From Umbribacter vaginalis (GTDB taxonomy: Bacteria > Actinomycetota > Coriobacteriia > Coriobacteriales > Eggerthellaceae): a DNA stretch of 64,000 nucleotides. Position 1 is the stretch's first letter. Each line of letters begins with the position of its first letter. Below the pieces are notes generated by a model. The model was not told where the DNA came from and did no database searches. It saw nothing but the letters and a program-made list of their open reading frames with translations. Below, piece by piece: positions 1 to 64,000 of this stretch. The translations under genes and the position numbers were made by a program. The DNA lies in NCBI GenBank assembly GCA_001552935.1, contig KQ959688.1:35390-99389 (forward strand), written 5' to 3'.

Positions 1-1436
1 CAGCCGCAACCCCCGCGCAACCAGCCGCAACCGCTTCCGCCGCTGCGACTTCAACACAAGCTGAGATTGCCACACAAGCTGCAGCCACCACCGAGGCAAC
101 TCCAGCGCCAGCTGCGACTTCACCAAGCAGTGCTCCAGCCGTTCCCCGTGTGCTGAACGGAAACGGAACGCTTGTGGCATCCGCGCTTACGTTTGGCGAC
201 AGCAGCTCGCACGTCAACGTCTCGCGCGATCTTGACACCGCAGTTCACGATACATTTGCGGTAGGCGTAAGCGAATTTGCACGTCAAAATAAGGGCACCG
301 AGAAAAACGTTGACGGCAGCTCCATTGGCTACCACTGGCCCTCTGCCGGCGCGAACGGCTTCTCGCTTATCGCTACGAAAAGCGCCATTTTTGTGTACGT
401 TCCGCAGTCGGTGCTGGACACCTTGCACCTCTCGCTCAATGATACCAGCGTTCAACAGGCACTTCTCGATTTGCTGAGCACGCTTGATGCCGAAACCGCA
501 CATGGTGGGCAGCTGCTTTCGTCGCTACACGTTCCCGTGTTCTTCACCACGGCGTCTGAACTGGCGTACGAAAACTACACGTATTCATTTGCTAAAAAGC
601 AGGGCGATACCATATATCTGGCGTGTAAGCATGCGTCAAAGGCAGAAAGTGCTGATGGAGCGCTGTTTAGCGAAGTAGGAGTCTTAACGCCGAAAAGCGA
701 CATTGCGTTCGCGGAGAAACCAAGCGGCATTGCGGCGCTCGGCGCCTTCTTGCAAACGGTTGATTTTGACCCGCTATGGGTGTCGCTGCGCACAACAGGC
801 GTTGCCATCATCTTCATTTTCCTGATTGGCCTGATAACAGCGTGGGCGACCATTCGCGTATCAAGCAAGTGGAAAGGCCTGCTCGATACCATCTTTACCA
901 TTCCGATGGTGTTGCCGCCTACGGTGTGCGGTTTCTTGCTGTTGCTGCTGTTCGGCGACACAACGTCGGTTGGGCGCTGGCTGGCCGCGCAGGGCATCGA
1001 GATTGTGTTCACGTGGCAAGCGGCGGTTATTTCATGCGTTGTAGTGGGGTTTCCGATGATGTATCGAACGGTGCGCGGCGCGTTTGAGAACCTTGACGCG
1101 TCGATGCTTGATGCAGCGCGCACGCTGGGCTGGTCGGAGCGACGTGTGTTCTTGCGTTTGATGCTGCCTTTAGCGTGGCCCTCCATTGCTGCTGGAACGG
1201 TGCTTGCGTTCGCGCGCGCCATGGGCGAATTTGGATGTACGCTGTTTTTCGCAGGTAATTATGCAGGCATTACGCAAACAATCCCCATTGCAATCTACTT
1301 CGACTGGATGAGCGGCAAAACCGACGAAGCAATGTTTTGGGTAATTGTCGTTATTCTTATTTCGTTCCTGGTGATTTTTATCATCAACGCGTATTCTGCG
1401 CGCACGCAGCGCTATCGTAAAACCGCAGGTGATTAA
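1..1436 (+). CDS. modB: ModB-like molybdate ABC transporter permease with large N-terminal extracytoplasmic region (5' partial)
   Basis: The reading frame is open from the left edge (codons start at base 3) to the TAA at 1434-1436, so the true start lies outside the window. About the first 45 visible residues are an Ala/Pro/Thr-rich linker. Then come roughly 190 residues of soluble sequence I do not recognise. The last 225 residues are a typical molybdate-type permease with several membrane segments and the coupling-loop signature region around ARTLGWSERRVFLRLMLPLA. ModB proteins are usually about 220-230 residues, so this one carries a long extra N-terminal part, perhaps a fused or divergent binding domain. 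The downstream ATPase gene begins at the stop codon, so the two are co-translated. The permease assignment is firm; the extra domain is unassigned. Confidence 0.85.
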   Translation, partial: AATPAQPAATASAAATSTQAEIATQAAATTEATPAPAATSPSSAPAVPRVLNGNGTLVASALTFGDSSSHVNVSRDLDTAVHDTFAVGVSEFARQNKGTEKNVDGSSIGYHWPSAGANGFSLIATKSAIFVYVPQSVLDTLHLSLNDTSVQQALLDLLSTLDAETAHGGQLLSSLHVPVFFTTASELAYENYTYSFAKKQGDTIYLACKHASKAESADGALFSEVGVLTPKSDIAFAEKPSGIAALGAFLQTVDFDPLWVSLRTTGVAIIFIFLIGLITAWATIRVSSKWKGLLDTIFTIPMVLPPTVCGFLLLLLFGDTTSVGRWLAAQGIEIVFTWQAAVISCVVVGFPMMYRTVRGAFENLDASMLDAARTLGWSERRVFLRLMLPLAWPSIAAGTVLAFARAMGEFGCTLFFAGNYAGITQTIPIAIYFDWMSGKTDEAMFWVIVVILISFLVIFIINAYSARTQRYRKTAGD

Positions 1437-1437
1437 C

Positions 1438-2583
1438 ATGGCTTTGGATATGCACATTACAAAACAGCTGAACACGTTCACGCTTGAATCGACGCTGAAC
1501 ATCGGCAACGAGGTTGTTGGTTTGCTGGGCGCGTCGGGGTGTGGAAAATCGATGACCATGCGCAGCGTTGCCGGCATTGAAAAGCCTGATAGCGGCCATA
1601 TTACGGTGAACGGAATTGAGTATTTCAACAAAGAGAAACACATCAACTTAAGCCCGCAGAAGCGTCAAACGGCCTTGCTGTTTCAAAACTACCAGCTGTT
1701 TCCACACATGACAGTTGCGCAAAATATCGCGGCGGGCATTCACAATGCCACAGCCACTGAAAAGCAGCAACGCATCGATGAACAGGTGAAACGCTTCGGC
1801 TTGAAAGGTTTGGAGCAGCGTCATCCGCTGCAACTTTCAGGAGGCCAGCAGCAACGTGTGGCGCTTGCACGCATGTTGGCGGCGCAGCCTGCAATTTTGC
1901 TGCTTGACGAGCCACTTTCGGCGTTAGACGCGCACTTGAAGCGCGAACTTGAAGCCGACTTGAACACCCTGTTCAACATGTTCGGAAAAACGGTGCTGTA
2001 TGTCAGCCACGACATCGACGAAGCAACGCGTTTGTGCGACAAAATTGCCGTAGTGCACGATGGTCACATTCAAGAAATTTCAACGCCGAAACAGCTGATG
2101 GAGAACCCGCGCTCCCTGCCAGGCTTGCGCTTGTCGGGGTGTCGCAATTTGTTCCCCGTGCAGGCCATTGACGAGCATCACGTGCGAAGCGTTCGTGCAA
2201 ATACTACTATTGAAGTGCGGAATTACACCTCGGGTGAAAATTTGTTTGCGGGCATTCGCGAAACCGATATTGTGCAGCTTGATAATCCGATCGAACAAAA
2301 TTGCCTGTGCATGCGCGTGGCGTCGTTTATTGACTCTCGTTACGCGCGCGATATACGTCTTGAAGCAGCAAAAGATGCCTCGGTGCGCGATGCAACCGAA
2401 AATCCGCTGTTTTTGACGTCGGACGAGAAGGAAACATTTTCGCTGTTCTGGCGCATCAACCGTGCCGATTATCAGGTGCGAGCGTTGCCTGTGGTGGGGG
2501 ATGTGGTGTACGTGCACGTGAAACCGGAGAACGTTCACGTTTTACCTGCTCCGCCGGTGTATACCACCAAGCGCACAACGTAG
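1438..2583 (+). CDS. modC: ModC-like molybdate ABC transporter ATPase
   Basis: An ABC ATPase of 381 residues that would energise molybdate import together with the upstream ModB. It shows the Walker A motif GASGCGKS, the signature LSGGQQQRVALARML, Walker B followed by LLLDEPLSALD, and the H-loop region YVSHDIDEA. About 150 further residues follow the ATPase core, as in ModC proteins with a C-terminal regulatory (TOBE/MOP-type) region, although I cannot confirm that fold by eye. I start it at the ATG at 1438, five bases after AGGTGAT. A GTG at 1429 in the same frame overlaps the modB stop and is a possible alternative. Next to moaA and moaC, molybdate is the likely substrate; tungstate cannot be excluded. 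Confidence 0.88.
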   Translation: MALDMHITKQLNTFTLESTLNIGNEVVGLLGASGCGKSMTMRSVAGIEKPDSGHITVNGIEYFNKEKHINLSPQKRQTALLFQNYQLFPHMTVAQNIAAGIHNATATEKQQRIDEQVKRFGLKGLEQRHPLQLSGGQQQRVALARMLAAQPAILLLDEPLSALDAHLKRELEADLNTLFNMFGKTVLYVSHDIDEATRLCDKIAVVHDGHIQEISTPKQLMENPRSLPGLRLSGCRNLFPVQAIDEHHVRSVRANTTIEVRNYTSGENLFAGIRETDIVQLDNPIEQNCLCMRVASFIDSRYARDIRLEAAKDASVRDATENPLFLTSDEKETFSLFWRINRADYQVRALPVVGDVVYVHVKPENVHVLPAPPVYTTKRTT

Positions 2584-2634
2584 AACGCATCGAAACATGA
2601 CGAATCATAACGAAACAGTACTCGCTGCTTTACA

Positions 2635-2649
2635 GAATAGTCACTATTC
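2635..2649. promoter_or_regulatory. Short palindrome upstream of moaA
   Basis: GAATAGT, one base, ACTATTC form a perfect 7-bp inverted repeat in the 127-bp gap between modC and moaA. A TATACT hexamer at 2682-2687 could be a -10 element. The palindrome may be an operator for the moa genes, but it does not resemble the ModE consensus I know, so the regulator is unknown. Confidence 0.3.
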
Positions 2650-2710
2650 GCGCTTGAGAATGAATTGAGAGCATCGTGCGTTATACTTACCTCACGAGAA
2701 GCGAGGTTTC

Positions 2711-3715
2711 ATGAAAGATGGTTATGGCCGACAGATAAATTATTTGCGCATTTCACTTACTGATAAGTGCAATTTGCGTTGTATTTACTGCATGCCTGAA
2801 GAGGGCGTGTGTCTCATGCCGCATGACGCTTTGCTTTCCATTGAAGAAATTACGCGCTGCGTGAAAGTTGCTACGCGCATCGGCATCAAAAACGTGCGCC
2901 TTACAGGCGGTGAGCCTCTTGTTCGTAAAGGCATTATTGCGCTTGTTCAGCAATTATCAGCTATCCCTGAAATTGAAAATATCTCGCTTACCACTAATGG
3001 CACCATGTTGAAGACAATGGCACTTCCTTTGAAAGAAGCGGGCTTGAACAGGGTAAACATTTCACTCGATACGCTGTCGCGCGAGACTTATGCGCTGGTT
3101 ACTCGTCGCGATAAGCTGCATGAAGCGCTTGAAGGCATACAAGAAGCGCTGCGTGTTGGCTTAAGCCCCGTTAAGATTAACACGGTAACGGTACGCAGCT
3201 TAAAAGAAAATTATTTGGAATTCGCAAAAATGACGCTTGATATGCCACTTCATGTGCGTTTTATCGAGTATATGCCCATCGGAACGCATGTGAACGATCC
3301 GAATACTGGCTGGGGAAAACAAGATGTGTATCCTGCAGATGAACTGATAGAGGATATTAATCATGCAGCGTTGCGTGAGGGCTTATCACCTTTATTGCCT
3401 GTCTCTGACATGCATAAACCTCAAGGTTCAGGGCCAGCGCGGTATTTGGCATTCCCGGGTGCACGCGGAACCGTGGGAGTTATTTCGCCACTTTCAAGGC
3501 ATTTTTGCTCGGAGTGCAACCGTTTGCGCTTAACAGCCGACGGTAAATTGCGTCCGTGCTTGTTCTCGGACAAGGAGTGGGATGTGCGCACGGCACTTCG
3601 CGAGGGAAGCGATGAAGACGTATACAAGGTATTTTTGCAGGTTTTGAACAAAAATCCTGATGAACACCACGACAAAGTGGGCACTGAACGCGAGATGAGT
3701 CAAATTGGAGGCTAG
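2711..3715 (+). CDS. moaA: GTP 3',8-cyclase MoaA
   Basis: A radical-SAM enzyme of 334 residues catalysing the first step of molybdopterin synthesis: rearrangement of GTP to 3',8-cyclo-GTP. The N-terminal cluster motif is CNLRCIYC (Cys20, Cys24, Cys27), followed by [11 protein letters not shown], the SAM-binding GGE region. The second, GTP-side cluster is [18 protein letters not shown] near residue 260. The protein ends in MSQIGG, the conserved C-terminal Gly-Gly tail of MoaA. Length and all motifs fit the family. moaC follows two bases after the stop, so the pair is translationally coupled, and the molybdate transporter lies just upstream. Confidence 0.97.
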
Positions 3716-3717
3716 AA

Positions 3718-4311
3718 GTGGGAACAGGGGACACAGGCAACGCAATGGGCGCGATGGGCGCAGGTGACACGATGGACGCAGGCAACACAATGGGCGCTCA
3801 CAAGCTTACGCACATTAACGAAAAGGGCGAAGTTCGCATGGTGGACGTGTCCGCAAAGCCAGATACGGTGCGCGTTGCAATTGCCGAGGGTTTTATTGCG
3901 ATGCATGAAGAAACACTGGCGCTGATTGTTGAGGGACGTGCAGCCAAAGGCGACGTGCTAGCATGTGCGCGTGTAGCTGGGGTTATGGCTGCGAAACAAA
4001 CCTCGACGCTTATTCCGATGTGTCATCCGCTGCCCATTACGAAGGCGCATATCGAGTGCACGCCCGTGGGCAAAGGCCAGCGCAGCGACGGGCGCGTGGG
4101 CATTCACGTGGTGGCTACAACAGGCGTAACAGGCAAAACGGGCATCGAGATGGAAGCGCTTACCGCGGCAAGTGTCGCGTGCTTGACCATTTACGACATG
4201 TGCAAAGCGGTCGATAGGGGCATGGAGATAAGCGACGTGCGGCTTCTTAAAAAAGAAGGCGGAAAAACGGGTTTATGGCTGCGCGAAGAGCACGCATGTG
4301 ATACCCTATAA
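3718..4311 (+). CDS. moaC: Cyclic pyranopterin monophosphate synthase MoaC with repetitive N-terminal extension
   Basis: Converts 3',8-cyclo-GTP to cyclic pyranopterin monophosphate, the step after MoaA. The conserved core starts near residue 27 ([18 protein letters not shown]) and contains MCHPLP, the active-site stretch [13 protein letters not shown] and YDMCKAVD. The frame opens with GTG at 3718, seven bases after GGAGG, giving 197 residues. The first 26 residues are rich in Gly, Met, Ala, Asp and Thr and come from degenerate repeats of GGCAACRCAATGGGCGC type, so the real start might be one of several in-frame ATG codons further in. I keep the GTG because it has the only good ribosome-binding site. 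Confidence 0.95.
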
Positions 4312-4392
4312 ACTTGTAAAAGTTTGCCATGGGAAACGCCCAGCTGCTGCGGAATGCAAAAGCGTTGCCCAACCGCCAAGGAGAACAATGCG

Positions 4393-4857
4393 ATGAATCA
4401 GGAGAATTCTGTTTCCGCTGTAAACGACGCCAATCAGGCGTCTTCTTGCGTCAACCAGGCGTCTTCTTGCGCCGATGCGCGCCACAAAAAAGTAACGCGC
4501 ACGCTGTGGGCCATTGCCGGATTTCTACTGTTCGGGTTGGCGGTTCTTGGTGCCATCTTGCCGCTTTTGCCCACCACTCCCTTCCTGCTTGCCGCCGCAT
4601 TTTGCTTCGCGCGTTCTTCCGAAAAACTGAACGCATGGTTTAAGCAAACGCGCTTGTATCGCAGTGTGCTGGCAAGTTACGTTTCAAAACGCGAAATGAC
4701 GCTTAAAGCAAAACTGACGGTGCTTATTCCGGTTACTATCCTGCTTGGATTGGGATTTTTCATGATGCATAACGTGCTTGTGGGGCGCATTATCGTTGCC
4801 ATTGTGTGGATTGGGCACATCATCTATTTTGGGTTTGTCGTAAAAACTCAGCGCTAA
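4393..4857 (+). CDS. YbaN-like DUF454 inner-membrane protein
   Basis: A 154-residue membrane protein of the DUF454 (YbaN) family, whose function is unknown. The conserved part begins near residue 38 with the first membrane segment and the family stretch GAILPLLPTTPFLLAAAFCF, continues with ARSSEKLNAWF, and ends with two closely spaced membrane segments. The start is the ATG at 4393, nine bases after AAGGAG. The N-terminus before the family domain contains a perfect-looking duplication of NQASSC, encoded by two 21-bp units at 4432-4473. It lies between moaC and yebC with its own spacing, and nothing in the context gives a role. Confidence 0.85.
   Translation: MNQENSVSAVNDANQASSCVNQASSCADARHKKVTRTLWAIAGFLLFGLAVLGAILPLLPTTPFLLAAAFCFARSSEKLNAWFKQTRLYRSVLASYVSKREMTLKAKLTVLIPVTILLGLGFFMMHNVLVGRIIVAIVWIGHIIYFGFVVKTQR
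4432..4473 (+). repeat. In-frame 21-bp tandem duplication in the DUF454 gene
   Basis: Two adjacent 21-bp units coding for NQASSCV and NQASSCA. They differ at only two or three bases and sit in the variable N-terminus before the first membrane segment. Confidence 0.85.
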
Positions 4858-4923
4858 TTCAAAAACCTGCCAAAAGCTGTGATAAAATTTCCATATCTAT
4901 GTACTATATGAAGGGAATACGGT

Positions 4924-5685
4924 ATGTCGGGACATTCAAAGTGGGCAACCACCAAACACCGCAAAGCTGCTCAAGACGCGAAGCGCTCTGCGTTGTTCTC
5001 AAAGCTGACCAGGGTAATTACAGTTGCAGCTAAAGAAGGCGGCGATCCAAACCCCGATAACAATGCGGCATTAGCTGCTGCTATCGAGAAAGCAAAGGGA
5101 TATTCGCTTCCCAACGATAAGATCAAAACCGCTATTGATAAAGCATTTGGTGCTGGTAAAGATGCTGCTAATTATGAATCGGTCGTGTATGAGGGCTATG
5201 GTCCGTGTGGCGTGGCGATATATTGCGAAGCTCTTACCGATAACCGTAACAGAACGGCTGCTGATGTGCGTGCTGCGTTTTCGCACAGTGGCGGCAATTT
5301 AGGTACGTCAGGTTCGGTAGCGTTTCAGTTCGAGCGCCGCGGTCAGATTACCATTCTTAAAGAAGCATGTGCCGATGAAGACGAATTGATGCTTGCAGTT
5401 GCTGATGCTGGTGGTGACGATTACGAAGACGCAGGTGATGAGTGGATTGTGTATACTGCTCCGAGCGCTCTTATGTCTACCAAAAAGGCACTTGAAGAGG
5501 CAGGTATTCAAACGCATGGTGCAGAATTGACGATGATTGCGCATACGCCATGTGCTGTTGATCCTAAAGATGCGCCGAAGGTAATGCGCCTTATTGATAA
5601 GCTTGAAGAGTTGGAAGACTTGCAAAACGTGTATCACACGATGGAGATGACCGACGAAGTTGTCGCTGCGCTTGAAGCTGAATAG
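4924..5685 (+). CDS. yebC: YebC/PmpR family regulatory protein
   Basis: A 253-residue member of the YebC/TACO1 family. It begins with the family signature MSGHSKWATTKHRKAAQDAK and contains the conserved GGDPNPDNN and LPNDKI stretches. Family members act as DNA-binding regulators, and recent work links them to translation through difficult (for example proline-rich) stretches; which applies here cannot be read from the sequence. ATG at 4924 follows AAGGGAATACGGT. The position directly upstream of ruvC is the usual one in actinobacteria and many other phyla. Confidence 0.95.
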   Translation: MSGHSKWATTKHRKAAQDAKRSALFSKLTRVITVAAKEGGDPNPDNNAALAAAIEKAKGYSLPNDKIKTAIDKAFGAGKDAANYESVVYEGYGPCGVAIYCEALTDNRNRTAADVRAAFSHSGGNLGTSGSVAFQFERRGQITILKEACADEDELMLAVADAGGDDYEDAGDEWIVYTAPSALMSTKKALEEAGIQTHGAELTMIAHTPCAVDPKDAPKVMRLIDKLEELEDLQNVYHTMEMTDEVVAALEAE

Positions 5686-5897
5686 GCGTTGGCGGAGCTG
5701 GTGCGGGGCGCTGATGAAGCTGGTTGACGGTAGCGAGGCGATAGCGCTGACCAGCGGGAACGTGTGCTCGGTCGCGAGCGGTTGCAAGCGGGAGTGTGGC
5801 GTAGGCGCTGACGTGAGGTGCGAAACGTCGCTCCAAGCAGCCAGATAAGGTTCTTCGTTTCTTCATGATGAATGTGCGCGTAAAGTGAGCTGATGAT

Positions 5898-6404
5898 ATG
5901 CATCGAACGATTCTTGGTATCGACCCTGGGCTTGCACATACGGGTTGGGGAGTTGTCGAACAATGCAATAACCAGCTTATTTGTCGTGCGTATGGATGTG
6001 TTGCAACGCCTGCTTCTCAGGAATTAAGCCGCCGCTTACAAAAAATTTACGAGCAGATTGGCGCTGTCATAGAGCGATTTTCCCCTGAAGCAGTAGGAAT
6101 TGAAACGGTGTGGTTCGGGCAGAACATCACAGCTGCTTTTGCTACCGGGCAGGCGCGTGGTGCCGCTCTTGTTGCCTGTTCACAGGGCAATTTGCAAGTT
6201 GGAGAATACACGCCGCGCCAAATTAAGCTGGCGGTATGCGGCGTGGGAAGCGCCGACAAACATCAAGTACAATATATGACGAAGCAGTTGCTTTCGCTGG
6301 AGGATATTCCGCAGCCTGATCATGCGGCTGATGCGTTGGCTGCTGCTTTGTGTTTCTCCACGCACGCCAACTCGTATACAAACGCGTATACCAAAGGACG
6401 TTAG
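5898..6404 (+). CDS. ruvC: Holliday junction endonuclease RuvC
   Basis: Resolves Holliday junctions together with RuvAB. The 168-residue protein has the conserved acidic active-site positions in GIDPGL (Asp9), AVGIETVWFG (Glu near 68) and DHAADALAAAL near the C-terminus. The length is normal. The ATG at 5898 has only a weak upstream GTGAG. It lies between yebC and ruvA but is separated from each by about 190-210 bases of GC-rich repetitive spacer, rather than by the few bases common elsewhere. Confidence 0.96.
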   Translation: MHRTILGIDPGLAHTGWGVVEQCNNQLICRAYGCVATPASQELSRRLQKIYEQIGAVIERFSPEAVGIETVWFGQNITAAFATGQARGAALVACSQGNLQVGEYTPRQIKLAVCGVGSADKHQVQYMTKQLLSLEDIPQPDHAADALAAALCFSTHANSYTNAYTKGR

Positions 6405-6414
6405 GCACGCGAAA

Positions 6415-6490
6415 GAGAATCGCGCACGCTGCGGAACGCGAGACATGCGGCAGAGAACCGTACACGCTGCGAAACGCGAGACATGGTAGC
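6415..6490 (+). repeat. 38-bp tandem repeat (2 copies) in the ruvC-ruvA spacer
   Basis: Two adjacent 38-bp copies, 6415-6452 and 6453-6490, share GAGAAYCG, CACGCTGCG and AACGCGAGACATG. They fill much of the 190-bp ruvC-ruvA gap. No gene is evident there. Confidence 0.75.
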
Positions 6491-6594
6491 GGTTGTTACG
6501 TTCACCTGCAGTTAGCGTGTATGCTCGTGATACGGCGCCCGTACCGCACCCGCCGTGCGCACTGAGGCACCACGCATACCGAAAGGGAAGATAG

Positions 6595-7179
6595 ATGATA
6601 GATTTTCTTGAAGGAACGCTGGTCGATAAGCACGCAACGGGCATTGTTGTGGCGCTGAACGGCATGGGTTTTGCCGTAAGCATGGCCGCGGGTGACATTG
6701 CGCAACTGCCGTCGCTGGGGCAGAGCGTAAAAGTATACACCTACCTGCACGTTCGTGCCGATGCTCTGACGCTTTCGGGTTTCCTGAGCCGCGCGCAGCG
6801 TGCGTGTTTCGAGCGTCTGCTGGCTGTGTCGGGTATTGGCGCCAAAGTGGCGCTGACGGTGCTTTCCGCCTATTCACCTGCTGAATTGTCGGATATTGTG
6901 GCGCAGGAAAACTTGGCTGCTTTGCAGAAAATTCCGGGTATTGGCAAGAAAAGCGCGTCGCGTTTGATGCTTGAGCTTAAAGGTTCGCTTTCTAGTTTTG
7001 CGGATGATGAAAGTGTTGGCGACATTGGCACGTCATCTGGGATAACGTATGCACAAAGCGCGCTGATGTCGATGGGATTCACCGAACGCGAAGCTGCGCT
7101 TGCGCTGAAGGATGCTCCTCGCGACGTGGACGAGGCACATGTATTACAATATGCACTAAAACGTTTGGGTTCCTCGTAA
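6595..7179 (+). CDS. ruvA: Holliday junction branch-migration protein RuvA
   Basis: The 194-residue RuvA binds the four-way junction and loads the RuvB motor. Three regions are visible: the N-terminal OB-fold (MIDFLEGTLVDK), the helix-hairpin-helix pair (VSGIGAKVALTVL and IPGIGKKSASRLMLELK), and a C-terminal RuvB-contact domain after an acidic linker. The start ATG at 6595 follows GAAAGGGAAG. It is followed by a 359-bp spacer before ruvB. Confidence 0.97.
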   Translation: MIDFLEGTLVDKHATGIVVALNGMGFAVSMAAGDIAQLPSLGQSVKVYTYLHVRADALTLSGFLSRAQRACFERLLAVSGIGAKVALTVLSAYSPAELSDIVAQENLAALQKIPGIGKKSASRLMLELKGSLSSFADDESVGDIGTSSGITYAQSALMSMGFTEREAALALKDAPRDVDEAHVLQYALKRLGSS

Positions 7180-7538
7180 GCGCGGGGCGGCGTTTCGTGT
7201 GGCGTTTCGTTCGTCTAGCTTGAACGTGCGGCGTTGGAACGTGCAGCGCGGGAACATGAGGCTGCGCGGATGTGTGACGATGCTTGCGTTGGTGCGGTTC
7301 AAGAACATGTCATTTACCTGCGAAAATAGGTAGCGGTTCTTTGTTTTTGTGCATCGCGCGAAACGCAACAAGAATGTATCGAGCGTGCAGTATGTGCGAC
7401 TGCGCCCCGTTCCCGCGTGCGTTCGTGAACCTGTGAACTCGAGAACCAGCGACTTCGCTTCGAACCTGCGACTTCGCCTTGTTCCCGCGTGTGAACCCGC
7501 GATACGTAAAGCGTGCCACCAACAAAAAGGAGTGCATC
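7180..7538. repeat. ruvA-ruvB spacer with degenerate direct repeats
   Basis: No credible gene lies in this 359-bp gap. It holds a 27-bp imperfect direct repeat at 7395-7421 and 7467-7493 (TGCGACTKCGCC followed by GTTCCCGCGTG) and several shorter copies of related GC-rich words. The ruvB ribosome-binding site AAGGAG is at 7527-7532. Confidence 0.6.
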
Positions 7539-8636
7539 ATGGCTGCGTCAGTTGAGCTTGACGGCATGATTTTCAACAACGAAAATGCAATGGGAGACGA
7601 ACGCCACGAGTCCTCTCAGAAACAGCCTGTTCATGAGCGCAATCTTGACGCGACTTTGCAAGAGGACGACCTCGCGCTTGACAAAAATTTGCGCCCTCAG
7701 CATTTGTCGGAGTATTTGGGGCAAGAGAAAATCAAAGAGTCGCTGGCAATTTTGGTTGAGGCGGCTAAAAAGCGTGGAGAAACACCTGATCATATCTTGT
7801 TTTCGGGGCCTCCCGGCTTAGGCAAAACAACGCTTGCGGGCGTTGTTGCAAACGAGCTTTCGTCACGCATAAAAACCACCAGCGGCCCTGCCATCGAACG
7901 CACGGGCGATCTAGCTGCTCTTTTGACGAATCTTGAAGAGGGCGATGTCCTTTTTATTGACGAAATTCACCGTCTTAACAAAATGGTTGAAGAAGTGCTG
8001 TATCCGGCGCTGGAAGATTTTGTGCTGGATATTATTGTGGGTAAAGGCCCTGCTGCGCGCTCCATTCGCCTTGAGTTGCCGCATTTCACGCTTATTGGTG
8101 CCACCACGCGCGCGGGCTTGCTTACCGGGCCGCTGCGCGATCGGTTTGGGGTGGCGTTCCGCTTACAGTATTACACGCCGCGTGAACTGGCAGAAATTGT
8201 GCAGCGTTCGGCGTCTATCCTGGGTATTCGCATTCAGGATGAGGGCGCGCTTGAAATTGCGCGGCGCTCGCGCGGGACGCCTCGCCTGGCGAATAGGGTG
8301 CTCAAGCGCGTGCGCGATTGGGCGCAAGTGCAGGGGATTGATTGCATTGACGAAGATGTGGCAGCGCAGGCGCTGAGTTTCTTCGAGATTGACCATTTAG
8401 GGCTTGATACGATGGACAATCGCATTTTGGAGCTGCTGGTGAAAAGCTTTTTCGGCAAGCCGGTTGGGCTGTCGACAATTGCGTCGGCGCTTTCGGAAGA
8501 CCCCAGCACGATTGAGGACGTGTACGAGCCGTTTTTGATACAGCAAGGCCTGATAGCGCGCACGCCGAAGGGACGCCAGGCAACGCGGCGCGCCTACGAG
8601 CACCTGGGCGTGCCGTTTGAGGACGGCACCGCTTAG
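7539..8636 (+). CDS. ruvB: Holliday junction branch-migration ATPase RuvB
   Basis: AAA+ motor of the RuvAB complex, 365 residues. Visible motifs are Walker [10 protein letters not shown], Walker [10 protein letters not shown], sensor 1 in LIGATTRAG, and the C-terminal winged-helix domain with [11 protein letters not shown] and IARTPKGR. The ATG at 7539 is seven bases after AAGGAG. The upstream in-frame ATG at 7479 adds residues that do not resemble RuvB and lacks a site. The first 45 residues before [12 protein letters not shown] are longer and more acidic than usual. Confidence 0.97.
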
Positions 8637-8656
8637 CGCGCGTTGGATCGCGCGTT

Positions 8657-8700
8657 GTTGCGTGTGCGTGAGTGGTTGCGCGTGTGTGAGTGGTTGCGCG
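8657..8700. repeat. 18-bp tandem repeat downstream of ruvB
   Basis: Units at 8657-8674 and 8675-8692 read GTTGCGTGTGCGTGAGTG and GTTGCGCGTGTGTGAGTG, with a partial third copy from 8693. The related block GCGTTGGATMGCGCGTTGTTG occurs on both sides (near 8642 and 8747). The 282-bp gap 8637-8918 otherwise shows no gene. Confidence 0.8.
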
Positions 8701-8918
8701 GTGATGCACGCGAAAGGTGTGCCTTGTTTGTAGGTTGTTGCGTGTGCGTTGGATAGCGCGTTGTTGCCTGGTTTACACGCTGTTGCGCGTTGTTTGTGAG
8801 CGCGACGCAGGAGTGTGCTTGCGTTCCCGGTGGAAACGGCTGGCAGATGCGTGAAAAGTACGGGCAGACGCGGGGATGGTGCGTTTTCCCTGTTCATGAT
8901 AGTTGAAAGGATGGCAGT

Positions 8919-9317
8919 ATGTTCGAGCGAGATTACGTGATGCGCTTGATTATGCAGTTTGTGGAGGCGTTGCGTCGCAGTTGGCAGCAGAAACAGAAGG
9001 ACTTGGATCCGCTGTTGGCGGCGGAGACGCTGGAGGCTGCCATTACGCAGACGACGGATATTGACGGCGCGGCGCTGCTTTCGCTTGCTCCGCAGTCGAT
9101 GGCGTCGATTTTGCGCGTGTCGGGGGTGGACGACAAGCTCATTTCATATTTGGGACATGGGCTTTTGCTGGCGTCGACGTATTATGAGGAAGCGGGGAAC
9201 GTACAGCTGGCGCATTTGCGTGCGGCGCAGGCGCGTGCGTTGGCGCAGGCGTACCACTTCGATTTGCCTGACGACCCGTCCGATTTCTCCGACCTCGACC
9301 GCTACAAAGACCAGTAG
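8919..9317 (+). CDS. DUF6483-like small protein
   Basis: A 132-residue soluble protein beginning MFERDYVMRLIMQFVEALRR. That opening resembles the short proteins grouped as DUF6483, found in Firmicutes and Actinobacteria, which have no known function. It looks all-helical; the middle is rich in Leu and Ala (AAETLEAAI, HLRAAQARALAQAY) in a pattern reminiscent of a TPR-like helical pair. The tail is acidic (DDPSDFSDLDRYKD). The ATG at 8919 follows GAAAGGATGGCAGT. It is the last gene before the AT-rich island. Family assignment is from memory of the N-terminal motif. Confidence 0.75.
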   Translation: MFERDYVMRLIMQFVEALRRSWQQKQKDLDPLLAAETLEAAITQTTDIDGAALLSLAPQSMASILRVSGVDDKLISYLGHGLLLASTYYEEAGNVQLAHLRAAQARALAQAYHFDLPDDPSDFSDLDRYKDQ

Positions 9318-9887
9318 CGTTTCCGCTGGTAGCAGTTGCATCGCTGTTGCCGCTCCGCATCCGCTGGCATCCACAAACCCGTACTAGCGTTTGTCCTGCT
9401 GCTGGTATCCGACGCACCCACTCGCATCCACGTTCCCGTACCAGCGTCCGTACCGCCGCTTGCAGCGACAGCGTTGCTTGTGCCACTGCCGTTGGAGCTT
9501 CCGTTCATATTTTTGCAAGCGCACACCAATGTCAACGCAAGCGCGTTATCGCTGATGCGCATCCGCTGATAGTAGCACCGTAGTTGCTCACCGACGCTAA
9601 TTGCTCGTTCAGTCACGCTCATAATTATTCATCTGATAAAAAACAATATATTTAATCTGGGATGGCTTAATTTTCAATTGCGCGAGTGGCTCAAAATTAA
9701 AGTACTATAGACAGGGTGCTCATGGTTCCAAGGGTGTCTATCAAGACTTGACTTATTCCCGAAGCTGAGTGATGTACAATGCAATAAGTAGTGCTTGATT
9801 AATATTAGGACCCTATAAAACCAAGCACTGATTGTAGGCACTAAGCTAGAAAAGCAGACAATTACAGAAATTCTTTTGCACACCCGT
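9318..9887. other. Gene-free junction between the ruv region and the AT-rich island
   Basis: Up to about 9600 the stretch is GC-rich with degenerate repeats, including a 57-bp-spaced pair starting CATCCAC at 9368 and 9425 followed by CCCGTACYAGCGT. From about 9620 the composition drops sharply to AT-rich and stays so through the island. I see no gene. The end holds one copy of the 24-bp element shared with 19252-19275. Confidence 0.6.
9862..9885. repeat. Left copy of 24-bp imperfect direct repeat flanking the island segment
   Basis: TTACAGAAATTCTTTTGCAC followed by ACCC. It matches 19252-19275 at 21 of 24 positions in the same orientation. It lies two bases before the stop codon of the ASCH gene, on that gene's 3' side. 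Confidence 0.6.
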
Positions 9888-10271
9888 TTATTCATGGCTA
9901 ATGCTAATGTAAATAAAGGATTGTGGTGCTGAATTTAATCCTAAGTCAGACAATTCCTTTTCTTGTTCAAATACTTCTACATCACCTAAGATATAGGCGT
10001 GAGCAATTTTATATCCGCAAAAATATTCTCGATATTTAGATCGGCTTATTCCTGCTGCAGTTTTTGTTTTTTCCCACAGCTTGCTGGGTGATGCGGAAAG
10101 TCGTCCTTTAATTTGGACTGACGCAACAATTTTTTTAAACGGAGATGTGCTATAGATGTACATTGTAGATACATCTTCTTTAGCCAATTGCTTTCTATAT
10201 TCGAATTTTTTAGTACCCTGTAATATCTTTTCTACATATTCTGGTTTTATTGATAAAAGAAGTGCTTTCAA
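9888..10271 (-). CDS. ASCH-domain protein
   Basis: A 127-residue single-domain protein. The N-terminus (LLLSIKPEYVEKILQGTKKF followed by EYRK) is the characteristic opening of the ASCH fold, a PUA-like beta-barrel that binds RNA or modified nucleotides. The Tyr/Ser/Pro-rich strand YIYSTSPFKKIVASVQIKG and the GISRSKYREYFCG segment also fit. ASCH proteins of this type have been annotated as predicted transcriptional regulators; the true role is unknown. It is the last gene of the four-gene restriction operon, 12 bases after its neighbour. The start appears to be TTG at 10271 with AGGGG somewhat far upstream, so the exact N-terminus is less certain. Confidence 0.8.
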   Translation of the reverse strand: MKALLLSIKPEYVEKILQGTKKFEYRKQLAKEDVSTMYIYSTSPFKKIVASVQIKGRLSASPSKLWEKTKTAAGISRSKYREYFCGYKIAHAYILGDVEVFEQEKELSDLGLNSAPQSFIYISISHE

Positions 10272-10283
10272 AATATATTGCCC

Positions 10284-11810
10284 CTATTCTTCTATAGCAT
10301 AATTCATATCAGTTTTGCCAAATGCTATAATTTTATGAAATTCAGTATCAGTTATTCTTGTGAATGGTCTTGGTCCACTTGAAGCGTCAATAATGCCCAT
10401 GTCTCGTAGATCGCTGAGTGTGGGTCTCTTGTTGAGACTTTTTACAAAGATAAATTTTATTATCTTTAAGCAACGGTTGTGATGTCTCCAAAAATTCTTT
10501 AACTCATCCACAGTAAAAACGCTACGGTTTTGGCATAATGATAAAAGATTCTCTTCGCTTTGAATAGAATCTATAATTTCATCGACAAGTGCAATAGTTG
10601 TAATGACCGATTTGTATTTTTTGACCTCACCGTCTTTTGCCATCCTATAGAAGAGAAAAAGATCTCCAGGTTTTGCACTGTTTGTAGGAGCCCACGAAAT
10701 ATATACTTTTTGAAGAGCATAACGATAGGCTGTTTTTTCAAGAAAGTTAATTCTGTCCTCAGTATTTAATTGTGAATCGGGCAAAAGAGATGTATGATAT
10801 TTTGCCATAATTGGTAATATAAATTTGTTGCATGAGCTTGAAATGTTAGGATAATTTTGCTTTGGGGATTGCCCATTCGTTATTGTCCCTAAGTGTTTTA
10901 CTAAAACTTTTTCACTTAAGTCATTATTGCGTTTAGTTCCCCAGTAAACAAAACCCCACCTATATAGCAATCCTTCCAATGCTTTCAGTTCGTCACGATC
11001 GTTATATAAGGTCACATATATTTCATCTACTTTTCGCTTTTGAGCATTATCAAAAATAATTTTTACAAAACGTTCCCCGAGGCGAAATCCAGTTGATTCG
11101 ACCTTAAAAGTGCCAACTTTTAAGCGTTTCTTAGGAGTAAATAAAGGTTGAATATCTGAATAGTTTTCCTGACTATCTTCCGTTTTAAGATACAAGAAAC
11201 CTAGTATTTGTCCCTCATCTGCACGACAGATATAGGCATCTTCATCGCACTTACGAGCAAACCAGCTATTAAAGTCATCATAAGAATCCCTAAAGCTGTC
11301 GAAGAAACTATCACCTACATCAATTTGACCGAAGCAGGTTTTCTCGACAGAGAGCGCCTTATATTCTATCAAATCAGGGTTATCTGAAGATACTTTGCTA
11401 ATAAAGCTATTGATTGAAAACACCCTATCTGCAAGCCCTAATCTGATAGCCTTATTTCTTAATTTGCGATCTTCTGTGATGAATGCGTCAACTCTGCCGC
11501 TGTACAATTCATACAATAGGCAATTATCAATAGCATCGTTAATATTCTTATCGTAAAGTGATACTTTGTCTAAAAACTCGGAGCTGGGTTTTTGTACAGT
11601 CTTAATGATGTTGTAGGCATCTAGTTTGACAGAAAGAGCTTCTTGCGTTTCTGGATCGCGATATTTTTTGAGTTCATCTATTGTATATGGATGAATTACT
11701 TTGTCATGTTTTAACTTATCTATCCAACGAAAAAGATGACCTATACTATAATTAGATATGCGTCGATTCTCGCGGTGGATTACAATGTTTGTATCTAGAA
11801 GAATTCTCAT
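10284..11810 (-). CDS. PIN nuclease - GNAT acetyltransferase - EVE/PUA-like three-domain protein
   Basis: A 508-residue soluble protein with three recognisable parts. Residues 1-140 are a PIN-type ribonuclease domain: MRILLDTNIV with Asp6, Glu46, Asp92 (or Asp95) and Asp114 in FITEDRKL give the expected acidic set. Residues about 185-310 look like a GNAT acetyltransferase, with the acyl-CoA loop GFRLGERFVKIIFDNA and the following strand VDEIYVTLYN plus RWGFVYWG. Residues about 330-480 resemble an EVE/ASCH (PUA-like) domain, with QKVYISWAP, PGDLFLFYRM and a later winged-helix-like tail. It sits 12 bases after the type III Res gene and before an ASCH gene. A toxin or RNA-targeting effector is a reasonable inference, not shown. 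Confidence 0.75.
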   Translation of the reverse strand: MRILLDTNIVIHRENRRISNYSIGHLFRWIDKLKHDKVIHPYTIDELKKYRDPETQEALSVKLDAYNIIKTVQKPSSEFLDKVSLYDKNINDAIDNCLLYELYSGRVDAFITEDRKLRNKAIRLGLADRVFSINSFISKVSSDNPDLIEYKALSVEKTCFGQIDVGDSFFDSFRDSYDDFNSWFARKCDEDAYICRADEGQILGFLYLKTEDSQENYSDIQPLFTPKKRLKVGTFKVESTGFRLGERFVKIIFDNAQKRKVDEIYVTLYNDRDELKALEGLLYRWGFVYWGTKRNNDLSEKVLVKHLGTITNGQSPKQNYPNISSSCNKFILPIMAKYHTSLLPDSQLNTEDRINFLEKTAYRYALQKVYISWAPTNSAKPGDLFLFYRMAKDGEVKKYKSVITTIALVDEIIDSIQSEENLLSLCQNRSVFTVDELKNFWRHHNRCLKIIKFIFVKSLNKRPTLSDLRDMGIIDASSGPRPFTRITDTEFHKIIAFGKTDMNYAIEE

Positions 11811-11821
11811 ACACTACTTCC

Positions 11822-14458
11822 TTACAGCTTTTTTACTAACTCATCGATAGCTTTACTGAATTCAGCCATACGTTCCTCTTGGTTGAAGAAGGGTAAACCG
11901 AGAATTGTATAATCACTTCCGAAGATGCCATTTGTTTGATATTTGCTGCTTATTTCACTTAAGAATTGTTCTTTCCAAGCATCTTGCAGTAATAGCTGCG
12001 TACCTTTTGGTTCAATATATGCCTGCATGTGCTTAACTTCTGAGAGTTCTTTCTTTTTAATAAACAGTAAAAAGTCGGGTTCAAAGCGCTCACCAGTTTC
12101 AAACGAGTAAATTACAAGCTCAGGAACTCTTTCGTTCCTAATTAAATAATATTCTAAGTTGTTTTGTTTAAGGGTTGGTTCAATAGTCGTTTTGAAATAT
12201 TTTACGAGTAATTTTTCTTCACTTGTTCCATAGTTATCGTTAAATACATACCAAGGCTCGTCTGTCAGGTCTAGGCGATAGTTTTCATTTATGCATTCAT
12301 TTTGTGAATCACCATGCCCACCATTTGCTTGAACTGAGGTAAGAGATATTTTTTTATCGTGTAGAACGTTTTTTAGCATTCTTGGTATAAAGACTGTACT
12401 GCCAACGAATTGTTGCTTAATGTTTGCAATGTAAGAGGCAATTTGCCCCATTGCTTTTTTGCAAGCTTCAAAAATATCTCTGCCTTTTAAGTCTTTACCC
12501 GTTTGCGTAATTTCCAGTGTTGAATTTCCTAAATAGGCCTCAGATGTTAAAAATTCTTTTAATGATGACACATGCGGGTATTTGCTTTTAATGATGTCAA
12601 AATGCAGCTCAGGATAACAAGCTGCGGCACCCGATAAAATATTGTAATTCACATTCTTGAAGAAAAATGTTTTTAGTATCGTTTTGCAGCGACTGCCTTC
12701 TTGTATTTGTTCTGGGCTTTCCGACTTGTACTCATCAAAAAAATTAACGACCGTTCCGGATATTGATTTTTGCGTATATCGATAAATTTTTGTTTTTAAG
12801 CTCGGCTCAATAGTTTTAATGTCGGATCTTCCACAAGGAATCCGTTCATTGGAATATACGTATGTTTTTTTGTAAAAATCAGAATTTTTAAAGTCGTCTT
12901 TTAGGCGATATTCACGAACGATTGGGTTTTCGGCTTGTAAACCTGTGGCAATAAGGGCTTGTTTCAACTCAGCAATGTAGCGTGAATCGTTCAGACTATG
13001 GAAAAGCATTGTTTCTAGAATACGATAATCGTTCGTAAGATCACCATCAAACTTACGCTTATATTTAAGGTCTTTGTCGTCTTCATATACAAACGGACAA
13101 TAGCGTGCTCCACGACCAATCAGTTGAGCCTCTTTAATCGTATATGAGCCAATCTGACCTGCTTTACCACTTGCCTGTCGAGTATCATACAAGCGTACTA
13201 TGTCGAAAAGATTTAATACGTCCCAGCCTTCATTGAGCATATCAACGGCAAAGATAAGGCGGATGTGATTATCTTTATCTTCGAGTGAGTTCACTTTAAT
13301 TTGGTTAGCGTCATTATCGTCTGAAGATCCATTCATGATGATGGTGTTACCTTCAGAAAAAGAGTTCTTAAGACTATGCTCCAAGTTTTCGAGAGTGTCA
13401 TCTTTTTGCTCAAAATAAGCTATAGCCTTAGAAAGAAGCGGAATGTTAGCGCTGCGTAAAGCCATAATCTCATAGCTTGTGAGTTCCTCTAATTTTTTGA
13501 AAAACACGTCATGGAAAGCTTCAGACTCTTTAATCTTTTGCGATTTAAGCATAATAACTGGTTTAATATTCAGTTTTAAGTCCGCAAAAAGGTAGCGACG
13601 ATATTCGCTAAGAATAAGAGCAATAAGCGTACGATCCCAGAGGTTCGTATCGGTTGCAAAGTTTTGAAAATCTTTCGTGTACCCACTCGCACGGAAACGC
13701 TCAAGTGGATAGTTGTAAATGATTTTATCTGTATACTTTGCGAGTACATTTTTATCTTTGAGATCAGCTGTTGCGGTAAATTCCAGTAGAACGCTATCTT
13801 TATTGGAATTAAAAGCACGATTTACCGTGTATTCCCAGCTTTTCTCAGCATCTTCTTCGGTACTCGTTTTTTTCTTCGTATAAGAATTAATATGATGGCT
13901 TTCGTCCGAAATAAAAACGATTTTATCATTCTCAAAATCAGCGTAAGTTGGCGCATTCTCTTTAGCAAACCACATATCTGTATGTAACTTTTGAGTGGTA
14001 GTAAATAGCAGCTCAATATCATCATCTAGAACCGTGTCGCTAAATCGGTCTACTTTTTTCACTTTAATCTTCATACCAAGATAGGAAAGATTATCAGCAA
14101 AAAGATACTTCGATGAAAGCGCGTTCAAAAAGTTTTCTTCCGTCTTTTTCAAAATGTTAGTTTGATTCACAAAGAAAAGAAACTTACGATAACCTTTTGT
14201 GTAAAGATAGAGGATAAGCCCTGCCATCATCACCGTTTTACCAGAGCCTGTTGCCATGTGAAAAAGAGTATGAATCTGCTTATTCTTACGCAAACCATCT
14301 TTTTCAAAATAGGTAACGAAATATTGGAAAGCCTCTTTTTGATACTCTCGCAAAACAATATTTTGAGATAAACTATGCTCAATAATATCTGGCATAGGCG
14401 CAAGCTCATTAATCTCTTTAAGCGTATCAAGTTTTTCATATAAGAATGATTCATCCAT
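11822..14458 (-). CDS. Type III restriction endonuclease subunit Res
   Basis: The 878-residue helicase-nuclease subunit of a type III restriction system. It has Walker A MATGSGKT (residues 68-75), the SF2 motif II DESH (185-188), further motifs including FTATADL and QLIGRGARYCPF (motif VI), and a C-terminal PD-(D/E)xK nuclease with Asp795 in FEPDFLLF and Glu816/Lys818 in YIEPKG. Res needs Mod for DNA binding and cuts after ATP-driven communication between two sites. The gene begins three bases after the mod stop. All catalytic motifs are intact. Confidence 0.95.
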   Translation of the reverse strand: MDESFLYEKLDTLKEINELAPMPDIIEHSLSQNIVLREYQKEAFQYFVTYFEKDGLRKNKQIHTLFHMATGSGKTVMMAGLILYLYTKGYRKFLFFVNQTNILKKTEENFLNALSSKYLFADNLSYLGMKIKVKKVDRFSDTVLDDDIELLFTTTQKLHTDMWFAKENAPTYADFENDKIVFISDESHHINSYTKKKTSTEEDAEKSWEYTVNRAFNSNKDSVLLEFTATADLKDKNVLAKYTDKIIYNYPLERFRASGYTKDFQNFATDTNLWDRTLIALILSEYRRYLFADLKLNIKPVIMLKSQKIKESEAFHDVFFKKLEELTSYEIMALRSANIPLLSKAIAYFEQKDDTLENLEHSLKNSFSEGNTIIMNGSSDDNDANQIKVNSLEDKDNHIRLIFAVDMLNEGWDVLNLFDIVRLYDTRQASGKAGQIGSYTIKEAQLIGRGARYCPFVYEDDKDLKYKRKFDGDLTNDYRILETMLFHSLNDSRYIAELKQALIATGLQAENPIVREYRLKDDFKNSDFYKKTYVYSNERIPCGRSDIKTIEPSLKTKIYRYTQKSISGTVVNFFDEYKSESPEQIQEGSRCKTILKTFFFKNVNYNILSGAAACYPELHFDIIKSKYPHVSSLKEFLTSEAYLGNSTLEITQTGKDLKGRDIFEACKKAMGQIASYIANIKQQFVGSTVFIPRMLKNVLHDKKISLTSVQANGGHGDSQNECINENYRLDLTDEPWYVFNDNYGTSEEKLLVKYFKTTIEPTLKQNNLEYYLIRNERVPELVIYSFETGERFEPDFLLFIKKKELSEVKHMQAYIEPKGTQLLLQDAWKEQFLSEISSKYQTNGIFGSDYTILGLPFFNQEERMAEFSKAIDELVKKL

Positions 14459-14461
14459 GGA

Positions 14462-16426
14462 TCAAGCCTCCTCATAGAAAGACTTCGTAAAGGCTTTATC
14501 AGCATCACTAATTTGATATGCTTCATCATCCATATCTGAAGCATTAACGTACAGCTTGTTCTTATCAACAAGCTTCATGAGTGCCTGTTTCTTTTCTTCT
14601 AATGTTAGGTTCTCAAAGTCTTTATCAGCATCAGCGAGTTCCTGCTTAGTAAGATAAGGCACAATACGCTCATCTGCATAAATGGCAGCTTTTACACTTT
14701 CAATAGTATCTTCAGTAGCATTCTGAATAGTGTTAATAAGCGTGTTCGCGTCTTCTTTAAGCTCGCAATAAACGAAAGAGCCGCCACCATGCCAGTTTTG
14801 AGCTTTAGAAATACCGCCTTGTTCGCCTTCAAGAACTTTCTTCAAACGTTCAACAGTTATGTCTTGAATGTAATCCATTTGTTCAACACCAATGTATCGG
14901 CGTCCCATTTTATGAGCAACGGCAGCAGTAGTGCCAGAGCCAAGATGGAAGTCAAGGACAAGGTCAGAAGGGTTACTACTTATTTCTAAAATAGCTTTTA
15001 TTAACTCTTCAGGTTTCGCATAATCAAATTCATCTCTAGAGAAAAGATCTGTAATTTCATTATTTCCATCTTTATTTTTTGACTTAGTTAGCAGAGTAGC
15101 TATAAATTCTTTAATCAAAAAATCACTGTTTACGGATGTTGGCTTTTCATTACGATCATCATCTTCTTTAAAAACTCTTCGGAATGGACGATTGCCGGAC
15201 ATAAACTTATAGTCGTCTGGGAAACCAATTCCGCCAGAAGCATACCACTCATCAAACGTATCTTTTGTGACTGCCCATGAACGCTTAGGATTAACAGGAT
15301 ATTCCTTACCTGTTTTTGGATTTATCATCGTAAAATCAGAATTTGGACGTTCTTGAACTGTCCTTTGGCTTGTCAAATCTGCTGTTCTCCAAGGTTTACC
15401 AGGAAAATCATCTGTTTCATAATATTTGCGTTCAACTTGTCTACCAACAACCGCATCTGATTCGTTGGCTTTAGTATAAACCAATATCCAATCAAAGTCT
15501 TGCGATAAATTAAAAGGCACATCTGATTTTCCATCTCTAGTTTTTCTAGGAATAGTTCCTACAAAATGTTCTTTGCCAAATACATCATCTGCTAAAACTT
15601 TAAGATAATGCATACCATCTTCACCCATATGAATCCAAATGCTTCCATGTGATGAAAGTAGCTTATTAGCAAGTTCCAACCTGTTTTTCATAAATGTAAG
15701 CCACGTGGACATCCTAAAATTAGAGTTATATTTAAAGCTATCTTCACCTATCGTTTTGTTGAAGTAATAAGGCGGATCAATATATATGCACTTTACTTTG
15801 CCTTCGTAGCGTTTAAGAAGGCTTGCTAAGGCAATAAGATTGTTTCCTTTTATAATTAAATTATCGTTATCGTTAAAAGTTGTTCCTGTTTCTTCTTCAA
15901 CGTGAATAGTGTCAGGATCTAGTTCTCCAGTTAAATCTTTTTCACCAACCGCTGTATAACGTTTAGCGTTTGTGAATACTTTAGGAGCAAGCATGCGAGA
16001 AATCTCATCACTCGCGATAGTTTCGTTATAGAAAATCTCACTGCGTTTTTGATCATCTTTATCTTGACCGCCTTCCAATACACAATCCTTGTAAGGGAAG
16101 TCGAGCACAACATCGTTTGTTTGCGAGATGAAACTGCCGTTATGAGTAAGCCCAATTTTGTTCGTATAGGACGTGTAAGAGTCAGGTAAGAATTCCTTTG
16201 ATTCCATGAACCAAGCGAACTTTTGCTTATCAAAAACGAGCGTACCTTGAACGTCTTTGAAGAAGGTTTCTTTCACATCTTCGTTTGAGAGGAGAAGGGA
16301 CAGCAAATCCTCACTCATTGCCATAACATCACTATACACAACAGCTTTAAGAAGCCTACCATCCTCGGCTTTGTATTTATCGTTTGTAAGTAGTAAGTCT
16401 GCTACAGTGTCAAAAATGTTCTTCAT
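14462..16426 (-). CDS. Type III restriction-modification DNA methyltransferase Mod
   Basis: The modification and specificity subunit. The DPPY catalytic motif (residues 217-220, IDPPYYFN) precedes the SAM-binding motif DFHLGSGTT (492-500), the beta-class order typical of type III adenine-N6 methyltransferases. The approximately 270 residues between them hold the target-recognition region. I start at the ATG at 16426, five bases after GGGTGA, giving 654 residues; an in-frame TTG at 16465 would add 13. No simple-sequence tract of the sort that phase-varies many mod genes is visible. First gene of the four-gene operon. Confidence 0.94.
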   Translation of the reverse strand: MKNIFDTVADLLLTNDKYKAEDGRLLKAVVYSDVMAMSEDLLSLLLSNEDVKETFFKDVQGTLVFDKQKFAWFMESKEFLPDSYTSYTNKIGLTHNGSFISQTNDVVLDFPYKDCVLEGGQDKDDQKRSEIFYNETIASDEISRMLAPKVFTNAKRYTAVGEKDLTGELDPDTIHVEEETGTTFNDNDNLIIKGNNLIALASLLKRYEGKVKCIYIDPPYYFNKTIGEDSFKYNSNFRMSTWLTFMKNRLELANKLLSSHGSIWIHMGEDGMHYLKVLADDVFGKEHFVGTIPRKTRDGKSDVPFNLSQDFDWILVYTKANESDAVVGRQVERKYYETDDFPGKPWRTADLTSQRTVQERPNSDFTMINPKTGKEYPVNPKRSWAVTKDTFDEWYASGGIGFPDDYKFMSGNRPFRRVFKEDDDRNEKPTSVNSDFLIKEFIATLLTKSKNKDGNNEITDLFSRDEFDYAKPEELIKAILEISSNPSDLVLDFHLGSGTTAAVAHKMGRRYIGVEQMDYIQDITVERLKKVLEGEQGGISKAQNWHGGGSFVYCELKEDANTLINTIQNATEDTIESVKAAIYADERIVPYLTKQELADADKDFENLTLEEKKQALMKLVDKNKLYVNASDMDDEAYQISDADKAFTKSFYEEA

Positions 16427-16944
16427 TAGTTCACCCGTTTTCCCTTCTAGAATAGTCTTTAACAATTCTCAATGTTGCAGGTAAGCTTTGCATTGCTGGC
16501 ACGGGTACATTTGCGCTTATTGTTATGTTTTGCCAAGTTGAACGTTAAAATCATTCTTCGTGATGGATTACTCTTTAATGTGTGCCTCATTCAGATTTGT
16601 GTCATTTTTAGTTTGTATAGCTTATTGTATCGAATTTTTATACCTATAGATATGTAGACATGCTTGTTTATGGTAAAGGGTATTTCAACGCGTTTAATGG
16701 TAGTGTCAGGGCGGCTTGACAATTGAAAAATTAATCTCATGCGCGAGAGCACTGCTTCGGTTGTGTGTGAATACGAGCGAGAGCGCCTGGCCTGCATCAT
16801 AATTGATACGTGCATGCATTCACTAATCCCCACGCACGTGGACGCCATTCGCCGGAGGATATTACTCCGTGTAGCTATATACTCTTGTGCTTTATAATTT
16901 GTTAAAATACAATGATAAAAATAGTTATTAAGGGGTGTGAAGTT
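16427..16944. other. Divergent intergenic region between mod and the surface protein
   Basis: About 500 bp without a gene separate two divergently transcribed operons and must hold both promoters. On the plus strand a TATAAT-like hexamer lies near 16893, and AGGGGTGTGAAG precedes the ATG at 16945. GGAGGATATTACTCC near 16854 is a short inverted repeat. CAATTGAAAAATTAA at 16721-16735 is nearly the reverse complement of a word at 9668-9681. Confidence 0.45.
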
Positions 16945-18633
16945 ATGGGCAAGGTAATACAATCGTTTATTGCTGTGTTTGTGTTTTGTGTTCTCGTTAT
17001 TTCGCCACTGTGCACCCCATTAGCTAATGCAAGAATAAACGCGCTTCCAGACGCTATTCAAAATCATTCGTATAATTGGAACAAGACTGTGAAATACGAC
17101 AGAAGCGGATTGCGTCCACCTACCGTGTCTGATGCCGATAAAGCTGCACTTGCCAGCCATAATTTAAAATTTGAAGCCACTTCATTTGGTGAGGATTTAT
17201 ACAATAAATATCCAAACCATATTACTCCAACAGGTCAAGAACTTCGACCAGGTACCTACGAAGGCTATACCGTTACCATAGGCACAATAGATGATTCAGG
17301 GGCATCAAATCCTGGCACGTTCACTTTTACTATTACTCTTAAAGATGGTGTGGGCAATAAAAATAGTTTTAAATTTCAACTTACTACTCTCCCAAGTCAT
17401 AAAGTAAGTTTTGATGTCAATGGTGGATCGCCTGCACCAAAAGTTCAATATGTTGCAGACGGTAAAAAGGCAGATGTGCCTACCAATCCTACTTTGGCGA
17501 ACAATACCTTTGAGGGTTGGTATAATGGCGACGCAAAGTACGATTTCGAAACGCCTGTTAAAGCTCCTGTTTCACTTAAAGCCAGATGGAAGCAAGCTGG
17601 CATACTTATCAATGCAATGCCTAAGCTTGAAGTGACGAATAAAACTATAACGCAAGGTGATGCGTTTGATGTTAAAAGTATGATTACAACAGCCTCCGAT
17701 AAAATTGATGGTGCCAATCTGAAAGACCAGGTAGCTATTACCTATCCGAACGGTTATGATCTAAATAAAGCTGGCACGTACCAACTTGGATTTGCGCTTA
17801 CTAATTCGAAAGGCGCCAAAGTATCAAAATCGGCAACGCTTACGGTTATTGCTAAGAAGCAAACCTACAAGATTAGCTTTTGCCCCAATGGAGGCACCAT
17901 TGATGGTTCAACCACTACCAAGGAAATCGACACTAACGAAAGCGGCAAGCTAACTGCCCCCGTAGCTGTGCGTGATGGTTATACCTTTGAAGGCTGGTCA
18001 ACCAATCAAAACGCGCAAACGGGAGAACTAAGCGCCGCTGATATTGCCGCAAAAACATTTACTGAAAACACAACCTATTATGCAATATGGAAAGCAACTG
18101 ATGACCATCAAACACCAGGTGGAGGTGGTATTCCCACTCCTAACCCTGACGGAGGCACTACGCCGGGCACGGGCGGCGATGGTGGAGATGGCGGTGCTGG
18201 CGATGGCGGTGCTGGTAGTGGCGACACTTCTACGTCACACAATAAGGTTTGTATTACGTTTGACTTTAACGGTGGAGTTATTGGTGCAGATTGCGGACCT
18301 AAAACAATAACGGTTGAAAAGGGCGCTCTGATTACGCTTTTAGAAGCTCCGTATAAGCAGGGTCATACGTTTTTGTATTGGGACGAATCACGTTATCAGC
18401 CTGGTGATACGTATAAGGTAGAATCGGATCACACGTTTACTGCGGTGTACGCGCCAGATAATGCGGGGCATATCTCAAAGCCCGAAAGCCCAGTTCATGG
18501 AGGAAACGCACTTCCTTCTACGGGCGACGCCTTTGATTCGACAATTGTGGCGCTGGTGGCATTGATAAGTGGAACGCTTACTTGTGCGTATGTAGGTGGA
18601 TGCGCCTTGTATCAAAAGAGAAACAGATACTAG
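16945..18633 (+). CDS. Cell-wall-anchored surface protein with InlB-type B repeats
   Basis: A 562-residue exported protein. Residues 1-29 form a signal peptide ending PLANA. An N-terminal region of unknown fold follows. Three Listeria-Bacteroides (InlB B-type) repeats are recognisable by the Phe-Asp-x-Asn-Gly-Gly start and the Gly-Trp near the middle: VSFDVNGGSPAPKVQY, YKISFCPNGGTIDG and ITFDFNGGVIGADCG. A Gly/Asp-rich spacer (GGDGGDGGAGDGGAGSG) lies before the third. The C-terminus has a sortase signal LPSTGD, a hydrophobic segment and a basic tail. It is probably an adhesin-like wall protein. No sortase gene is in the window. The start ATG at 16945 follows AAGGGGTGTGAAG. Confidence 0.9.
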   Translation: MGKVIQSFIAVFVFCVLVISPLCTPLANARINALPDAIQNHSYNWNKTVKYDRSGLRPPTVSDADKAALASHNLKFEATSFGEDLYNKYPNHITPTGQELRPGTYEGYTVTIGTIDDSGASNPGTFTFTITLKDGVGNKNSFKFQLTTLPSHKVSFDVNGGSPAPKVQYVADGKKADVPTNPTLANNTFEGWYNGDAKYDFETPVKAPVSLKARWKQAGILINAMPKLEVTNKTITQGDAFDVKSMITTASDKIDGANLKDQVAITYPNGYDLNKAGTYQLGFALTNSKGAKVSKSATLTVIAKKQTYKISFCPNGGTIDGSTTTKEIDTNESGKLTAPVAVRDGYTFEGWSTNQNAQTGELSAADIAAKTFTENTTYYAIWKATDDHQTPGGGGIPTPNPDGGTTPGTGGDGGDGGAGDGGAGSGDTSTSHNKVCITFDFNGGVIGADCGPKTITVEKGALITLLEAPYKQGHTFLYWDESRYQPGDTYKVESDHTFTAVYAPDNAGHISKPESPVHGGNALPSTGDAFDSTIVALVALISGTLTCAYVGGCALYQKRNRY

Positions 18634-18716
18634 TAAACGTGCAATGGGGGTTGGTTTTCAATCGAGAGCAGCTGCGAGCGTACATTGTTTAAAATAGAAG
18701 ACAATGGAGGAAAATT

Positions 18717-19203
18717 ATGTTAAAAGAGGCTCTTCTATCTGAAGATAGAAAATACCATTACATACTTTCCCGCACGTGGGATGAGGCAAAGCCTGCTGTG
18801 TTGTTTATCGGTTTGAACCCGTCTACGGCTGACGAAAAAATCTGATGATCCTACGATTCGCACGTGTATCAATTATGCTAAATCTTGGGGTTATGGAAAA
18901 ATCCTAATGGCAAATCTTTTTGCTTTTAGGAGCACTGATCCAAACGAGCTTAACCATGAAGAGGATCCGGTTGGACCAGAAAATGATACTTATATACGTA
19001 CATGTGCATCCGAAGTAGATTTAATTATCGCATGCTGGGGAAATCCAGGAAGACTTTTTGGTCGTGATGAAAAAGTTATTTCATTGCTGGCCAACTTATC
19101 ATTGCTAGCAAACTTATATTGCTTAAAGCAGAATAAAAATGGAACCCCTCATCATCCACTTTACTTATCCAAAGACCTCACTTCCATCTTATACAAAGGG
19201 TAG
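18717..19203 (+). pseudogene. DUF1643 family gene with a frameshift in an A6 run
   Basis: From ATG 18717 the frame encodes a DUF1643 N-terminus (YHYILSRTWD, VLFIGLNPSTADE) and then stops at 18843-18845. Dropping one A from the six-A run at 18835-18840 restores the family: SDDPTIRTCINYAKSWGYG, MANLFAFRSTDP and LIIACWGNPG, running to the TAG at 19201-19203. The joined product would be about 161 residues, the normal size. DUF1643 proteins have no known activity and are often found on mobile or phage-related DNA. The shift may be a true mutation, phase variation, slippage decoding or a sequencing error. GGAGGAAAATT before the ATG is a good ribosome-binding site. Confidence 0.8.
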
Positions 19204-19251
19204 GATCAGGTACTAACTTTGACACAAATTCGGGTGTATAAAAATATCTTT

Positions 19252-19275
19252 TTACAGAAATTGTTCTGCACACTC
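19252..19275. repeat. Right copy of 24-bp imperfect direct repeat
   Basis: TTACAGAAATTGTTCTGCAC followed by ACTC, matching 9862-9885 at 21 of 24 positions. It lies between the DUF1643 remnant and the 3' end of the AbiEii gene. Confidence 0.6.
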
Positions 19276-19301
19276 ACTTTTTCTTACAGGCTCCTGGAAT
19301 A

Positions 19302-20144
19302 TTACATCTCATTAATTCTATCTGCAATAATTCTCACTACACCAACAACCTTATCAAACTCCAGATCTCCAATGTACTTATTTTCACTGAGATATACTTC
19401 CCACAATGATTTTAGGTATGAATCCTCTTTTATATCCTCAATTATTTCTTCATAATCTTTCATTATTTCTTGACTTCCTCTTTTGTAGGAAGTCCTTTCT
19501 ATTGCTTCTTTTAAAATTTTATAATCAATCTCATCCTTTTTTAGTTTATAGATGGTGTATAGATCGTAAAAATCTCTCATCCGTGTAGTTGCTATATTTC
19601 TTCTGATTATGGTTTCGTATTTTTCAGCTAAAATTGTTTCTAATGGATATGCCATTATCTTTATATCTTCTTGGGTAAATATACATGGATAGGTGTATTC
19701 TATTTCTCCTGGAGTTATGGCATCTCCTGTTGTTAAGTCTAGTTTCATAGGATTTTTAGTTTTACCAACATTAGCTATTATTGAAATTCTAAAGTTTTCG
19801 TACTCGTCCTCTTCTCTTATATAACTGATGTCTTTTATTTCAAATTTTATTCCATCATCTATATTGATATTTATAATTTCTTCTACGATTTCTTTTATTT
19901 TTTCTTCTTTTAGGGGTATGCCTTTTATGGTTGTGTCCATGTCCATAGTTGTTCTATTTTCAATTCCGATTAATGATGATATTAGGAATCCCCCCTTTAT
20001 TACAAAATTATTTTTGTATTTTGATTTGGATAGTCTTTCCAGAAATCTTTCGAAGAAATATATTTGTAGAACTTCTTGTGACTTTAGATTTTTCTTCTTT
20101 GCCAGGCTTCTTATCTTGCCCTTTATACTCTCGATATTAATCAC
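19302..20144 (-). CDS. AbiEii-family nucleotidyltransferase toxin
   Basis: A 280-residue protein of the AbiEii/AbiGii family, the toxin of type IV toxin-antitoxin (abortive infection) systems. The nucleotidyltransferase motif is present as VIKGGFLISSL followed by RTTMDMD, with a later Asp in MKLDLTTGD. The segment ETILAEKYETIIRRN with MRDFYDLY is also typical of the family. These enzymes block growth by nucleotide transfer to cell targets, in some members to tRNA. It overlaps the antitoxin gene by four bases (ATGA). It is very AT-rich compared with the neighbouring chromosomal genes, a sign of transfer. Confidence 0.92.
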   Translation of the reverse strand: MINIESIKGKIRSLAKKKNLKSQEVLQIYFFERFLERLSKSKYKNNFVIKGGFLISSLIGIENRTTMDMDTTIKGIPLKEEKIKEIVEEIININIDDGIKFEIKDISYIREEDEYENFRISIIANVGKTKNPMKLDLTTGDAITPGEIEYTYPCIFTQEDIKIMAYPLETILAEKYETIIRRNIATTRMRDFYDLYTIYKLKKDEIDYKILKEAIERTSYKRGSQEIMKDYEEIIEDIKEDSYLKSLWEVYLSENKYIGDLEFDKVVGVVRIIADRINEM

Positions 20145-20728
20145 GATAATACCTCCATATATTTCCTAATTTCATCTTCAATTTTAAACAGTCTACTGTA
20201 TGTTATGAGTCGTCTTAGATTTTTATTTGGTGATTTAAAGTATCTTTTTATTGCTTCTGTAAAAATCTGTTTATCTATTTTTTTCCTGTCGATTATGATG
20301 TCGCAAATTGTTCGATCCATATCGTAAACTGGTATAAAATTGCCTTGCGGCGATTTTATTTCTGTTCTTCCAATTTCATATAAGTCTTTTTTTACATAGT
20401 GAACTTGTAGATCCTCGTATCTCTTTTTGATATGGCTTGCATTGTAGCCTTGGGGTACAGATATATGAAACACATTTGGGGTCCTGTCGGATAGGTCGTG
20501 GAGGTATAGGGCTGTTTGATGAGAAAATATAATTCGATTACTATTTGATGATATTAAAACAAAATCGTCTATAATTTTTCCTTTTAATTGATACAGTCCC
20601 GGTCTTAATCTTTCTAATTGTCCAATTTTTGTTAATTCTGATAGATTATGCCTGCTATATCCAAGTTCCTCCGCTTCATTGTTGGTGATTACTAAATTTT
20701 TTTGTATATATTCTTTAAGTGTGTTCAT
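20141..20728 (-). CDS. AbiEi-family antitoxin
   Basis: A 195-residue partner of the AbiEii toxin. The N-terminal winged-helix region (VITNNEAEELGYSRHNLSEL and LERLRPGLYQLKG) binds the operator in this family. The C-terminal part (HQTALYLHDLSDRTP, YDMDRTICDII) carries antitoxin function. Family members repress their own operon through inverted repeats upstream, and one is present here at 20747-20776. The composition is as AT-rich as the toxin gene. Confidence 0.92.
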   Translation of the reverse strand: MNTLKEYIQKNLVITNNEAEELGYSRHNLSELTKIGQLERLRPGLYQLKGKIIDDFVLISSNSNRIIFSHQTALYLHDLSDRTPNVFHISVPQGYNASHIKKRYEDLQVHYVKKDLYEIGRTEIKSPQGNFIPVYDMDRTICDIIIDRKKIDKQIFTEAIKRYFKSPNKNLRRLITYSRLFKIEDEIRKYMEVLS

Positions 20729-20746
20729 AGTCTGCCTACTCTCGTT

Positions 20747-20776
20747 TTCGCTTTTATTCTATGTTATAAAAGCGAA
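20747..20776 (-). promoter_or_regulatory. Perfect 11-bp inverted repeat, candidate AbiEi operator
   Basis: TTCGCTTTTAT at 20747-20757 and ATAAAAGCGAA at 20766-20776 form a perfect palindrome with an 8-base spacer. It lies 19 bases upstream of the antitoxin start codon. Position and form match the autoregulatory sites known for AbiEi proteins. Confidence 0.6.
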
Positions 20777-21195
20777 TATGTAAAGTTTAGTAGGAGAGCT
20801 TTTTAAGGATATAGAGAATCTTTGTACCCTTAAATAGTTTGTAAGAAAAAGTCTGTAAATCATTGCGTTTAATGTACGCAACCGTTTGCTTGCTTTGTTC
20901 TCGTAACCACGCACCGCGTTCCCGCACGCACGTTCTCCACAAGGCGAACTCGTATCCGCTCGCTTGCGTTCCCCAAAACCGCCATCCGAGGGCGCAAATC
21001 CCGTGTCAATCGCTTAAAAAATTCACATCTTCGTGTATTTTTCTTCATTAAGGGCACTGATACGCAAATCTGGAGACTTTTTGTGAAATGTTGTCGTATA
21101 GTTACCTACGTTACTCTCTAAGAGAGTGAGCGTGGGAGCCAACCGCGCTAGCAGTACTTCTTGGCGCTCGTCAGGAAGAGGAAAGAGGAATTACT
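20777..21195. other. Intergenic region between abiE and the cold-shock gene
   Basis: About 420 bp without a gene. Composition returns from AT-rich to GC-richer near 20870, marking the right end of the island. The last 100 bases are probably the promoter and 5' leader of the cold-shock gene: TTACTCTCTAAGAGAGTGAG at 21111-21130 contains the hairpin CTCTCTAAGAGAG, and AAGAGGAAAGAGGAA precedes the start. Confidence 0.45.
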
Positions 21196-21399
21196 ATGGC
21201 ACAAGGCACAGTTAAATGGTTTAACCCTGAAAAAGGCTACGGCTTCATCTCGCAGGAAGACGGCGAAGATTTGTTCGTGCATTATTCAGAAATCAAAATG
21301 GACGGCTTTAAGACGCTCGATGAGGGCGCAGCAGTTACTTTTGATGTAACGACCGGCAAAGACGGCAAGCTGCAGGCGAGCAACGTTCAGAAGGCGTAA
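21196..21399 (+). CDS. Cold-shock protein (CspA family)
   Basis: A 67-residue nucleic-acid chaperone made of a single cold-shock domain. Both RNA-binding motifs are present: RNP1 KGYGFIS and RNP2 LFVHYS, plus the starting [17 protein letters not shown]. Such proteins melt RNA structure at low temperature or during growth change. The start ATG at 21196 follows AAGAGGAATT. The leader of roughly 90 bases with a small hairpin may take part in regulation. A strong terminator follows at 21521-21555. Confidence 0.96.
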
Positions 21400-21520
21400 G
21401 TTCGCGAATAATGAGCACGTACGCAGCAGATTTTACCGCCGCTTAAGTATATGGTGAATATCTGTGCATGCTCGATTGTATATTTTATAGCTAGCTGTTC
21501 AGTTTAGTTGTATAAGACAC

Positions 21521-21555
21521 ATCGGTTGAGGGTTCGCTCTCAACCGATTTTTTTT
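21521..21555 (+). terminator. Rho-independent terminator after the cold-shock gene
   Basis: ATCGGTTGAG, an 8-base loop, CTCAACCGAT, then eight T. The 10-bp stem is perfect. Confidence 0.92.
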
Positions 21556-22007
21556 ATAATTGTGAGAGATTAATTCGATGCATTACGTAATTCCGTTACG
21601 TATACTTCAATGCATTGCGAATAATTCAACACACTAGGTATCTTTTTTGCATGAGGCACTTTTTATGTACTAAGTTCTTTTTCATGCTTGATGTAACATA
21701 AACGCACTAAGGTTAAACGTACTAAGTTTAACCACACTAAGTAATAACTATTATCTCTACACCATAAACTTTACTGTAGATAGGTTTTCTTCGTCGTTTG
21801 GCCGCCTATTCATTACTGCATGTAAAAGTATTGCTCTTAATTGTGTATCGTTTATGACATTATTGCAGTTAAACCCCTTCATTAAAAATTAAGTATTTTT
21901 TCTTCTTTCAATAATAGTGCGTTTTAAGTGAGAGTTATGCGGTTGCAATGCTTTTACTATTAAAAACAGCTTTTCTAACAAGATGAATGCTGAAAGGAGA
22001 CAGTACT
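21556..22007. other. Leader region upstream of the caiD-like gene
   Basis: This 450-bp AT-rich gap shows no gene. It contains the 15-bp triplicate repeat at 21704-21748 and a further copy of TACTAAG at 21668-21674. The ribosome-binding site of the next gene, GAAAGGAGA, is near 21993. Confidence 0.5.
21704..21748. repeat. Three tandem 15-bp repeats with core ACTAAG
   Basis: Units GCACTAAGGTTAAAC, GTACTAAGTTTAACC and ACACTAAGTAATAAC follow each other at exact 15-bp spacing. A fourth copy of the core occurs at 21668. They lie about 260 bp before the caiD-like start, where a regulator-binding array would be expected. Confidence 0.7.
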
Positions 22008-22793
22008 ATGGCAGATTATTTTGGATGTGAAACGGTTGTTTCTGAGTTGCGCGAAGATGGCTTATTGATTATTCGCATCAATCGTCCTGAAGTTGCTAAT
22101 GCACTTAATGGAGCTACTTCGCGTGCTATGGAAAACATCATGAATCATGCCGAGGAAGACAAAGCTGTACGCGCCATTATCGTAACAGGTACTGGCAAGG
22201 TGTTTTGTGCAGGTGAAGATCTTTCAGAATTATCTGAGGGTGGAGAATGCCAAACGGTTACCGAGCACGGCTTTGGTGGTTTAACGGCTCGTTTGTGTTC
22301 TAAACCCATCATTTGTGCATGTAATGGTTCTGCTGCTGGTGGTGGCATGGAGATTGCTATGTCATGCGATATGGTCGTTGCCTCTGAGCGTGCAAAATTT
22401 GGTTTTACTGAAGTAGGGTTGGGCATTATAGCATCAACAGGTGGTTTAGTGCGTATGGCACGCGATATTAATCGTAAAGACGCTATGGAGTTGCTGCTTA
22501 CCGGACGTAAGATTAAGGCACCTGAAGCCAAAGCGCTTGGTATGATCAATTATGCTGTTCCTGTAGAAGAAGTAATGGATAAAGCAATTGAGTTAGCTGA
22601 AGAGTGTCTCAAGAATGCACCGCTTGCACTTAAGTGGACCAAATATGTTGTGCACGCCGCCGATCAGATGTCTGAGGAAGATGCTATGCGCTATAGTGAC
22701 GCTGCGTATCGTTTTCTTGAGAAAACTGAAGACGGTATTGAGGGTCCAAAAGCATTCGTTGAAAAACGTACTCCAGTGTGGCAGGGTAAATAA
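22008..22793 (+). CDS. caiD: Enoyl-CoA hydratase, CaiD-like (crotonobetainyl-CoA hydratase)
   Basis: A 261-residue crotonase. The oxyanion-hole regions are visible as GKVFCAGEDLSEL and CNGSAAGGGMEIAMSCDMV, and the catalytic stretch as FGFTEVGLGIIASTGGLVRM, with Glu in the position used by CaiD. CaiD hydrates crotonobetainyl-CoA to carnitinyl-CoA and the reverse. The start ATG at 22008 follows GAAAGGAGACAGT. It lies upstream of the divergent regulator gene and has its own terminator at 22936-22970, so it is a separate transcript from the rest of the cluster. The substrate is inferred from neighbouring caiA and caiB homologues. Confidence 0.85.
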   Translation: MADYFGCETVVSELREDGLLIIRINRPEVANALNGATSRAMENIMNHAEEDKAVRAIIVTGTGKVFCAGEDLSELSEGGECQTVTEHGFGGLTARLCSKPIICACNGSAAGGGMEIAMSCDMVVASERAKFGFTEVGLGIIASTGGLVRMARDINRKDAMELLLTGRKIKAPEAKALGMINYAVPVEEVMDKAIELAEECLKNAPLALKWTKYVVHAADQMSEEDAMRYSDAAYRFLEKTEDGIEGPKAFVEKRTPVWQGK

Positions 22794-22935
22794 GCAACAC
22801 TGTGTAAGGAGCTGTAATGGTGCTTAACTGTGTATTAATAGCACTATAATTACACCTAATAACCTTCTTAGCCTATAAACTCAGCCCATAAACGTTCCAG
22901 CTGCACGTTGTTAGTTTGTTGTTTAGCTTAATGAC

Positions 22936-22970
22936 AAAGGTTGCAAGTATAGTATGCTTGCAACCTTTTT
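22936..22970 (+). terminator. Rho-independent terminator after the caiD-like gene
   Basis: AAAGGTTGCAAG, a 9-base loop, CTTGCAACCTTT and a T run. The stem is a perfect 12 bp. Because the stem is symmetric it may also serve the opposing regulator gene. Confidence 0.9.
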
Positions 22971-23047
22971 TATATTAATCCATAGTTATGACTTTATGGT
23001 ATTAACACGTATGTCTTTGTCTCGAGGAATGTCTCTGGCTCGAGTAT

Positions 23048-24574
23048 TTAGGAAGGTAAGGGCCAATACTTTGGCAGAGTGTCACTGTGTTTTGAGGGGT
23101 GTTCTGATACATCTTCAGGTTGAACGGTGCGTTTAATTACATATTCTATAAGCTCAGAGCGTTTGTGAATTTGTGTTTTTGCATAAATATGTTGTATATG
23201 CGTCTGTACCGTAAAATTAGAAATATAAAGTTGCTTGCCAATGGTTTCAGCGGTGAGCCCCTGAACTAAATACATAAGTACTTCATGCTCCCGCATTGAA
23301 AGATTAAATTCTTCAGCCACACATGCAACTTGCATTTCAATATCAGACATTTTTGATACTGGTGCCGTAATAGATGTAATGGAGTATTCACTACGTACAA
23401 CAGGGATTATCATAACAATCGTTACAATAATAAAGAAAAGAGCTGCAGGCGTACAAAACCAGTGTTCCAAAAAAGCATTGTGTTCAAAGATAACTGCAAT
23501 ACCATTACCAACAAAGGTGCCGCAACGAATAAAGCCGCCTGCAAAGCCAAATGCAATGCAAGGGCGCAAATAACCTTTCGTTGCTAGGATGCCAATGTAC
23601 ATAAGCAATAGTACTTCAAAAATACCATATACAGCTGAAGCTAATAGAAATGAGGCTCCATAAAAGATATTGTGATCGCTAAAGTAAAGCAAAATAGATA
23701 CAGCTACTACCACCAATAACCAGGGGAAAATATGGAAAATACTTGTATTATGAGGCAAAATTCGCGCCATCATACCAATGCCGATAAGCACAACTGCAGC
23801 CAAAATTGCGCCAATCATAAAGGTGTTGTTCATACCAAATGGTAAGTCCCACAATGGAATGATAGCAATAGTGAAATAGCAGGTAGTAGCCGCTCCACCT
23901 GATGCAATACATACAAGCAGAGCCGAAGCTAATCCAAGTTTGCGCTGTTTACGTGGTAGAAGCTTCGGATAGCTTACTTGCGGTGCGCGATTATGCACGG
24001 TGATAAGCAAAGCGCCAGATGCAAGTGGCAATAATGCTACAAACACTGCGTTTCCTGGGTGTGGAATGAAAAAAGTAATTCCAATTGAAATAAGGGTTAT
24101 TATTCCCACTGTTGGAGCTACTTGCCCAATAGGATAGTTTGCCTTTATCGAGGTATAGTACTCACCCCAACAGAGCCACAAAATTGCGCTTGCAAATCCC
24201 ATAAGAGCGCTACATAAATACCAGATAGCTTGATATTGCATTGGTATTAAACCAGATGTAAACAAAAATCCTGTTACCGCCATAAGCACAGGCACGCCTA
24301 TCAGCACAAGCTGTGAATTACTAATATGTTTATTATTCCTCAAAAATACTGGAATAAGCAGCATTGAAAATGTAGTTACGCCAAGATGAAGAAGCCAAGC
24401 CCATGTCACTTCCTCAGCCAGTAACTCAGTAAACGAGTAAAGTGGAGGCACAAACCACATCGCATTCACCCATGCAAGCGAAAGCGCTATTCCCGAATAC
24501 AAGGTTACGCCTGGGCTAAATATAAAAAAAATTTTTGCCGTACGTTGAGTATTTGGTACGCCATCTTGAGTCAT
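23048..24574 (-). CDS. LuxR-type regulator with a multi-spanning membrane domain
   Basis: A 508-residue protein whose first 400 residues form about twelve hydrophobic membrane segments. It ends in a LuxR-type helix-turn-helix (LSMREHEVLMYLVQGLTAETIGKQL, then VQTHIQHIYAKTQIHKRSELI). This architecture is widely expanded in Eggerthellaceae, where such regulators sit beside catabolic or reductase gene sets. The membrane part probably senses a substrate or signal at the membrane. The start has the site AAAGGAGAGGTGGA. It is divergent from the MFS gene and convergent with caiD, so it is the likely regulator of this cluster. The ligand is unknown. Confidence 0.9.
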   Translation of the reverse strand: MTQDGVPNTQRTAKIFFIFSPGVTLYSGIALSLAWVNAMWFVPPLYSFTELLAEEVTWAWLLHLGVTTFSMLLIPVFLRNNKHISNSQLVLIGVPVLMAVTGFLFTSGLIPMQYQAIWYLCSALMGFASAILWLCWGEYYTSIKANYPIGQVAPTVGIITLISIGITFFIPHPGNAVFVALLPLASGALLITVHNRAPQVSYPKLLPRKQRKLGLASALLVCIASGGAATTCYFTIAIIPLWDLPFGMNNTFMIGAILAAVVLIGIGMMARILPHNTSIFHIFPWLLVVVAVSILLYFSDHNIFYGASFLLASAVYGIFEVLLLMYIGILATKGYLRPCIAFGFAGGFIRCGTFVGNGIAVIFEHNAFLEHWFCTPAALFFIIVTIVMIIPVVRSEYSITSITAPVSKMSDIEMQVACVAEEFNLSMREHEVLMYLVQGLTAETIGKQLYISNFTVQTHIQHIYAKTQIHKRSELIEYVIKRTVQPEDVSEHPSKHSDTLPKYWPLPS

Positions 24575-24887
24575 TCCACCTCTCCTTTCAATCGTTTATC
24601 GAGGAGACCTAAAAGGTCACACAATATCTTTAATAAATATTAGTTAAATTATCTCTTTTAGTATCTTAAGCAGAAGAACTAACTACGTCGTTAATTATGC
24701 GATGTGCCTGCATAACTTGCTATCACTAATTATTCAGTAATTGCTTAATCATGAAGTTTAAGTGACGAAATCAGGTTGGTTTTAGCGAATGATAGGTTGC
24801 AAGGGTCGTAGGGGTAAGACCGATGAAAGTAGAAGTTTAAAAACGTACAAACGATGAACTTCTACACAACCGAAAGAAAGGATAATT
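24575..24887. promoter_or_regulatory. Divergent control region between the LuxR gene and the MFS gene
   Basis: 313 bp without a gene. It holds GAAGTTTAA twice (near 24752 and 24832) and an 8-bp inverted repeat TAGAAGTT at 24830-24837 with AACTTCTA at 24857-24864, just upstream of the MFS start. These are candidate sites for the adjacent regulator or a leader hairpin. Confidence 0.45.
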
Positions 24888-26219
24888 ATGGCAACACTAG
24901 TGAAGGGTGGCGAGAAGAAAGTTCAAGACCTCTCTAAAGCACGAAAGATCTTTCTTTTAATTCTCGTAAGTATGGGCTCTTCAACCATTTATGCACCCGC
25001 ATATTTGAAGAGCGTATTCTATGATCCTCTGCAGCAAGCGCTTAATTGTACGAATACTGAGCTGGGTTTGCTTATGTCTGCCTATGCTATCACGGCAACC
25101 ATTTGCTATTTACCATCGGGCATTATCGCCGATAAAGTGCGTATGAGAACGCTTTCCTGGGTGGGATTTGTGGCAACTGCTATTTTGGTATTTATTTATG
25201 CAACTTTGCCATCCTTTGGAACATGTATGGCTCTTTTTGTAGGCATGGGTGTTACTACCATTCTTATTTGGTGGGGAACACGTTTTAAGCTTGTTCGTCT
25301 TATTAGTACCGAAGAAGAGTATTCGGCAAAAATCGGACTTTCTTACGGTATTTATGGTGCAGCTGGCCTTGTTGTTGGCATGATTAACCTCGCTATTGTA
25401 AGTGCGTTTGCACAAAATGCAGGCGCGGGTATGACTGCGTTGTTGTTATGGCTGGGAGGCTTTATTTTACTGCTTGGCATTTTGTCATTTTTATTTATTC
25501 CTAAATTTGAAGGTGAAATCAAGCAAGAGTCGGGTTTTAGCCTTATGGAATTTGTGCACGCTCTTAAAAATCCTGTTGTGTGGTTGGCTGCACTGTCAAT
25601 GTTCTTCGTGTACTTCTACTATACGGGTGTAACGTATACAACGCCTTATTTATCTGGTGTGTTAGGAGCGTCGCTTGTTGTAGTTTCGGTAGTTTCGGTT
25701 GTGCGTACGTACGGAATTACACTTCTTTCAGGTCCTATTTTTGGTGCATTTGCGAAGAAAATTAATTCTGCTGCTAAAGCTATCGTCGTCGGTTCGATTT
25801 TGGTGCTGGTAGCGTTTATGGCGCTTGTTGTATTGCCTGATACCGCGGCAGTAGCGGTAGTTGCCGCAGCGATTATTATTGTCTTAGGCTTTATTGCCAA
25901 TGGTGTATTTGGCATCGTATCGGCGCAGCTTACAGAAGGAAAAGTACCATTGACTATCTTTGGTGCTGCAACTGGTATTGTCTCTGTGGTAGGTTTCTTG
26001 CCAGATACATTTTCAAGCACGTGGTTTGGCGCCATTATTGACGCTGGTCAAAAAGCTGGAGATGTTCCAGGCGCTTATCATGAAATCTTTATTATTCTCG
26101 CTGCATCAGCTGTTATTGCAGTTATTCTTTCCCTGATTTTAAAGGCTTATGTTTCTAAGAATAAAGAAAAGCTAGAAAAACGCGCTCAAGAGGCTTCACA
26201 AGGGGCTCATCAGGCGTAA
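24888..26219 (+). CDS. MFS transporter (first of two in the cluster)
   Basis: A 443-residue protein with twelve predicted membrane segments in two halves of the major-facilitator type. The loop 2-3 motif is visible as GIIADKVRMRTLSWVG. A hydrophilic loop of about 30 residues separates the halves (PKFEGEIKQESGFSLMEF). The C-terminus is a charged tail (NKEKLEKRAQEA). It could import the substrate of the Cai/Fix pathway or exchange it for the product, replacing the CaiT antiporter of enterobacteria, which is absent here. Substrate not determinable from sequence. The start has the site GAAAGGATAATT. Confidence 0.87.
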   Translation: MATLVKGGEKKVQDLSKARKIFLLILVSMGSSTIYAPAYLKSVFYDPLQQALNCTNTELGLLMSAYAITATICYLPSGIIADKVRMRTLSWVGFVATAILVFIYATLPSFGTCMALFVGMGVTTILIWWGTRFKLVRLISTEEEYSAKIGLSYGIYGAAGLVVGMINLAIVSAFAQNAGAGMTALLLWLGGFILLLGILSFLFIPKFEGEIKQESGFSLMEFVHALKNPVVWLAALSMFFVYFYYTGVTYTTPYLSGVLGASLVVVSVVSVVRTYGITLLSGPIFGAFAKKINSAAKAIVVGSILVLVAFMALVVLPDTAAVAVVAAAIIIVLGFIANGVFGIVSAQLTEGKVPLTIFGAATGIVSVVGFLPDTFSSTWFGAIIDAGQKAGDVPGAYHEIFIILAASAVIAVILSLILKAYVSKNKEKLEKRAQEASQGAHQA

Positions 26220-26315
26220 ATCGGGTTGCGCGCTTTTGCGTGTACTCCACACTTAAAGTTTGAGTTACGTATCAAGAAGTGCGCGACTCTCGAGGCTCTG
26301 TGAAGGTGATAGGTA

Positions 26316-27314
26316 ATGTTTAGTAATAAAGCTGACGTATTGAATCTTATAAATACTCAGATGAAAGCCGTACTTAAGAAGCAGTCTGAGCTTGCAGGTG
26401 ATGCATTTGCAACTAATGTTGGTTTCGATGTAATGAGACAGCGCTACATTGAAGAGCGCCGCTTTTGGAATGAAGGCGGTCCTGTTATGGCGAAAACACA
26501 TGACGATGTAGTAGAAAGCTTTGATGGCTCTTCTATACCAGTTCGTTATTATTATCCATCTACAGCATCTTGTGATTCTCCTCTTCCTGCCATTGAGTAT
26601 ATTCACGGTGGTGGTTTTGTAGTTGGATCGATTGATACTCACGATCGGATAACGCGTATGCTTGCCCATGAAACGGGAGCAGTAGTTGTGAGCGTTGATT
26701 ATCCTCTTTCCCCTGAGGCAAAATTTCCTAAGGCGTTGGAAGCTTGCGTTGCGGTAGCGGCATATTTGCATGAACATGGTGACAAACACGGTATTTTGCC
26801 TAATGATATTTCATTTGCAGGTGATTCAGGCGGAGCTAATTTAAGCCTTGCCAGTTTCTTATATTTGCGTGATGAGATGGAAGATGCATCCTTTATAAAA
26901 ACAATGCTTTTATATTACGGCATGTATGGGCTTAAAGACTCTTGCGGATATCGCTTATATGGTGGGTCGTGGGATGGCCTTGATGCAAGTGATATGGAAT
27001 ATTATCTCGATTGCTATTGTGCAGACAAAGAGAAAGACTTACAAAGCCCCTACTTAAACTGTCTTTCTGCCGATTTAACAAAACATGTTGCTCCTTGTTA
27101 TATAGCCAGCGCTGAATACGATCCCCTTATTGACGATAGTAGAACACTACATCGCATGCTTCAGATTCATGGCATGACATCTGAATATGAAGAATTCAAG
27201 GGTGTTATACACGCATTTTTACATCACACACGCATGCTTGATGAAGCACAACGCGCCCTTGATCATGGAGCCTCATTTTTTAGGCGTCAACACACGCACT
27301 ATCTTGCGAAATAG
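26316..27314 (+). CDS. HSL-family alpha/beta-hydrolase (esterase)
   Basis: A 332-residue hydrolase of the hormone-sensitive-lipase (bacterial family IV) type. The oxyanion motif HGGGF (97-101), nucleophile Ser171 in FAGDSGGANLSL, Asp269 in SAEYDPLIDDS and His299 in GVIHAFLH form a complete catalytic triad. No signal peptide is seen, so it acts in the cytoplasm. It lies 96 bases after the MFS gene and 60 before caiA, in the same orientation. Family members cleave short-acyl esters. In this setting it might release the pathway acid from an ester such as an acylcarnitine, which is inference. Confidence 0.9.
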   Translation: MFSNKADVLNLINTQMKAVLKKQSELAGDAFATNVGFDVMRQRYIEERRFWNEGGPVMAKTHDDVVESFDGSSIPVRYYYPSTASCDSPLPAIEYIHGGGFVVGSIDTHDRITRMLAHETGAVVVSVDYPLSPEAKFPKALEACVAVAAYLHEHGDKHGILPNDISFAGDSGGANLSLASFLYLRDEMEDASFIKTMLLYYGMYGLKDSCGYRLYGGSWDGLDASDMEYYLDCYCADKEKDLQSPYLNCLSADLTKHVAPCYIASAEYDPLIDDSRTLHRMLQIHGMTSEYEEFKGVIHAFLHHTRMLDEAQRALDHGASFFRRQHTHYLAK

Positions 27315-27374
27315 AGTGTTTGTGAGGGCAGTTCATTTTAAAGGTACGTATATCGTACGAGAAAGGATTTGAGA

Positions 27375-28523
27375 ATGGATTTTACATTATCTGAGGATCA
27401 GGAGCTTATTGTTGAAAGTTTTCGCGATCTTATGGAAAAGGAAAACTGGGAACCATATTTCCTGGAATGCGATGAAAAACACGAATATCCGCTTCGCTGG
27501 GTAAAAGAACTATGTGATTTAGGTTTTGATCGTATTATGCTTCCAGAAGAGCATGGCGGATTAGGACTTGAACAGCCATTAGTTACATTGATGGCAATTT
27601 ATGAAGTGCTGGGTCGTTATGGTGCACCTACGTATTTGTTATATCAATTGCCCGGTTTCGGAACTATCTTACGTGAAGGCACACAAGAACAAATTGATGC
27701 TGTCATGAAATACGTAGGAACTGGCGAACAAATTTGGAATTCAGCATGTACTGAGCCTGGTGCTGGTTCTGATGTTGGTGGATTAACTACTACCTACCAG
27801 CGTCGCAACGGTAAAATTTATTTGAATGGCACAAAAACATTTATTACTTCTTCTAAAGGTGTTAAATATCTCGTAATTATGTGCCGTGATGCTGATAATC
27901 CTGACACTATTAGTGAATTTTTTGTTGATATGTCAAAACCTGGCATTAGCTTGTCTCCGCTGCCTAAACTGGGGCTGCGCATGGATAGCTGCTGCGAAGT
28001 TTACTTAGATGATGTTGAGCTTGAAGAGAAAGATCTGTTCGGCAAAGAGGGTAATGGCTTTATGCGCGGCGTCAGCGACTTTAATTTTGAACGTTGGCTG
28101 GTAGGTGCAAGCGATTACGGTATGGCGTTAAGTGCGTTTGAAGATTCTGCACGTCATGCTTGGCAGCGCGTTGCATTTGGTAAGCCTATCGCCCGTTTTC
28201 AGCTTAATACACTGAAATTTGCAGATATGTCTATCAAACTTGATTGTATGAAGAACATGTTATACGAGGCTGCTTATCATGCTGATAACAATAACGGTGA
28301 AGTTGATCCAGGTGCTGCAGCTGCATGTAAGTATTTCTGTGCTAATGCCGCATTTTCGGTAGTTGATAACGCAATGCAAATTATGGGTGGTATTGCAGTA
28401 GCAAGCGAACATCGCATTAATCGAATTTGGCGCGACTTGCGTGTTGATCGTATTTCAGGTGGCACTGATGAGATGATGATTCTTACTGCAGGTAAATTTG
28501 CTATTAAACCATATCGTCCGTAG
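27375..28523 (+). CDS. caiA: CaiA-like crotonobetainyl-CoA reductase (acyl-CoA dehydrogenase fold)
   Basis: A 382-residue flavoprotein that closely follows the enterobacterial CaiA I remember, from [11 protein letters not shown] at the start through [26 protein letters not shown]-type [47 protein letters not shown] and [12 protein letters not shown] to [16 protein letters not shown] near the end. CaiA reduces crotonobetainyl-CoA to gamma-butyrobetainyl-CoA, with electrons delivered by an ETF. The start is ATG 27375 after GAAAGGATTTGAGA; a TTG two codons earlier is less likely. A longer gap with two interleaved inverted repeats follows before caiB. Confidence 0.93.
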
Positions 28524-28545
28524 ATTTTATAGTAAGAAGGTGTGT

Positions 28546-28584
28546 CGTATGTGGTGTGCTGGGCGCCACATACGTACAGCACAC
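28546..28584. repeat. Two interleaved perfect inverted repeats between caiA and caiB
   Basis: CGTATGTGG (28546-28554) pairs with CCACATACG (28566-28574), and GTGTGCTG (28554-28561) pairs with CAGCACAC (28577-28584). The arms alternate, so only one hairpin can form easily at a time. They begin 23 bases after the caiA stop. No T run follows, so this is not a classic terminator. Confidence 0.65.
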
Positions 28585-28769
28585 AACTGCTGCTTAAGTG
28601 TTTCGCTTATAGCGGGTAAGAGCTTCTATACGCACAGTCCAAATATTATTTAGGTTGATATATGCGTAATGAGTTGTTCTCAGTAGCTGTAATATTCGCG
28701 CCTTCAATTTAAAATTCATCAATCTACCTGCGTTTATATTGTGAAACGCAGGAAAACAAAGGAGTAGTT

Positions 28770-29984
28770 ATGTCTTTACCAACTGAAAAGCCATCGTTTG
28801 GCTGTCTTAATGACGTAAAGGTTGTCTATGCTGCTGTCGAGCTTGCAGTACCTCGAGCTGCCGATTTAATGGCTGACTGGGGCGCAGATGTTACGTGGCT
28901 CGAGAACACAGGAGCAGGCGATACTATTCGTGATACTGCCTGGATTAAACAACAAGAACGACGGAATCAGCGTTCCGTTTCACTTAATTACTTTAGCGAA
29001 GAAGGCCGTGAAGTATTTTTAAAGCTTATTTCTGATGCCAATATTTTTATTGAGGCCTCAAAGGGTGGTACATGGGCACGTAAAGGGCTTACTGATGAAG
29101 TTTTGTGGAGTGTAAATCCTAAGCTCGTTATTGTGCATTTATCTGGCTTTGGTCAATCAGGCGATCCTGCAATGGTAAAGCGTGCGGCCTACGATTTAAC
29201 GGTGATGGCGTATTCAGGGTATATGAGCCAAAACGGAACGCCAGAGCAGCCTATGAATCCAGGACCATATGCAGGCGATTATATTAATACACTCATGGTA
29301 TTATCTTCCTCTCTTGCCGCGCTTCACAAAGTTGAGCGTACAGGCAAGGGCGAAAGTATTGATATTGCCATGTATGAAACATTGCTGACGATGGGTCAAT
29401 ATTACCTGGTAGATTATTTAAATGCTGATATTTTATGGCCTCGTCCTGGCGCTCGTAATCAGAATTTATGCGGCATTGGTGAATACCGTTGTAAAGATGG
29501 TTTCTTGGGCTTGTGCTTGTATGGTGTTGATCAGAATAAATACCTGCTTGAAACTATTGGTCTTGGACATTTATGGGGTACAGAAGATATTCCTGAAGAT
29601 ACAAGCGGTTTATGGTTATCGAATCCCCACGCTAAAGAAATTGAAGAACACTTGGAAGCATATCTTGCAACGCGATCAAAATATGACGTTGAAAAAGATT
29701 TTGCTGCTCATCGCATTGCTGCCCAGGTTGTTATGGAGTTTCCCGATCTTGTTAAAGAAGAACACTTAAAACTTCGCAATGATTGGCTGAATTGGAAGAT
29801 GGAAGATGGTAAAGAATTTAAGGGCTTGGGTGTATTTCCTAAATTCCAACAAACTCCAGGTCAAGTATGGCGTCCAATGCCTAAACAGGGTGGCGATACA
29901 CGCGATATTCTTTCTAAAATGGGTTATTCAGACGAAGAAATCAACAAACTTGCTGCTGACGGCATAGTGAAACTATCTGAATAA
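28770..29984 (+). CDS. caiB: CaiB-like CoA transferase
   Basis: A 404-residue class III CoA transferase. Its length matches enterobacterial CaiB, and the conserved segments are similar: FIEASKGGTWARKGLTDEVL, HLSGFGQSG, ALHKVERTGKGESIDIAMYE, PKFQQTPGQVWRPMP and the closing DILSKMGYSDEEI. Asp170 in PYAGDYINT is the expected catalytic residue (Asp169 in E. coli CaiB). It moves CoA from a product thioester such as gamma-butyrobetainyl-CoA to the incoming acid. The site is AAAGGAG before ATG 28770. Confidence 0.93.
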   Translation: MSLPTEKPSFGCLNDVKVVYAAVELAVPRAADLMADWGADVTWLENTGAGDTIRDTAWIKQQERRNQRSVSLNYFSEEGREVFLKLISDANIFIEASKGGTWARKGLTDEVLWSVNPKLVIVHLSGFGQSGDPAMVKRAAYDLTVMAYSGYMSQNGTPEQPMNPGPYAGDYINTLMVLSSSLAALHKVERTGKGESIDIAMYETLLTMGQYYLVDYLNADILWPRPGARNQNLCGIGEYRCKDGFLGLCLYGVDQNKYLLETIGLGHLWGTEDIPEDTSGLWLSNPHAKEIEEHLEAYLATRSKYDVEKDFAAHRIAAQVVMEFPDLVKEEHLKLRNDWLNWKMEDGKEFKGLGVFPKFQQTPGQVWRPMPKQGGDTRDILSKMGYSDEEINKLAADGIVKLSE

Positions 29985-30078
29985 GGTGCGTAGGAGAGCT
30001 GGGAACAATATCCAGCTCTCCGTTCGGAATGGTATAGATACCAGCAATATCAACAAAAAAACGAGAGAGGAGGGTGTG

Positions 30079-31677
30079 ATGATAGACGGACTTACAGCGC
30101 GTAATATTTTACAAATAGTAGAAAGCTCTGCACAGCAATTTGGCGATAAGCCATATCTTCTATTTTCATACTCTACTTCTCGTGTAGAACAGGCATGTGA
30201 AGAGCTTAGTTTTTCAGAGTTAGCAAAAACTGTACGACAAGCAGCACGCTTTTTTGTAAATGAAGGAGTGCGGCCTGGCGATAGGGTAGCTCTTCACATG
30301 CGTAGTTGTATAGATTTTATTGTTTGTTTATTTGGAATAGCTGCATGTGGTGCAATTGCGGTACCTGTTAACGATCAAAGTGCACCCGACGAAGTGCGGT
30401 ATGTGCTTAAAAAAACAACACCATGTTTGGTGATATGTGAACATCAATTTTTGTCTATGTATGAGACATTTAAAAAGCAGGAATCGCCGTTTATTTCTCG
30501 TATTATACCCGGTAGATGTCTTAATAATGCACATACAGCCTCTTCCTTTCGATCTGAGATCGCATCATTTAGCAGCGCTGAATTTAAAGCACCATCAATA
30601 CGTGAGTGTGATACAGCAGAAATATTATTTACGTCAGGCACAACAGCTCATCCCAAAGGTGTAGAGCTAAGCCATGCAAATTTGATATATGCAGCTTATT
30701 ATACGCAGTGGCAAACATCTATGCGCGCAGATGATTGTGTTCTTACTCCAATGCCTGCATGTCATTCTAATTTTCAACTTGCTGCTCTTATGCCAAGTTT
30801 AGTTAGTGGGGCACAGCTTGTTTTACTGAGCAAATATAGTGCCACTAAGTTTTGGAAACAGGTGTGTACGTATAAAGCGACCATTATTCAATGCGTATCA
30901 ATGATGGTTCGTACGCTGCTTATGCAGCCAGTTCATTCATTTGATTCACAGAGCGCTGTACGAGAAGTGTTATATTTTCTGCCGCTTGATACACAAACAA
31001 AAGAGGCGTTTGAAAAGCGCTTTAATGTGCGTCTTATGAATTCATATGGATCTACCGAAACTGTTACGTGGGCTATCACCGATTATCCAAGTGGAGAGCG
31101 TCGTTGGCCCTCTATTGGGCGAGTTGGGCTTGGGTATGAGGCAAAGATTGTAAATTCGCAAGGACAAGAAGTGCCCATAGGTACAATTGGTGAAATCCTT
31201 ATCAAAGGTACGCCTGGTAGAAGCATTATGAAAGGGTATTACAACGATCCTGAACACACGCATGAAGCTTTATCGCCTGACGGTTGGTTGCGTACAGGAG
31301 ATAAAGGCTGGGTCGATCAAGATGGGTTCTTTTTCTTTGCAGATAGAAAAGCCAATATGATTAAGCGTTGTGGTGAGAATATTTCTACCGTTGAAATTGA
31401 AGACGTCCTACTTAACAGTGGATTTATTGAAGAGGCAGCTGTTATAGGGGAGGACGATCAAATTCGCGATCAGGTAGTTTGTGCGTTTGTTGTACCACGG
31501 AATGGTTGTACCGTAACGCCTGCTATGGTAATCGATTATTGTGCCCAGCACTTAAGTAGTTTTAAAGTGCCTGGAATTGTTGAAATTCGAGACAGTCTTC
31601 CCCATACCTGTTCAATGAAAGTTGAAAAGCGTCTTCTTAAAACACGCCATTGTGATACGTGTGGTGATGAACGATGA
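30079..31677 (+). CDS. caiC: CaiC-like acid-CoA ligase
   Basis: A 532-residue ANL-superfamily adenylate-forming enzyme that would prime the pathway by making the first acyl-CoA. The phosphate-binding motif is FTSGTTAHPKG (184-194), with Ala where Gly is usual. The later motifs NSYGSTETV, GWLRTGDKGW and the hinge region around FADRKANMIKRCGENIS are intact. The catalytic Lys is expected in SMKVEKRLLK near the end. The start is ATG 30079 (or GTG 30076), five bases after AGGAGG. The stop overlaps the next gene by four bases. Confidence 0.88.
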   Translation: MIDGLTARNILQIVESSAQQFGDKPYLLFSYSTSRVEQACEELSFSELAKTVRQAARFFVNEGVRPGDRVALHMRSCIDFIVCLFGIAACGAIAVPVNDQSAPDEVRYVLKKTTPCLVICEHQFLSMYETFKKQESPFISRIIPGRCLNNAHTASSFRSEIASFSSAEFKAPSIRECDTAEILFTSGTTAHPKGVELSHANLIYAAYYTQWQTSMRADDCVLTPMPACHSNFQLAALMPSLVSGAQLVLLSKYSATKFWKQVCTYKATIIQCVSMMVRTLLMQPVHSFDSQSAVREVLYFLPLDTQTKEAFEKRFNVRLMNSYGSTETVTWAITDYPSGERRWPSIGRVGLGYEAKIVNSQGQEVPIGTIGEILIKGTPGRSIMKGYYNDPEHTHEALSPDGWLRTGDKGWVDQDGFFFFADRKANMIKRCGENISTVEIEDVLLNSGFIEEAAVIGEDDQIRDQVVCAFVVPRNGCTVTPAMVIDYCAQHLSSFKVPGIVEIRDSLPHTCSMKVEKRLLKTRHCDTCGDER

Positions 31678-33038
31678 GAACACATCATTTCAAAACCGCT
31701 GATCGATCTGATGTATTTTCATGCATAGAGCGTTCACCTATGACAAAGTATCTCAAGCGTCTTGTATTGTTCTCAAGTGGTGGAGCATTTTTAGATGGTT
31801 ATGTTATATCGCTGGTAGGTGTTGCACTTACGCAAATAACTCCACAGTTAGGGCTTAGTCAGGCACAATCTGCGGAAATAGGCGCAGCTTCACTCGTGGG
31901 AATTTTATTTGGATCGTTATTTGGCGGCATGCTTACGGATGCCTTAGGGCGTCGTACGATGTTTATTGTCGACTTAATTGCGATTGCAGTGTGTTCGCTG
32001 GTAAGCATGTGTGCAGGCGATGCTTTTCAAATTATGATGTGCCGTTTTTTGATAGGTGTTTTTATTGGCGCTGATTATCCTATTGCGACATCGCTTATTA
32101 CTGAATTCACACCACAATCAAAGCGCGCTATTGCGATGGGGATTGTTGCTGCATCTTGGTATTTTGGAGCAACAGTTGCAGCCTTTGTTGGCTATGCATT
32201 ATATGCGGTTGACGATGGCTGGAAGTGGATGCTTGGCAGCGCCATTATCCCTTGCATTGTGTTGTTAATAGGGCGCCACGATATTCCTGAGTCACCACGG
32301 TGGCTCATGAATAAGGGCCGCAGCGCTGAAGCGCTTGCAATTTTAGAAAAAGTGTATGGCTCACATTACGATGCTGTTCCTGCGGAACATGTTTCCTCTG
32401 ATAAGCCCATTCATGTATTTACGAAGGGATATCGCTCACGGACAGTTTTTTTGGGAATTCTTATTCTATGTCAGGTTGTACCGATGTATGCAGTGTATAC
32501 CTTTGGTCCTGAAATTATGACTGCGTTCGGATTAAATAATGGTCATGAATCTATTTTAGGCGAAGCGGTGGTAAGCGTTATGTTTCTCATTGGGGGCATT
32601 CCTGCCATGTTTTGGCTTAACTCGCTTGGCCGTCGTAAATTATTGCTGCTTGGCTTAGCGCTTATGATTGTTGGATTACTCGCGTTAGGTTTATGGCCAA
32701 CTGCACCTTTGTGGTATGTGTTTGCTGGATTTGGTGTATATGCATTTTTTTCAGGCGGTCCAGGAATTCTCCAGTGGCTATATCCTAATGAACTTTTTCC
32801 AACCGATGTACGCGCAACTGCTGTTGGTGTTGCAATTGCATTTAGTCGTATTGGAGTTGCAGTTTCTATTTATGGACTTCCTTTATTTATGGAATCGTAT
32901 GGCGTTGGAGCAACCATGCTTGTTGCTGCAGCCTTGGTTGGCATTGGATTTGTATGGTCGCTCGTGTGTGCTCCAGAAACAAAACGCCTTACGTTGCATG
33001 AAGCTAGCTCGTTGCAGCATAAGCATGCGAATAAGTAA
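31674..33038 (+). CDS. MFS transporter, sugar-porter-like (second in the cluster)
   Basis: A 454-residue protein with twelve membrane segments. Family signatures are GMLTDALGRRTMF (loop 2-3), PESPRWLMNKGR after segment six, and a C-terminal PETKRLTLHEA. These belong to the sugar-porter/aromatic-acid side of the MFS, which also transports organic acids and quaternary amines. It overlaps caiC by ATGA, so it is translationally coupled to the CoA ligase and probably imports the acid that the ligase activates. ATG 31740 is an alternative start but has no good site. Substrate unknown. Confidence 0.87.
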   Translation: MRTHHFKTADRSDVFSCIERSPMTKYLKRLVLFSSGGAFLDGYVISLVGVALTQITPQLGLSQAQSAEIGAASLVGILFGSLFGGMLTDALGRRTMFIVDLIAIAVCSLVSMCAGDAFQIMMCRFLIGVFIGADYPIATSLITEFTPQSKRAIAMGIVAASWYFGATVAAFVGYALYAVDDGWKWMLGSAIIPCIVLLIGRHDIPESPRWLMNKGRSAEALAILEKVYGSHYDAVPAEHVSSDKPIHVFTKGYRSRTVFLGILILCQVVPMYAVYTFGPEIMTAFGLNNGHESILGEAVVSVMFLIGGIPAMFWLNSLGRRKLLLLGLALMIVGLLALGLWPTAPLWYVFAGFGVYAFFSGGPGILQWLYPNELFPTDVRATAVGVAIAFSRIGVAVSIYGLPLFMESYGVGATMLVAAALVGIGFVWSLVCAPETKRLTLHEASSLQHKHANK

Positions 33039-33148
33039 GTAGCACTGTTGCATGCGTAACACCACGTAGTTGTGAGTGCTTCAAAGTATGGCAATACCCC
33101 TGCATAGTAAGGGTATTAGATAGATGAACAGAAGAAAGGATATTTATT

Positions 33149-33889
33149 ATGAATATTGCTGTTGCATGTAAGATTGTTCCTGATGATCAGGATGTTCGTG
33201 TAGAAGCAGATCATACGCTTGATTTCTCGAAGGCGCACGATATTGTGTCAACCTACGATCTCAATGCACTTGAGGCTGCTGCACAGTTTTCACAAACCTG
33301 TGGTGAAAGCAAACTTTATGTTTTAAGCGTTGGTGGTAAAAACATTGATAATCCAAAAATTAAGAAGAACATTTTAGCACGCGGCGCTGATGAATTATTG
33401 ATGATTGCTGATGACGCTACAAGCAAACTTGATTCGCGTGCAACCGCGGCACAATTGGCTGCTCTTGTTAAAAAAGCGGAAGCTGATCTTATTCTTACGG
33501 GAGATGGTTCAGCTGATTTATTCGCTCGTCAAACAGGCGTTCAACTTGCCTCTTTACTGGAAGTCCCTTACGTTTCAAGTGCAATTTCAATGGTTCAGCG
33601 TGATGGTAAGTTGGAGGTAAAGCGTTTACTCGAAAAAGAAATTGAAACTGTGTTAGTAACGCTTCCGGCTGTTATTTCTATTGCTCCTGGTTATGCTGAA
33701 CCACGTATTGCAGGCATGAAGGATATTCTTGCGGCAGGTAAAAAACCAAGTTCGGTTGAGTCTGTACAAGCGGATACAACAGCAAGTGTTGAGGAAGTGG
33801 CGCTTAAAGCTCCGCAACAGGTCGATCGTAAACAAAATATATTTGAAGACATTGACGAATTTAGCGCTGCCGTTAAAGCGGCTTTATAA
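33149..33889 (+). CDS. fixA: FixA, electron-transfer flavoprotein beta-type subunit
   Basis: A 246-residue ETF beta-family protein. It opens MNIAVACKIVPDDQDVRV, has LNALEAAAQF, the nucleotide-binding LTGDGSADLFARQTG, and LPAVISIAPGYAEPRIAGMK. With FixB it forms the flavoprotein that feeds electrons to CaiA. The adjacent FixC and FixX resemble ETF:quinone oxidoreductase parts, and in anaerobes FixABCX complexes can bifurcate electrons between a high- and a low-potential acceptor. The site is AAAGGATATTT. Confidence 0.94.
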   Translation: MNIAVACKIVPDDQDVRVEADHTLDFSKAHDIVSTYDLNALEAAAQFSQTCGESKLYVLSVGGKNIDNPKIKKNILARGADELLMIADDATSKLDSRATAAQLAALVKKAEADLILTGDGSADLFARQTGVQLASLLEVPYVSSAISMVQRDGKLEVKRLLEKEIETVLVTLPAVISIAPGYAEPRIAGMKDILAAGKKPSSVESVQADTTASVEEVALKAPQQVDRKQNIFEDIDEFSAAVKAAL

Positions 33890-33904
33890 AGGAAGGAAAA
33901 TATC

Positions 33905-34795
33905 ATGTCGAAAGCATTAATTATTGCTCAAAGTGAAAATGGTGCACGTGAACTTAGTGTTGCAGCCCGCTCATTAGCACAGGAAGTCGTTCTATTTGTA
34001 GCTGGAGCTAACGCATTTACCAACGTAGCTGATAAAGTCTGCCACGTTGATGTGCCAGGGAATCGTATTGCAGATGATGCGTATGTAAGTCTTAAAAATG
34101 TATTTGACAGTGAAGCTCCGCAGTATATTTTAGCTGAGGATTGCCTTGCGTCACTGTCACTTATTGGTCGATTAGCTGCACAAACAGGTGCAGCGGTTAT
34201 TACAGGCGTACGTTCCTTTGACGGTGACACTACTGAAAGCTTGTATTTTGGTGGTGTTGGTGTGCGCTATGCAAAGTCGTTATCGGATGTAAAGATGTAT
34301 GTAATTGCGCAAGATGCTTTTGATGCATCGTTAGCAACAGGAAGCGATCTTGTGGAAGAAGTAGCGTTTATCGAGCCTGATTGCGCTGTTGAAAAACTAT
34401 CGAGCGAAGCGCTTCCCCCTGCTTCAGTTGATTTGGGTAGCGCTACTATCGTTGTTGGATGCGGTCGTGGTTTTGCTTCGAAAGATCAGCTGCAATTAGC
34501 TCGTGACTTAGCGGCTAAATTGGGTGGTGAAGTGGGATGCACACGTCCGTTAGCAGAAGGCGCCGATTGGTTCCCGCGTGAAGCATATATCGGTGTTTCG
34601 GGTCAAGTAGTTGCACCACATGCTTACATTGCAGTTGGTGTTTCAGGCCAGATGCAGCATATGGTTGGTTGTTCAGGAGCTGATCTTGTTATTGCCATCA
34701 ATAAAGATAAAAACGCACCTATTTTCAGCCAGTGCGATTATGGGTTTGTAGGCGACATTGCAACAGCGCTACCAGCACTTACGGCAGCTCTTTAG
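33905..34795 (+). CDS. fixB: FixB, electron-transfer flavoprotein alpha-type subunit
   Basis: The 296-residue partner of FixA. The C-terminal FAD-binding region shows the ETF-alpha signature: VVGCGRGFASKDQLQLARDL, GCTRPLAEGADWFPREAYIG and YIAVGVSGQMQHMVGCSGAD, followed by INKDKNAPIF. Length and motifs match CaiB-linked FixB. It starts 15 bases after fixA with GGAAGGAAAATATC, so the two are made together. Confidence 0.94.
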   Translation: MSKALIIAQSENGARELSVAARSLAQEVVLFVAGANAFTNVADKVCHVDVPGNRIADDAYVSLKNVFDSEAPQYILAEDCLASLSLIGRLAAQTGAAVITGVRSFDGDTTESLYFGGVGVRYAKSLSDVKMYVIAQDAFDASLATGSDLVEEVAFIEPDCAVEKLSSEALPPASVDLGSATIVVGCGRGFASKDQLQLARDLAAKLGGEVGCTRPLAEGADWFPREAYIGVSGQVVAPHAYIAVGVSGQMQHMVGCSGADLVIAINKDKNAPIFSQCDYGFVGDIATALPALTAAL

Positions 34796-34822
34796 CACGC
34801 TTACGGTAAGGCGAAAGAATGC

Positions 34823-34881
34823 GCTCATCTGTACTGTTGTGTATGTTTCTTTACTGAGATTTTTTATGCATGCAGATGAGC
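34823..34881 (+). other. Long-loop inverted repeat between fixB and fixC
   Basis: GCTCATCTG at 34823-34831 and CAGATGAGC at 34873-34881 are perfect complements with a 41-base loop in the 146-bp fixB-fixC gap. It could stabilise or process the mRNA so that fixAB and fixCX are made in different amounts. No T run follows. Confidence 0.4.
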
Positions 34882-34941
34882 CTTCTGTCTTACTAACGAT
34901 ATACGATTTTTACACAAGCCTGGTTAATAGAGGGAGGAACT

Positions 34942-36255
34942 GTGCGAGAAAGCGATTTTGATGTCATTGTTATCGGCAGTGGATGTGCTGGTGCAATAGC
35001 AGCGTATGTCTGTGCAAAACAGGGGAAATCAGTCCTTGTAGTTGAACGTGGCGAGACAAATGGCTGTAAAAATATGAGTGGTGGCCGTATCTATGCACAC
35101 TCGCTAAAGAAAGTATTTGATACCTATTCGGATGGAGAAATTACTACATCCGATATACCATACGAGCGTAAAATTACACATGAACGTATTAATATGTTGT
35201 CAGAAAAAAGCGCTCTAACGATTGATTTTACCAGTGATGAACTGGGGATTGACGGGCAAGATAGCTATGCTGTTTTGCGTGGTGAGTTTGATCAATGGCT
35301 TTCTGAACAAGCAGAAAATGCAGGTGCGGAATATATTAACGGTATTTCAGTTGATGAGCTTCTTAAGGATGAAAATGGTGCTGTTATTGGCATCAAAGCA
35401 GGCGATGACGAAATTACTGGCCATGTAACCATTGTTGCAGAAGGTGTAAACAGCCTGTTAACTGAGCGATTTTTAGGCGCTCCACGTCCAAAGCGCAATC
35501 AGATGGCAGTTGGTATCAAGGAAGTATTTGAGCTTCCTGCCAAAGAAATTGAGTCTCGCTTTCTGTGTGCGGAAGGTGAAGGAGCTGCCATGCTCTATGT
35601 GGGTGATGCAACCCATGGATGCGTTGGTGGTGGATTTATGTACACCAATAAAGAGTCTATTTCTCTTGGCTTAGTAGCTACCATTGAGAACTTATCGCAA
35701 AGCGATACTCCTATTTATCAAATGCTTGACGATTTCAAGAAACATCCAGCTGTTGCACCTTTGTTGCGCGATGCAAAACTTGTTGAACATTCTGGTCACA
35801 TGGTTTCTGAAGGTGGCTTCAACATGATTCCGCAAGTCGTTCATGACGGAGCTTTAGTAGCAGGTGATAGCGCTATGTTGTGTATGAACCTTGGTTATAT
35901 GGTACGTGGTATGGATTTAGCTGTTGCATCAGGTCAATTTGCTGCTGAGGCTGCGTGCCGCGCTATTGATGCACAGGATGTTTCTGCGAACGGTTTAGCA
36001 TCGTATAAACAGGCACTTTCTGATAGTTTTGTTTTTAAAGACTTAGAGACATTTAAAAAATGGCCACACACTATGGAGACATGGGAGCGTATGTTCACAG
36101 AATATCCTGCCATGGTGGGCGAAATGTTTAATGCAATGTTTGTCGTAGATGGCAAACCTGCAAAACCCCTCATTAAACGTATGATGCCTATTATTAAAAA
36201 GCGTGGCTTATTGTCACTTGGTAAAGAAGTTATAAAGGCGGTGAAGTCGCTGTGA
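34942..36255 (+). CDS. fixC: FixC, FAD-dependent oxidoreductase (ETF:quinone oxidoreductase-like)
   Basis: A 437-residue flavoprotein with the dinucleotide motif VIGSGCAGAIAAYVCAKQGK at the N-terminus, ending in VVERG. The internal VTIVAEGVNSLL and the C-terminal VAGDSAMLCMNLGYMVRGMD are typical of the FixC/ETF-QO family. It should take electrons from or pass them to FixAB and connect to the quinone or membrane side. The start is GTG 34942 after GAGGGAGGAAC. Its stop overlaps the fixX start, so FixC and FixX are coupled. Confidence 0.93.
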   Translation: MRESDFDVIVIGSGCAGAIAAYVCAKQGKSVLVVERGETNGCKNMSGGRIYAHSLKKVFDTYSDGEITTSDIPYERKITHERINMLSEKSALTIDFTSDELGIDGQDSYAVLRGEFDQWLSEQAENAGAEYINGISVDELLKDENGAVIGIKAGDDEITGHVTIVAEGVNSLLTERFLGAPRPKRNQMAVGIKEVFELPAKEIESRFLCAEGEGAAMLYVGDATHGCVGGGFMYTNKESISLGLVATIENLSQSDTPIYQMLDDFKKHPAVAPLLRDAKLVEHSGHMVSEGGFNMIPQVVHDGALVAGDSAMLCMNLGYMVRGMDLAVASGQFAAEAACRAIDAQDVSANGLASYKQALSDSFVFKDLETFKKWPHTMETWERMFTEYPAMVGEMFNAMFVVDGKPAKPLIKRMMPIIKKRGLLSLGKEVIKAVKSL

Positions 36256-36563
36256 GTACGATTAAACCTATTACAGTAAATGTTGATGAGCTTATTTCAT
36301 TGAATCGTTATAACGTTGATGAAGAGAATGCACATATTGAACTTGGCGATGGTAATTTAGAGGCTCTTGATGCTGCTGAATTTGAAAAATTAGTACGTGT
36401 ATGCCCTGCTGCATTATATAAAATTGATGAAAATGGCGTACGTTCATTTGACTATGCAGGCTGCCTAGAATGCGGAACGTGTCGAATTTGTTGTGAGGAT
36501 AGTATTATTTCAAAATGGGAAAACCCAAATCCTACCATGGGCGTTCAATATCGTTTTGGTTAA
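36252..36563 (+). CDS. fixX: FixX, ferredoxin-like protein
   Basis: A 103-residue ferredoxin-like partner of FixC. The cluster-binding motif is CLECGTCRICC near residues 72-82, with an earlier Cys in RVCPAALYKID. The C-terminal tail WENPNPTMGVQYRFG matches the end seen in FixX proteins. It starts with GTG inside the fixC stop. It closes the Cai/Fix operon, and a terminator follows at 36630-36655. Confidence 0.94.
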   Translation: MSTIKPITVNVDELISLNRYNVDEENAHIELGDGNLEALDAAEFEKLVRVCPAALYKIDENGVRSFDYAGCLECGTCRICCEDSIISKWENPNPTMGVQYRFG

Positions 36564-36629
36564 GACATATGTTTAAGGTAGATGCTTAATAAAGTGGCGT
36601 TTACATTTTGATGTTACTATTGCTTGTCG

Positions 36630-36655
36630 AGCAGCGCAAAGGCGCTGCTCTTTTC
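36630..36655 (+). terminator. Rho-independent terminator after fixX
   Basis: GAGCAGCGC, loop AAAG, GCGCTGCTC, then TTTT. Perfect 9-bp stem about 65 bp after the fixX stop. Confidence 0.88.
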
Positions 36656-36793
36656 GTTTATGGGAACGTGAAGTGTGAGAAGATAGCTGCGTAGCGTTTG
36701 GTGTGTGAACCTAAAACATTTTCAAATACGCACCTGCACCGCTTATGCGTACAAACGCCTACGTGTTCGTTCCTGCTCCCACACGAGCAGGAA

Positions 36794-37879
36794 CTATTGA
36801 ATGAACATCGCGTCGCCGAACGACAAAAAACGGTAACGCTCGTGAATGGCATGCTGATACGCCGCCATGATGTGCTCGCGACCAGCCAGTGCGCTTACCA
36901 GCATCATCAGTGTCGAGCGTGGTACGTGAAAGTTCGTGATCATCGCATCAACCACATTAAATGTATAACCAGGTAAAATGTACAGCGACGTGTGCTCGCG
37001 CGTCCGCGCTTTCACGCACTTCGCCTGCTCATCGTAGCAGCTTTCAAGCGAGCGCATGCTGGTTGTTCCCACAGCAATAACGCGCCCACCTGCGTCTTTA
37101 GTGCGATTTATGGCGTCAATGGTTTTCTGTGGCACCGAATACGTTTCCGTATGAATCACATGATTGCGCGGATCGTCCTCATCTACCAGGCGAAACGTAT
37201 CCAAACCTACTTCCAAATCGACTGTTTCCCAGCCAACGCCCTGTTCCTGTAGCGCAGCAATCAGCTCGGGCGTGAAATGCAAACCCGCCGTCGGCGCTGC
37301 CGCCGAGTGCTCCGATTTCGAGTACACCGTTTGGTACAGCTCCTCGTCACCTGCATAATGTTTGATATACGGCGGAAGCGGCGTGTGCCCACAGGCATGA
37401 AGCGCCTCGTCAAGCGAGGGAAGTGTAGTCGTAAGCCGCGCAATACGCTCGCCCGGACTGGGTTTTTCCGCCCAATCGACAACCTCAATCGACAAGCACA
37501 CGCGCCCCTGCGCATCGGGGATATCAACCACTGCACCCGTTTGTGGTTTTAGGCGTTTACCTGGGCGAACAAGCACTTCCCACAATGCCGTATGGGCCGT
37601 TTTTGGCTCACGATTAAATATTTCGCGAAGAAGGAAAATTTCCGCGCTACCGCCTGAACCGCGTTTAGTGCCAAGCATACGTGCAGGTAGAACACGTGTT
37701 TCGTTGGCAACCAGCAAATCGCCCGGATGCAGAAACGTGCCAATGTCATGGAAAACGCAATCCTGGAGCGCACCACTGCGTTTGTTAAGCACCAGCAGAC
37801 GACATGCATCGCGCACTTCAGCTGGCGTTTGCGCAATTAGCTCGGGAGGAAGCGTGTAATCGAAATCATCAGTTTTCAT
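36794..37879 (-). CDS. queA: S-adenosylmethionine:tRNA ribosyltransferase-isomerase QueA
   Basis: A 361-residue enzyme that transfers the ribosyl part of SAM to preQ1-tRNA, giving epoxyqueuosine. Recognisable segments are FDYTLPPELIAQTP, LLVANETRVLPARM, SAAAPTAGLHFTPEL, DLEVGLDTFRLV and MITNFHVPRSTLMMLVSAL. Start ATG 37879 has GAAAGG upstream on its strand; a longer frame to 37912 adds 11 residues unlike the family. It overlaps the 3' end of queH by 11 bases, so the two are coupled. Confidence 0.96.
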   Translation of the reverse strand: MKTDDFDYTLPPELIAQTPAEVRDACRLLVLNKRSGALQDCVFHDIGTFLHPGDLLVANETRVLPARMLGTKRGSGGSAEIFLLREIFNREPKTAHTALWEVLVRPGKRLKPQTGAVVDIPDAQGRVCLSIEVVDWAEKPSPGERIARLTTTLPSLDEALHACGHTPLPPYIKHYAGDEELYQTVYSKSEHSAAAPTAGLHFTPELIAALQEQGVGWETVDLEVGLDTFRLVDEDDPRNHVIHTETYSVPQKTIDAINRTKDAGGRVIAVGTTSMRSLESCYDEQAKCVKARTREHTSLYILPGYTFNVVDAMITNFHVPRSTLMMLVSALAGREHIMAAYQHAIHERYRFLSFGDAMFIQ

Positions 37880-38753
37880 GAACGAGCCTTTCTGCGTCGC
37901 GCGCGCTGGCATCGGGTAGGGGTGTTTGGGGAAGACTCTGATTGTGCAGCTGTTGTTCCTGCTCCAACACCTGCGCCCGCTGTTGCTCCTTGAACTGTCG
38001 CAATAAATCGCGCTTGCGAGCCTGTTTCGCGTTGTACGACGCCTGCTCAGCTTTGCGCGCCCGCCGCTTTTCCGCCTCGGCTTTCCGCTCGGCCTCGTGC
38101 GCTATCAGGTACAATGCTCGCTGTTCCTCACGCTGCTCCTTAATAAAGGCACGTGTTGCTTTGCCCTCGTCAATCGAAAATGAGCAGCCACAATAATCCT
38201 GGCGATACATGCCCGCCTCGCGTGAGCGCCGCGTTGCTTCGTCATAGTAGGGTCGAAAATCGCGAAAATCGGGTGCGATGCTGTTTTGCTTGCACGCGCG
38301 CGCGAGTTCCTCGCGAATGATGTCTGTGAACTGGTACGGGCTTACTGAAAGCGTCGTACTAACCGCATCGAAATCGTGCTCGTGCGCATAGCGCGCTGCC
38401 TCGCATAACCGCAGCTTATAGCAGGCTCTACACCGATTGCGGCGGTTTGCATCGTCCAGTAATTCCGCAACTGACGTGGGCTTTTCCGTGCGTTCCTGCG
38501 CCTTTTGCGCCATGGCACGCCCGATGGGCGCCACGTAACGTTCCCACTGCGCCGGGTCGTAATTGCCCTCAATCACGCGCACACCCTCGTGCGCTGCAAA
38601 TTTCAGCAGCTCAGAAAGCCGATGCCGATACTCCGGCTCGGGCGCAATATTGCTATTCGCGTAAAAAATGCTAATGTCGTGGCCCTCCGCCAGCAAAATG
38701 CGAAGCGGCTCCATTGAACACGGACCACAGCATGCATGAAGAAGCAATTTCAT
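37869..38753 (-). CDS. queH: Epoxyqueuosine reductase QueH
   Basis: The non-cobalamin epoxyqueuosine reductase (formerly DUF208) that completes queuosine on tRNA after QueA. The cysteine motifs are HACCGPC (Cys8, Cys9, Cys12), CRAC (Cys108, Cys111) and YCGC (Cys188, Cys190), which hold the Fe-S cluster and metal in the family. The family domain ends near residue 195. The last 95 residues are an Arg/Glu/Gln/Ala-rich helical tail (probably coiled coil). Total length 294. It is the first gene of the minus-strand queH-queA pair. Confidence 0.94.
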   Translation of the reverse strand: MKLLLHACCGPCSMEPLRILLAEGHDISIFYANSNIAPEPEYRHRLSELLKFAAHEGVRVIEGNYDPAQWERYVAPIGRAMAQKAQERTEKPTSVAELLDDANRRNRCRACYKLRLCEAARYAHEHDFDAVSTTLSVSPYQFTDIIREELARACKQNSIAPDFRDFRPYYDEATRRSREAGMYRQDYCGCSFSIDEGKATRAFIKEQREEQRALYLIAHEAERKAEAEKRRARKAEQASYNAKQARKRDLLRQFKEQQRAQVLEQEQQLHNQSLPQTPLPDASARDAERLVHEN

Positions 38754-38903
38754 AGCTTTACTCCTTGATGGATGAAAACTATTCTATACTACTCCATATT
38801 GAATGAAATGTTCAGGCGCGGGCGCGTGTTTCGACTGAATTACACATGTCGCGTGCGTGGGGTGTTTGTGGGGAACGTGAGGTACTTCACTGGCGTTGGC
38901 GCG

Positions 38904-38975
38904 CCACCAGCAACCGCAAGCCACCACCAGCCGCCACTGGCAACCGCGCGCTACCAGCAACCGCGCGCTACCAGC
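38904..38975. repeat. Degenerate 17-bp repeats upstream of tgt
   Basis: Copies of CCACCAGCAACCGC / CTACCAGCAACCGCGCG recur four to five times in the 278-bp gap between queH and tgt. The divergent queH and tgt promoters must flank them. No gene is seen in the gap. Confidence 0.65.
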
Positions 38976-39016
38976 CCCAACACCGCCCCTGACACTAACT
39001 GCATTGCCCCACATAA

Positions 39017-40180
<1,164 letters not shown>

Positions 40181-40253
40181 GAATGTGTCGCCGCCTGCGC
40201 ACTACCCGGCGACCACCGCGTGCACACGCAACACGCAGCGCACCCACACCGCC

Positions 40254-40331
40254 GCCTGCGCACCCACACTGCCTCCCGTGCCGTACACGCATGCCTGCGC
40301 ACCCACACTGCGTCCCGCGCCGTACACGCAT
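40254..40331. repeat. 39-bp tandem repeat downstream of tgt
   Basis: Two adjacent 39-bp copies, 40254-40292 and 40293-40331, differ at about two positions; each holds GCCTGCGCACCCACACTGC. Related shorter copies precede them from 40190. They fill much of the tgt-secDF spacer, where yajC is found in many bacteria but not here. Confidence 0.85.
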
Positions 40332-40496
40332 GCCAGATATTCACTATTTCTATAATTTCCGAACTTTGCTTCTACTTATCACATTGCATTTGTGGCAAAA
40401 TAGTGAGGTTGACAAAATTATGTATAGCTTATGGGGAGGCTGTATAGGCTTCTCATGCGTGCATGTTTCTTTAAGCACAAGGAAAGGAATCCATCG

Positions 40497-43025
40497 ATGA
40501 TGGCAACCCAAACTAAAAAGCGCAAGAAGAAGTCTGGTGGCTCGTCAGAGCGCCGTAATATATGGCTTCTTATTCTTACTACCATCCTTATTCTTGCTTC
40601 AGTATACGTATTTACGCCGCCATCGCAACGCATTAACCAGGGATTGGACATTCAAGGTGGATTATCTGTTGTGCTTACCGCTACGTCTAACGACGGCAAT
40701 CCGGTAACAAAAGAAGAAATGGAAGCGTCACGCGCTATTATCGAAAGTCGTGTAAATTCTTTGGGTGCAAGCGAAGCGGCCGTTCAGCTGCAGGGCGACA
40801 ACCAAATTTTGGTGCAAATACCAGGAGCAACCGATACGAAAGCAGCGCTCGAAACTATCGGCAAAACTGGTAAGCTTGAGTTTGCGCGTCTTGATTCGTT
40901 TACCGATGAAGCCGTACGCAAGCGCATTGACACAGGCGATTACGGCAAAACTGCCATGGTAACCGACGAGTTTGGCAATCAGTTTCCTTCCAAGAAAAAG
41001 TCGAGCTTAAAGGTGCAGCCGGGCACGTATAAAGCACTTATTACCGGCGAAAATATCACGAACGTGTCGGTGGATCGCGCTTCTGAAACGGGTACCGATT
41101 ATGCCGTTAACGTGCGCTTAAACGGCGAAGGCACCGCTGCTTTCGCGAAAGCAACACGCGAACTTGCGCCCACGAAGGGCAAAATCGTTATCGTGCTTGA
41201 TGGTGAAGTGCAGTCGGCTCCTGCTGTTCAGTCGGTTATTGACGGCGGCCGCGTGTCGATTACCGGCGGATATACGCTTGCCGGTGCGAACGGCTTGCGT
41301 ACCGTTCTTGAAAGTGGTTCGCTTCCTGTAAGTTTCCAGTATTCGCAAAGTCAAATTGTTGGCCCAACGCTTGGACAAGGTGCTTTGGCAGCGGGTGTTT
41401 TGGTCGCTGGCTTAGGTTTGCTGCTTGTTATGCTGTACCTACTGTTTTTCTATCGCGGGCTTGGTCTTATTACAGCTGGCGCGATGGTGGTATTTGCGGT
41501 ATTCTACTTGGGTATTTTGGCAACGTTGTCGCACTTTGGCCTGTTTAGCTTGTCGCTTTCAGGTGTTGCAGGTATCGTGCTTACCATCGGTATGGCAGCC
41601 GACTCGTCCATTTTGGTTATCGAGCGTTTCCGCGAAGAAATTCGCATGGGACGCAGCGTGCGTGCCGCGTCAATAACAGGCGTGCGACATGCGATTATGA
41701 CCTCAATCGACGCCGACTTGGTTACACTTGTTAGCGCCCTTTCGTTGTTCTTCTTGGCGTCGTCGTCTGTTAAAGGTTTCGGCCTTACGCTTGCGCTGGG
41801 AATTGCGTGCGACATCATCATGATGCTGCTGTTCAAAGCGCCGTTGGTGCGTATAATTGCGCCACGTACGATTGCACATCATCCTCGTTTCTGGGATATT
41901 CAAGACTCGAAAAATGCGTATCAAACGTTCTCTCAATTGGGTGAAGCAACGGGTGTTACCGCTGGTGAAGCTGAAATTGGCGAAGCGATGAACTATAAAG
42001 AAACCGCGCGCATCATAAAAGAGCGCGCCGGTGAAGAAGATCCTGCCGCTTTGAAGCTTGTGCGCCAGCTGAAAGGTCGTTTCATCAAACACGACATCGG
42101 CTTTTTGAGTGCGCGCAAAATTTTCCTAACCGTATCAGGCATTTTAGTACTTGCGTGCATTGCGGTTGTGTGCATTAAAGGTGTCACGTTTGGTATTGAG
42201 TTTGTAGGCGGAACGTCAGTTACGTACTCGAACACAGGTGATCTTACGTCGCAAGACATTACGCAGGCGTTTAACAAAGCAGGCGTGAAAGATGCTACCG
42301 TTCAAACTACCGAAAACGAAGGTCAAAAGGGCTTTTTGATTCGCATGACGGAAACAAACGCGCAAACATCAGAGCACATTGCGCGCACCGTTGCTGATGA
42401 GCTGCATCTTTCTGCAGAAAACACGCAAGTATCAACTATTGGCCCCGACTGGGGAACAAGTGTTGTTCGTGCATCGCTTATTGCATTCTTCGTTTCGTTA
42501 GCGCTGATTATTGCTTATATTGCCATCCGTTTTGAATATAAGATGGGATTCACTGCTGTGGTGGCGCTCTTGCACGACTTGATTATCGTTATGGGCGTGT
42601 ATGCCCTTATCGGACGCGAAGTTACGCCGAACACTATCGCCGCGCTGCTTACCATTTTGGGATATTCGCTTTACGACACGGTTGTTGTGTTCCACCGCAT
42701 TAACGACAACATGAAGGAACTGAACATCCGTTGCAGCTTTATGACAATGGCAAATCATTCAGTTAACCAGGTATTTTTGCGCACCATTAACACAACACTC
42801 ACGTCAATTATTCCTGTTATTGCGATGTTGTTCTTCGGCGGAGAAACGCTGCAAGATTTTGCATTTGCCATGGTTATCGGCTTAATTTCTGGTTCATATT
42901 CCTCAATTGCTGTTGCAACGCCGCTCTTTAGTATGTGGAAAACACGCGAGTCTGCAAACGCGAAATTGCAAAAACGCTTTGGTAAGGAGATTGGAACATT
43001 TGCGTTCATTCATGATGCAAAATAA
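40497..43025 (+). CDS. secDF: Protein-export membrane protein SecDF (fused SecD-SecF)
   Basis: A single 842-residue protein joining SecD and SecF. The SecD half shows the family start GLDIQGGLSVVL, the P1 region ESRVNSLGASEAAVQ, QIPGATDT, and membrane segments with GMAADSSILVIERFREE. A linker of about 70 residues leads to the SecF half, with GVTFGIEFVGGTSVTYS, TILGYSLYDTVVVFHRIND and AMLFFGGETLQDFAFAMVIG. It uses the proton gradient to help pull exported proteins through SecYEG. ATG 40497 (next codon also ATG) follows AAGGAAAGGAA. A Lys/Arg-rich N-terminus faces the cytoplasm. Confidence 0.95.
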   Translation: MMATQTKKRKKKSGGSSERRNIWLLILTTILILASVYVFTPPSQRINQGLDIQGGLSVVLTATSNDGNPVTKEEMEASRAIIESRVNSLGASEAAVQLQGDNQILVQIPGATDTKAALETIGKTGKLEFARLDSFTDEAVRKRIDTGDYGKTAMVTDEFGNQFPSKKKSSLKVQPGTYKALITGENITNVSVDRASETGTDYAVNVRLNGEGTAAFAKATRELAPTKGKIVIVLDGEVQSAPAVQSVIDGGRVSITGGYTLAGANGLRTVLESGSLPVSFQYSQSQIVGPTLGQGALAAGVLVAGLGLLLVMLYLLFFYRGLGLITAGAMVVFAVFYLGILATLSHFGLFSLSLSGVAGIVLTIGMAADSSILVIERFREEIRMGRSVRAASITGVRHAIMTSIDADLVTLVSALSLFFLASSSVKGFGLTLALGIACDIIMMLLFKAPLVRIIAPRTIAHHPRFWDIQDSKNAYQTFSQLGEATGVTAGEAEIGEAMNYKETARIIKERAGEEDPAALKLVRQLKGRFIKHDIGFLSARKIFLTVSGILVLACIAVVCIKGVTFGIEFVGGTSVTYSNTGDLTSQDITQAFNKAGVKDATVQTTENEGQKGFLIRMTETNAQTSEHIARTVADELHLSAENTQVSTIGPDWGTSVVRASLIAFFVSLALIIAYIAIRFEYKMGFTAVVALLHDLIIVMGVYALIGREVTPNTIAALLTILGYSLYDTVVVFHRINDNMKELNIRCSFMTMANHSVNQVFLRTINTTLTSIIPVIAMLFFGGETLQDFAFAMVIGLISGSYSSIAVATPLFSMWKTRESANAKLQKRFGKEIGTFAFIHDAK

Positions 43026-43071
43026 TTTTATTGTGTCATAATGAGCAAAAATGCGTTGTAAGGAGTAGCTT

Positions 43072-43392
43072 ATGCCATCTGCAAGTGCCCCTAACTTTTG
43101 CCCACCAACTGAAGAGGGTGTAACAATCTCTCTTGAGGATGAAAATGGTGTTGCAACTACCTTTGAGTTTCTCGGAAGTATTATTCACGACGATCGAGAA
43201 TTCGGATTCTTCTTTCCTGTGCTTGATGAAGATGAATTTACGGGAGAGGTTGTTATCCTTGAGATTTTAGCGTATGACGATGACGATCAGCCAAGTGAGT
43301 TTGAGTTGCTTGAAGACGAAGACCTAGCTGATGATGTCTACGAAGAATTTCGAGAAGCTGCAGGCGATTTGTACGACTTTCAAGACGAATAG
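43072..43392 (+). CDS. DUF1292 family protein
   Basis: A 106-residue, very acidic protein of the DUF1292 type, recognisable by ISLEDENGVATTFEFLGSI and the following Tyr/Phe-rich strands. Function unknown. The Asp/Glu-rich C-terminus (FELLEDEDLADDVYEEF) is usual for the family. ATG 43072 follows AAGGAGTAGCTT. It lies 46 bases after secDF in the same orientation and converges with ecfT. Confidence 0.8.
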   Translation: MPSASAPNFCPPTEEGVTISLEDENGVATTFEFLGSIIHDDREFGFFFPVLDEDEFTGEVVILEILAYDDDDQPSEFELLEDEDLADDVYEEFREAAGDLYDFQDE

Positions 43393-43427
43393 GGAGCCGT
43401 CCGTTCTTGTGTTGATGCGTTACCTAC

Positions 43428-44222
43428 CTATGCGTACAGATTTGCAAGTAGAATGCATGCGCTCATAAGCACCACGATTCCCGCTGCAATTAGCTCATGT
43501 TTTCCCATGTGAAAGGGATACAGCCTGCTGCGCTCATACGTGGGCGCAAAGCAGCGTGCTTCCATTGCTCCTGAAAGTGCGTCTGCATGGCGCAGTGCGC
43601 TCGTGAACAGGGGAACTAACAGTGACAGCAAAAGCGGTATGCGCGATCGCTTACGCAGGTAAACGCCGCGGCTTATTTGTGCAGCGTATAAATGGTGAAG
43701 TTCTTGCGCTAGTTCAGGCAAAAAGCGCAATACAATTCCAAGCATGATGCCAATTTCGTGAGCAGGCACTTTGAAGCGCGTGAGCGGCATCATCAGACGT
43801 TCCGTTGCATCGCTAATATCCAAGGTGCTGGTGCTCAGCGGAATAATGCTTGCTGATAGCAACAATACAATCATACGGCAGCCGAAAAATAAGCTTGCAT
43901 GAATTCCATCGTCAGTAATTCGCATAAAGTTCCAGGTAAACACAACATTTCCTGTTTGATGTGCATACAAATTGAGCAGTGCGCTTATCACAACAAAAAA
44001 CACCAGTGGCAACACCGCACGCATGATGCTTCCTATGCGTATGCGCGTTAGTGCAAGTAAAATGCCTAGTGAAACTACGCAAAGCGCAAGGGAAAGCGGC
44101 GTAGAGGCGTTCAAAATCACAATCATCAGCACCAGCGAAGCTAGAATTTTGAAGCGCGCATCCAGGCGATGAATGATACTATTGGTGTCGCAGTACAAAT
44201 CTTGACCTGGTAATTTACCCAT
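43428..44222 (-). CDS. ecfT: Energy-coupling factor transporter transmembrane protein EcfT
   Basis: The 264-residue T component that links the ATPases to the substrate-binding S component in ECF vitamin transporters. About five membrane segments are visible, with IHRLDARFKILASL at the start and the conserved coupling stretches around AAQISRGVYLRKRSR and ADALSGAMEARCFAP (the Ala-Arg-Gly-like motifs). It overlaps ecfA2 by eight bases and is last in the ribU-ecfA1-ecfA2-ecfT order on the minus strand. Confidence 0.92.
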   Translation of the reverse strand: MGKLPGQDLYCDTNSIIHRLDARFKILASLVLMIVILNASTPLSLALCVVSLGILLALTRIRIGSIMRAVLPLVFFVVISALLNLYAHQTGNVVFTWNFMRITDDGIHASLFFGCRMIVLLLSASIIPLSTSTLDISDATERLMMPLTRFKVPAHEIGIMLGIVLRFLPELAQELHHLYAAQISRGVYLRKRSRIPLLLSLLVPLFTSALRHADALSGAMEARCFAPTYERSRLYPFHMGKHELIAAGIVVLMSACILLANLYA

Positions 44223-45399
44223 GCTGCGCTGCCTTGTGGTTAAGAATGTATGCTAGCTGTTCTGCAAGTTCATGTGTCGTATGCGCAGTAGGATACGTAA
44301 GTGGAATGCCTTGTTTTCGCAAGCGTGCAGCACATGCGTATAGATCTGGAATTTCAAGCCCAACAGAACGCAGCGTGTGTTCGTTTTCTGGTGAAAAGAC
44401 CACTTCAGGCGTATCAAAACACAGTTGCTGTCCCTTGTTCAGCACCAGCACACGCGAGCAATATTGTGCAAGGTCGTTCATATTGTGTGACGCCATAATA
44501 ATGCTCACACCTTCAGAATTCAGGTTTTTGAACAGCTCTAACAGCGTACGCTTTGCAGCAGGGTCAAGCCCAGCAGCAGGTTCATCAGCAATTACGTAGT
44601 GAGGTTGCATTGCTAACACACCTGCAATTGCAACACGCCGCTGAATACCCCCCGATAGCTCAAAAGGGCTTTTGTGCATATATTCTGACGGATTAAGATG
44701 AACGTGCTCCAGTGCCCATGCAACGCGTTTATTCACTTCATGAGGAGTAAGCCCTAAATTACGTGGGCCAAAAGCAATGTCTTCGGCAACGGTTGGTGCG
44801 AAAAGCTGTCGTTCAGGATATTGAAAAATCAGTCCTACGCGCTTAATAATTTCTTTCTTGTGTTTTTTGTTGTGTGTGGAAAATCCATCGACGCTTACTG
44901 TGCCACATGTGGGTGTGAACAGGCCATTCATGTGCTGCAACAGGGTGCTTTTTCCACTGCCGGTGTGCCCTGCTAAGCCTATGAACATTCCTTTTTCAAT
45001 TGAGAAAGAAACGTTTTGCAACGCCCAAGGCGTATGAGGAGTTTCGCCCCATTGTTGAGCGCTGGTAGAGTGGGGTGGGGGAGTTTGTGCAGATGGTATG
45101 GCCGAAGTAGTTGGTTCAGATGGCACTGATGACACGGCAGGCATGGCGTTTCTCGCGGTTGCTTGTTGGTTGGTGGTGTTTTTCTCGTATGGGTTCATTT
45201 CTCCAGATGAGTTACCTGTTTGCTCCATGTGAGTATCATATGCTTGGTCGTGTTTGCTCCTGCTTTTGTTCCCAGTGCCGTTTCCATGAATCACGTACTT
45301 ATTTTCGTTATGGAGTGCGCTTTCAGCCACAAGACGGGCGCGCTGCCTGCGTGTAAGCGTTTGATAGGTAAAACTTACCTCTGTGAATGTAATTGACAT
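44215..45399 (-). CDS. ecfA2: Energy-coupling factor ATPase EcfA2 with a ~105-residue N-terminal insert
   Basis: A 394-residue ECF ATPase. The ABC motifs are Walker A GHTGSGKS (144-151), signature ELSGGIQRRVAIAGVLAM, Walker B and VIADEPAAGLDP, and the H-loop MASHNMNDL. The N-terminus opens normally (MSITFTEVSFTYQ), but the next strand (ALQNVSFSIEKG) resumes only near residue 126. Between them lies a low-complexity stretch rich in Ser, Thr, Asn, Gln and Pro. In relatives that loop is short. A start further in would remove the first strand, so the long form is probably real. It overlaps ecfA1 by 25 bases. Confidence 0.9.
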   Translation of the reverse strand: MSITFTEVSFTYQTLTRRQRARLVAESALHNENKYVIHGNGTGNKSRSKHDQAYDTHMEQTGNSSGEMNPYEKNTTNQQATARNAMPAVSSVPSEPTTSAIPSAQTPPPHSTSAQQWGETPHTPWALQNVSFSIEKGMFIGLAGHTGSGKSTLLQHMNGLFTPTCGTVSVDGFSTHNKKHKKEIIKRVGLIFQYPERQLFAPTVAEDIAFGPRNLGLTPHEVNKRVAWALEHVHLNPSEYMHKSPFELSGGIQRRVAIAGVLAMQPHYVIADEPAAGLDPAAKRTLLELFKNLNSEGVSIIMASHNMNDLAQYCSRVLVLNKGQQLCFDTPEVVFSPENEHTLRSVGLEIPDLYACAARLRKQGIPLTYPTAHTTHELAEQLAYILNHKAAQHG

Positions 45400-46214
45400 A
45401 AAGCGTCCTCAAGCTGCGATTGCGTTAGTGTTGTTTCAAAATGAAAGCCTTGTTTATTAAGCTCCGTTATCAGTTCTGCCGAAAACGGTAATTCTAAATG
45501 CGACGTTGCCAATGCGCGCCAATGGCTTAGCAAGTGCTGCGGTGTTGTATCAACAGAAAGATGTCCCTTATCAAGAATTAAAATACGTTCAGCATGCAGT
45601 GCTTCTTGTATATCGTGCGTAATCATGATCAGCGTGATTCCTTGTTTATGCAGTTCACGGCAAATTTTTAGAAGCCCTTTGCGCCCGCGCGGATCAATCA
45701 TTGATGTTGCTTCGTCAAGAATAAGAACGCGAGGATGCATTGCCAGCGTGCCTGCGATGGCAAGGCGCTGTTTCTGTCCGCCCGATAATGTTGCGGTGTT
45801 TCGTTTCTCAAAGCCACTCATACCAACTGCTTCAAGCGACTCGCTCACGCGCTGTTTGATTGTTTCTGCAGGTAAACATAGATTCTCAGGACCAAACGCA
45901 ACATCGTTTTCAACGCGTGTTGCTACAATTTGATCATCTGGATTTTGAAATACCATGCCTGCGCATGCTCGAATAGTGCGCACATTGTGTTCGTCACTTG
46001 TACATAACCCGTCTACCTCAACGCTTCCCGATGTAGGTTTAAGCAGACCATTTATTAGTTTTGCAAGCGTCGATTTACCCGAACCGTTTGCGCCCAGTAC
46101 GCATATAAATTCGCCATGTGCAATATCCAGCGTTATATTATGTAGTGCAGCGTGGTTTTCGTTATAGGAAAAACCAAGATTGCGTATGCGTATGATAGGG
46201 TTATCGCTGGTCAC
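45375..46214 (-). CDS. ecfA1: Energy-coupling factor ATPase EcfA1
   Basis: A 279-residue ABC ATPase of the ECF type. Motifs: Walker A GANGSGKST, GMVFQNPDDQIVATRVENDV (the Q-loop region characteristic of EcfA), signature TLSGGQKQRLAIAGTLAM, VLILDEATSMIDPRGR and MITHDIQEA. Together with EcfA2 and EcfT it makes the shared energising module. It starts 111 bases after ribU on the same strand, so RibU is the obvious S component, though others encoded elsewhere may share it. Confidence 0.94.
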   Translation of the reverse strand: MTSDNPIIRIRNLGFSYNENHAALHNITLDIAHGEFICVLGANGSGKSTLAKLINGLLKPTSGSVEVDGLCTSDEHNVRTIRACAGMVFQNPDDQIVATRVENDVAFGPENLCLPAETIKQRVSESLEAVGMSGFEKRNTATLSGGQKQRLAIAGTLAMHPRVLILDEATSMIDPRGRKGLLKICRELHKQGITLIMITHDIQEALHAERILILDKGHLSVDTTPQHLLSHWRALATSHLELPFSAELITELNKQGFHFETTLTQSQLEDALCQLHSQR

Positions 46215-46325
46215 AAAAGCACTCCTTCAGCTGCTTGTGAATGTGTCACGCGTTGTTGTCACGCTTTATACATAAAACATATAGAGCGTTAATGAGGCAC
46301 AACGCACTGCTATCGGTATTGCACA

Positions 46326-46913
46326 TTATTTAGAGTTGCGGGATGAATACTTGTGCAACAATACTGCAATACTTTTATATACAAGCGCACTTATTATAGA
46401 ATTCAACAGCACCTTTGCAATATTAAATGGTAGAAGTATAGGAATAATCATAGCAATAATACTTTGTAGCGGTGCACCGGTGTAAATAGGTGTTACTACG
46501 AGATTGCCCAGTAAAGCAACTATAATCATTGCCAAACTTCCAATACTGAATCCAACAATAAGCCTTACGGTTGAAATGTGGCCATTTGAATTTCTTGTTT
46601 TTCCAGCTAAACCAAGGGGAACAAGGTATGCGCATGCGCACGCAATGGTCATAATGCCGCCCCAAATATTACTTGTTATAAATACATGCGCGATAACTGA
46701 TACAAAACTAATAATGCAGCCTGCAAGTGGTCCAAAAGCAAACGCACCCATTACAGCAGGAACAAATGACGGGTCGTATTTCAGAAATGGTGCAGCTGGG
46801 AACAGTGGTATTTCAATAAACGAAAGAACAGTGCTAATGGCTGCCATAAACGCCATGGTAACAAGTTGTTGCGTATTCCAGCGTGCTGGAAGTGTACCTT
46901 GTGAAGTTTGCAT
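46326..46913 (-). CDS. ribU: ECF transporter S component, riboflavin type (RibU-like)
   Basis: A 195-residue membrane protein with about six hydrophobic segments. Features of RibU are FLKYDPSFVPAVMGAFAFGP near residue 45 and the NIAKVLLNSII motif near the C-terminus. The N-terminal MAFMAAISTVLSFIE contains the small-residue face that contacts EcfT. The FMN riboswitch directly upstream strongly supports riboflavin as substrate. The site AAAAGGAGAAAC precedes ATG 46913. Confidence 0.92.
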   Translation of the reverse strand: MQTSQGTLPARWNTQQLVTMAFMAAISTVLSFIEIPLFPAAPFLKYDPSFVPAVMGAFAFGPLAGCIISFVSVIAHVFITSNIWGGIMTIACACAYLVPLGLAGKTRNSNGHISTVRLIVGFSIGSLAMIIVALLGNLVVTPIYTGAPLQSIIAMIIPILLPFNIAKVLLNSIISALVYKSIAVLLHKYSSRNSK

Positions 46914-46962
46914 AGTTTCTCCTTTTGCGTTACGTTTTCTTGTTGATTTAAGTTTCGTGATG

Positions 46963-46998
46963 CAAAAAAAAGCCCGCAGGAATATACCTACGGGCTTT
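46963..46998 (-). terminator. Riboswitch-controlled intrinsic terminator upstream of ribU
   Basis: Read on the minus strand: AAAGCCCGTAGG, six-base loop, CCTGCGGGCTTT and a T run. It lies between the FMN aptamer and the ribU start, so transcription would stop here when FMN is bound. Confidence 0.88.
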
Positions 46999-47034
46999 GG
47001 AGATATCGCGCGAATGTGCTACGACTGACATCTG

Positions 47035-47213
47035 CCTCTTTCATCCGGACTATACCGTTGGTTTCGGCTTTTCACCGAATCTACTGTGTGTGGTTGTACA
47101 AGCCACACTACACACAGCTCGCAGACTTCAGATTTGATGCGCATGTATTGGATAAAACCATGTAAACGCAGCATTCTGTTACCGCCAGTGAGGAATTTCA
47201 CCTCGCCCTGAAA
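47035..47213 (-). ncRNA. FMN riboswitch (RFN element)
   Basis: On the minus strand the conserved RFN blocks appear in order: AGGGCGAGGTGAAATTCCTC, CTGGCGGTAACAG, CTGAAGTCTGCGAGC, GATTCGGTGAAAAGCCGAA and CCAACGGTATAGTCCGGATG, then AAAGAGG. All aptamer helices can pair. The variable arm (P2-P3 side near 47090-47120) is longer than minimal. It controls the downstream ribU (and probably ecfA1A2T) by termination. Confidence 0.96.
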
Positions 47214-47318
47214 CATAAATCCATCGAGGATGAATTTTATTCGCACATGTTTGAAAACGCAAGTATTATTTTCTGAGTATTATTAAAAGCACTTAAAACG
47301 GTTCGCAATACAGTCCTG

Positions 47319-49253
47319 TTACAATGGCGGAGCTTTTATCCATGTGAGCATGCCGCAATATCTGTCTCCTTTCTTTGTTAGTGTCATAAATGCTGACAGT
47401 GCGGTATTCGTGTCTATGCGATAACTATGTGTTGTATCGTTGTCATATGTGCTGGTAACACCCTCATAATCGCCGATCATACAGGCACCAAACGCTGCAA
47501 GCGAGGAAAATGGTACTTTACATTCCAAATATACATATGCCTTTTCGCAGGGAAAACTATGTACTTCTTTGAGGTTTTCTGCGTCAATCACATGGCCATC
47601 AGATGCTCTGATTGTGAGTGCACAATTTTCTAAAGCATTACACCAACTTCCAAGGTGAGGCTGATATTTAAATCCTGCGCGTGTAAGAGCTGCGTATATA
47701 GTGGCTTGTTGCACACGTGCAAAACTTGCCAGACGAAGTATTTCCTGTTCGTTAAACTGTAACGTGTCATCATTGGCATTCGTACGAAGGGTGTTTGCCC
47801 TTTGGTGTCTCGTGGTTTGTGTAGGTGCTCCGTTGCTGTTATGGGCACTTCCTTGCGATAGTCCATAGCCGTTCCCGTTTATGCTGCTTATGCTGTTTGC
47901 GGAGTTGTTTTCGCTCGTGTTGTTTGCAGCGCTTGCGCTAGCAGAGCCTTTGTTTGCATCAAGAATAGCTTTCGCGTTGCTTTCCGCGGCTGTTCTATCT
48001 GGGGAGTGCGTTTTGTCGGAATTGGTACGGTTTAAGCTGGGAGTGTTTCCAGTTTTGCTTCGATCGTGCGCATTGTGGGCACTGCTTGTATGCTGCGGAT
48101 CATGTAATCGGTCAAGCGCGTAGGCACGCACAAACGAAAACGGCTGCTGTTCAAGAATATAAGGGCTGCATACCGTAAGGATAGTAAGTGCAAGTGTGCT
48201 CTGAATCAGAAAGCATGCGCTGGTAAGCACTTTGATTTGTGGTGTCAATGGTATTTTGGTACGCCATAATTTGTACAAGCCAAGCGGCCAACACAGCGCA
48301 ATCGCAACTACTATCGTTTGCAGTTCGCGTAAAGAGGAATGAATGGTTGAGTTAGGAGTGTGTGTACTTGTATGCCCTGGTGGTGTGTTTTTCAATAATA
48401 CATGTATCCAACGAGTGAGTTTATTGCCAGTATTCGTTTCGAAGTCAGGCGGCGTACTGCTTACGTCATTATCATTGTTATACTGAAGAGATTTTGTACT
48501 TATATCAGCAGATAGACTACTGGTTGCAGCGGATGATGTGGGCTCGTATAGTGCATCGAGTGCCTGTTTTAAGGAGAGCGCATGAGTGTGATGATGAGCT
48601 TGTGTGATGTAGGTGTCGTTTTCTGGTGGCGCTGACACGTGTGTCGTTATCGTAGGGCTTGATGAAACAGGTACTGTTGACGATAGAGATGGGTTAAATC
48701 CTGCTGATGGTAGCGATGTTGACGTTTGCGCTGGTAATGATGTGGTTGACTGCACGAGAGATGGTGAAGCACACGCTGGTGGTGTTGGTGATGTTACGGG
48801 TTGTAGCGCAGTGACTGGTGATACATTATGCGCGTGTGATGGTGTGCTTTCAAAAGGAGACGTGTGGTGCATAATCGGTGTTTCGCAAAGAGAAGCGTTC
48901 GATTCAACTGGACGTTTGAGCGAAGTGGCATCATCAGGCGTATTCGATGTTATTCCCTGCTCAAAACTCCTGTATAGACAAGGTGTCATTGAAGCATAAT
49001 CTCGAAGCGAGGTGTCATATATAATAGGCGGATTTAATTGTAATTCCTGTTCAGAAGTCTTATCGGCATATAAGTTGCCTGAAGGTGATGTCGGCTTAAC
49101 AGCGCTTTGTGCGCTCGGTGTATCTGATACTAACGATTGATGCGTAGCTTTTTCGGGAATAGGCATACAGGAAGTGTTGCTCATTCGCTGTCCGCAGCTT
49201 GGGCAAAATAAGCGTTCATTGGAATATGTGGTGTTGCAGTTCGAGCAATACAT
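47319..49253 (-). CDS. Zinc-ribbon membrane protein with long Ser/Thr-rich linker
   Basis: A 644-residue protein with no recognised family as a whole. The start is a zinc ribbon: Cys3, Cys6, Cys17, Cys20 in MYCSNCNTTYSNERLFCPSC. About 280 residues of Ser/Thr/Pro/His/Asn-rich low complexity follow. Two membrane segments lie near residues 325-385, the first reading VVAIALCWPLGLYKLWRT. Another Ser/Asn/Ala-rich linker leads to a folded C-terminal domain with Cys pairs (LGSWCNALENCAL, FGACMIGDYEG) that probably lies outside. The start is ATG 49253 with AAGAAAGGG upstream; a longer frame to 49337 lacks a site. A short zinc ribbon plus two-segment hairpin is a common actinobacterial design of unknown role. 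Confidence 0.75.
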   Translation of the reverse strand: MYCSNCNTTYSNERLFCPSCGQRMSNTSCMPIPEKATHQSLVSDTPSAQSAVKPTSPSGNLYADKTSEQELQLNPPIIYDTSLRDYASMTPCLYRSFEQGITSNTPDDATSLKRPVESNASLCETPIMHHTSPFESTPSHAHNVSPVTALQPVTSPTPPACASPSLVQSTTSLPAQTSTSLPSAGFNPSLSSTVPVSSSPTITTHVSAPPENDTYITQAHHHTHALSLKQALDALYEPTSSAATSSLSADISTKSLQYNNDNDVSSTPPDFETNTGNKLTRWIHVLLKNTPPGHTSTHTPNSTIHSSLRELQTIVVAIALCWPLGLYKLWRTKIPLTPQIKVLTSACFLIQSTLALTILTVCSPYILEQQPFSFVRAYALDRLHDPQHTSSAHNAHDRSKTGNTPSLNRTNSDKTHSPDRTAAESNAKAILDANKGSASASAANNTSENNSANSISSINGNGYGLSQGSAHNSNGAPTQTTRHQRANTLRTNANDDTLQFNEQEILRLASFARVQQATIYAALTRAGFKYQPHLGSWCNALENCALTIRASDGHVIDAENLKEVHSFPCEKAYVYLECKVPFSSLAAFGACMIGDYEGVTSTYDNDTTHSYRIDTNTALSAFMTLTKKGDRYCGMLTWIKAPPL

Positions 49254-49508
49254 AACAATCCCTTTCTTGGAGATGTATGTATCGTATGGAACAAAATACG
49301 CCAAAAACACGCCAATAACACGCGAATAATACGCCATAAGGAAAATTTATGTATGATGAGAAATGCAGACTTTGAATTTTATATTTAATTGTGTACAATA
49401 TGCAAGTAATACAATAATATAGTTTGATTCATGCACTCCATCCCCATTTTACGCAATACAACTGGAGTAGCTGAGGTGAATGCATGGGCGGCAAAAGGGG
49501 ACGGTATT

Positions 49509-50027
49509 ATGTCTGAAGAACCTACATTTGAACACACGCAATTGTTCGATCATGAGCTTTCACCTGAAGAAACTGTGCAATTACGCAATCAGCTCTGTTT
49601 TCCGTTATATGCAGCTGCTAAAGAAGTAGTACGACGTTATGGGCCTATTTTGGACGACTTGCAGCTTACGTATACGCAATACATTACCATGATGGTATTG
49701 TGGGAAAAAAAGACCGTTTCAGTAAGTGAACTGGGTAATGAGTTGTATCTTGATTCTGGTACGCTGACGCCGTTGTTAAAGAAAATGGAAGCAAAAAATC
49801 TTGTTAAGCGAACCCGCAGCGCAAAAGATGAGCGTCGCGTAGATGTAAGCATTACGCCTGATGGCATGGCACTGCGTGAACGTGCGTTTTGTGTTCCCGT
49901 GAAAATGGGGTCGTGTATGCATTTAAGCGATGCCGAAATGGCACAACTAGCGTACTTGCTGGATAAACTTATTCGTAACGTGCGTAAATCGCAGACTGAT
50001 AGCAGCTGTTCAGGTGTTTCTGCTTAA
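49509..50027 (+). CDS. MarR-family regulator, OhrR-like
   Basis: A 172-residue winged-helix regulator. The segment NQLCFPLYAAAKEVVRRYGP has the OhrR-type reactive cysteine (Cys30), and LTYTQYITMMVLWE, ELYLDSGTLTPLLKKMEA and RSAKDERRVDVSIT match the OhrR subgroup closely. OhrR proteins release DNA when the Cys is oxidised by organic peroxides. The usual target, an ohr peroxidase gene, is not in the window; the gene stands alone. ATG 49509 follows AAAAGGGGACGG. The longer frame from 49431 is less likely. Confidence 0.88.
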   Translation: MSEEPTFEHTQLFDHELSPEETVQLRNQLCFPLYAAAKEVVRRYGPILDDLQLTYTQYITMMVLWEKKTVSVSELGNELYLDSGTLTPLLKKMEAKNLVKRTRSAKDERRVDVSITPDGMALRERAFCVPVKMGSCMHLSDAEMAQLAYLLDKLIRNVRKSQTDSSCSGVSA

Positions 50028-50258
50028 GTATCTGTACACGTTGATTCACACGTGGGTTCATATGGATGCACGTTGCTTTGCGTGCTGATTCATGTGGGTG
50101 TTTATAACAACCTTACGCGAATAACGAGTCGACACCTTAAGCAAACATGATTATTATCACACCAGTTCATTACAGAAACTGATATATCCTACGCAGTAAT
50201 CGTATTAGAATCGCATTAGTGTTGTGTGATTGCGACATAAAAACGCAAGGAGTGTTTC

Positions 50259-51887
50259 GTGAAACATATTGCGGTAATTGGAGGCGGAGCGGCTGGCTTA
50301 TGTGCAGCTATCAGTGCTGCATTTCAGGCGCGTGCGTGTAACATACCTGTTCAAATACATGTTTTTGAAGCTCACGCCAAACTAGGGCATAGTATTTTAG
50401 CAACAGGGAACGGACGTTGCAATATTTCGCATGAGGCATTTTTGTCGTCTGATGAACAGCAAGCTTTGCATGCGTGTACAGGAGCTGCTCCGTGGGATCT
50501 TGGCTCGTGCATGTCATCGATGGGCGCAAATAATATCTGTGAACAGGAAAAATACACAGAACAAGCGACACAAGCACTACCGTACCTTCAAGAATCACAG
50601 CTTGCACAGCATCCACACAACGCATGTGCTACGCAAACCATACACGATGTGCAGGGCGCATCAATTACATGCGGTGTACGTGATCAACACACTGCGTACA
50701 ACCCACAAGCTGCGCACAACCCACAAGCTGCACACAATTCGCAGGCTGCGTACACATCTGTTCTTTCAGGATTCCCTTGTGATAGCAACAATCCATTGCA
50801 TCATTTTCATAATAGTGCTTTCGTAAAAACAGCACTTGAGCGCTTGCAACAAGCGGCATTGCATGGTGAAATTGCCTGTATTCCGCATGCGCATGCGAAC
50901 TCATATGATGCTGCACTATCATTTTTCTCGCATCTTGGACTGGTGTTTCGCTGTGATGATCAAGGTTGGTTGTTTCCGTATAGCAATACTGCAAAAACAG
51001 TACGTGAACTGCTTATTGAGACAGCACAGCGCTTGGGCATCGTTATGCACGCGTCAACGGAAGTGAGTGAGCTTGTGGCGTCGAGCTCTGTACTATCAGA
51101 CGCTACATCATTTACTATTACCACGTCAGAGGGAAAAAAGTATCCCGCTGATGCCGTTATTGCAGCGTGGGGAGGAAAGCACAGCCACACATCGCTTGCT
51201 CTGCTTGGTCACAGCGTTAAAACAGTGCCCTGCGTTCCTGTTCTTGGCTCGCTTATCTGCACGTATCCCAATCTTAAAAAGCTTGACACCATACGTTTAC
51301 GCGCACAGGTGCACATTGTGCGCACACAGAACAATACCTCGCGCATTATAGCTTCTGAACAGGGAGAAGTACTGTTTCGTTCCTATGGCGTATCGGGTAT
51401 CGCGGTGTTTAACGTGTCGAGGTTTGTGCATGCGGGCGACGTTGTAAGTATTAATGCGCTGAACATGCCAATCTCTGAGGCAACAGAATTTCTTAAACAT
51501 AAGCTTGAACAGGTAAAAATCCTTAACACAAAAGCCTGTTGGAACGATGTGTTGTATGGCATGTTTCCTGCTGCTTTTGTGGATGTGCTCTGTGCTCAGG
51601 AAATTTCCAACAATGCGTCACCTGCGTGTGTGGCGCGTGCCTTGTGTGATATGCGGCTGCCTATCGAAAGTGTTAAAGCAGATCAGTGCCTTGTTATGCG
51701 CGGTGGAATTGCCATAAACGAGGTCGATGCGCAAACGTTGCGCGTGTCGAACAGCTCTGCTTTGTATGCGGTGGGCGAAGCACTTGATGTTGATGCAAGT
51801 TGTGGTGGTTTTAATTTACATTGGGCTTGGTCAAGTGGTATATTAGCAGGTGCTTGCGCAGTAAATACGTGGCGCGATGCTTCGTAA
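50259..51887 (+). CDS. HI0933/BaiN-type FAD-dependent oxidoreductase with a repetitive insert
   Basis: A 542-residue flavoprotein. The dinucleotide motif IAVIGGGAAGLCAAI and ATGNGRCNISH are at the N-terminus; the closing GEALDVDASCGGFNLHWAWS is typical of the HI0933 (BaiN-like) family, whose activities are mostly unknown. Relatives are about 400 residues. The extra length lies between residues 62 and 183, in a stretch without family similarity that includes three 18-bp repeats coding for AYNPQAAHNPQAAHNSQAAY. The rest of the fold is intact. ATG is replaced by GTG at 50259 after AAGGAGTGTTTC. The next gene follows after 11 bases. Confidence 0.87.
   Translation: MKHIAVIGGGAAGLCAAISAAFQARACNIPVQIHVFEAHAKLGHSILATGNGRCNISHEAFLSSDEQQALHACTGAAPWDLGSCMSSMGANNICEQEKYTEQATQALPYLQESQLAQHPHNACATQTIHDVQGASITCGVRDQHTAYNPQAAHNPQAAHNSQAAYTSVLSGFPCDSNNPLHHFHNSAFVKTALERLQQAALHGEIACIPHAHANSYDAALSFFSHLGLVFRCDDQGWLFPYSNTAKTVRELLIETAQRLGIVMHASTEVSELVASSSVLSDATSFTITTSEGKKYPADAVIAAWGGKHSHTSLALLGHSVKTVPCVPVLGSLICTYPNLKKLDTIRLRAQVHIVRTQNNTSRIIASEQGEVLFRSYGVSGIAVFNVSRFVHAGDVVSINALNMPISEATEFLKHKLEQVKILNTKACWNDVLYGMFPAAFVDVLCAQEISNNASPACVARALCDMRLPIESVKADQCLVMRGGIAINEVDAQTLRVSNSSALYAVGEALDVDASCGGFNLHWAWSSGILAGACAVNTWRDAS
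50694..50747 (+). repeat. In-frame 18-bp tandem repeat in the HI0933-type gene
   Basis: Three adjacent units: GCGTACAACCCACAAGCT, GCGCACAACCCACAAGCT and GCACACAATTCGCAGGCT, coding A-Y/H-N-P/S-Q-A. A fourth partial copy follows. Confidence 0.9.
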
Positions 51888-51898
51888 GGAACAAACAT

Positions 51899-54727
51899 AT
51901 GATAGAACTTGTTCAACTTCGTTTAACACCTGCTCAATGTGGGTATGTTCCACATCAGAATACATCGTGCTGCGATGCATCCACAACAGCTTGCAGCAGT
52001 GCATCCAAGGAACAGCGCTGCGATGCGTCTAAAACTTCTTACGACTGTTCGCGTGGATTATCGCAAAGCCATACTCACGAGAGATCAGGCTCTGTAGGAT
52101 ATTCTACAGCCTCAACGGGGAGTGTGTCTCCTTTTAAGCCTGTTGAGTTTCCTAAGCTTACAAGCGCTGTTGCGCGTGCATTAAACATTTCTGAATCGTT
52201 GCTGAATCATGTTCGTATAACACGATGCAGCATTGATGCGCGTAAGAAATCAACACCTCAATTTGTGTTTTCGTGCGTGCTTGCACTTCCTGCCGATATT
52301 GAAGAAAAATTGCTTTCTCAAAAGCGGTTTCATCACAATGTTACGGTGCGTGAGTATAATCCTGTTCTGCCGCTGTGCATTCATGAGCGTTATTCGATGC
52401 ATGCAGGCTTGCTTTATGCCACATCTGAACAGTACAAACAGTCAGCACATCAACACACCTACCACGCTGACCAGAATGAACAGCTACTAACTCATCACGA
52501 ACAGCCGCCAACCCAGCACGAACAACTTTCAAACCAGCTTGAACAGCCGCCAACCCAGCTTGAACAGCCTTCCAACCAGCATTCTGATAAACATATTCGG
52601 ATCGCCGACCGCAAACGCATTGTGGTGGTAGGCCTTGGACCTGCTGGTTTGTTTGCTGCACTCTACCTTGCGCAGGCAGGCTTGCAGCCTTTGGTGCTTG
52701 AGCGCGGTGCTGGTATCGACGAGCGCGTGCGTATTGTACAAGCGTTTCGCAACGGCGCTGTTTTAAATGAGCTTACTAATATTCAGTTTGGTGCTGGTGG
52801 TGCTGGTACGTTCTCCGATGGAAAGCTATCTACAGGCACGAAAAGCCCGTTCATCAAGCATGTATTGCGATGGCTTGTGAACGCTGGTGCACCCGAGGAA
52901 ATTTTGTGGCGCGCAAAGCCGCATATTGGCACCGATTTGTTGGTGCACGTAGTCAAAAACCTTACGCGCATGCTTGAAAATTGGGGAGCTGACGTGCGTT
53001 TTAATACGCAGCTTGTAGAGTGGAGTTTAAGCGATAACCGCATCGATACTGCTACGTTTATGGACGTTCACACCAAGCAGCTTACGACATGCAAAACTGA
53101 AGCATGTATTTTTGCGCCGGGCAATTCGGCACGTGATACCTTTGAAATGGCGTTTCGTTCGGGCATCTCGATGCAAGCAAAGCCGCTTGCAGTGGGTGTG
53201 CGCATCGAGCATCCTCAGCAGCTTATCAATAATGCCCAGTTTACGACCGCACATTCACATGATTTTGGTGCAGCTGATTATAAATTGGCGTGTGCGTGTT
53301 CGCAGGGTCGCAACGTGTATACCTTTTGTATGTGTCCTGGTGGAGAAGTGGTATGTGCGTCAAGCGAAGCGAATCATCTGGCGGTGAACGGCATGAGTGA
53401 ATTTGCACGTGATACTCCATTTGCAAATAGCGCATTGCTGGTGAATGTTCGTCCACGTGATTTTGCTGATGGTCTAGCCAATTCTGATGAGTGTGTTCAT
53501 CCACTTGCAGGTGTGGCGTTTCAGCGCGCCCTTGAGAAAAAAGCCTTTGATTGTGCACTTCAAGCGGGCGGCACGCCGTATCAAGCGCCTGCGCAAACCG
53601 TGGGCGATTTTCTTGATAATTGCGTCAAGCACACGCATTTAACCACGTCATACGCACGCGGTGTGGTGGCGTGCAATATGCGAGACGTGCTCCCCACTTT
53701 TGTGAGTGACGCGTTGGAGGAAGGTCTGACGCGCCTTGCACAGCGGTTTTCACCTTTTGCGGATCGTGATGCTGTGCTCATTGCGCCAGAAACGCGGTCA
53801 TCGAGCCCTATTCATATTGACCGTAGTACTTTTTATCAGGCATATTATAAGCATTCGAGCGTTTCAACAGGTATTTATCCTTGTGGGGAAGGCGCGGGTT
53901 ATGCAGGTGGCATTATGAGCGCTGCAGTGGACGGCTTGCGCGTAGCTCAGCAGCTTGCTGATACGTATTACCACATCGCGCCTGCAATCGATCCTCAGAC
54001 ATCATCTGTTACACCTGCAATCAATCCTCAAGCGTCATTCGCTGCGCCTGCAGTTAATACTCCAGCATCACCAGATGCGCCGCATTCCACGGCACATCAC
54101 GAAAGCGATGCACTTCAACACTGTTCCACCTGGGTACAGGGCATAGATGTCCTGCGTGCAGGTAAGCCAGCTATTTTCCCTACCGATACCGTTTGTGGCC
54201 TGGGCGTTTCTGTATTGCACGCCTCTTCACCTTCTATTTTATATACGTTAAAACACCGTCCTGCTACTAAACCTATCGCGTGGCTGGTGGGTTCATATAC
54301 CGATGTATATCGTTACGGAACATGTTTACCTCCGTGGATTGACGCCGTTATTAAGACGTTTTGGCCTGGGGCGCTTACGCTTATCGTGAAAGCATCTCCG
54401 CAGGTGCCGCGTGCGTACGTGTCGCCACAGGGAAGCATAGCGCTTCGTATGCCTGCTTCATTTGACGTGCTTGATCTTATCCATGAACTGGGAAGTCCGT
54501 TGTGCACAACCTCGGCAAATATGTCGAGTGAACATGATGTTGCCAGCTTGGCTGACATCGATGAGCATTTACGACATAATGTGTCTGCTATAATGGGGAC
54601 ATCTGCACTGCACGGATCAGGGCTTGCATCAAGTGTCATTGATTGTACACAGTCGCAGTTACGTTGTTTGCGTGAAGGCAGTATTTCGCTGGCAGATATT
54701 CAGCGGATTATCGATGCCGAGCAGTGA
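51899..54727 (+). CDS. Fusion of a COG2509-type FAD dehydrogenase with a Sua5/YrdC-type domain
   Basis: A 942-residue protein in one uninterrupted frame. Residues about 1-185 hold the small N-terminal domain (LTSAVARALNISESLLNHVR, then RCSIDARK) of the family. Five 21-bp repeats encode a linker of EQPPTQH heptads near residues 194-228. The FAD domain follows: VVVGLGPAGLFAALYLAQAG, FGAGGAGTFSDGKLSTGTKS, PCGEGAGYAGGIMSAAVDGL. Another linker (three 33-bp repeats, PAINPQASFAA type) leads to a C-terminal Sua5/YciO/YrdC domain: FPTDTVCGLGVSV, LKHRPATKPIAWLVG, FWPGALTLIVKA, SIALRMPASFD, CTTSANMSSE. That domain in TsaC makes threonylcarbamoyl-AMP for tRNA t6A. The fusion is unusual. ATG 51899 follows GTAAGGA. 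Confidence 0.88.
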   Translation: MIELVQLRLTPAQCGYVPHQNTSCCDASTTACSSASKEQRCDASKTSYDCSRGLSQSHTHERSGSVGYSTASTGSVSPFKPVEFPKLTSAVARALNISESLLNHVRITRCSIDARKKSTPQFVFSCVLALPADIEEKLLSQKRFHHNVTVREYNPVLPLCIHERYSMHAGLLYATSEQYKQSAHQHTYHADQNEQLLTHHEQPPTQHEQLSNQLEQPPTQLEQPSNQHSDKHIRIADRKRIVVVGLGPAGLFAALYLAQAGLQPLVLERGAGIDERVRIVQAFRNGAVLNELTNIQFGAGGAGTFSDGKLSTGTKSPFIKHVLRWLVNAGAPEEILWRAKPHIGTDLLVHVVKNLTRMLENWGADVRFNTQLVEWSLSDNRIDTATFMDVHTKQLTTCKTEACIFAPGNSARDTFEMAFRSGISMQAKPLAVGVRIEHPQQLINNAQFTTAHSHDFGAADYKLACACSQGRNVYTFCMCPGGEVVCASSEANHLAVNGMSEFARDTPFANSALLVNVRPRDFADGLANSDECVHPLAGVAFQRALEKKAFDCALQAGGTPYQAPAQTVGDFLDNCVKHTHLTTSYARGVVACNMRDVLPTFVSDALEEGLTRLAQRFSPFADRDAVLIAPETRSSSPIHIDRSTFYQAYYKHSSVSTGIYPCGEGAGYAGGIMSAAVDGLRVAQQLADTYYHIAPAIDPQTSSVTPAINPQASFAAPAVNTPASPDAPHSTAHHESDALQHCSTWVQGIDVLRAGKPAIFPTDTVCGLGVSVLHASSPSILYTLKHRPATKPIAWLVGSYTDVYRYGTCLPPWIDAVIKTFWPGALTLIVKASPQVPRAYVSPQGSIALRMPASFDVLDLIHELGSPLCTTSANMSSEHDVASLADIDEHLRHNVSAIMGTSALHGSGLASSVIDCTQSQLRCLREGSISLADIQRIIDAEQ
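52478..52582 (+). repeat. In-frame 21-bp tandem repeat (5 copies) in the FAD-Sua5 fusion gene
   Basis: Five adjacent 21-bp units beginning GAACAG/GAACAA encode EQLLTHH, EQPPTQH, EQLSNQL, EQPPTQL and EQPSNQH. They join the N-terminal domain to the FAD domain. Confidence 0.92.
53981..54079 (+). repeat. In-frame 33-bp tandem repeat (3 copies) in the FAD-Sua5 fusion gene
   Basis: Three 33-bp units starting CCTGCAATC/CCTGCAGTT encode PAIDPQTSSVT, PAINPQASFAA and PAVNTPASPDA. They form the linker just before the Sua5/YrdC domain. Confidence 0.9.
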
Positions 54728-54737
54728 TGTGCACCCG

Positions 54738-54984
54738 GTAACGTTACGTGAAGTGAACGGTGAGAATGCAATTTTATGTAGCGCGAACAGCGATGATGCA
54801 ATTTCGCGTAGCGTGAACGGTGAGATTGTAATTACACGGAGAACTACCTGCGCCAATGCAACACTACGTTGCATCCAGCTGCGCCAGTGTAACGCCACGT
54901 TGCATTACCGGCGACAATGCAACATTACTTGGCACCAGATGACACAATGCAACACCACCTGCCACCAGGTATTACACTACAACA
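54738..54984 (+). repeat. Degenerate 30-bp repeat array between the fusion gene and the hydrolase gene
   Basis: Units at 54753-54782, 54783-54812 and 54813-54842 align well (GTGAACGGTGAGAATGCAAT, GCGAACAGCGATGATGCAAT, GTGAACGGTGAGATTGTAAT); four or five more diverged units with the core AATGCAAC follow. One frame stays open through it but has no ribosome-binding site, so I treat it as spacer. Confidence 0.8.
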
Positions 54985-54994
54985 AGGAGTGCGC

Positions 54995-56371
54995 ATGAAA
55001 TCGTTATCGTTTACTATTCCATCTGCGCGGTTACCTTATCAGCTGCATTGTTTGTTGTGGGTGCCTGATGATCAGGATATTCCACTGACTCTTGCGCGTG
55101 TTCCACAGTCGTATGATGAAGAACACGAGGACGCTACCAGCGTAAACACGTCAGCGCCTGCAAGCGCCAATTATGTTCCCGCATCCAAATCCGCCATGCC
55201 CGCTCAATCCGCCGTGCCCGTACCACCTGCACTCCCTCGCGTTCGTGGCACGATACAGCTCATGCACGGCATGTGCGAGCACCTTGGACGATATTCCCAT
55301 GTAGCGCGCCAATTAACCGCGCAGGGCTATGTTGTTTTTGGCATGGATATGCCTGGTCATGGTAAAAGCGTTCCCGATAATACGGAGCTTGGACATATTC
55401 CGCTTAAAGAAGATGTTGATGGTCTTCTGGCCGATGAACATACACTCTTTACGCTTGTGAACAGCTGTTATGCATCGTCTACGCCGCATTTTTTGCTGGG
55501 GCATTCGCTAGGTAGTTTTCTGGCACGAGCATTTCTCGCGCGCTTTAAGCCTGATGTGAGTGCCGTTGCCCTTACAGGAGCAGGCCAAGTAAGTCCTGTT
55601 CTGCGCATTGTAGGAAGTGCACTTACACGTTTGCTGATAGCGCTGCACAACGAACACTATTGTTCGCGTTTCATAGATGCACTCGGAGCAGGAGCTTATG
55701 CGAAAGCGTTTCAACCCGCGCGCACGCCTTTCGACTGGTTATCGCGAAATCCGCAGGTTGTCGATGCCTATCTGCACGATCCGTTATGTGGAGCGCCTTT
55801 TAGCGTTTCATCCTATTTGGTAACAAGTCATGTGTTGCGCGCGATTGCTACTGAAACGCCGCGTATTTTTTCTAAACAGCACGATTGTCAGGCATTACAG
55901 ACGTCACAAGCCGCAGAATCACCACAGACCGCAGAATCACCACAGACCGCTGGATCGACACACGCTTTTAGCACGTCACAAACCCCACATCCACACATTC
56001 GGCGTGAAGAAACCTGTACTATTACGTCATTTACGTGCGCGTCCGCACCCTCATCTGATACCTTTGCTCACGTTGCAATTTTGTTTTGCTCAGGTATCGA
56101 CGATGTGGTTGGTAATCGTGGAAAAGGGGTTATGCAAGCTGCGAAGTCGCTGGTCAAAGCAGGATTTTCACGCGTGACGGTTCGCTTATACGATAACGCG
56201 CGCCATGAAGTGCTCAACGAAGATTGCGCGCCCGACGTTGTTAGCGCCATCGTTGCATGGTTTGACGACGCTGCACTCCACGTTCCCGCAGGTCAACCGC
56301 CTGCGCAACCAAGCAGCACGCACGAAACAATTGCGGCCCCACCATCCGTTCCCCCACGTCAGAAGGCATAA
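54995..56371 (+). CDS. Lysophospholipase/monoacylglycerol-lipase-like alpha/beta hydrolase
   Basis: A 458-residue hydrolase of the serine-aminopeptidase/lysophospholipase type (Hydrolase_4). Key parts: HGMCEHLGRYSHVARQLTAQ (oxyanion side and family signature), GMDMPGHGKS, nucleophile in LLGHSLGSFLARAF, Asp in CSGIDDVVGNRGKG and His in YDNARHEVLNE. Relatives have about 300 residues; the surplus sits in two low-complexity stretches, near residues 35-80 and about 290-345, the latter with 18-bp repeats. ATG 54995 follows AAGGAGTGCGC. glpK begins one base after the stop, so the released glycerol could be phosphorylated at once. Confidence 0.88.
   Translation: MKSLSFTIPSARLPYQLHCLLWVPDDQDIPLTLARVPQSYDEEHEDATSVNTSAPASANYVPASKSAMPAQSAVPVPPALPRVRGTIQLMHGMCEHLGRYSHVARQLTAQGYVVFGMDMPGHGKSVPDNTELGHIPLKEDVDGLLADEHTLFTLVNSCYASSTPHFLLGHSLGSFLARAFLARFKPDVSAVALTGAGQVSPVLRIVGSALTRLLIALHNEHYCSRFIDALGAGAYAKAFQPARTPFDWLSRNPQVVDAYLHDPLCGAPFSVSSYLVTSHVLRAIATETPRIFSKQHDCQALQTSQAAESPQTAESPQTAGSTHAFSTSQTPHPHIRREETCTITSFTCASAPSSDTFAHVAILFCSGIDDVVGNRGKGVMQAAKSLVKAGFSRVTVRLYDNARHEVLNEDCAPDVVSAIVAWFDDAALHVPAGQPPAQPSSTHETIAAPPSVPPRQKA
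55907..55960 (+). repeat. In-frame 18-bp tandem repeat in the hydrolase gene
   Basis: Three adjacent units CAAGCCGCAGAATCACCA, CAGACCGCAGAATCACCA and CAGACCGCTGGATCGACA, encoding QAAESP, QTAESP and QTAGST, in the insert before the last part of the hydrolase fold. Confidence 0.9.
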
Positions 56372-56372
56372 C

Positions 56373-57869
56373 ATGGACAAGTACATCATCGCGTTAGACG
56401 AAGGCACCACATCGGCACGCGCGTGCCTGGTGAACGCGCAAGGGCACATATGCGGCTTCGAGCGTAAAGCTATTCGCCAAATTTATCCGCAACCAGGTTG
56501 GGTTGAACAGGACGCGTATGAAGTATGGAATGCGCAGATAACAGCACTGAATGCTTTGTGTGCACGATTTCAGTTATCCGTGAAACAAATTGCAGGTATT
56601 GCGCTTACTAATCAGCGAGAAACAACAGTCGTGTGGGATAAGCGCACGGGGAAGCCCTTATGCAACGCCATCGTATGGCAATGTAGACGTTCATCAGCTA
56701 TTATTGACGCGGTGTGTGGCGATCCTCTTGTAGCGCACAACGTGCAAATGTGCACAGGGCTTATTCCCGATGCATATTTTTCAGCAGGAAAAATTCGCTG
56801 GATTCTCGATTCAATACCTCAGGCACGTACCCTTGCTGAACAGGGTCATTTGGCGTTTGGCACTATCGATTCGTGGATTTTATGGAACCTTACAAAAGGA
56901 GCGTGTCACGTTACCGACCCTACGAATGCGTGCCGCACCATGCTTTATAACATAACCGAACAGTGTTGGGATAGCGCCATGCTGCAACTGTTCGACATTC
57001 CTCATTCCTTGCTGCCTGATGTTGTACCGTCATCAGGAGAAATTTGTACTATTACCTGCGATTGCGCTGCTTTAGGTGCGCGCGTATGCGCCTGTGTAGG
57101 CGATCAACAAGCAGCTCTTTTTGGGCAGTGTTGCTTTGAAAAACAGCAGGCGAAAACTACTTACGGCACGGGATGTTTTCTTCTTATGCATACGGGAAAC
57201 AAGCCGTATTTCTCCAGTTCAGGCTTGCTTACAACCCTTGCAGCGCTGCCTGCTGGCACACGTGAGGCGCAGTATGTACTGGAAGGCAGTGCGTTTATGG
57301 GTGGCGCGCTTATTACGTGGCTTCATGATGCGCTTGGCATTGTGAAGGATGCGCGAGATGCCAATGCTATTGCGCGTGCGTGCCCAAGCACCGAGGGTGT
57401 TGTCGTTGTACCTGCGTTTACTGGTTTGGGAGCGCCGTATTGGGATGCCCAAGCGCGTGGCGCGATTGTAGGTATCACGCGGGGAACGCGTGCGGCTCAT
57501 ATTGTACGCGCCACACTTGATTCTATTGCATATCAAGTGTACGACCTGATAGATGCTATGCAAATCGATTGCGGTATGAGCATTAAAGGTATGAACGTTG
57601 ATGGCGGCGTGTGTGCAAGCGATGTGTTGATGCAGTTTCAAAGCGATGTACTAGGAAAACCGTTGCGCCGTTCCCATAATTTGGAAAGTAGCGTATTGGG
57701 GGCAGCGTATTTAGCAGGCCTTTCAACAGGATTTTTCGACTCGCTTGACACGTTGCGCTCGTTTCATGAAACTGATACGTTTTTTATGCCGAATGCGTCG
57801 CGCGAATATGCGCAGGGGCTCATCGCGCAGTGGCATCATGCTGTTGCCTGCGTGCGCCACCACCATTAA
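56373..57869 (+). CDS. glpK: Glycerol kinase
   Basis: A 498-residue FGGY-family sugar kinase of exactly glycerol-kinase length. Typical segments: YIIALDEGTTSARACLVNAQ, PQPGWVEQDAYEVW, ALTNQRETTVVWDKRTGKPL, GTIDSWILWNLTKG, TTYGTGCFLLMHTGN and PAFTGLGAPYWDAQARGAIV. It makes glycerol 3-phosphate from glycerol and ATP. ATG 56373 lies one base after the stop of the lipase-like gene and follows GAAGGC. No glpF or glycerol-3-phosphate dehydrogenase gene is in the window. Confidence 0.95.
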   Translation: MDKYIIALDEGTTSARACLVNAQGHICGFERKAIRQIYPQPGWVEQDAYEVWNAQITALNALCARFQLSVKQIAGIALTNQRETTVVWDKRTGKPLCNAIVWQCRRSSAIIDAVCGDPLVAHNVQMCTGLIPDAYFSAGKIRWILDSIPQARTLAEQGHLAFGTIDSWILWNLTKGACHVTDPTNACRTMLYNITEQCWDSAMLQLFDIPHSLLPDVVPSSGEICTITCDCAALGARVCACVGDQQAALFGQCCFEKQQAKTTYGTGCFLLMHTGNKPYFSSSGLLTTLAALPAGTREAQYVLEGSAFMGGALITWLHDALGIVKDARDANAIARACPSTEGVVVVPAFTGLGAPYWDAQARGAIVGITRGTRAAHIVRATLDSIAYQVYDLIDAMQIDCGMSIKGMNVDGGVCASDVLMQFQSDVLGKPLRRSHNLESSVLGAAYLAGLSTGFFDSLDTLRSFHETDTFFMPNASREYAQGLIAQWHHAVACVRHHH

Positions 57870-57951
57870 CATACGTGTGGTACTATGACGACAGCTTTAC
57901 ACGGTATGTATGTTACTAAACGTTCCATAATTTCATAACGAAAGGGATATT

Positions 57952-58431
57952 ATGCTTATTTCGCTTGCAAGTGATCATGCAGGGTTTGATATGAAACAGC
58001 AGATCAAAGAATATTTAACACAGCAAGGACATACGGTTATCGATCGCGGACCGTCAAGTGATGCGCGCGTTGATTATCCCGATTTTGCACAGGTGGTTGC
58101 GCACGATGTGGCGCATAATCAGGCGCAACGTGGAATACTCGTGTGTGGAACTGGTATTGGTATGGCCATATGCGCCAATAAGGTGCCTGGCATTCGCGCC
58201 GCCAATGTTATCAATCCGCAATTTGCGGTGTTGTGCCGCGAACACAACGACGCTAATATCATTACACTTTCAGGGCGTTTTGTAGATGTCGATACCAACC
58301 GCCAGATTGTTGATGCGTTTTTGAACACCGAATTTGCTGGTGGGCGTCATAGTGCTCGTGTGGAAAAAATGATGGCACTCGATGCACATGCGGACGCTTC
58401 TCCTGCTCACGACACGCAGCAAGGACAGTAG
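57952..58431 (+). CDS. rpiB: Ribose-5-phosphate isomerase B
   Basis: A 159-residue RpiB-type isomerase interconverting ribose 5-phosphate and ribulose 5-phosphate. The start MLISLASDHAGFDMKQQIKE, the active-site CGTGIGMAICANKVPGIRAA and the later REHNDANIITLSGR are characteristic. The last 20 residues (DAHADASPAHDTQQG) are a low-complexity tail beyond the family end. The related galactose-6-phosphate isomerases share the fold, but the single-subunit form fits RpiB. The site is GAAAGGGATATT. Confidence 0.93.
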   Translation: MLISLASDHAGFDMKQQIKEYLTQQGHTVIDRGPSSDARVDYPDFAQVVAHDVAHNQAQRGILVCGTGIGMAICANKVPGIRAANVINPQFAVLCREHNDANIITLSGRFVDVDTNRQIVDAFLNTEFAGGRHSARVEKMMALDAHADASPAHDTQQGQ

Positions 58432-58607
58432 CCCGCTTCGCCCTGTTTGCTGCCGTACGCAGTGAAATTTATACCAGTAACAGAAAAAATACTCCTCTCA
58501 CGCGCTTTTCGGTTCGTACTTTCTTAAAGTAGAACTACACAAAGGCAAGCACGTACCCTGCGCCCGTGCGCATAAGACGCTGTTTGTATGCGAGGTTAGG
58601 AGACCAC

Positions 58608-59861
58608 ATGACTTTGAACTATGTTGCAGCTGAAGACCCAGAAGTAGCGGCTGCACTAAAGGCAGAACTTAATCGTCAGCGCGGAACAATCGAGCTGATT
58701 GCTTCTGAAAACATTGTTTCACCAGCTGTAATGCAAGCAATGGGCTCAGTGTTAACCAATAAGTATGCAGAGGGGTATCCTGGCAAGCGCTATTATGGCG
58801 GATGTGAAAAAGTAGACATCGTTGAAACGCTCGCAATTGAACGCGCTTGTCAACTATTTGGTTGCAAGTTTGCAAACGTGCAACCTCACTCGGGTGCGCA
58901 GGCTAATTATGCAGCGTATATGGCGGTTGTAAAGCCGGGCGATACCGTTTTGGGTATGAGTCTTGATAACGGTGGTCATCTCACACACGGATCAAAAGCT
59001 AATTTCTCAGGCAAATTATATAATGTAATTCCGTACGGCTTAAACGAAGAAGAACGTATCGACTACGATGAAATTGAGCGTTTGACCACCGAGCACAATC
59101 CTAAACTTATCGTGGCAGGCGCGTCGGCATATCCGCGTATTATCGATTTTGAACGTCTTGGCGAAATTGCGCATGCTCATGGTGCGTATTTGATGGTAGA
59201 TATGGCTCATATTGCTGGTCTTGTGGCAGTTGGTTTGCATCCAAGCCCTGTTCCTTATGCCGATATTGTTACTACGACAACGCATAAAACGCTGCGTGGG
59301 CCTCGTGGCGGCATGATTCTCACAAACAGCGAAGAACTGGCGAAAAAGATTAACTCAGCAGTGTTCCCCGGAACGCAAGGCGGCCCTTTGATGCACGTCA
59401 TTGCAGCAAAAGCCGTTGCGCTGGGCGAATGCTTGCAACCCAGCTTCAAAGAGTACGGCCAGCGTATTATCGCGAACTGCGCTGCTATGGGTCGTGCTAT
59501 GAGCGAGGGCGGCTTGCGCTTAGTAACAGGTGGTACCGACAACCATTTGTGTCTTGTTGACGTTACACCTGCTCATGTAACTGGTAAAGATGCTGAAAAG
59601 CTGCTTGAGTCGGTTGGCTTAACCGTCAACAAGAACACAATTCCTCACGAACAGCTGTCTCCCTTTGTGACCAGCGGTATTCGTGTTGGAACGGCAGCTG
59701 GCACCACGCGCGGCTTTAACGAGGATGAGTTCTACACCATCGGTTCGTGCATCGCAAAAACCTTATTTGCTGCCAATGATCAGGCAGAACTCGATCGCGT
59801 TCGCCAGCAAACGCAGGCTCTTATTCAAGCTCATCCGCTGTATCCCGAGTTTGATTATTAA
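58608..59861 (+). CDS. glyA: Serine hydroxymethyltransferase
   Basis: A 417-residue PLP enzyme converting serine and tetrahydrofolate to glycine and methylene-tetrahydrofolate. The PLP lysine is Lys227 in [15 protein letters not shown]. Other family stretches: [54 protein letters not shown] and [15 protein letters not shown]. The ATG at 58608 follows GTTAGGAGACC; the frame extends 14 codons upstream but without family similarity. Confidence 0.97.
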
Positions 59862-60161
59862 GCGTTTCGGTGCGTATGTGCGCGATGAAATGCGCTTAAA
59901 TACGCTATACTACATATGGCCATATACGGTCGGCATCATACGTGATGCTGGCCGTTGTTATGTAGAAGCAGAAAACCAAAGACAAACTGGTAAAACGATT
60001 GCAAATGTGCGTACAATAATGCATACATGCACACAGCTTTCACCCCTTTTAGGCTTGTGCAGTGCGTATGGTACCCATCGTGCTTATCACTCAGTACAAC
60101 ATCGGTGGTTTACTCTATAAGCTGGTAATATAAGCTTACATGCAAATGAGAAAGGATTGCT
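59862..60161. other. glyA-upp spacer with a UACG-loop hairpin
   Basis: This 300-bp gap shows no gene. ACGGTCGGCATCA (59926-59938), loop TACG, TGATGCTGGCCGT (59943-59955) make a 13-bp stem with two G-U pairs. It is not followed by a clear T run, so it may be a weak terminator of glyA or a processing site. The upp promoter should lie after it; GAGAAAGGATTGCT precedes the upp start. Confidence 0.5.
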
Positions 60162-60812
60162 ATGACACAGAAGCACACGTTTGGAGAGCGAGTAGTAGTT
60201 GTTGAGCATCCTATGGTGCAACATAAATTATCGCTGCTGCGTGATAAAACAACACCCTCGAAGCAATTTCGCGAATTAGTTCGTGAGCTTGCACTCTTTG
60301 AAGGGTATGAAGCAACGCGCGATCTGCCGCTTACTGATTGCAAGGTTGAAACACCGCTTTGCACCGCGCATTGTAAAACACTACAAGGTAAAAAGCTTGC
60401 TATTGTGCCTATTTTGCGTGCCGGGCTTGGTATGGTTGAGGGTATGCTTGAGCTTATGCCTGCTGCTAAAGTAGGACATTTGGGAATGTATCGCGACGAA
60501 ACAACACACGAACCACACGAGTATTATGCAAAAATGCCTGAAGATATTGCATCGCGTGATGTGTTGGTGGTTGATCCTATGCTTGCAACGGGCGGATCTG
60601 CTACGGCAGCGCTTAGCTATCTGCGCAAACAGGGAGTAAAAAACATCAAGCTGGCTGTTATTGTGGCAGCACCTGAAGGCATTCAAGCAGTTCTTGAACA
60701 CGACCCCGCGGTTACTATTTTTACCTGTGCTATTGACGATGGCATGAACAGTGATTGTTACATTATGCCTGGTCTTGGTGATGCTGGTGACAGAATTTTT
60801 GGTACGAAATAA
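60162..60812 (+). CDS. upp: Uracil phosphoribosyltransferase
   Basis: A 216-residue salvage enzyme making UMP from uracil and PRPP. It has [19 protein letters not shown] at the N-terminus, [15 protein letters not shown], the PRPP-binding loop [18 protein letters not shown] and the uracil-binding end [20 protein letters not shown]. Motifs and length fit Upp. The site is GAGAAAGGATTGCT. Confidence 0.97.
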
Positions 60813-60940
60813 GCCTGTCAGCACATTGTGCAGCACATTGTATAGAACGTTGTGTAGCAGCTCTTTATAAACCGTGTTATCCGTTTGCTGTCCTCGATAA
60901 TTGCTTTTAAATTGTCGATGCAAATGTGGGTTGATACAGG

Positions 60941-60946
60941 TATAAT
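60941..60946 (+). promoter_or_regulatory. Candidate -10 box upstream of the ATP synthase region
   Basis: TATAAT preceded by CAGG, about 45 bases before the AtpI-like start. No good -35 at the standard distance is visible, so this is tentative. Confidence 0.3.
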
Positions 60947-60990
60947 AAGCGCTGTGTGTGAAATGTTGTGAGTGTTTTACGGAGGGGTGC

Positions 60991-61275
60991 ATGATACTTG
61001 CTTTATGCGCTGGGTTCCTATCAGGCGTGTTAGGATTTGTCCCCCTGTATGGTGCCAACGAATATGCACGTCGTTCCTCGATAACGAATTCAAGCACGTA
61101 TTTAGCGTTGTTTTTCGCTGCTTTTGTATTGTCATTTGCAATTTTAGCTGGCAGTGCTTCGTTGTGCTTGATCTTCGCGCGGCGCAGCGTTGTACTACCA
61201 TTTGTACTTGCAGAATTTTTCGCACTTGTTGTTATTGCGATACTTTATAGTGTACGTAAGCTTTTAAGGCGCTAG
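60991..61275 (+). CDS. Small membrane protein in the AtpI position
   Basis: A 94-residue protein with three hydrophobic segments (MILALCAGFLSGVLGFVPLY, LALFFAAFVLSFAILAG, VVLPFVLAEFFALVVIAILY) and a basic end (RKLLRR). It lies 40 bases upstream of atpB, where atpI (an assembly factor for the c-ring) is found in most bacteria. Size and topology fit a divergent AtpI/ATP-synthase-I protein, but no clear family motif is seen. The start ATG 60991 follows GGAGGGGTGC. Confidence 0.7.
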   Translation: MILALCAGFLSGVLGFVPLYGANEYARRSSITNSSTYLALFFAAFVLSFAILAGSASLCLIFARRSVVLPFVLAEFFALVVIAILYSVRKLLRR

Positions 61276-61315
61276 CTTTACACAGGTAGTGTAAAGCCAT
61301 ACAGAAAGGAATGTT

Positions 61316-62101
61316 GTGAACCCTCTCGACATCGTTAAAGGTTACGTTCCCGAGTTGAAAGAATCATTTGATTCAGCGTTCGTGGCATCATTTGGTTCTG
61401 CGGGAATTACACAATACATTTTTTGGATGTTCATTACGTTTGCGCTTACGCTGATTGTTGTGTTGGTTGTTGGTCGCAAATTGCAGATGGTTCCTCATAA
61501 CAAGTTCATCAATATGGTTGAATACGGCTACCAATTCATTCGCCGTGATGTTAGTGAAGAAACTATCGGGCATGGTTATAAGCGTCATGTTCCTTTCCTT
61601 GCAACACTCTTTTTCTTCATTCTTATTTCTAACGTTGTTGGTCTTATTCCTGGTTGCAAAACGCCTACGGGTTCTATTAGTGTCACGTGGGCACTTGGTA
61701 TTATTTCGTTTATCTATTTCAACTACTGGGGTATTAAAGCTCACGGTGGCTGGGGTTATATTAAATCAATTGCTCCCAGCGGACTTCCTATTTTTATGGT
61801 ACCTATCATTTGGTTTTTCGAATTCGTGTCGATGGTTTTGCGTGCATTAACGCTTTCTGTTCGACTGTACGGTAATATGTTTGCTGGTCACATGGCACTT
61901 GGCATGTTTTCAGTATTTATTTTCTCATTCATTCAATCAGTTATTGAAGGTGCATTTCCCGCAGTAGGCGGCATTTCTATTGTTTGGATGTTGTTCCTTA
62001 TTGCTCTGTATGCACTTGAAACACTGGTTGCATTTTTGCAAGCTTATGTGTTTACGATTTTGTCAGCTGTGTATATTCAGTTGGCGGTTTCTGAGCACTA
62101 G
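61316..62101 (+). CDS. atpB: ATP synthase F0 subunit a
   Basis: A 261-residue membrane subunit that, with the c-ring, forms the proton path. The essential Arg lies in RALTLSVRLYGNMFAGHMAL. Other family features: NVVGLIPGCKTPTGS, the last helices with YALETLVAFLQAYVFTILSA. About five or six membrane segments. It starts with GTG 61316 after GAAAGGAATGTT. First of the canonical a-c-b-delta-alpha gene order. Confidence 0.96.
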   Translation: MNPLDIVKGYVPELKESFDSAFVASFGSAGITQYIFWMFITFALTLIVVLVVGRKLQMVPHNKFINMVEYGYQFIRRDVSEETIGHGYKRHVPFLATLFFFILISNVVGLIPGCKTPTGSISVTWALGIISFIYFNYWGIKAHGGWGYIKSIAPSGLPIFMVPIIWFFEFVSMVLRALTLSVRLYGNMFAGHMALGMFSVFIFSFIQSVIEGAFPAVGGISIVWMLFLIALYALETLVAFLQAYVFTILSAVYIQLAVSEH

Positions 62102-62240
62102 GCACACCGAGCATTCGTGCTCACACGTCGATTGGCGGCACGATACGCCGCTTGCAATATTGCAGCATTGTAGTATTGCAGTGTTTTGATCGGTATCATC
62201 GGCACTATTCCACAGCCGTTGACGATAAAGTAAACGCGGT

Positions 62241-62261
62241 GTCTTTGAGGAACTCAAAGAC
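62241..62261 (+). other. Hairpin just upstream of the atpE ribosome-binding site
   Basis: GTCTTTGAG, loop GAA, CTCAAAGAC form a perfect 9-bp stem ending 4 bases before AAAAGGAGG. It may protect the mRNA or tune the high translation of subunit c. A second small stem, GCGGC with GCCGC, lies at 62134-62150 in the same 177-bp gap. Confidence 0.6.
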
Positions 62262-62278
62262 GGCAAAAGGAGGACATT

Positions 62279-62497
62279 GTGGAAACTATCTTTGTCATGA
62301 GCGCTTTGAAGCTTGTCGGTTACGGCTTGTCTGTTATCGGCCCTGGAATTGGTATTGGCATTGCCTGCTATGGTATGTGCGTTGGTACAGCTCGTCAGCC
62401 TGAAATGGCAGGACGTCTGTTTACCGCCTTCATCCTGGGAGCTGCTTTGGTAGAAGCACTGGCACTTCTTGGTTTCGTTCTTGCATTCATTTTGTAA
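62279..62497 (+). CDS. atpE: ATP synthase F0 subunit c
   Basis: A 72-residue two-helix proteolipid. The first helix has the GPGIGIGIACYG glycine run, the polar loop is ARQPE, and the second helix carries the ion-binding Glu59 in GAALVEALALLG. The residues flanking this Glu are Val and Ala, and the first helix lacks the Gln seen in sodium-binding rings, so protons are the more likely ion. Start is GTG 62279 after AAAAGGAGGACATT, an unusually strong site suited to a subunit needed in many copies. Confidence 0.96.
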   Translation: METIFVMSALKLVGYGLSVIGPGIGIGIACYGMCVGTARQPEMAGRLFTAFILGAALVEALALLGFVLAFIL

Positions 62498-62538
62498 TCG
62501 ACTTTTGACAGCTATCAAAAGCAAAAGGAGGTTACTCA

Positions 62539-63147
62539 GTGAAGAAAGCATATAAAAGAGCATGGTTGCCCTTAGCTACGTGCGCTCTTGCAGGTAGTGC
62601 GCTCTTTGCTTCTCCTACGCTTGCCTATGCCGAATCGAAACAGGGAATAGCGGTTATTCTTCCCGATATGGTTGAATTTATCCCGATGGCAGTTGCTTTT
62701 ATTATTCTGCTTATCATTTTAGGTAAATTTGGATGGCCGCTGTTTGAAGAGATGCTTACCAAGCGTGAGCAGTCTATTCGTGACGCGCTTGAGCAATCAG
62801 AAAACGCGCGCATGGATTCTGAACGCCTGCTTGAAGAGTACAAAAAAGAACTCGACGAAGCAAAACAAACTGCTGCAAAAATTGTAGCTGATGCAAAGCA
62901 AACGGGAGAAGCTACGAAAGCTGCACTTACTGAACAGGCGCAACGCGAAGCGGAAGCTCTTATCGAAAAAGCACGCAGCGCTATTGAAACCGAAAAGAAA
63001 GCTGCTATTACGCAGTTGCAAGCTTCGGTTGTCGATTTGTCGCTCTCGGTGTCATCACGTTTAATTGAGCATGATTTGTCCGATGAGGAGCATCGCGCTC
63101 TCATTGAACGTTATGTACGTGAGGCGGGTAGCTTCAATGACAAATAA
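62539..63147 (+). CDS. atpF: ATP synthase F0 subunit b
   Basis: A 202-residue stator subunit. One membrane helix (EFIPMAVAFIILLIILGKFG) near residues 46-65 is followed by a long charged, helical dimerisation domain. Before it lies an N-terminal stretch with a Lys/Arg start, hydrophobic core and ALA-like end (RAWLPLATCALAGSALFASP, then TLAYAES) that reads as a signal peptide, which most b subunits lack. GTG 62539 follows AAAAGGAGGTTACTCA. It overlaps atpH by 11 bases. Confidence 0.94.
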   Translation: MKKAYKRAWLPLATCALAGSALFASPTLAYAESKQGIAVILPDMVEFIPMAVAFIILLIILGKFGWPLFEEMLTKREQSIRDALEQSENARMDSERLLEEYKKELDEAKQTAAKIVADAKQTGEATKAALTEQAQREAEALIEKARSAIETEKKAAITQLQASVVDLSLSVSSRLIEHDLSDEEHRALIERYVREAGSFNDK

Positions 63148-63703
63148 TCGACTTGTTCAAAAAAAGCAAATTGCTGTTTATGCACGTACTCTTTTCGATG
63201 CAGCGTATGCTGAGCAAAAGCTTGAAAGCGTGCTGAATGTGCGCGTTCGTTTGCAGGAACTGTGCCGTGCATTGCGCTCCGATTCTCAAATTGCACAAAC
63301 GATACAAGATTCTGCGCTAAGCGACGCACAAAAAATGCAGCTTGTGGCATCTATTTTCGATTCCACACCTGCCGATACGCTTCTTAAAGATGTGTTGGGT
63401 GTTATGGCGCAGCGCGGCGAACTTGCGCTGTGTCCTGCGGTACAGCAAGCTTTCGAACAGCTTATTGTTTCAGAGTTGAAGCTTTGTGTTGTGTCCGTTA
63501 CCAGTGCAGTAGCGCTTGACGATCACCTGCGCGAGCTTATTACGAACAAAGTCGAAGCCGATCTTTGCATGCGTGTTGTGTTAGACGAGCGAGTCGATCG
63601 CTCACTTCTTGGTGGAATTATTTTAAGTGCTCAAGGTAAATGTATTGATGCGAGTGTGAAATCGCGTCTTGAAATTTATCGTGACCAGCTTAAACGAGCA
63701 TAA
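63137..63703 (+). CDS. atpH: ATP synthase F1 subunit delta
   Basis: A 188-residue delta (OSCP) subunit joining the stator to F1. Family features are the starting QKKQIAVYARTLFDAAYAEQ and the C-terminal DRSLLGGIILSAQGKCIDAS with the conserved Gly-Gly. The start is ATG 63137 inside the end of atpF, which is the usual overlap; the frame opens further upstream but those residues come from the atpF coding sequence in another frame. Confidence 0.94.
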   Translation: MTNNRLVQKKQIAVYARTLFDAAYAEQKLESVLNVRVRLQELCRALRSDSQIAQTIQDSALSDAQKMQLVASIFDSTPADTLLKDVLGVMAQRGELALCPAVQQAFEQLIVSELKLCVVSVTSAVALDDHLRELITNKVEADLCMRVVLDERVDRSLLGGIILSAQGKCIDASVKSRLEIYRDQLKRA

Positions 63704-63714
63704 GGTGGAGGTGA

Positions 63715-64000
63715 ATGCTAGTGACTGAAATTACCGCAAGTTCAATCGATCAGGCCTTACGCAAGCAGCTTGAAAACTTAGAAGTAGGCGTTGATTCGCG
63801 CGAAGTTGGTACTGTTATTCAAGTTGGCGACGGTATTGCGCGTGTTGATGGCTTAAAAGGCGCTATGGCAGGCGAGCTGTTGGAATTTGTTGGATCGAAT
63901 GGCAAAAAAGTGTACGGTCTTGCTCAAAATCTTGAGGAAGATGAAGTTGGCGCTGTTTTGCTGGGAGATGTCACCGCAATCAAAGAAAACGACGAGGTTC
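63715..64000 (+). CDS. atpA: ATP synthase F1 subunit alpha (3' partial)
   Basis: The open frame runs off the right edge after 95 codons. The N-terminal beta-barrel of the alpha subunit is clear: [53 protein letters not shown] 63715 and GTG 63721 are both possible starts behind AAGGTGGAGGTGA; the GTG gives better spacing to GGAGG and the peptide [11 protein letters not shown]. The catalytic and nucleotide-binding domains lie outside the window. Confidence 0.95.

Follow-up and report, generated by a model that had tools for sequence, protein, structure and literature searches.

Fusion of a flavoprotein with the tRNA-modification enzyme TsaC raises three questions: whether the two really form one protein, whether the organism has any other TsaC, and whether the joining tells us what the flavoprotein does. 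We address them here for a gene in a 64,000-nucleotide stretch of DNA (the window). An earlier note had described this gene as a continuous frame with intact motifs in both parts, had suggested that it may encode the organism's only TsaC, and had read the fusion as a possible pointer to a link between the flavoprotein and tRNA modification.

One open frame encodes a flavoprotein and a TsaC domain

The fusion of a COG2509-type flavoprotein and TsaC at positions 51899-54727 is confirmed. As the note had claimed, the frame is continuous in the assembled sequence, running for 942 codons without a stop. It starts at an ATG (51899) preceded by an AAGGA-like stretch, and 189 nt separate its end from the open reading frame of an alpha/beta hydrolase. 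The parts of the gene and its neighbors are as follows.

50259..51887, forward strand: upstream neighbor, HI0933-like flavoprotein, with its stop 11 nt ahead of the fused-gene ATG
51899..54727, forward strand: fused gene, 942 aa, COG2509-type flavoprotein plus TsaC (YrdC) domain; single open frame, PF21688 and PF01300 above cut-off
51899..52423, forward strand: N-terminal domain of the flavoprotein, aa 1-175 (alignment, AlphaFold pLDDT)
52424..52606, forward strand: repeat-rich spacer within the flavoprotein, 21/42-bp repeats at 52471-52581 (pLDDT below 50 at 168-234)
52607..53974, forward strand: FAD-binding body, aa 237-692, with GLGPAG at aa 245 and containing PF21688 at aa 429-634 (Pfam; match to 3nlc)
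53978..54115, forward strand: interdomain linker, aa 694-739, predicted disordered, with a 33-bp in-frame repeat (AlphaFold, repeat and codon reading)
54119..54718, forward strand: TsaC domain, aa 741-940, with catalytic residues T762, K785, R787, S872, N874, S911 and R925 (Pfam, alignment, structure superposition)
54917..56371, forward strand: downstream neighbor, alpha/beta hydrolase (Hydrolase_4), the fusion partner of TsaC in three congeners

Both parts score well above their Pfam cut-offs. PF21688 (FAD-dependent protein, C-terminal) matches at 226.7 bits against a cut-off of 27 (E 3.9e-67), and PF01300 (Sua5/YrdC) matches aa 751-927 at 125.7 bits against a curated cut-off of 25.1 (E 1.8e-36). 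We follow the note in taking the N-terminal module to be of COG2509 type; it has the PF21688 domain and an FAD-binding GxGxxG body. Sequence comparison with solved structures identifies the first part of the protein with VP0956 (3nlc, E 4.8e-103) and the second with Sua5/TsaC enzymes.

The AlphaFold model of the fused protein, built with 61 window and locus proteins, has a mean pLDDT of 78.9 and a pTM of 0.70. It comprises two confident modules that are separated by a break at residues 694-739, the linker, which together with residues 19-76 and 168-234 makes up the three stretches with pLDDT below 50. The first of these stretches corresponds to a low-complexity insert (around aa 18-75) in the N-terminal domain that is absent from nine aligned fused relatives. 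In a structure search with the whole model as query, 523 residues of the N-terminal module superpose on 3nlc (Z 47.3, rmsd 2.3), and 198-199 residues of the C-terminal module superpose on Sua5 catalytic domains (Z ~25-27). The VP0956-type FAD protein thus matches the whole N-terminal module, to which the window protein adds the TsaC domain and the repeat-rich inserts. We found no function for the COG2509/VP0956 family in the literature searched.

The C-terminal module is a TsaC with a full set of catalytic residues

Excerpts of PMC10321239 give the catalytic residues of Sua5/TsaC enzymes as T33, K56, R58, S143, N145, S181 and R195 in Pa-Sua5 numbering. All seven are kept in the window domain at the positions listed above, in agreement with the note's description of intact motifs and leaving no sign of the residue loss that it had named as evidence against the proposal. 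The set is likewise complete in 11/11 fused proteins and in all 38 readable separate TsaC domains of the family (40 were aligned, those of G010 and G119 being truncated). Judged by its sequence, the domain appears to be catalytically competent.

The best structural matches of the domain are Sua5/TsaC2 enzymes (6f89, Z 27.0, rmsd 2.1, 199 residues), with E. coli YrdC (1hru) at Z 19.4 and rmsd 2.6 over 176 residues. Sua5 identity was nevertheless rejected. The SUA5 domain is absent and there is no room for it, the protein terminating 15 residues past the PF01300 match. The Sua5-specific residues N62, H67 and the glutamate of GVE (E180) are replaced by K791, L796 and A910, and the KPSPT feature is not kept either. 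Since, in addition, the TsaC-specific Thr138 (E. coli numbering) is retained as T871, we assign the domain to TsaC (L-threonylcarbamoyladenylate synthase), with which it shares the catalytic residues, the signature threonine and the lack of a SUA5 domain. It differs from known TsaC in lying C-terminal to a flavoprotein and in scoring 121.6 bits with the NCBIfam equivalog TIGR00057, 1.6 bits short of the 123.2-bit cut-off. YciO, according to excerpts of PMC12506659, has a conserved basic surface patch and no TsaC function in vivo. Identification of the fused protein as HypF was also rejected, the acylphosphatase, zinc-finger and Kae1-like parts being missing among its Pfam matches and a separate HypF being present.

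TsaC-like domains inside larger proteins are already known from HypF, TobZ, Sua5 and TsaN. The partners named for HypF, TobZ and TsaN (8ide) in the excerpts of PMC10321239 and PMC9654439 are Kae1/TsaD-type, SUA5 or TcdA domains, whereas the partner in the window is a flavoprotein. No published description of the COG2509-TsaC pair was found in the literature searched.

No TsaC besides the fused gene was found in the genome

The genome that contains the window is a 1.70 Mb draft of 50 contigs with a completeness of 92%. A profile search of it with PF01300 returned two matches, the fused gene and HypF. The second was considered as a further TsaC and rejected as belonging to HypF, and no second TsaC was found in this 92%-complete genome. 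The suggestion that the fused gene is the organism's only TsaC is therefore upheld in the sense that it is the sole one found at this completeness. TsaD, TsaB and TsaE are also present, so that the known bacterial t6A enzymes are complete. One 914-codon frame outside the window (G000:C47, ~185.5-188.4 kb, L275) is itself a fusion, joining TsaB and TsaD through an intervening RimI-type acetyltransferase, and TsaE lies directly upstream of it. In three congeners both TsaD-family matches share one open frame of 843-923 codons.

Across the 11 genomes found to carry the COG2509-TsaC fusion there are 21 PF01300 matches: one for each fusion and ten others, with one extra in each of 10 genomes. The extra match is HypF at all seven loci aligned, the window organism's included; the other three are in G125, G050 and G049.

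The fusion recurs within the Eggerthellaceae

The note had proposed looking for the same fusion in Coriobacteriia, and ten further genomes, from six additional genera of the family, indeed carry it. Our family sample comprised 138 genomes, of which 123 have a PF21688 match and 117 were counted for a COG2509 locus, five being excluded for weak matches only (G032, G060, G066, G110, G123) and one for a fragment (G118). An in-frame COG2509-TsaC fusion is present in 11/117 genomes and 7/43 genera (the window genome, G013, G014, G015, G046, G047, G049, G050, G073, G074 and G125). In a further 30/117 tsaC is unfused and at most 250 nt downstream of the COG2509 gene, its match beginning ahead of the flavoprotein stop in three of these. 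In 10/117 it is further downstream, within ~2.2 kb, and in 3/117 it is on the opposite strand. The remaining 63/117 have no tsaC in the stretch examined at the COG2509 locus, which in 14 of them reaches less than 2.5 kb downstream. G113 and G019 have fusion-like scores but stop codons between the domains, and were rejected as fused and counted as separate.

Among named COG2509 loci, 3/80 have tsaC nearby: Curtanaerobium respiraculi (L095), in which the genes are fused, an Adlercreutzia sp. (L097), in which they overlap without being fused, and L092. Curtanaerobium, like Slackia piriformis, is a member of the Eggerthellaceae. In other families of the order, tsaC was near COG2509 at 0/20 loci of 3.6-9 kb each. 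No match spanning both domains was found outside the family among the matches listed for 297 genomes of the order and 396 of the phylum, samples that both contain family members. Fused genes outside the family would be expected to top these listings because the scores of fused proteins exceed 1030 bits, whereas those of unfused proteins reach ~897 at most. We therefore reject the idea that the fusion characterizes the whole family or order, given its presence at 11/117 family loci and at none listed outside the family.

The history of the fusion was examined on a COG2509 tree of 116 sequences, G047 being omitted as a fragment. At least six changes between the fused and separate states are required, four of which are forced by well-supported branches. 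For 40 sequences in which the two genes are fused or close neighbors, a tree that holds the fused ones in one clade is rejected (p-AU 7.4e-29), and with it a single origin of the fusion. The number of residues between two motifs that flank the junction also varies between groups (87 in the window, 34 in g18 and g30, 41 in g3 and 46-56 in the other three groups), as fits separate joinings. An ancestral fusion with repeated splits may also be compatible with the tree, as the change counts are blind to gain versus loss. The window COG2509 sequence forms a long branch apart from its three genus mates, with unsure placement, and may be either fast-evolving or of different origin.

Merging of adjacent genes is the most probable origin

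We consider it probable that the protein is bifunctional, that neither its TsaC nor its COG2509 flavoprotein is out of the ordinary, and that the fusions arose as neighboring genes of an operon merged repeatedly; a new tRNA chemistry is the less likely reading. The C-terminal module would be the organism's TsaC and would use threonine, bicarbonate and ATP to make threonylcarbamoyl-AMP. From this, TsaD together with TsaB and TsaE would place the threonylcarbamoyl group on A37 of ANN-reading tRNAs, giving the universal modification t6A. The N-terminal module would be an ordinary COG2509/VP0956-type FAD protein acting on its own, tethered by the flexible linker and having only expression, amount and location in common with TsaC. 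We infer that a gene row HI0933-COG2509-tsaC-hydrolase with short gaps has been retained in part of the family, and that this row would occasionally lose the stop and start signal between two of its members, tsaC merging with its upstream neighbor in some lineages and its downstream neighbor in others.

Other partners of both domains are seen in the family. At 5/117 loci (L009, L010, L011, L249 and L051) TsaC carries the alpha/beta hydrolase at its C-terminus. The carriers are all three congeners (L009, L010, L011), in which tsaC and COG2509 lie in different frames, together with G113 and G116, and a possible start codon is present slightly ahead of TsaC in these fusions. In G040 (L201) a frame of 1336 codons joins COG2509 to BspA-type LRR_5 repeats. 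Large partners at either end are thus tolerated by the universal TsaC, and one gene row can give alternative fusions in sister lineages, which makes fusion alone a poor guide to function here.

The strongest competitor to merging is functional coupling, in which the FAD module would gate, feed or localize TC-AMP synthesis, for example by redox sensing, and selection would have driven the repeated fusions. The same pair has been fused in 11 genomes of seven genera, with at least four changes forced by well-supported branches, and by the 'Rosetta stone' argument such repeated, independent fusion hints that the two modules are functionally tied. The genes are also closely adjacent in part of the family, and in 7/11 fused genes only 34-41 residues separate the flanking motifs, so that the last flavoprotein helix nearly abuts the TsaC domain. 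Against this, tsaC is joined to an unrelated hydrolase and COG2509 to LRR repeats, adjacency at the loci examined is limited to family members, and the window linker is long and predicted to be disordered. The two domains also occur apart: in 14 control genomes PF01300 is present in 14/14 and PF21688 in 7/14, E. coli and B. subtilis having no PF21688 match although PF01300 matches both, and in the family PF21688 has no match in G025, G041, G080, G086 and G131 (completeness 92-99%), where PF01300 is present. We judge coupling unlikely on this balance. The earlier note's link between flavoprotein and tRNA modification is kept possible by the recurrence of the pair, which argues for it weakly in view of the other fusions and the PF01300-only genomes, and we regard such a tie as an outside possibility.

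A specific form of coupling, which we hold to be decidedly unlikely, is that Eggerthellaceae COG2509 is an auxiliary t6A factor whose redox state or substrate would control the TC-AMP output of the tethered TsaC, this being the reason for the repeated fusion. Were that so, anaerobic redox metabolism would be tied to the fidelity of translation. If the COG2509 module touches t6A synthesis at all, the tethered protein would make an orphan flavoprotein family directly testable.

The linker is in frame and lacks a start codon

The linker contains 3.2 copies of a 33-bp repeat (53978-54081), the period of which is a multiple of three and so keeps the frame. From residue 680, which still belongs to the flavoprotein, up to the TsaC motif at 760, and hence throughout the linker, no further ATG, GTG or TTG occurs in frame. 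Only the fusion frame is open across the linker, stops closing the other two forward frames; a stop at the junction, which the note had set as a sign against the fusion, is absent from the assembled frame. The in-frame repeat period and the missing start codon agree with a real, translated linker.

These features bear on the idea that the product is split, either by a protease that would cut the disordered linker or by translation restarting within the flavoprotein, giving two ordinary proteins. The predicted disorder of residues 694-739 would suit the former and the start-like codons near the flavoprotein end (ATG 673, GTG 677, TTG 680) the latter. Yet a restart at 673-680 would leave TsaC with a tail of ~80 residues, and no start codon follows before the motif at 760. 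Since the linker is predicted to be disordered and consists of an in-frame 33-bp repeat without an ATG, GTG or TTG start, TsaC could hardly be made alone, and we find a split product improbable. An assembly or sequencing error uniting two separate genes, for which the 50-contig draft and the different frames of the two genes in three congeners might speak, is highly improbable given the shared 942-codon frame, the in-frame repeat without a start codon and the same fusion in ten other genomes from six other genera.

Short repeat arrays occur in several genes of the region (50692-50737, 52471-52581, 53978-54081 and 55911-55962), with periods of 18, 21/42 or 33 bp, each a multiple of three. A 30-bp array at 54848-54955 is mostly intergenic.
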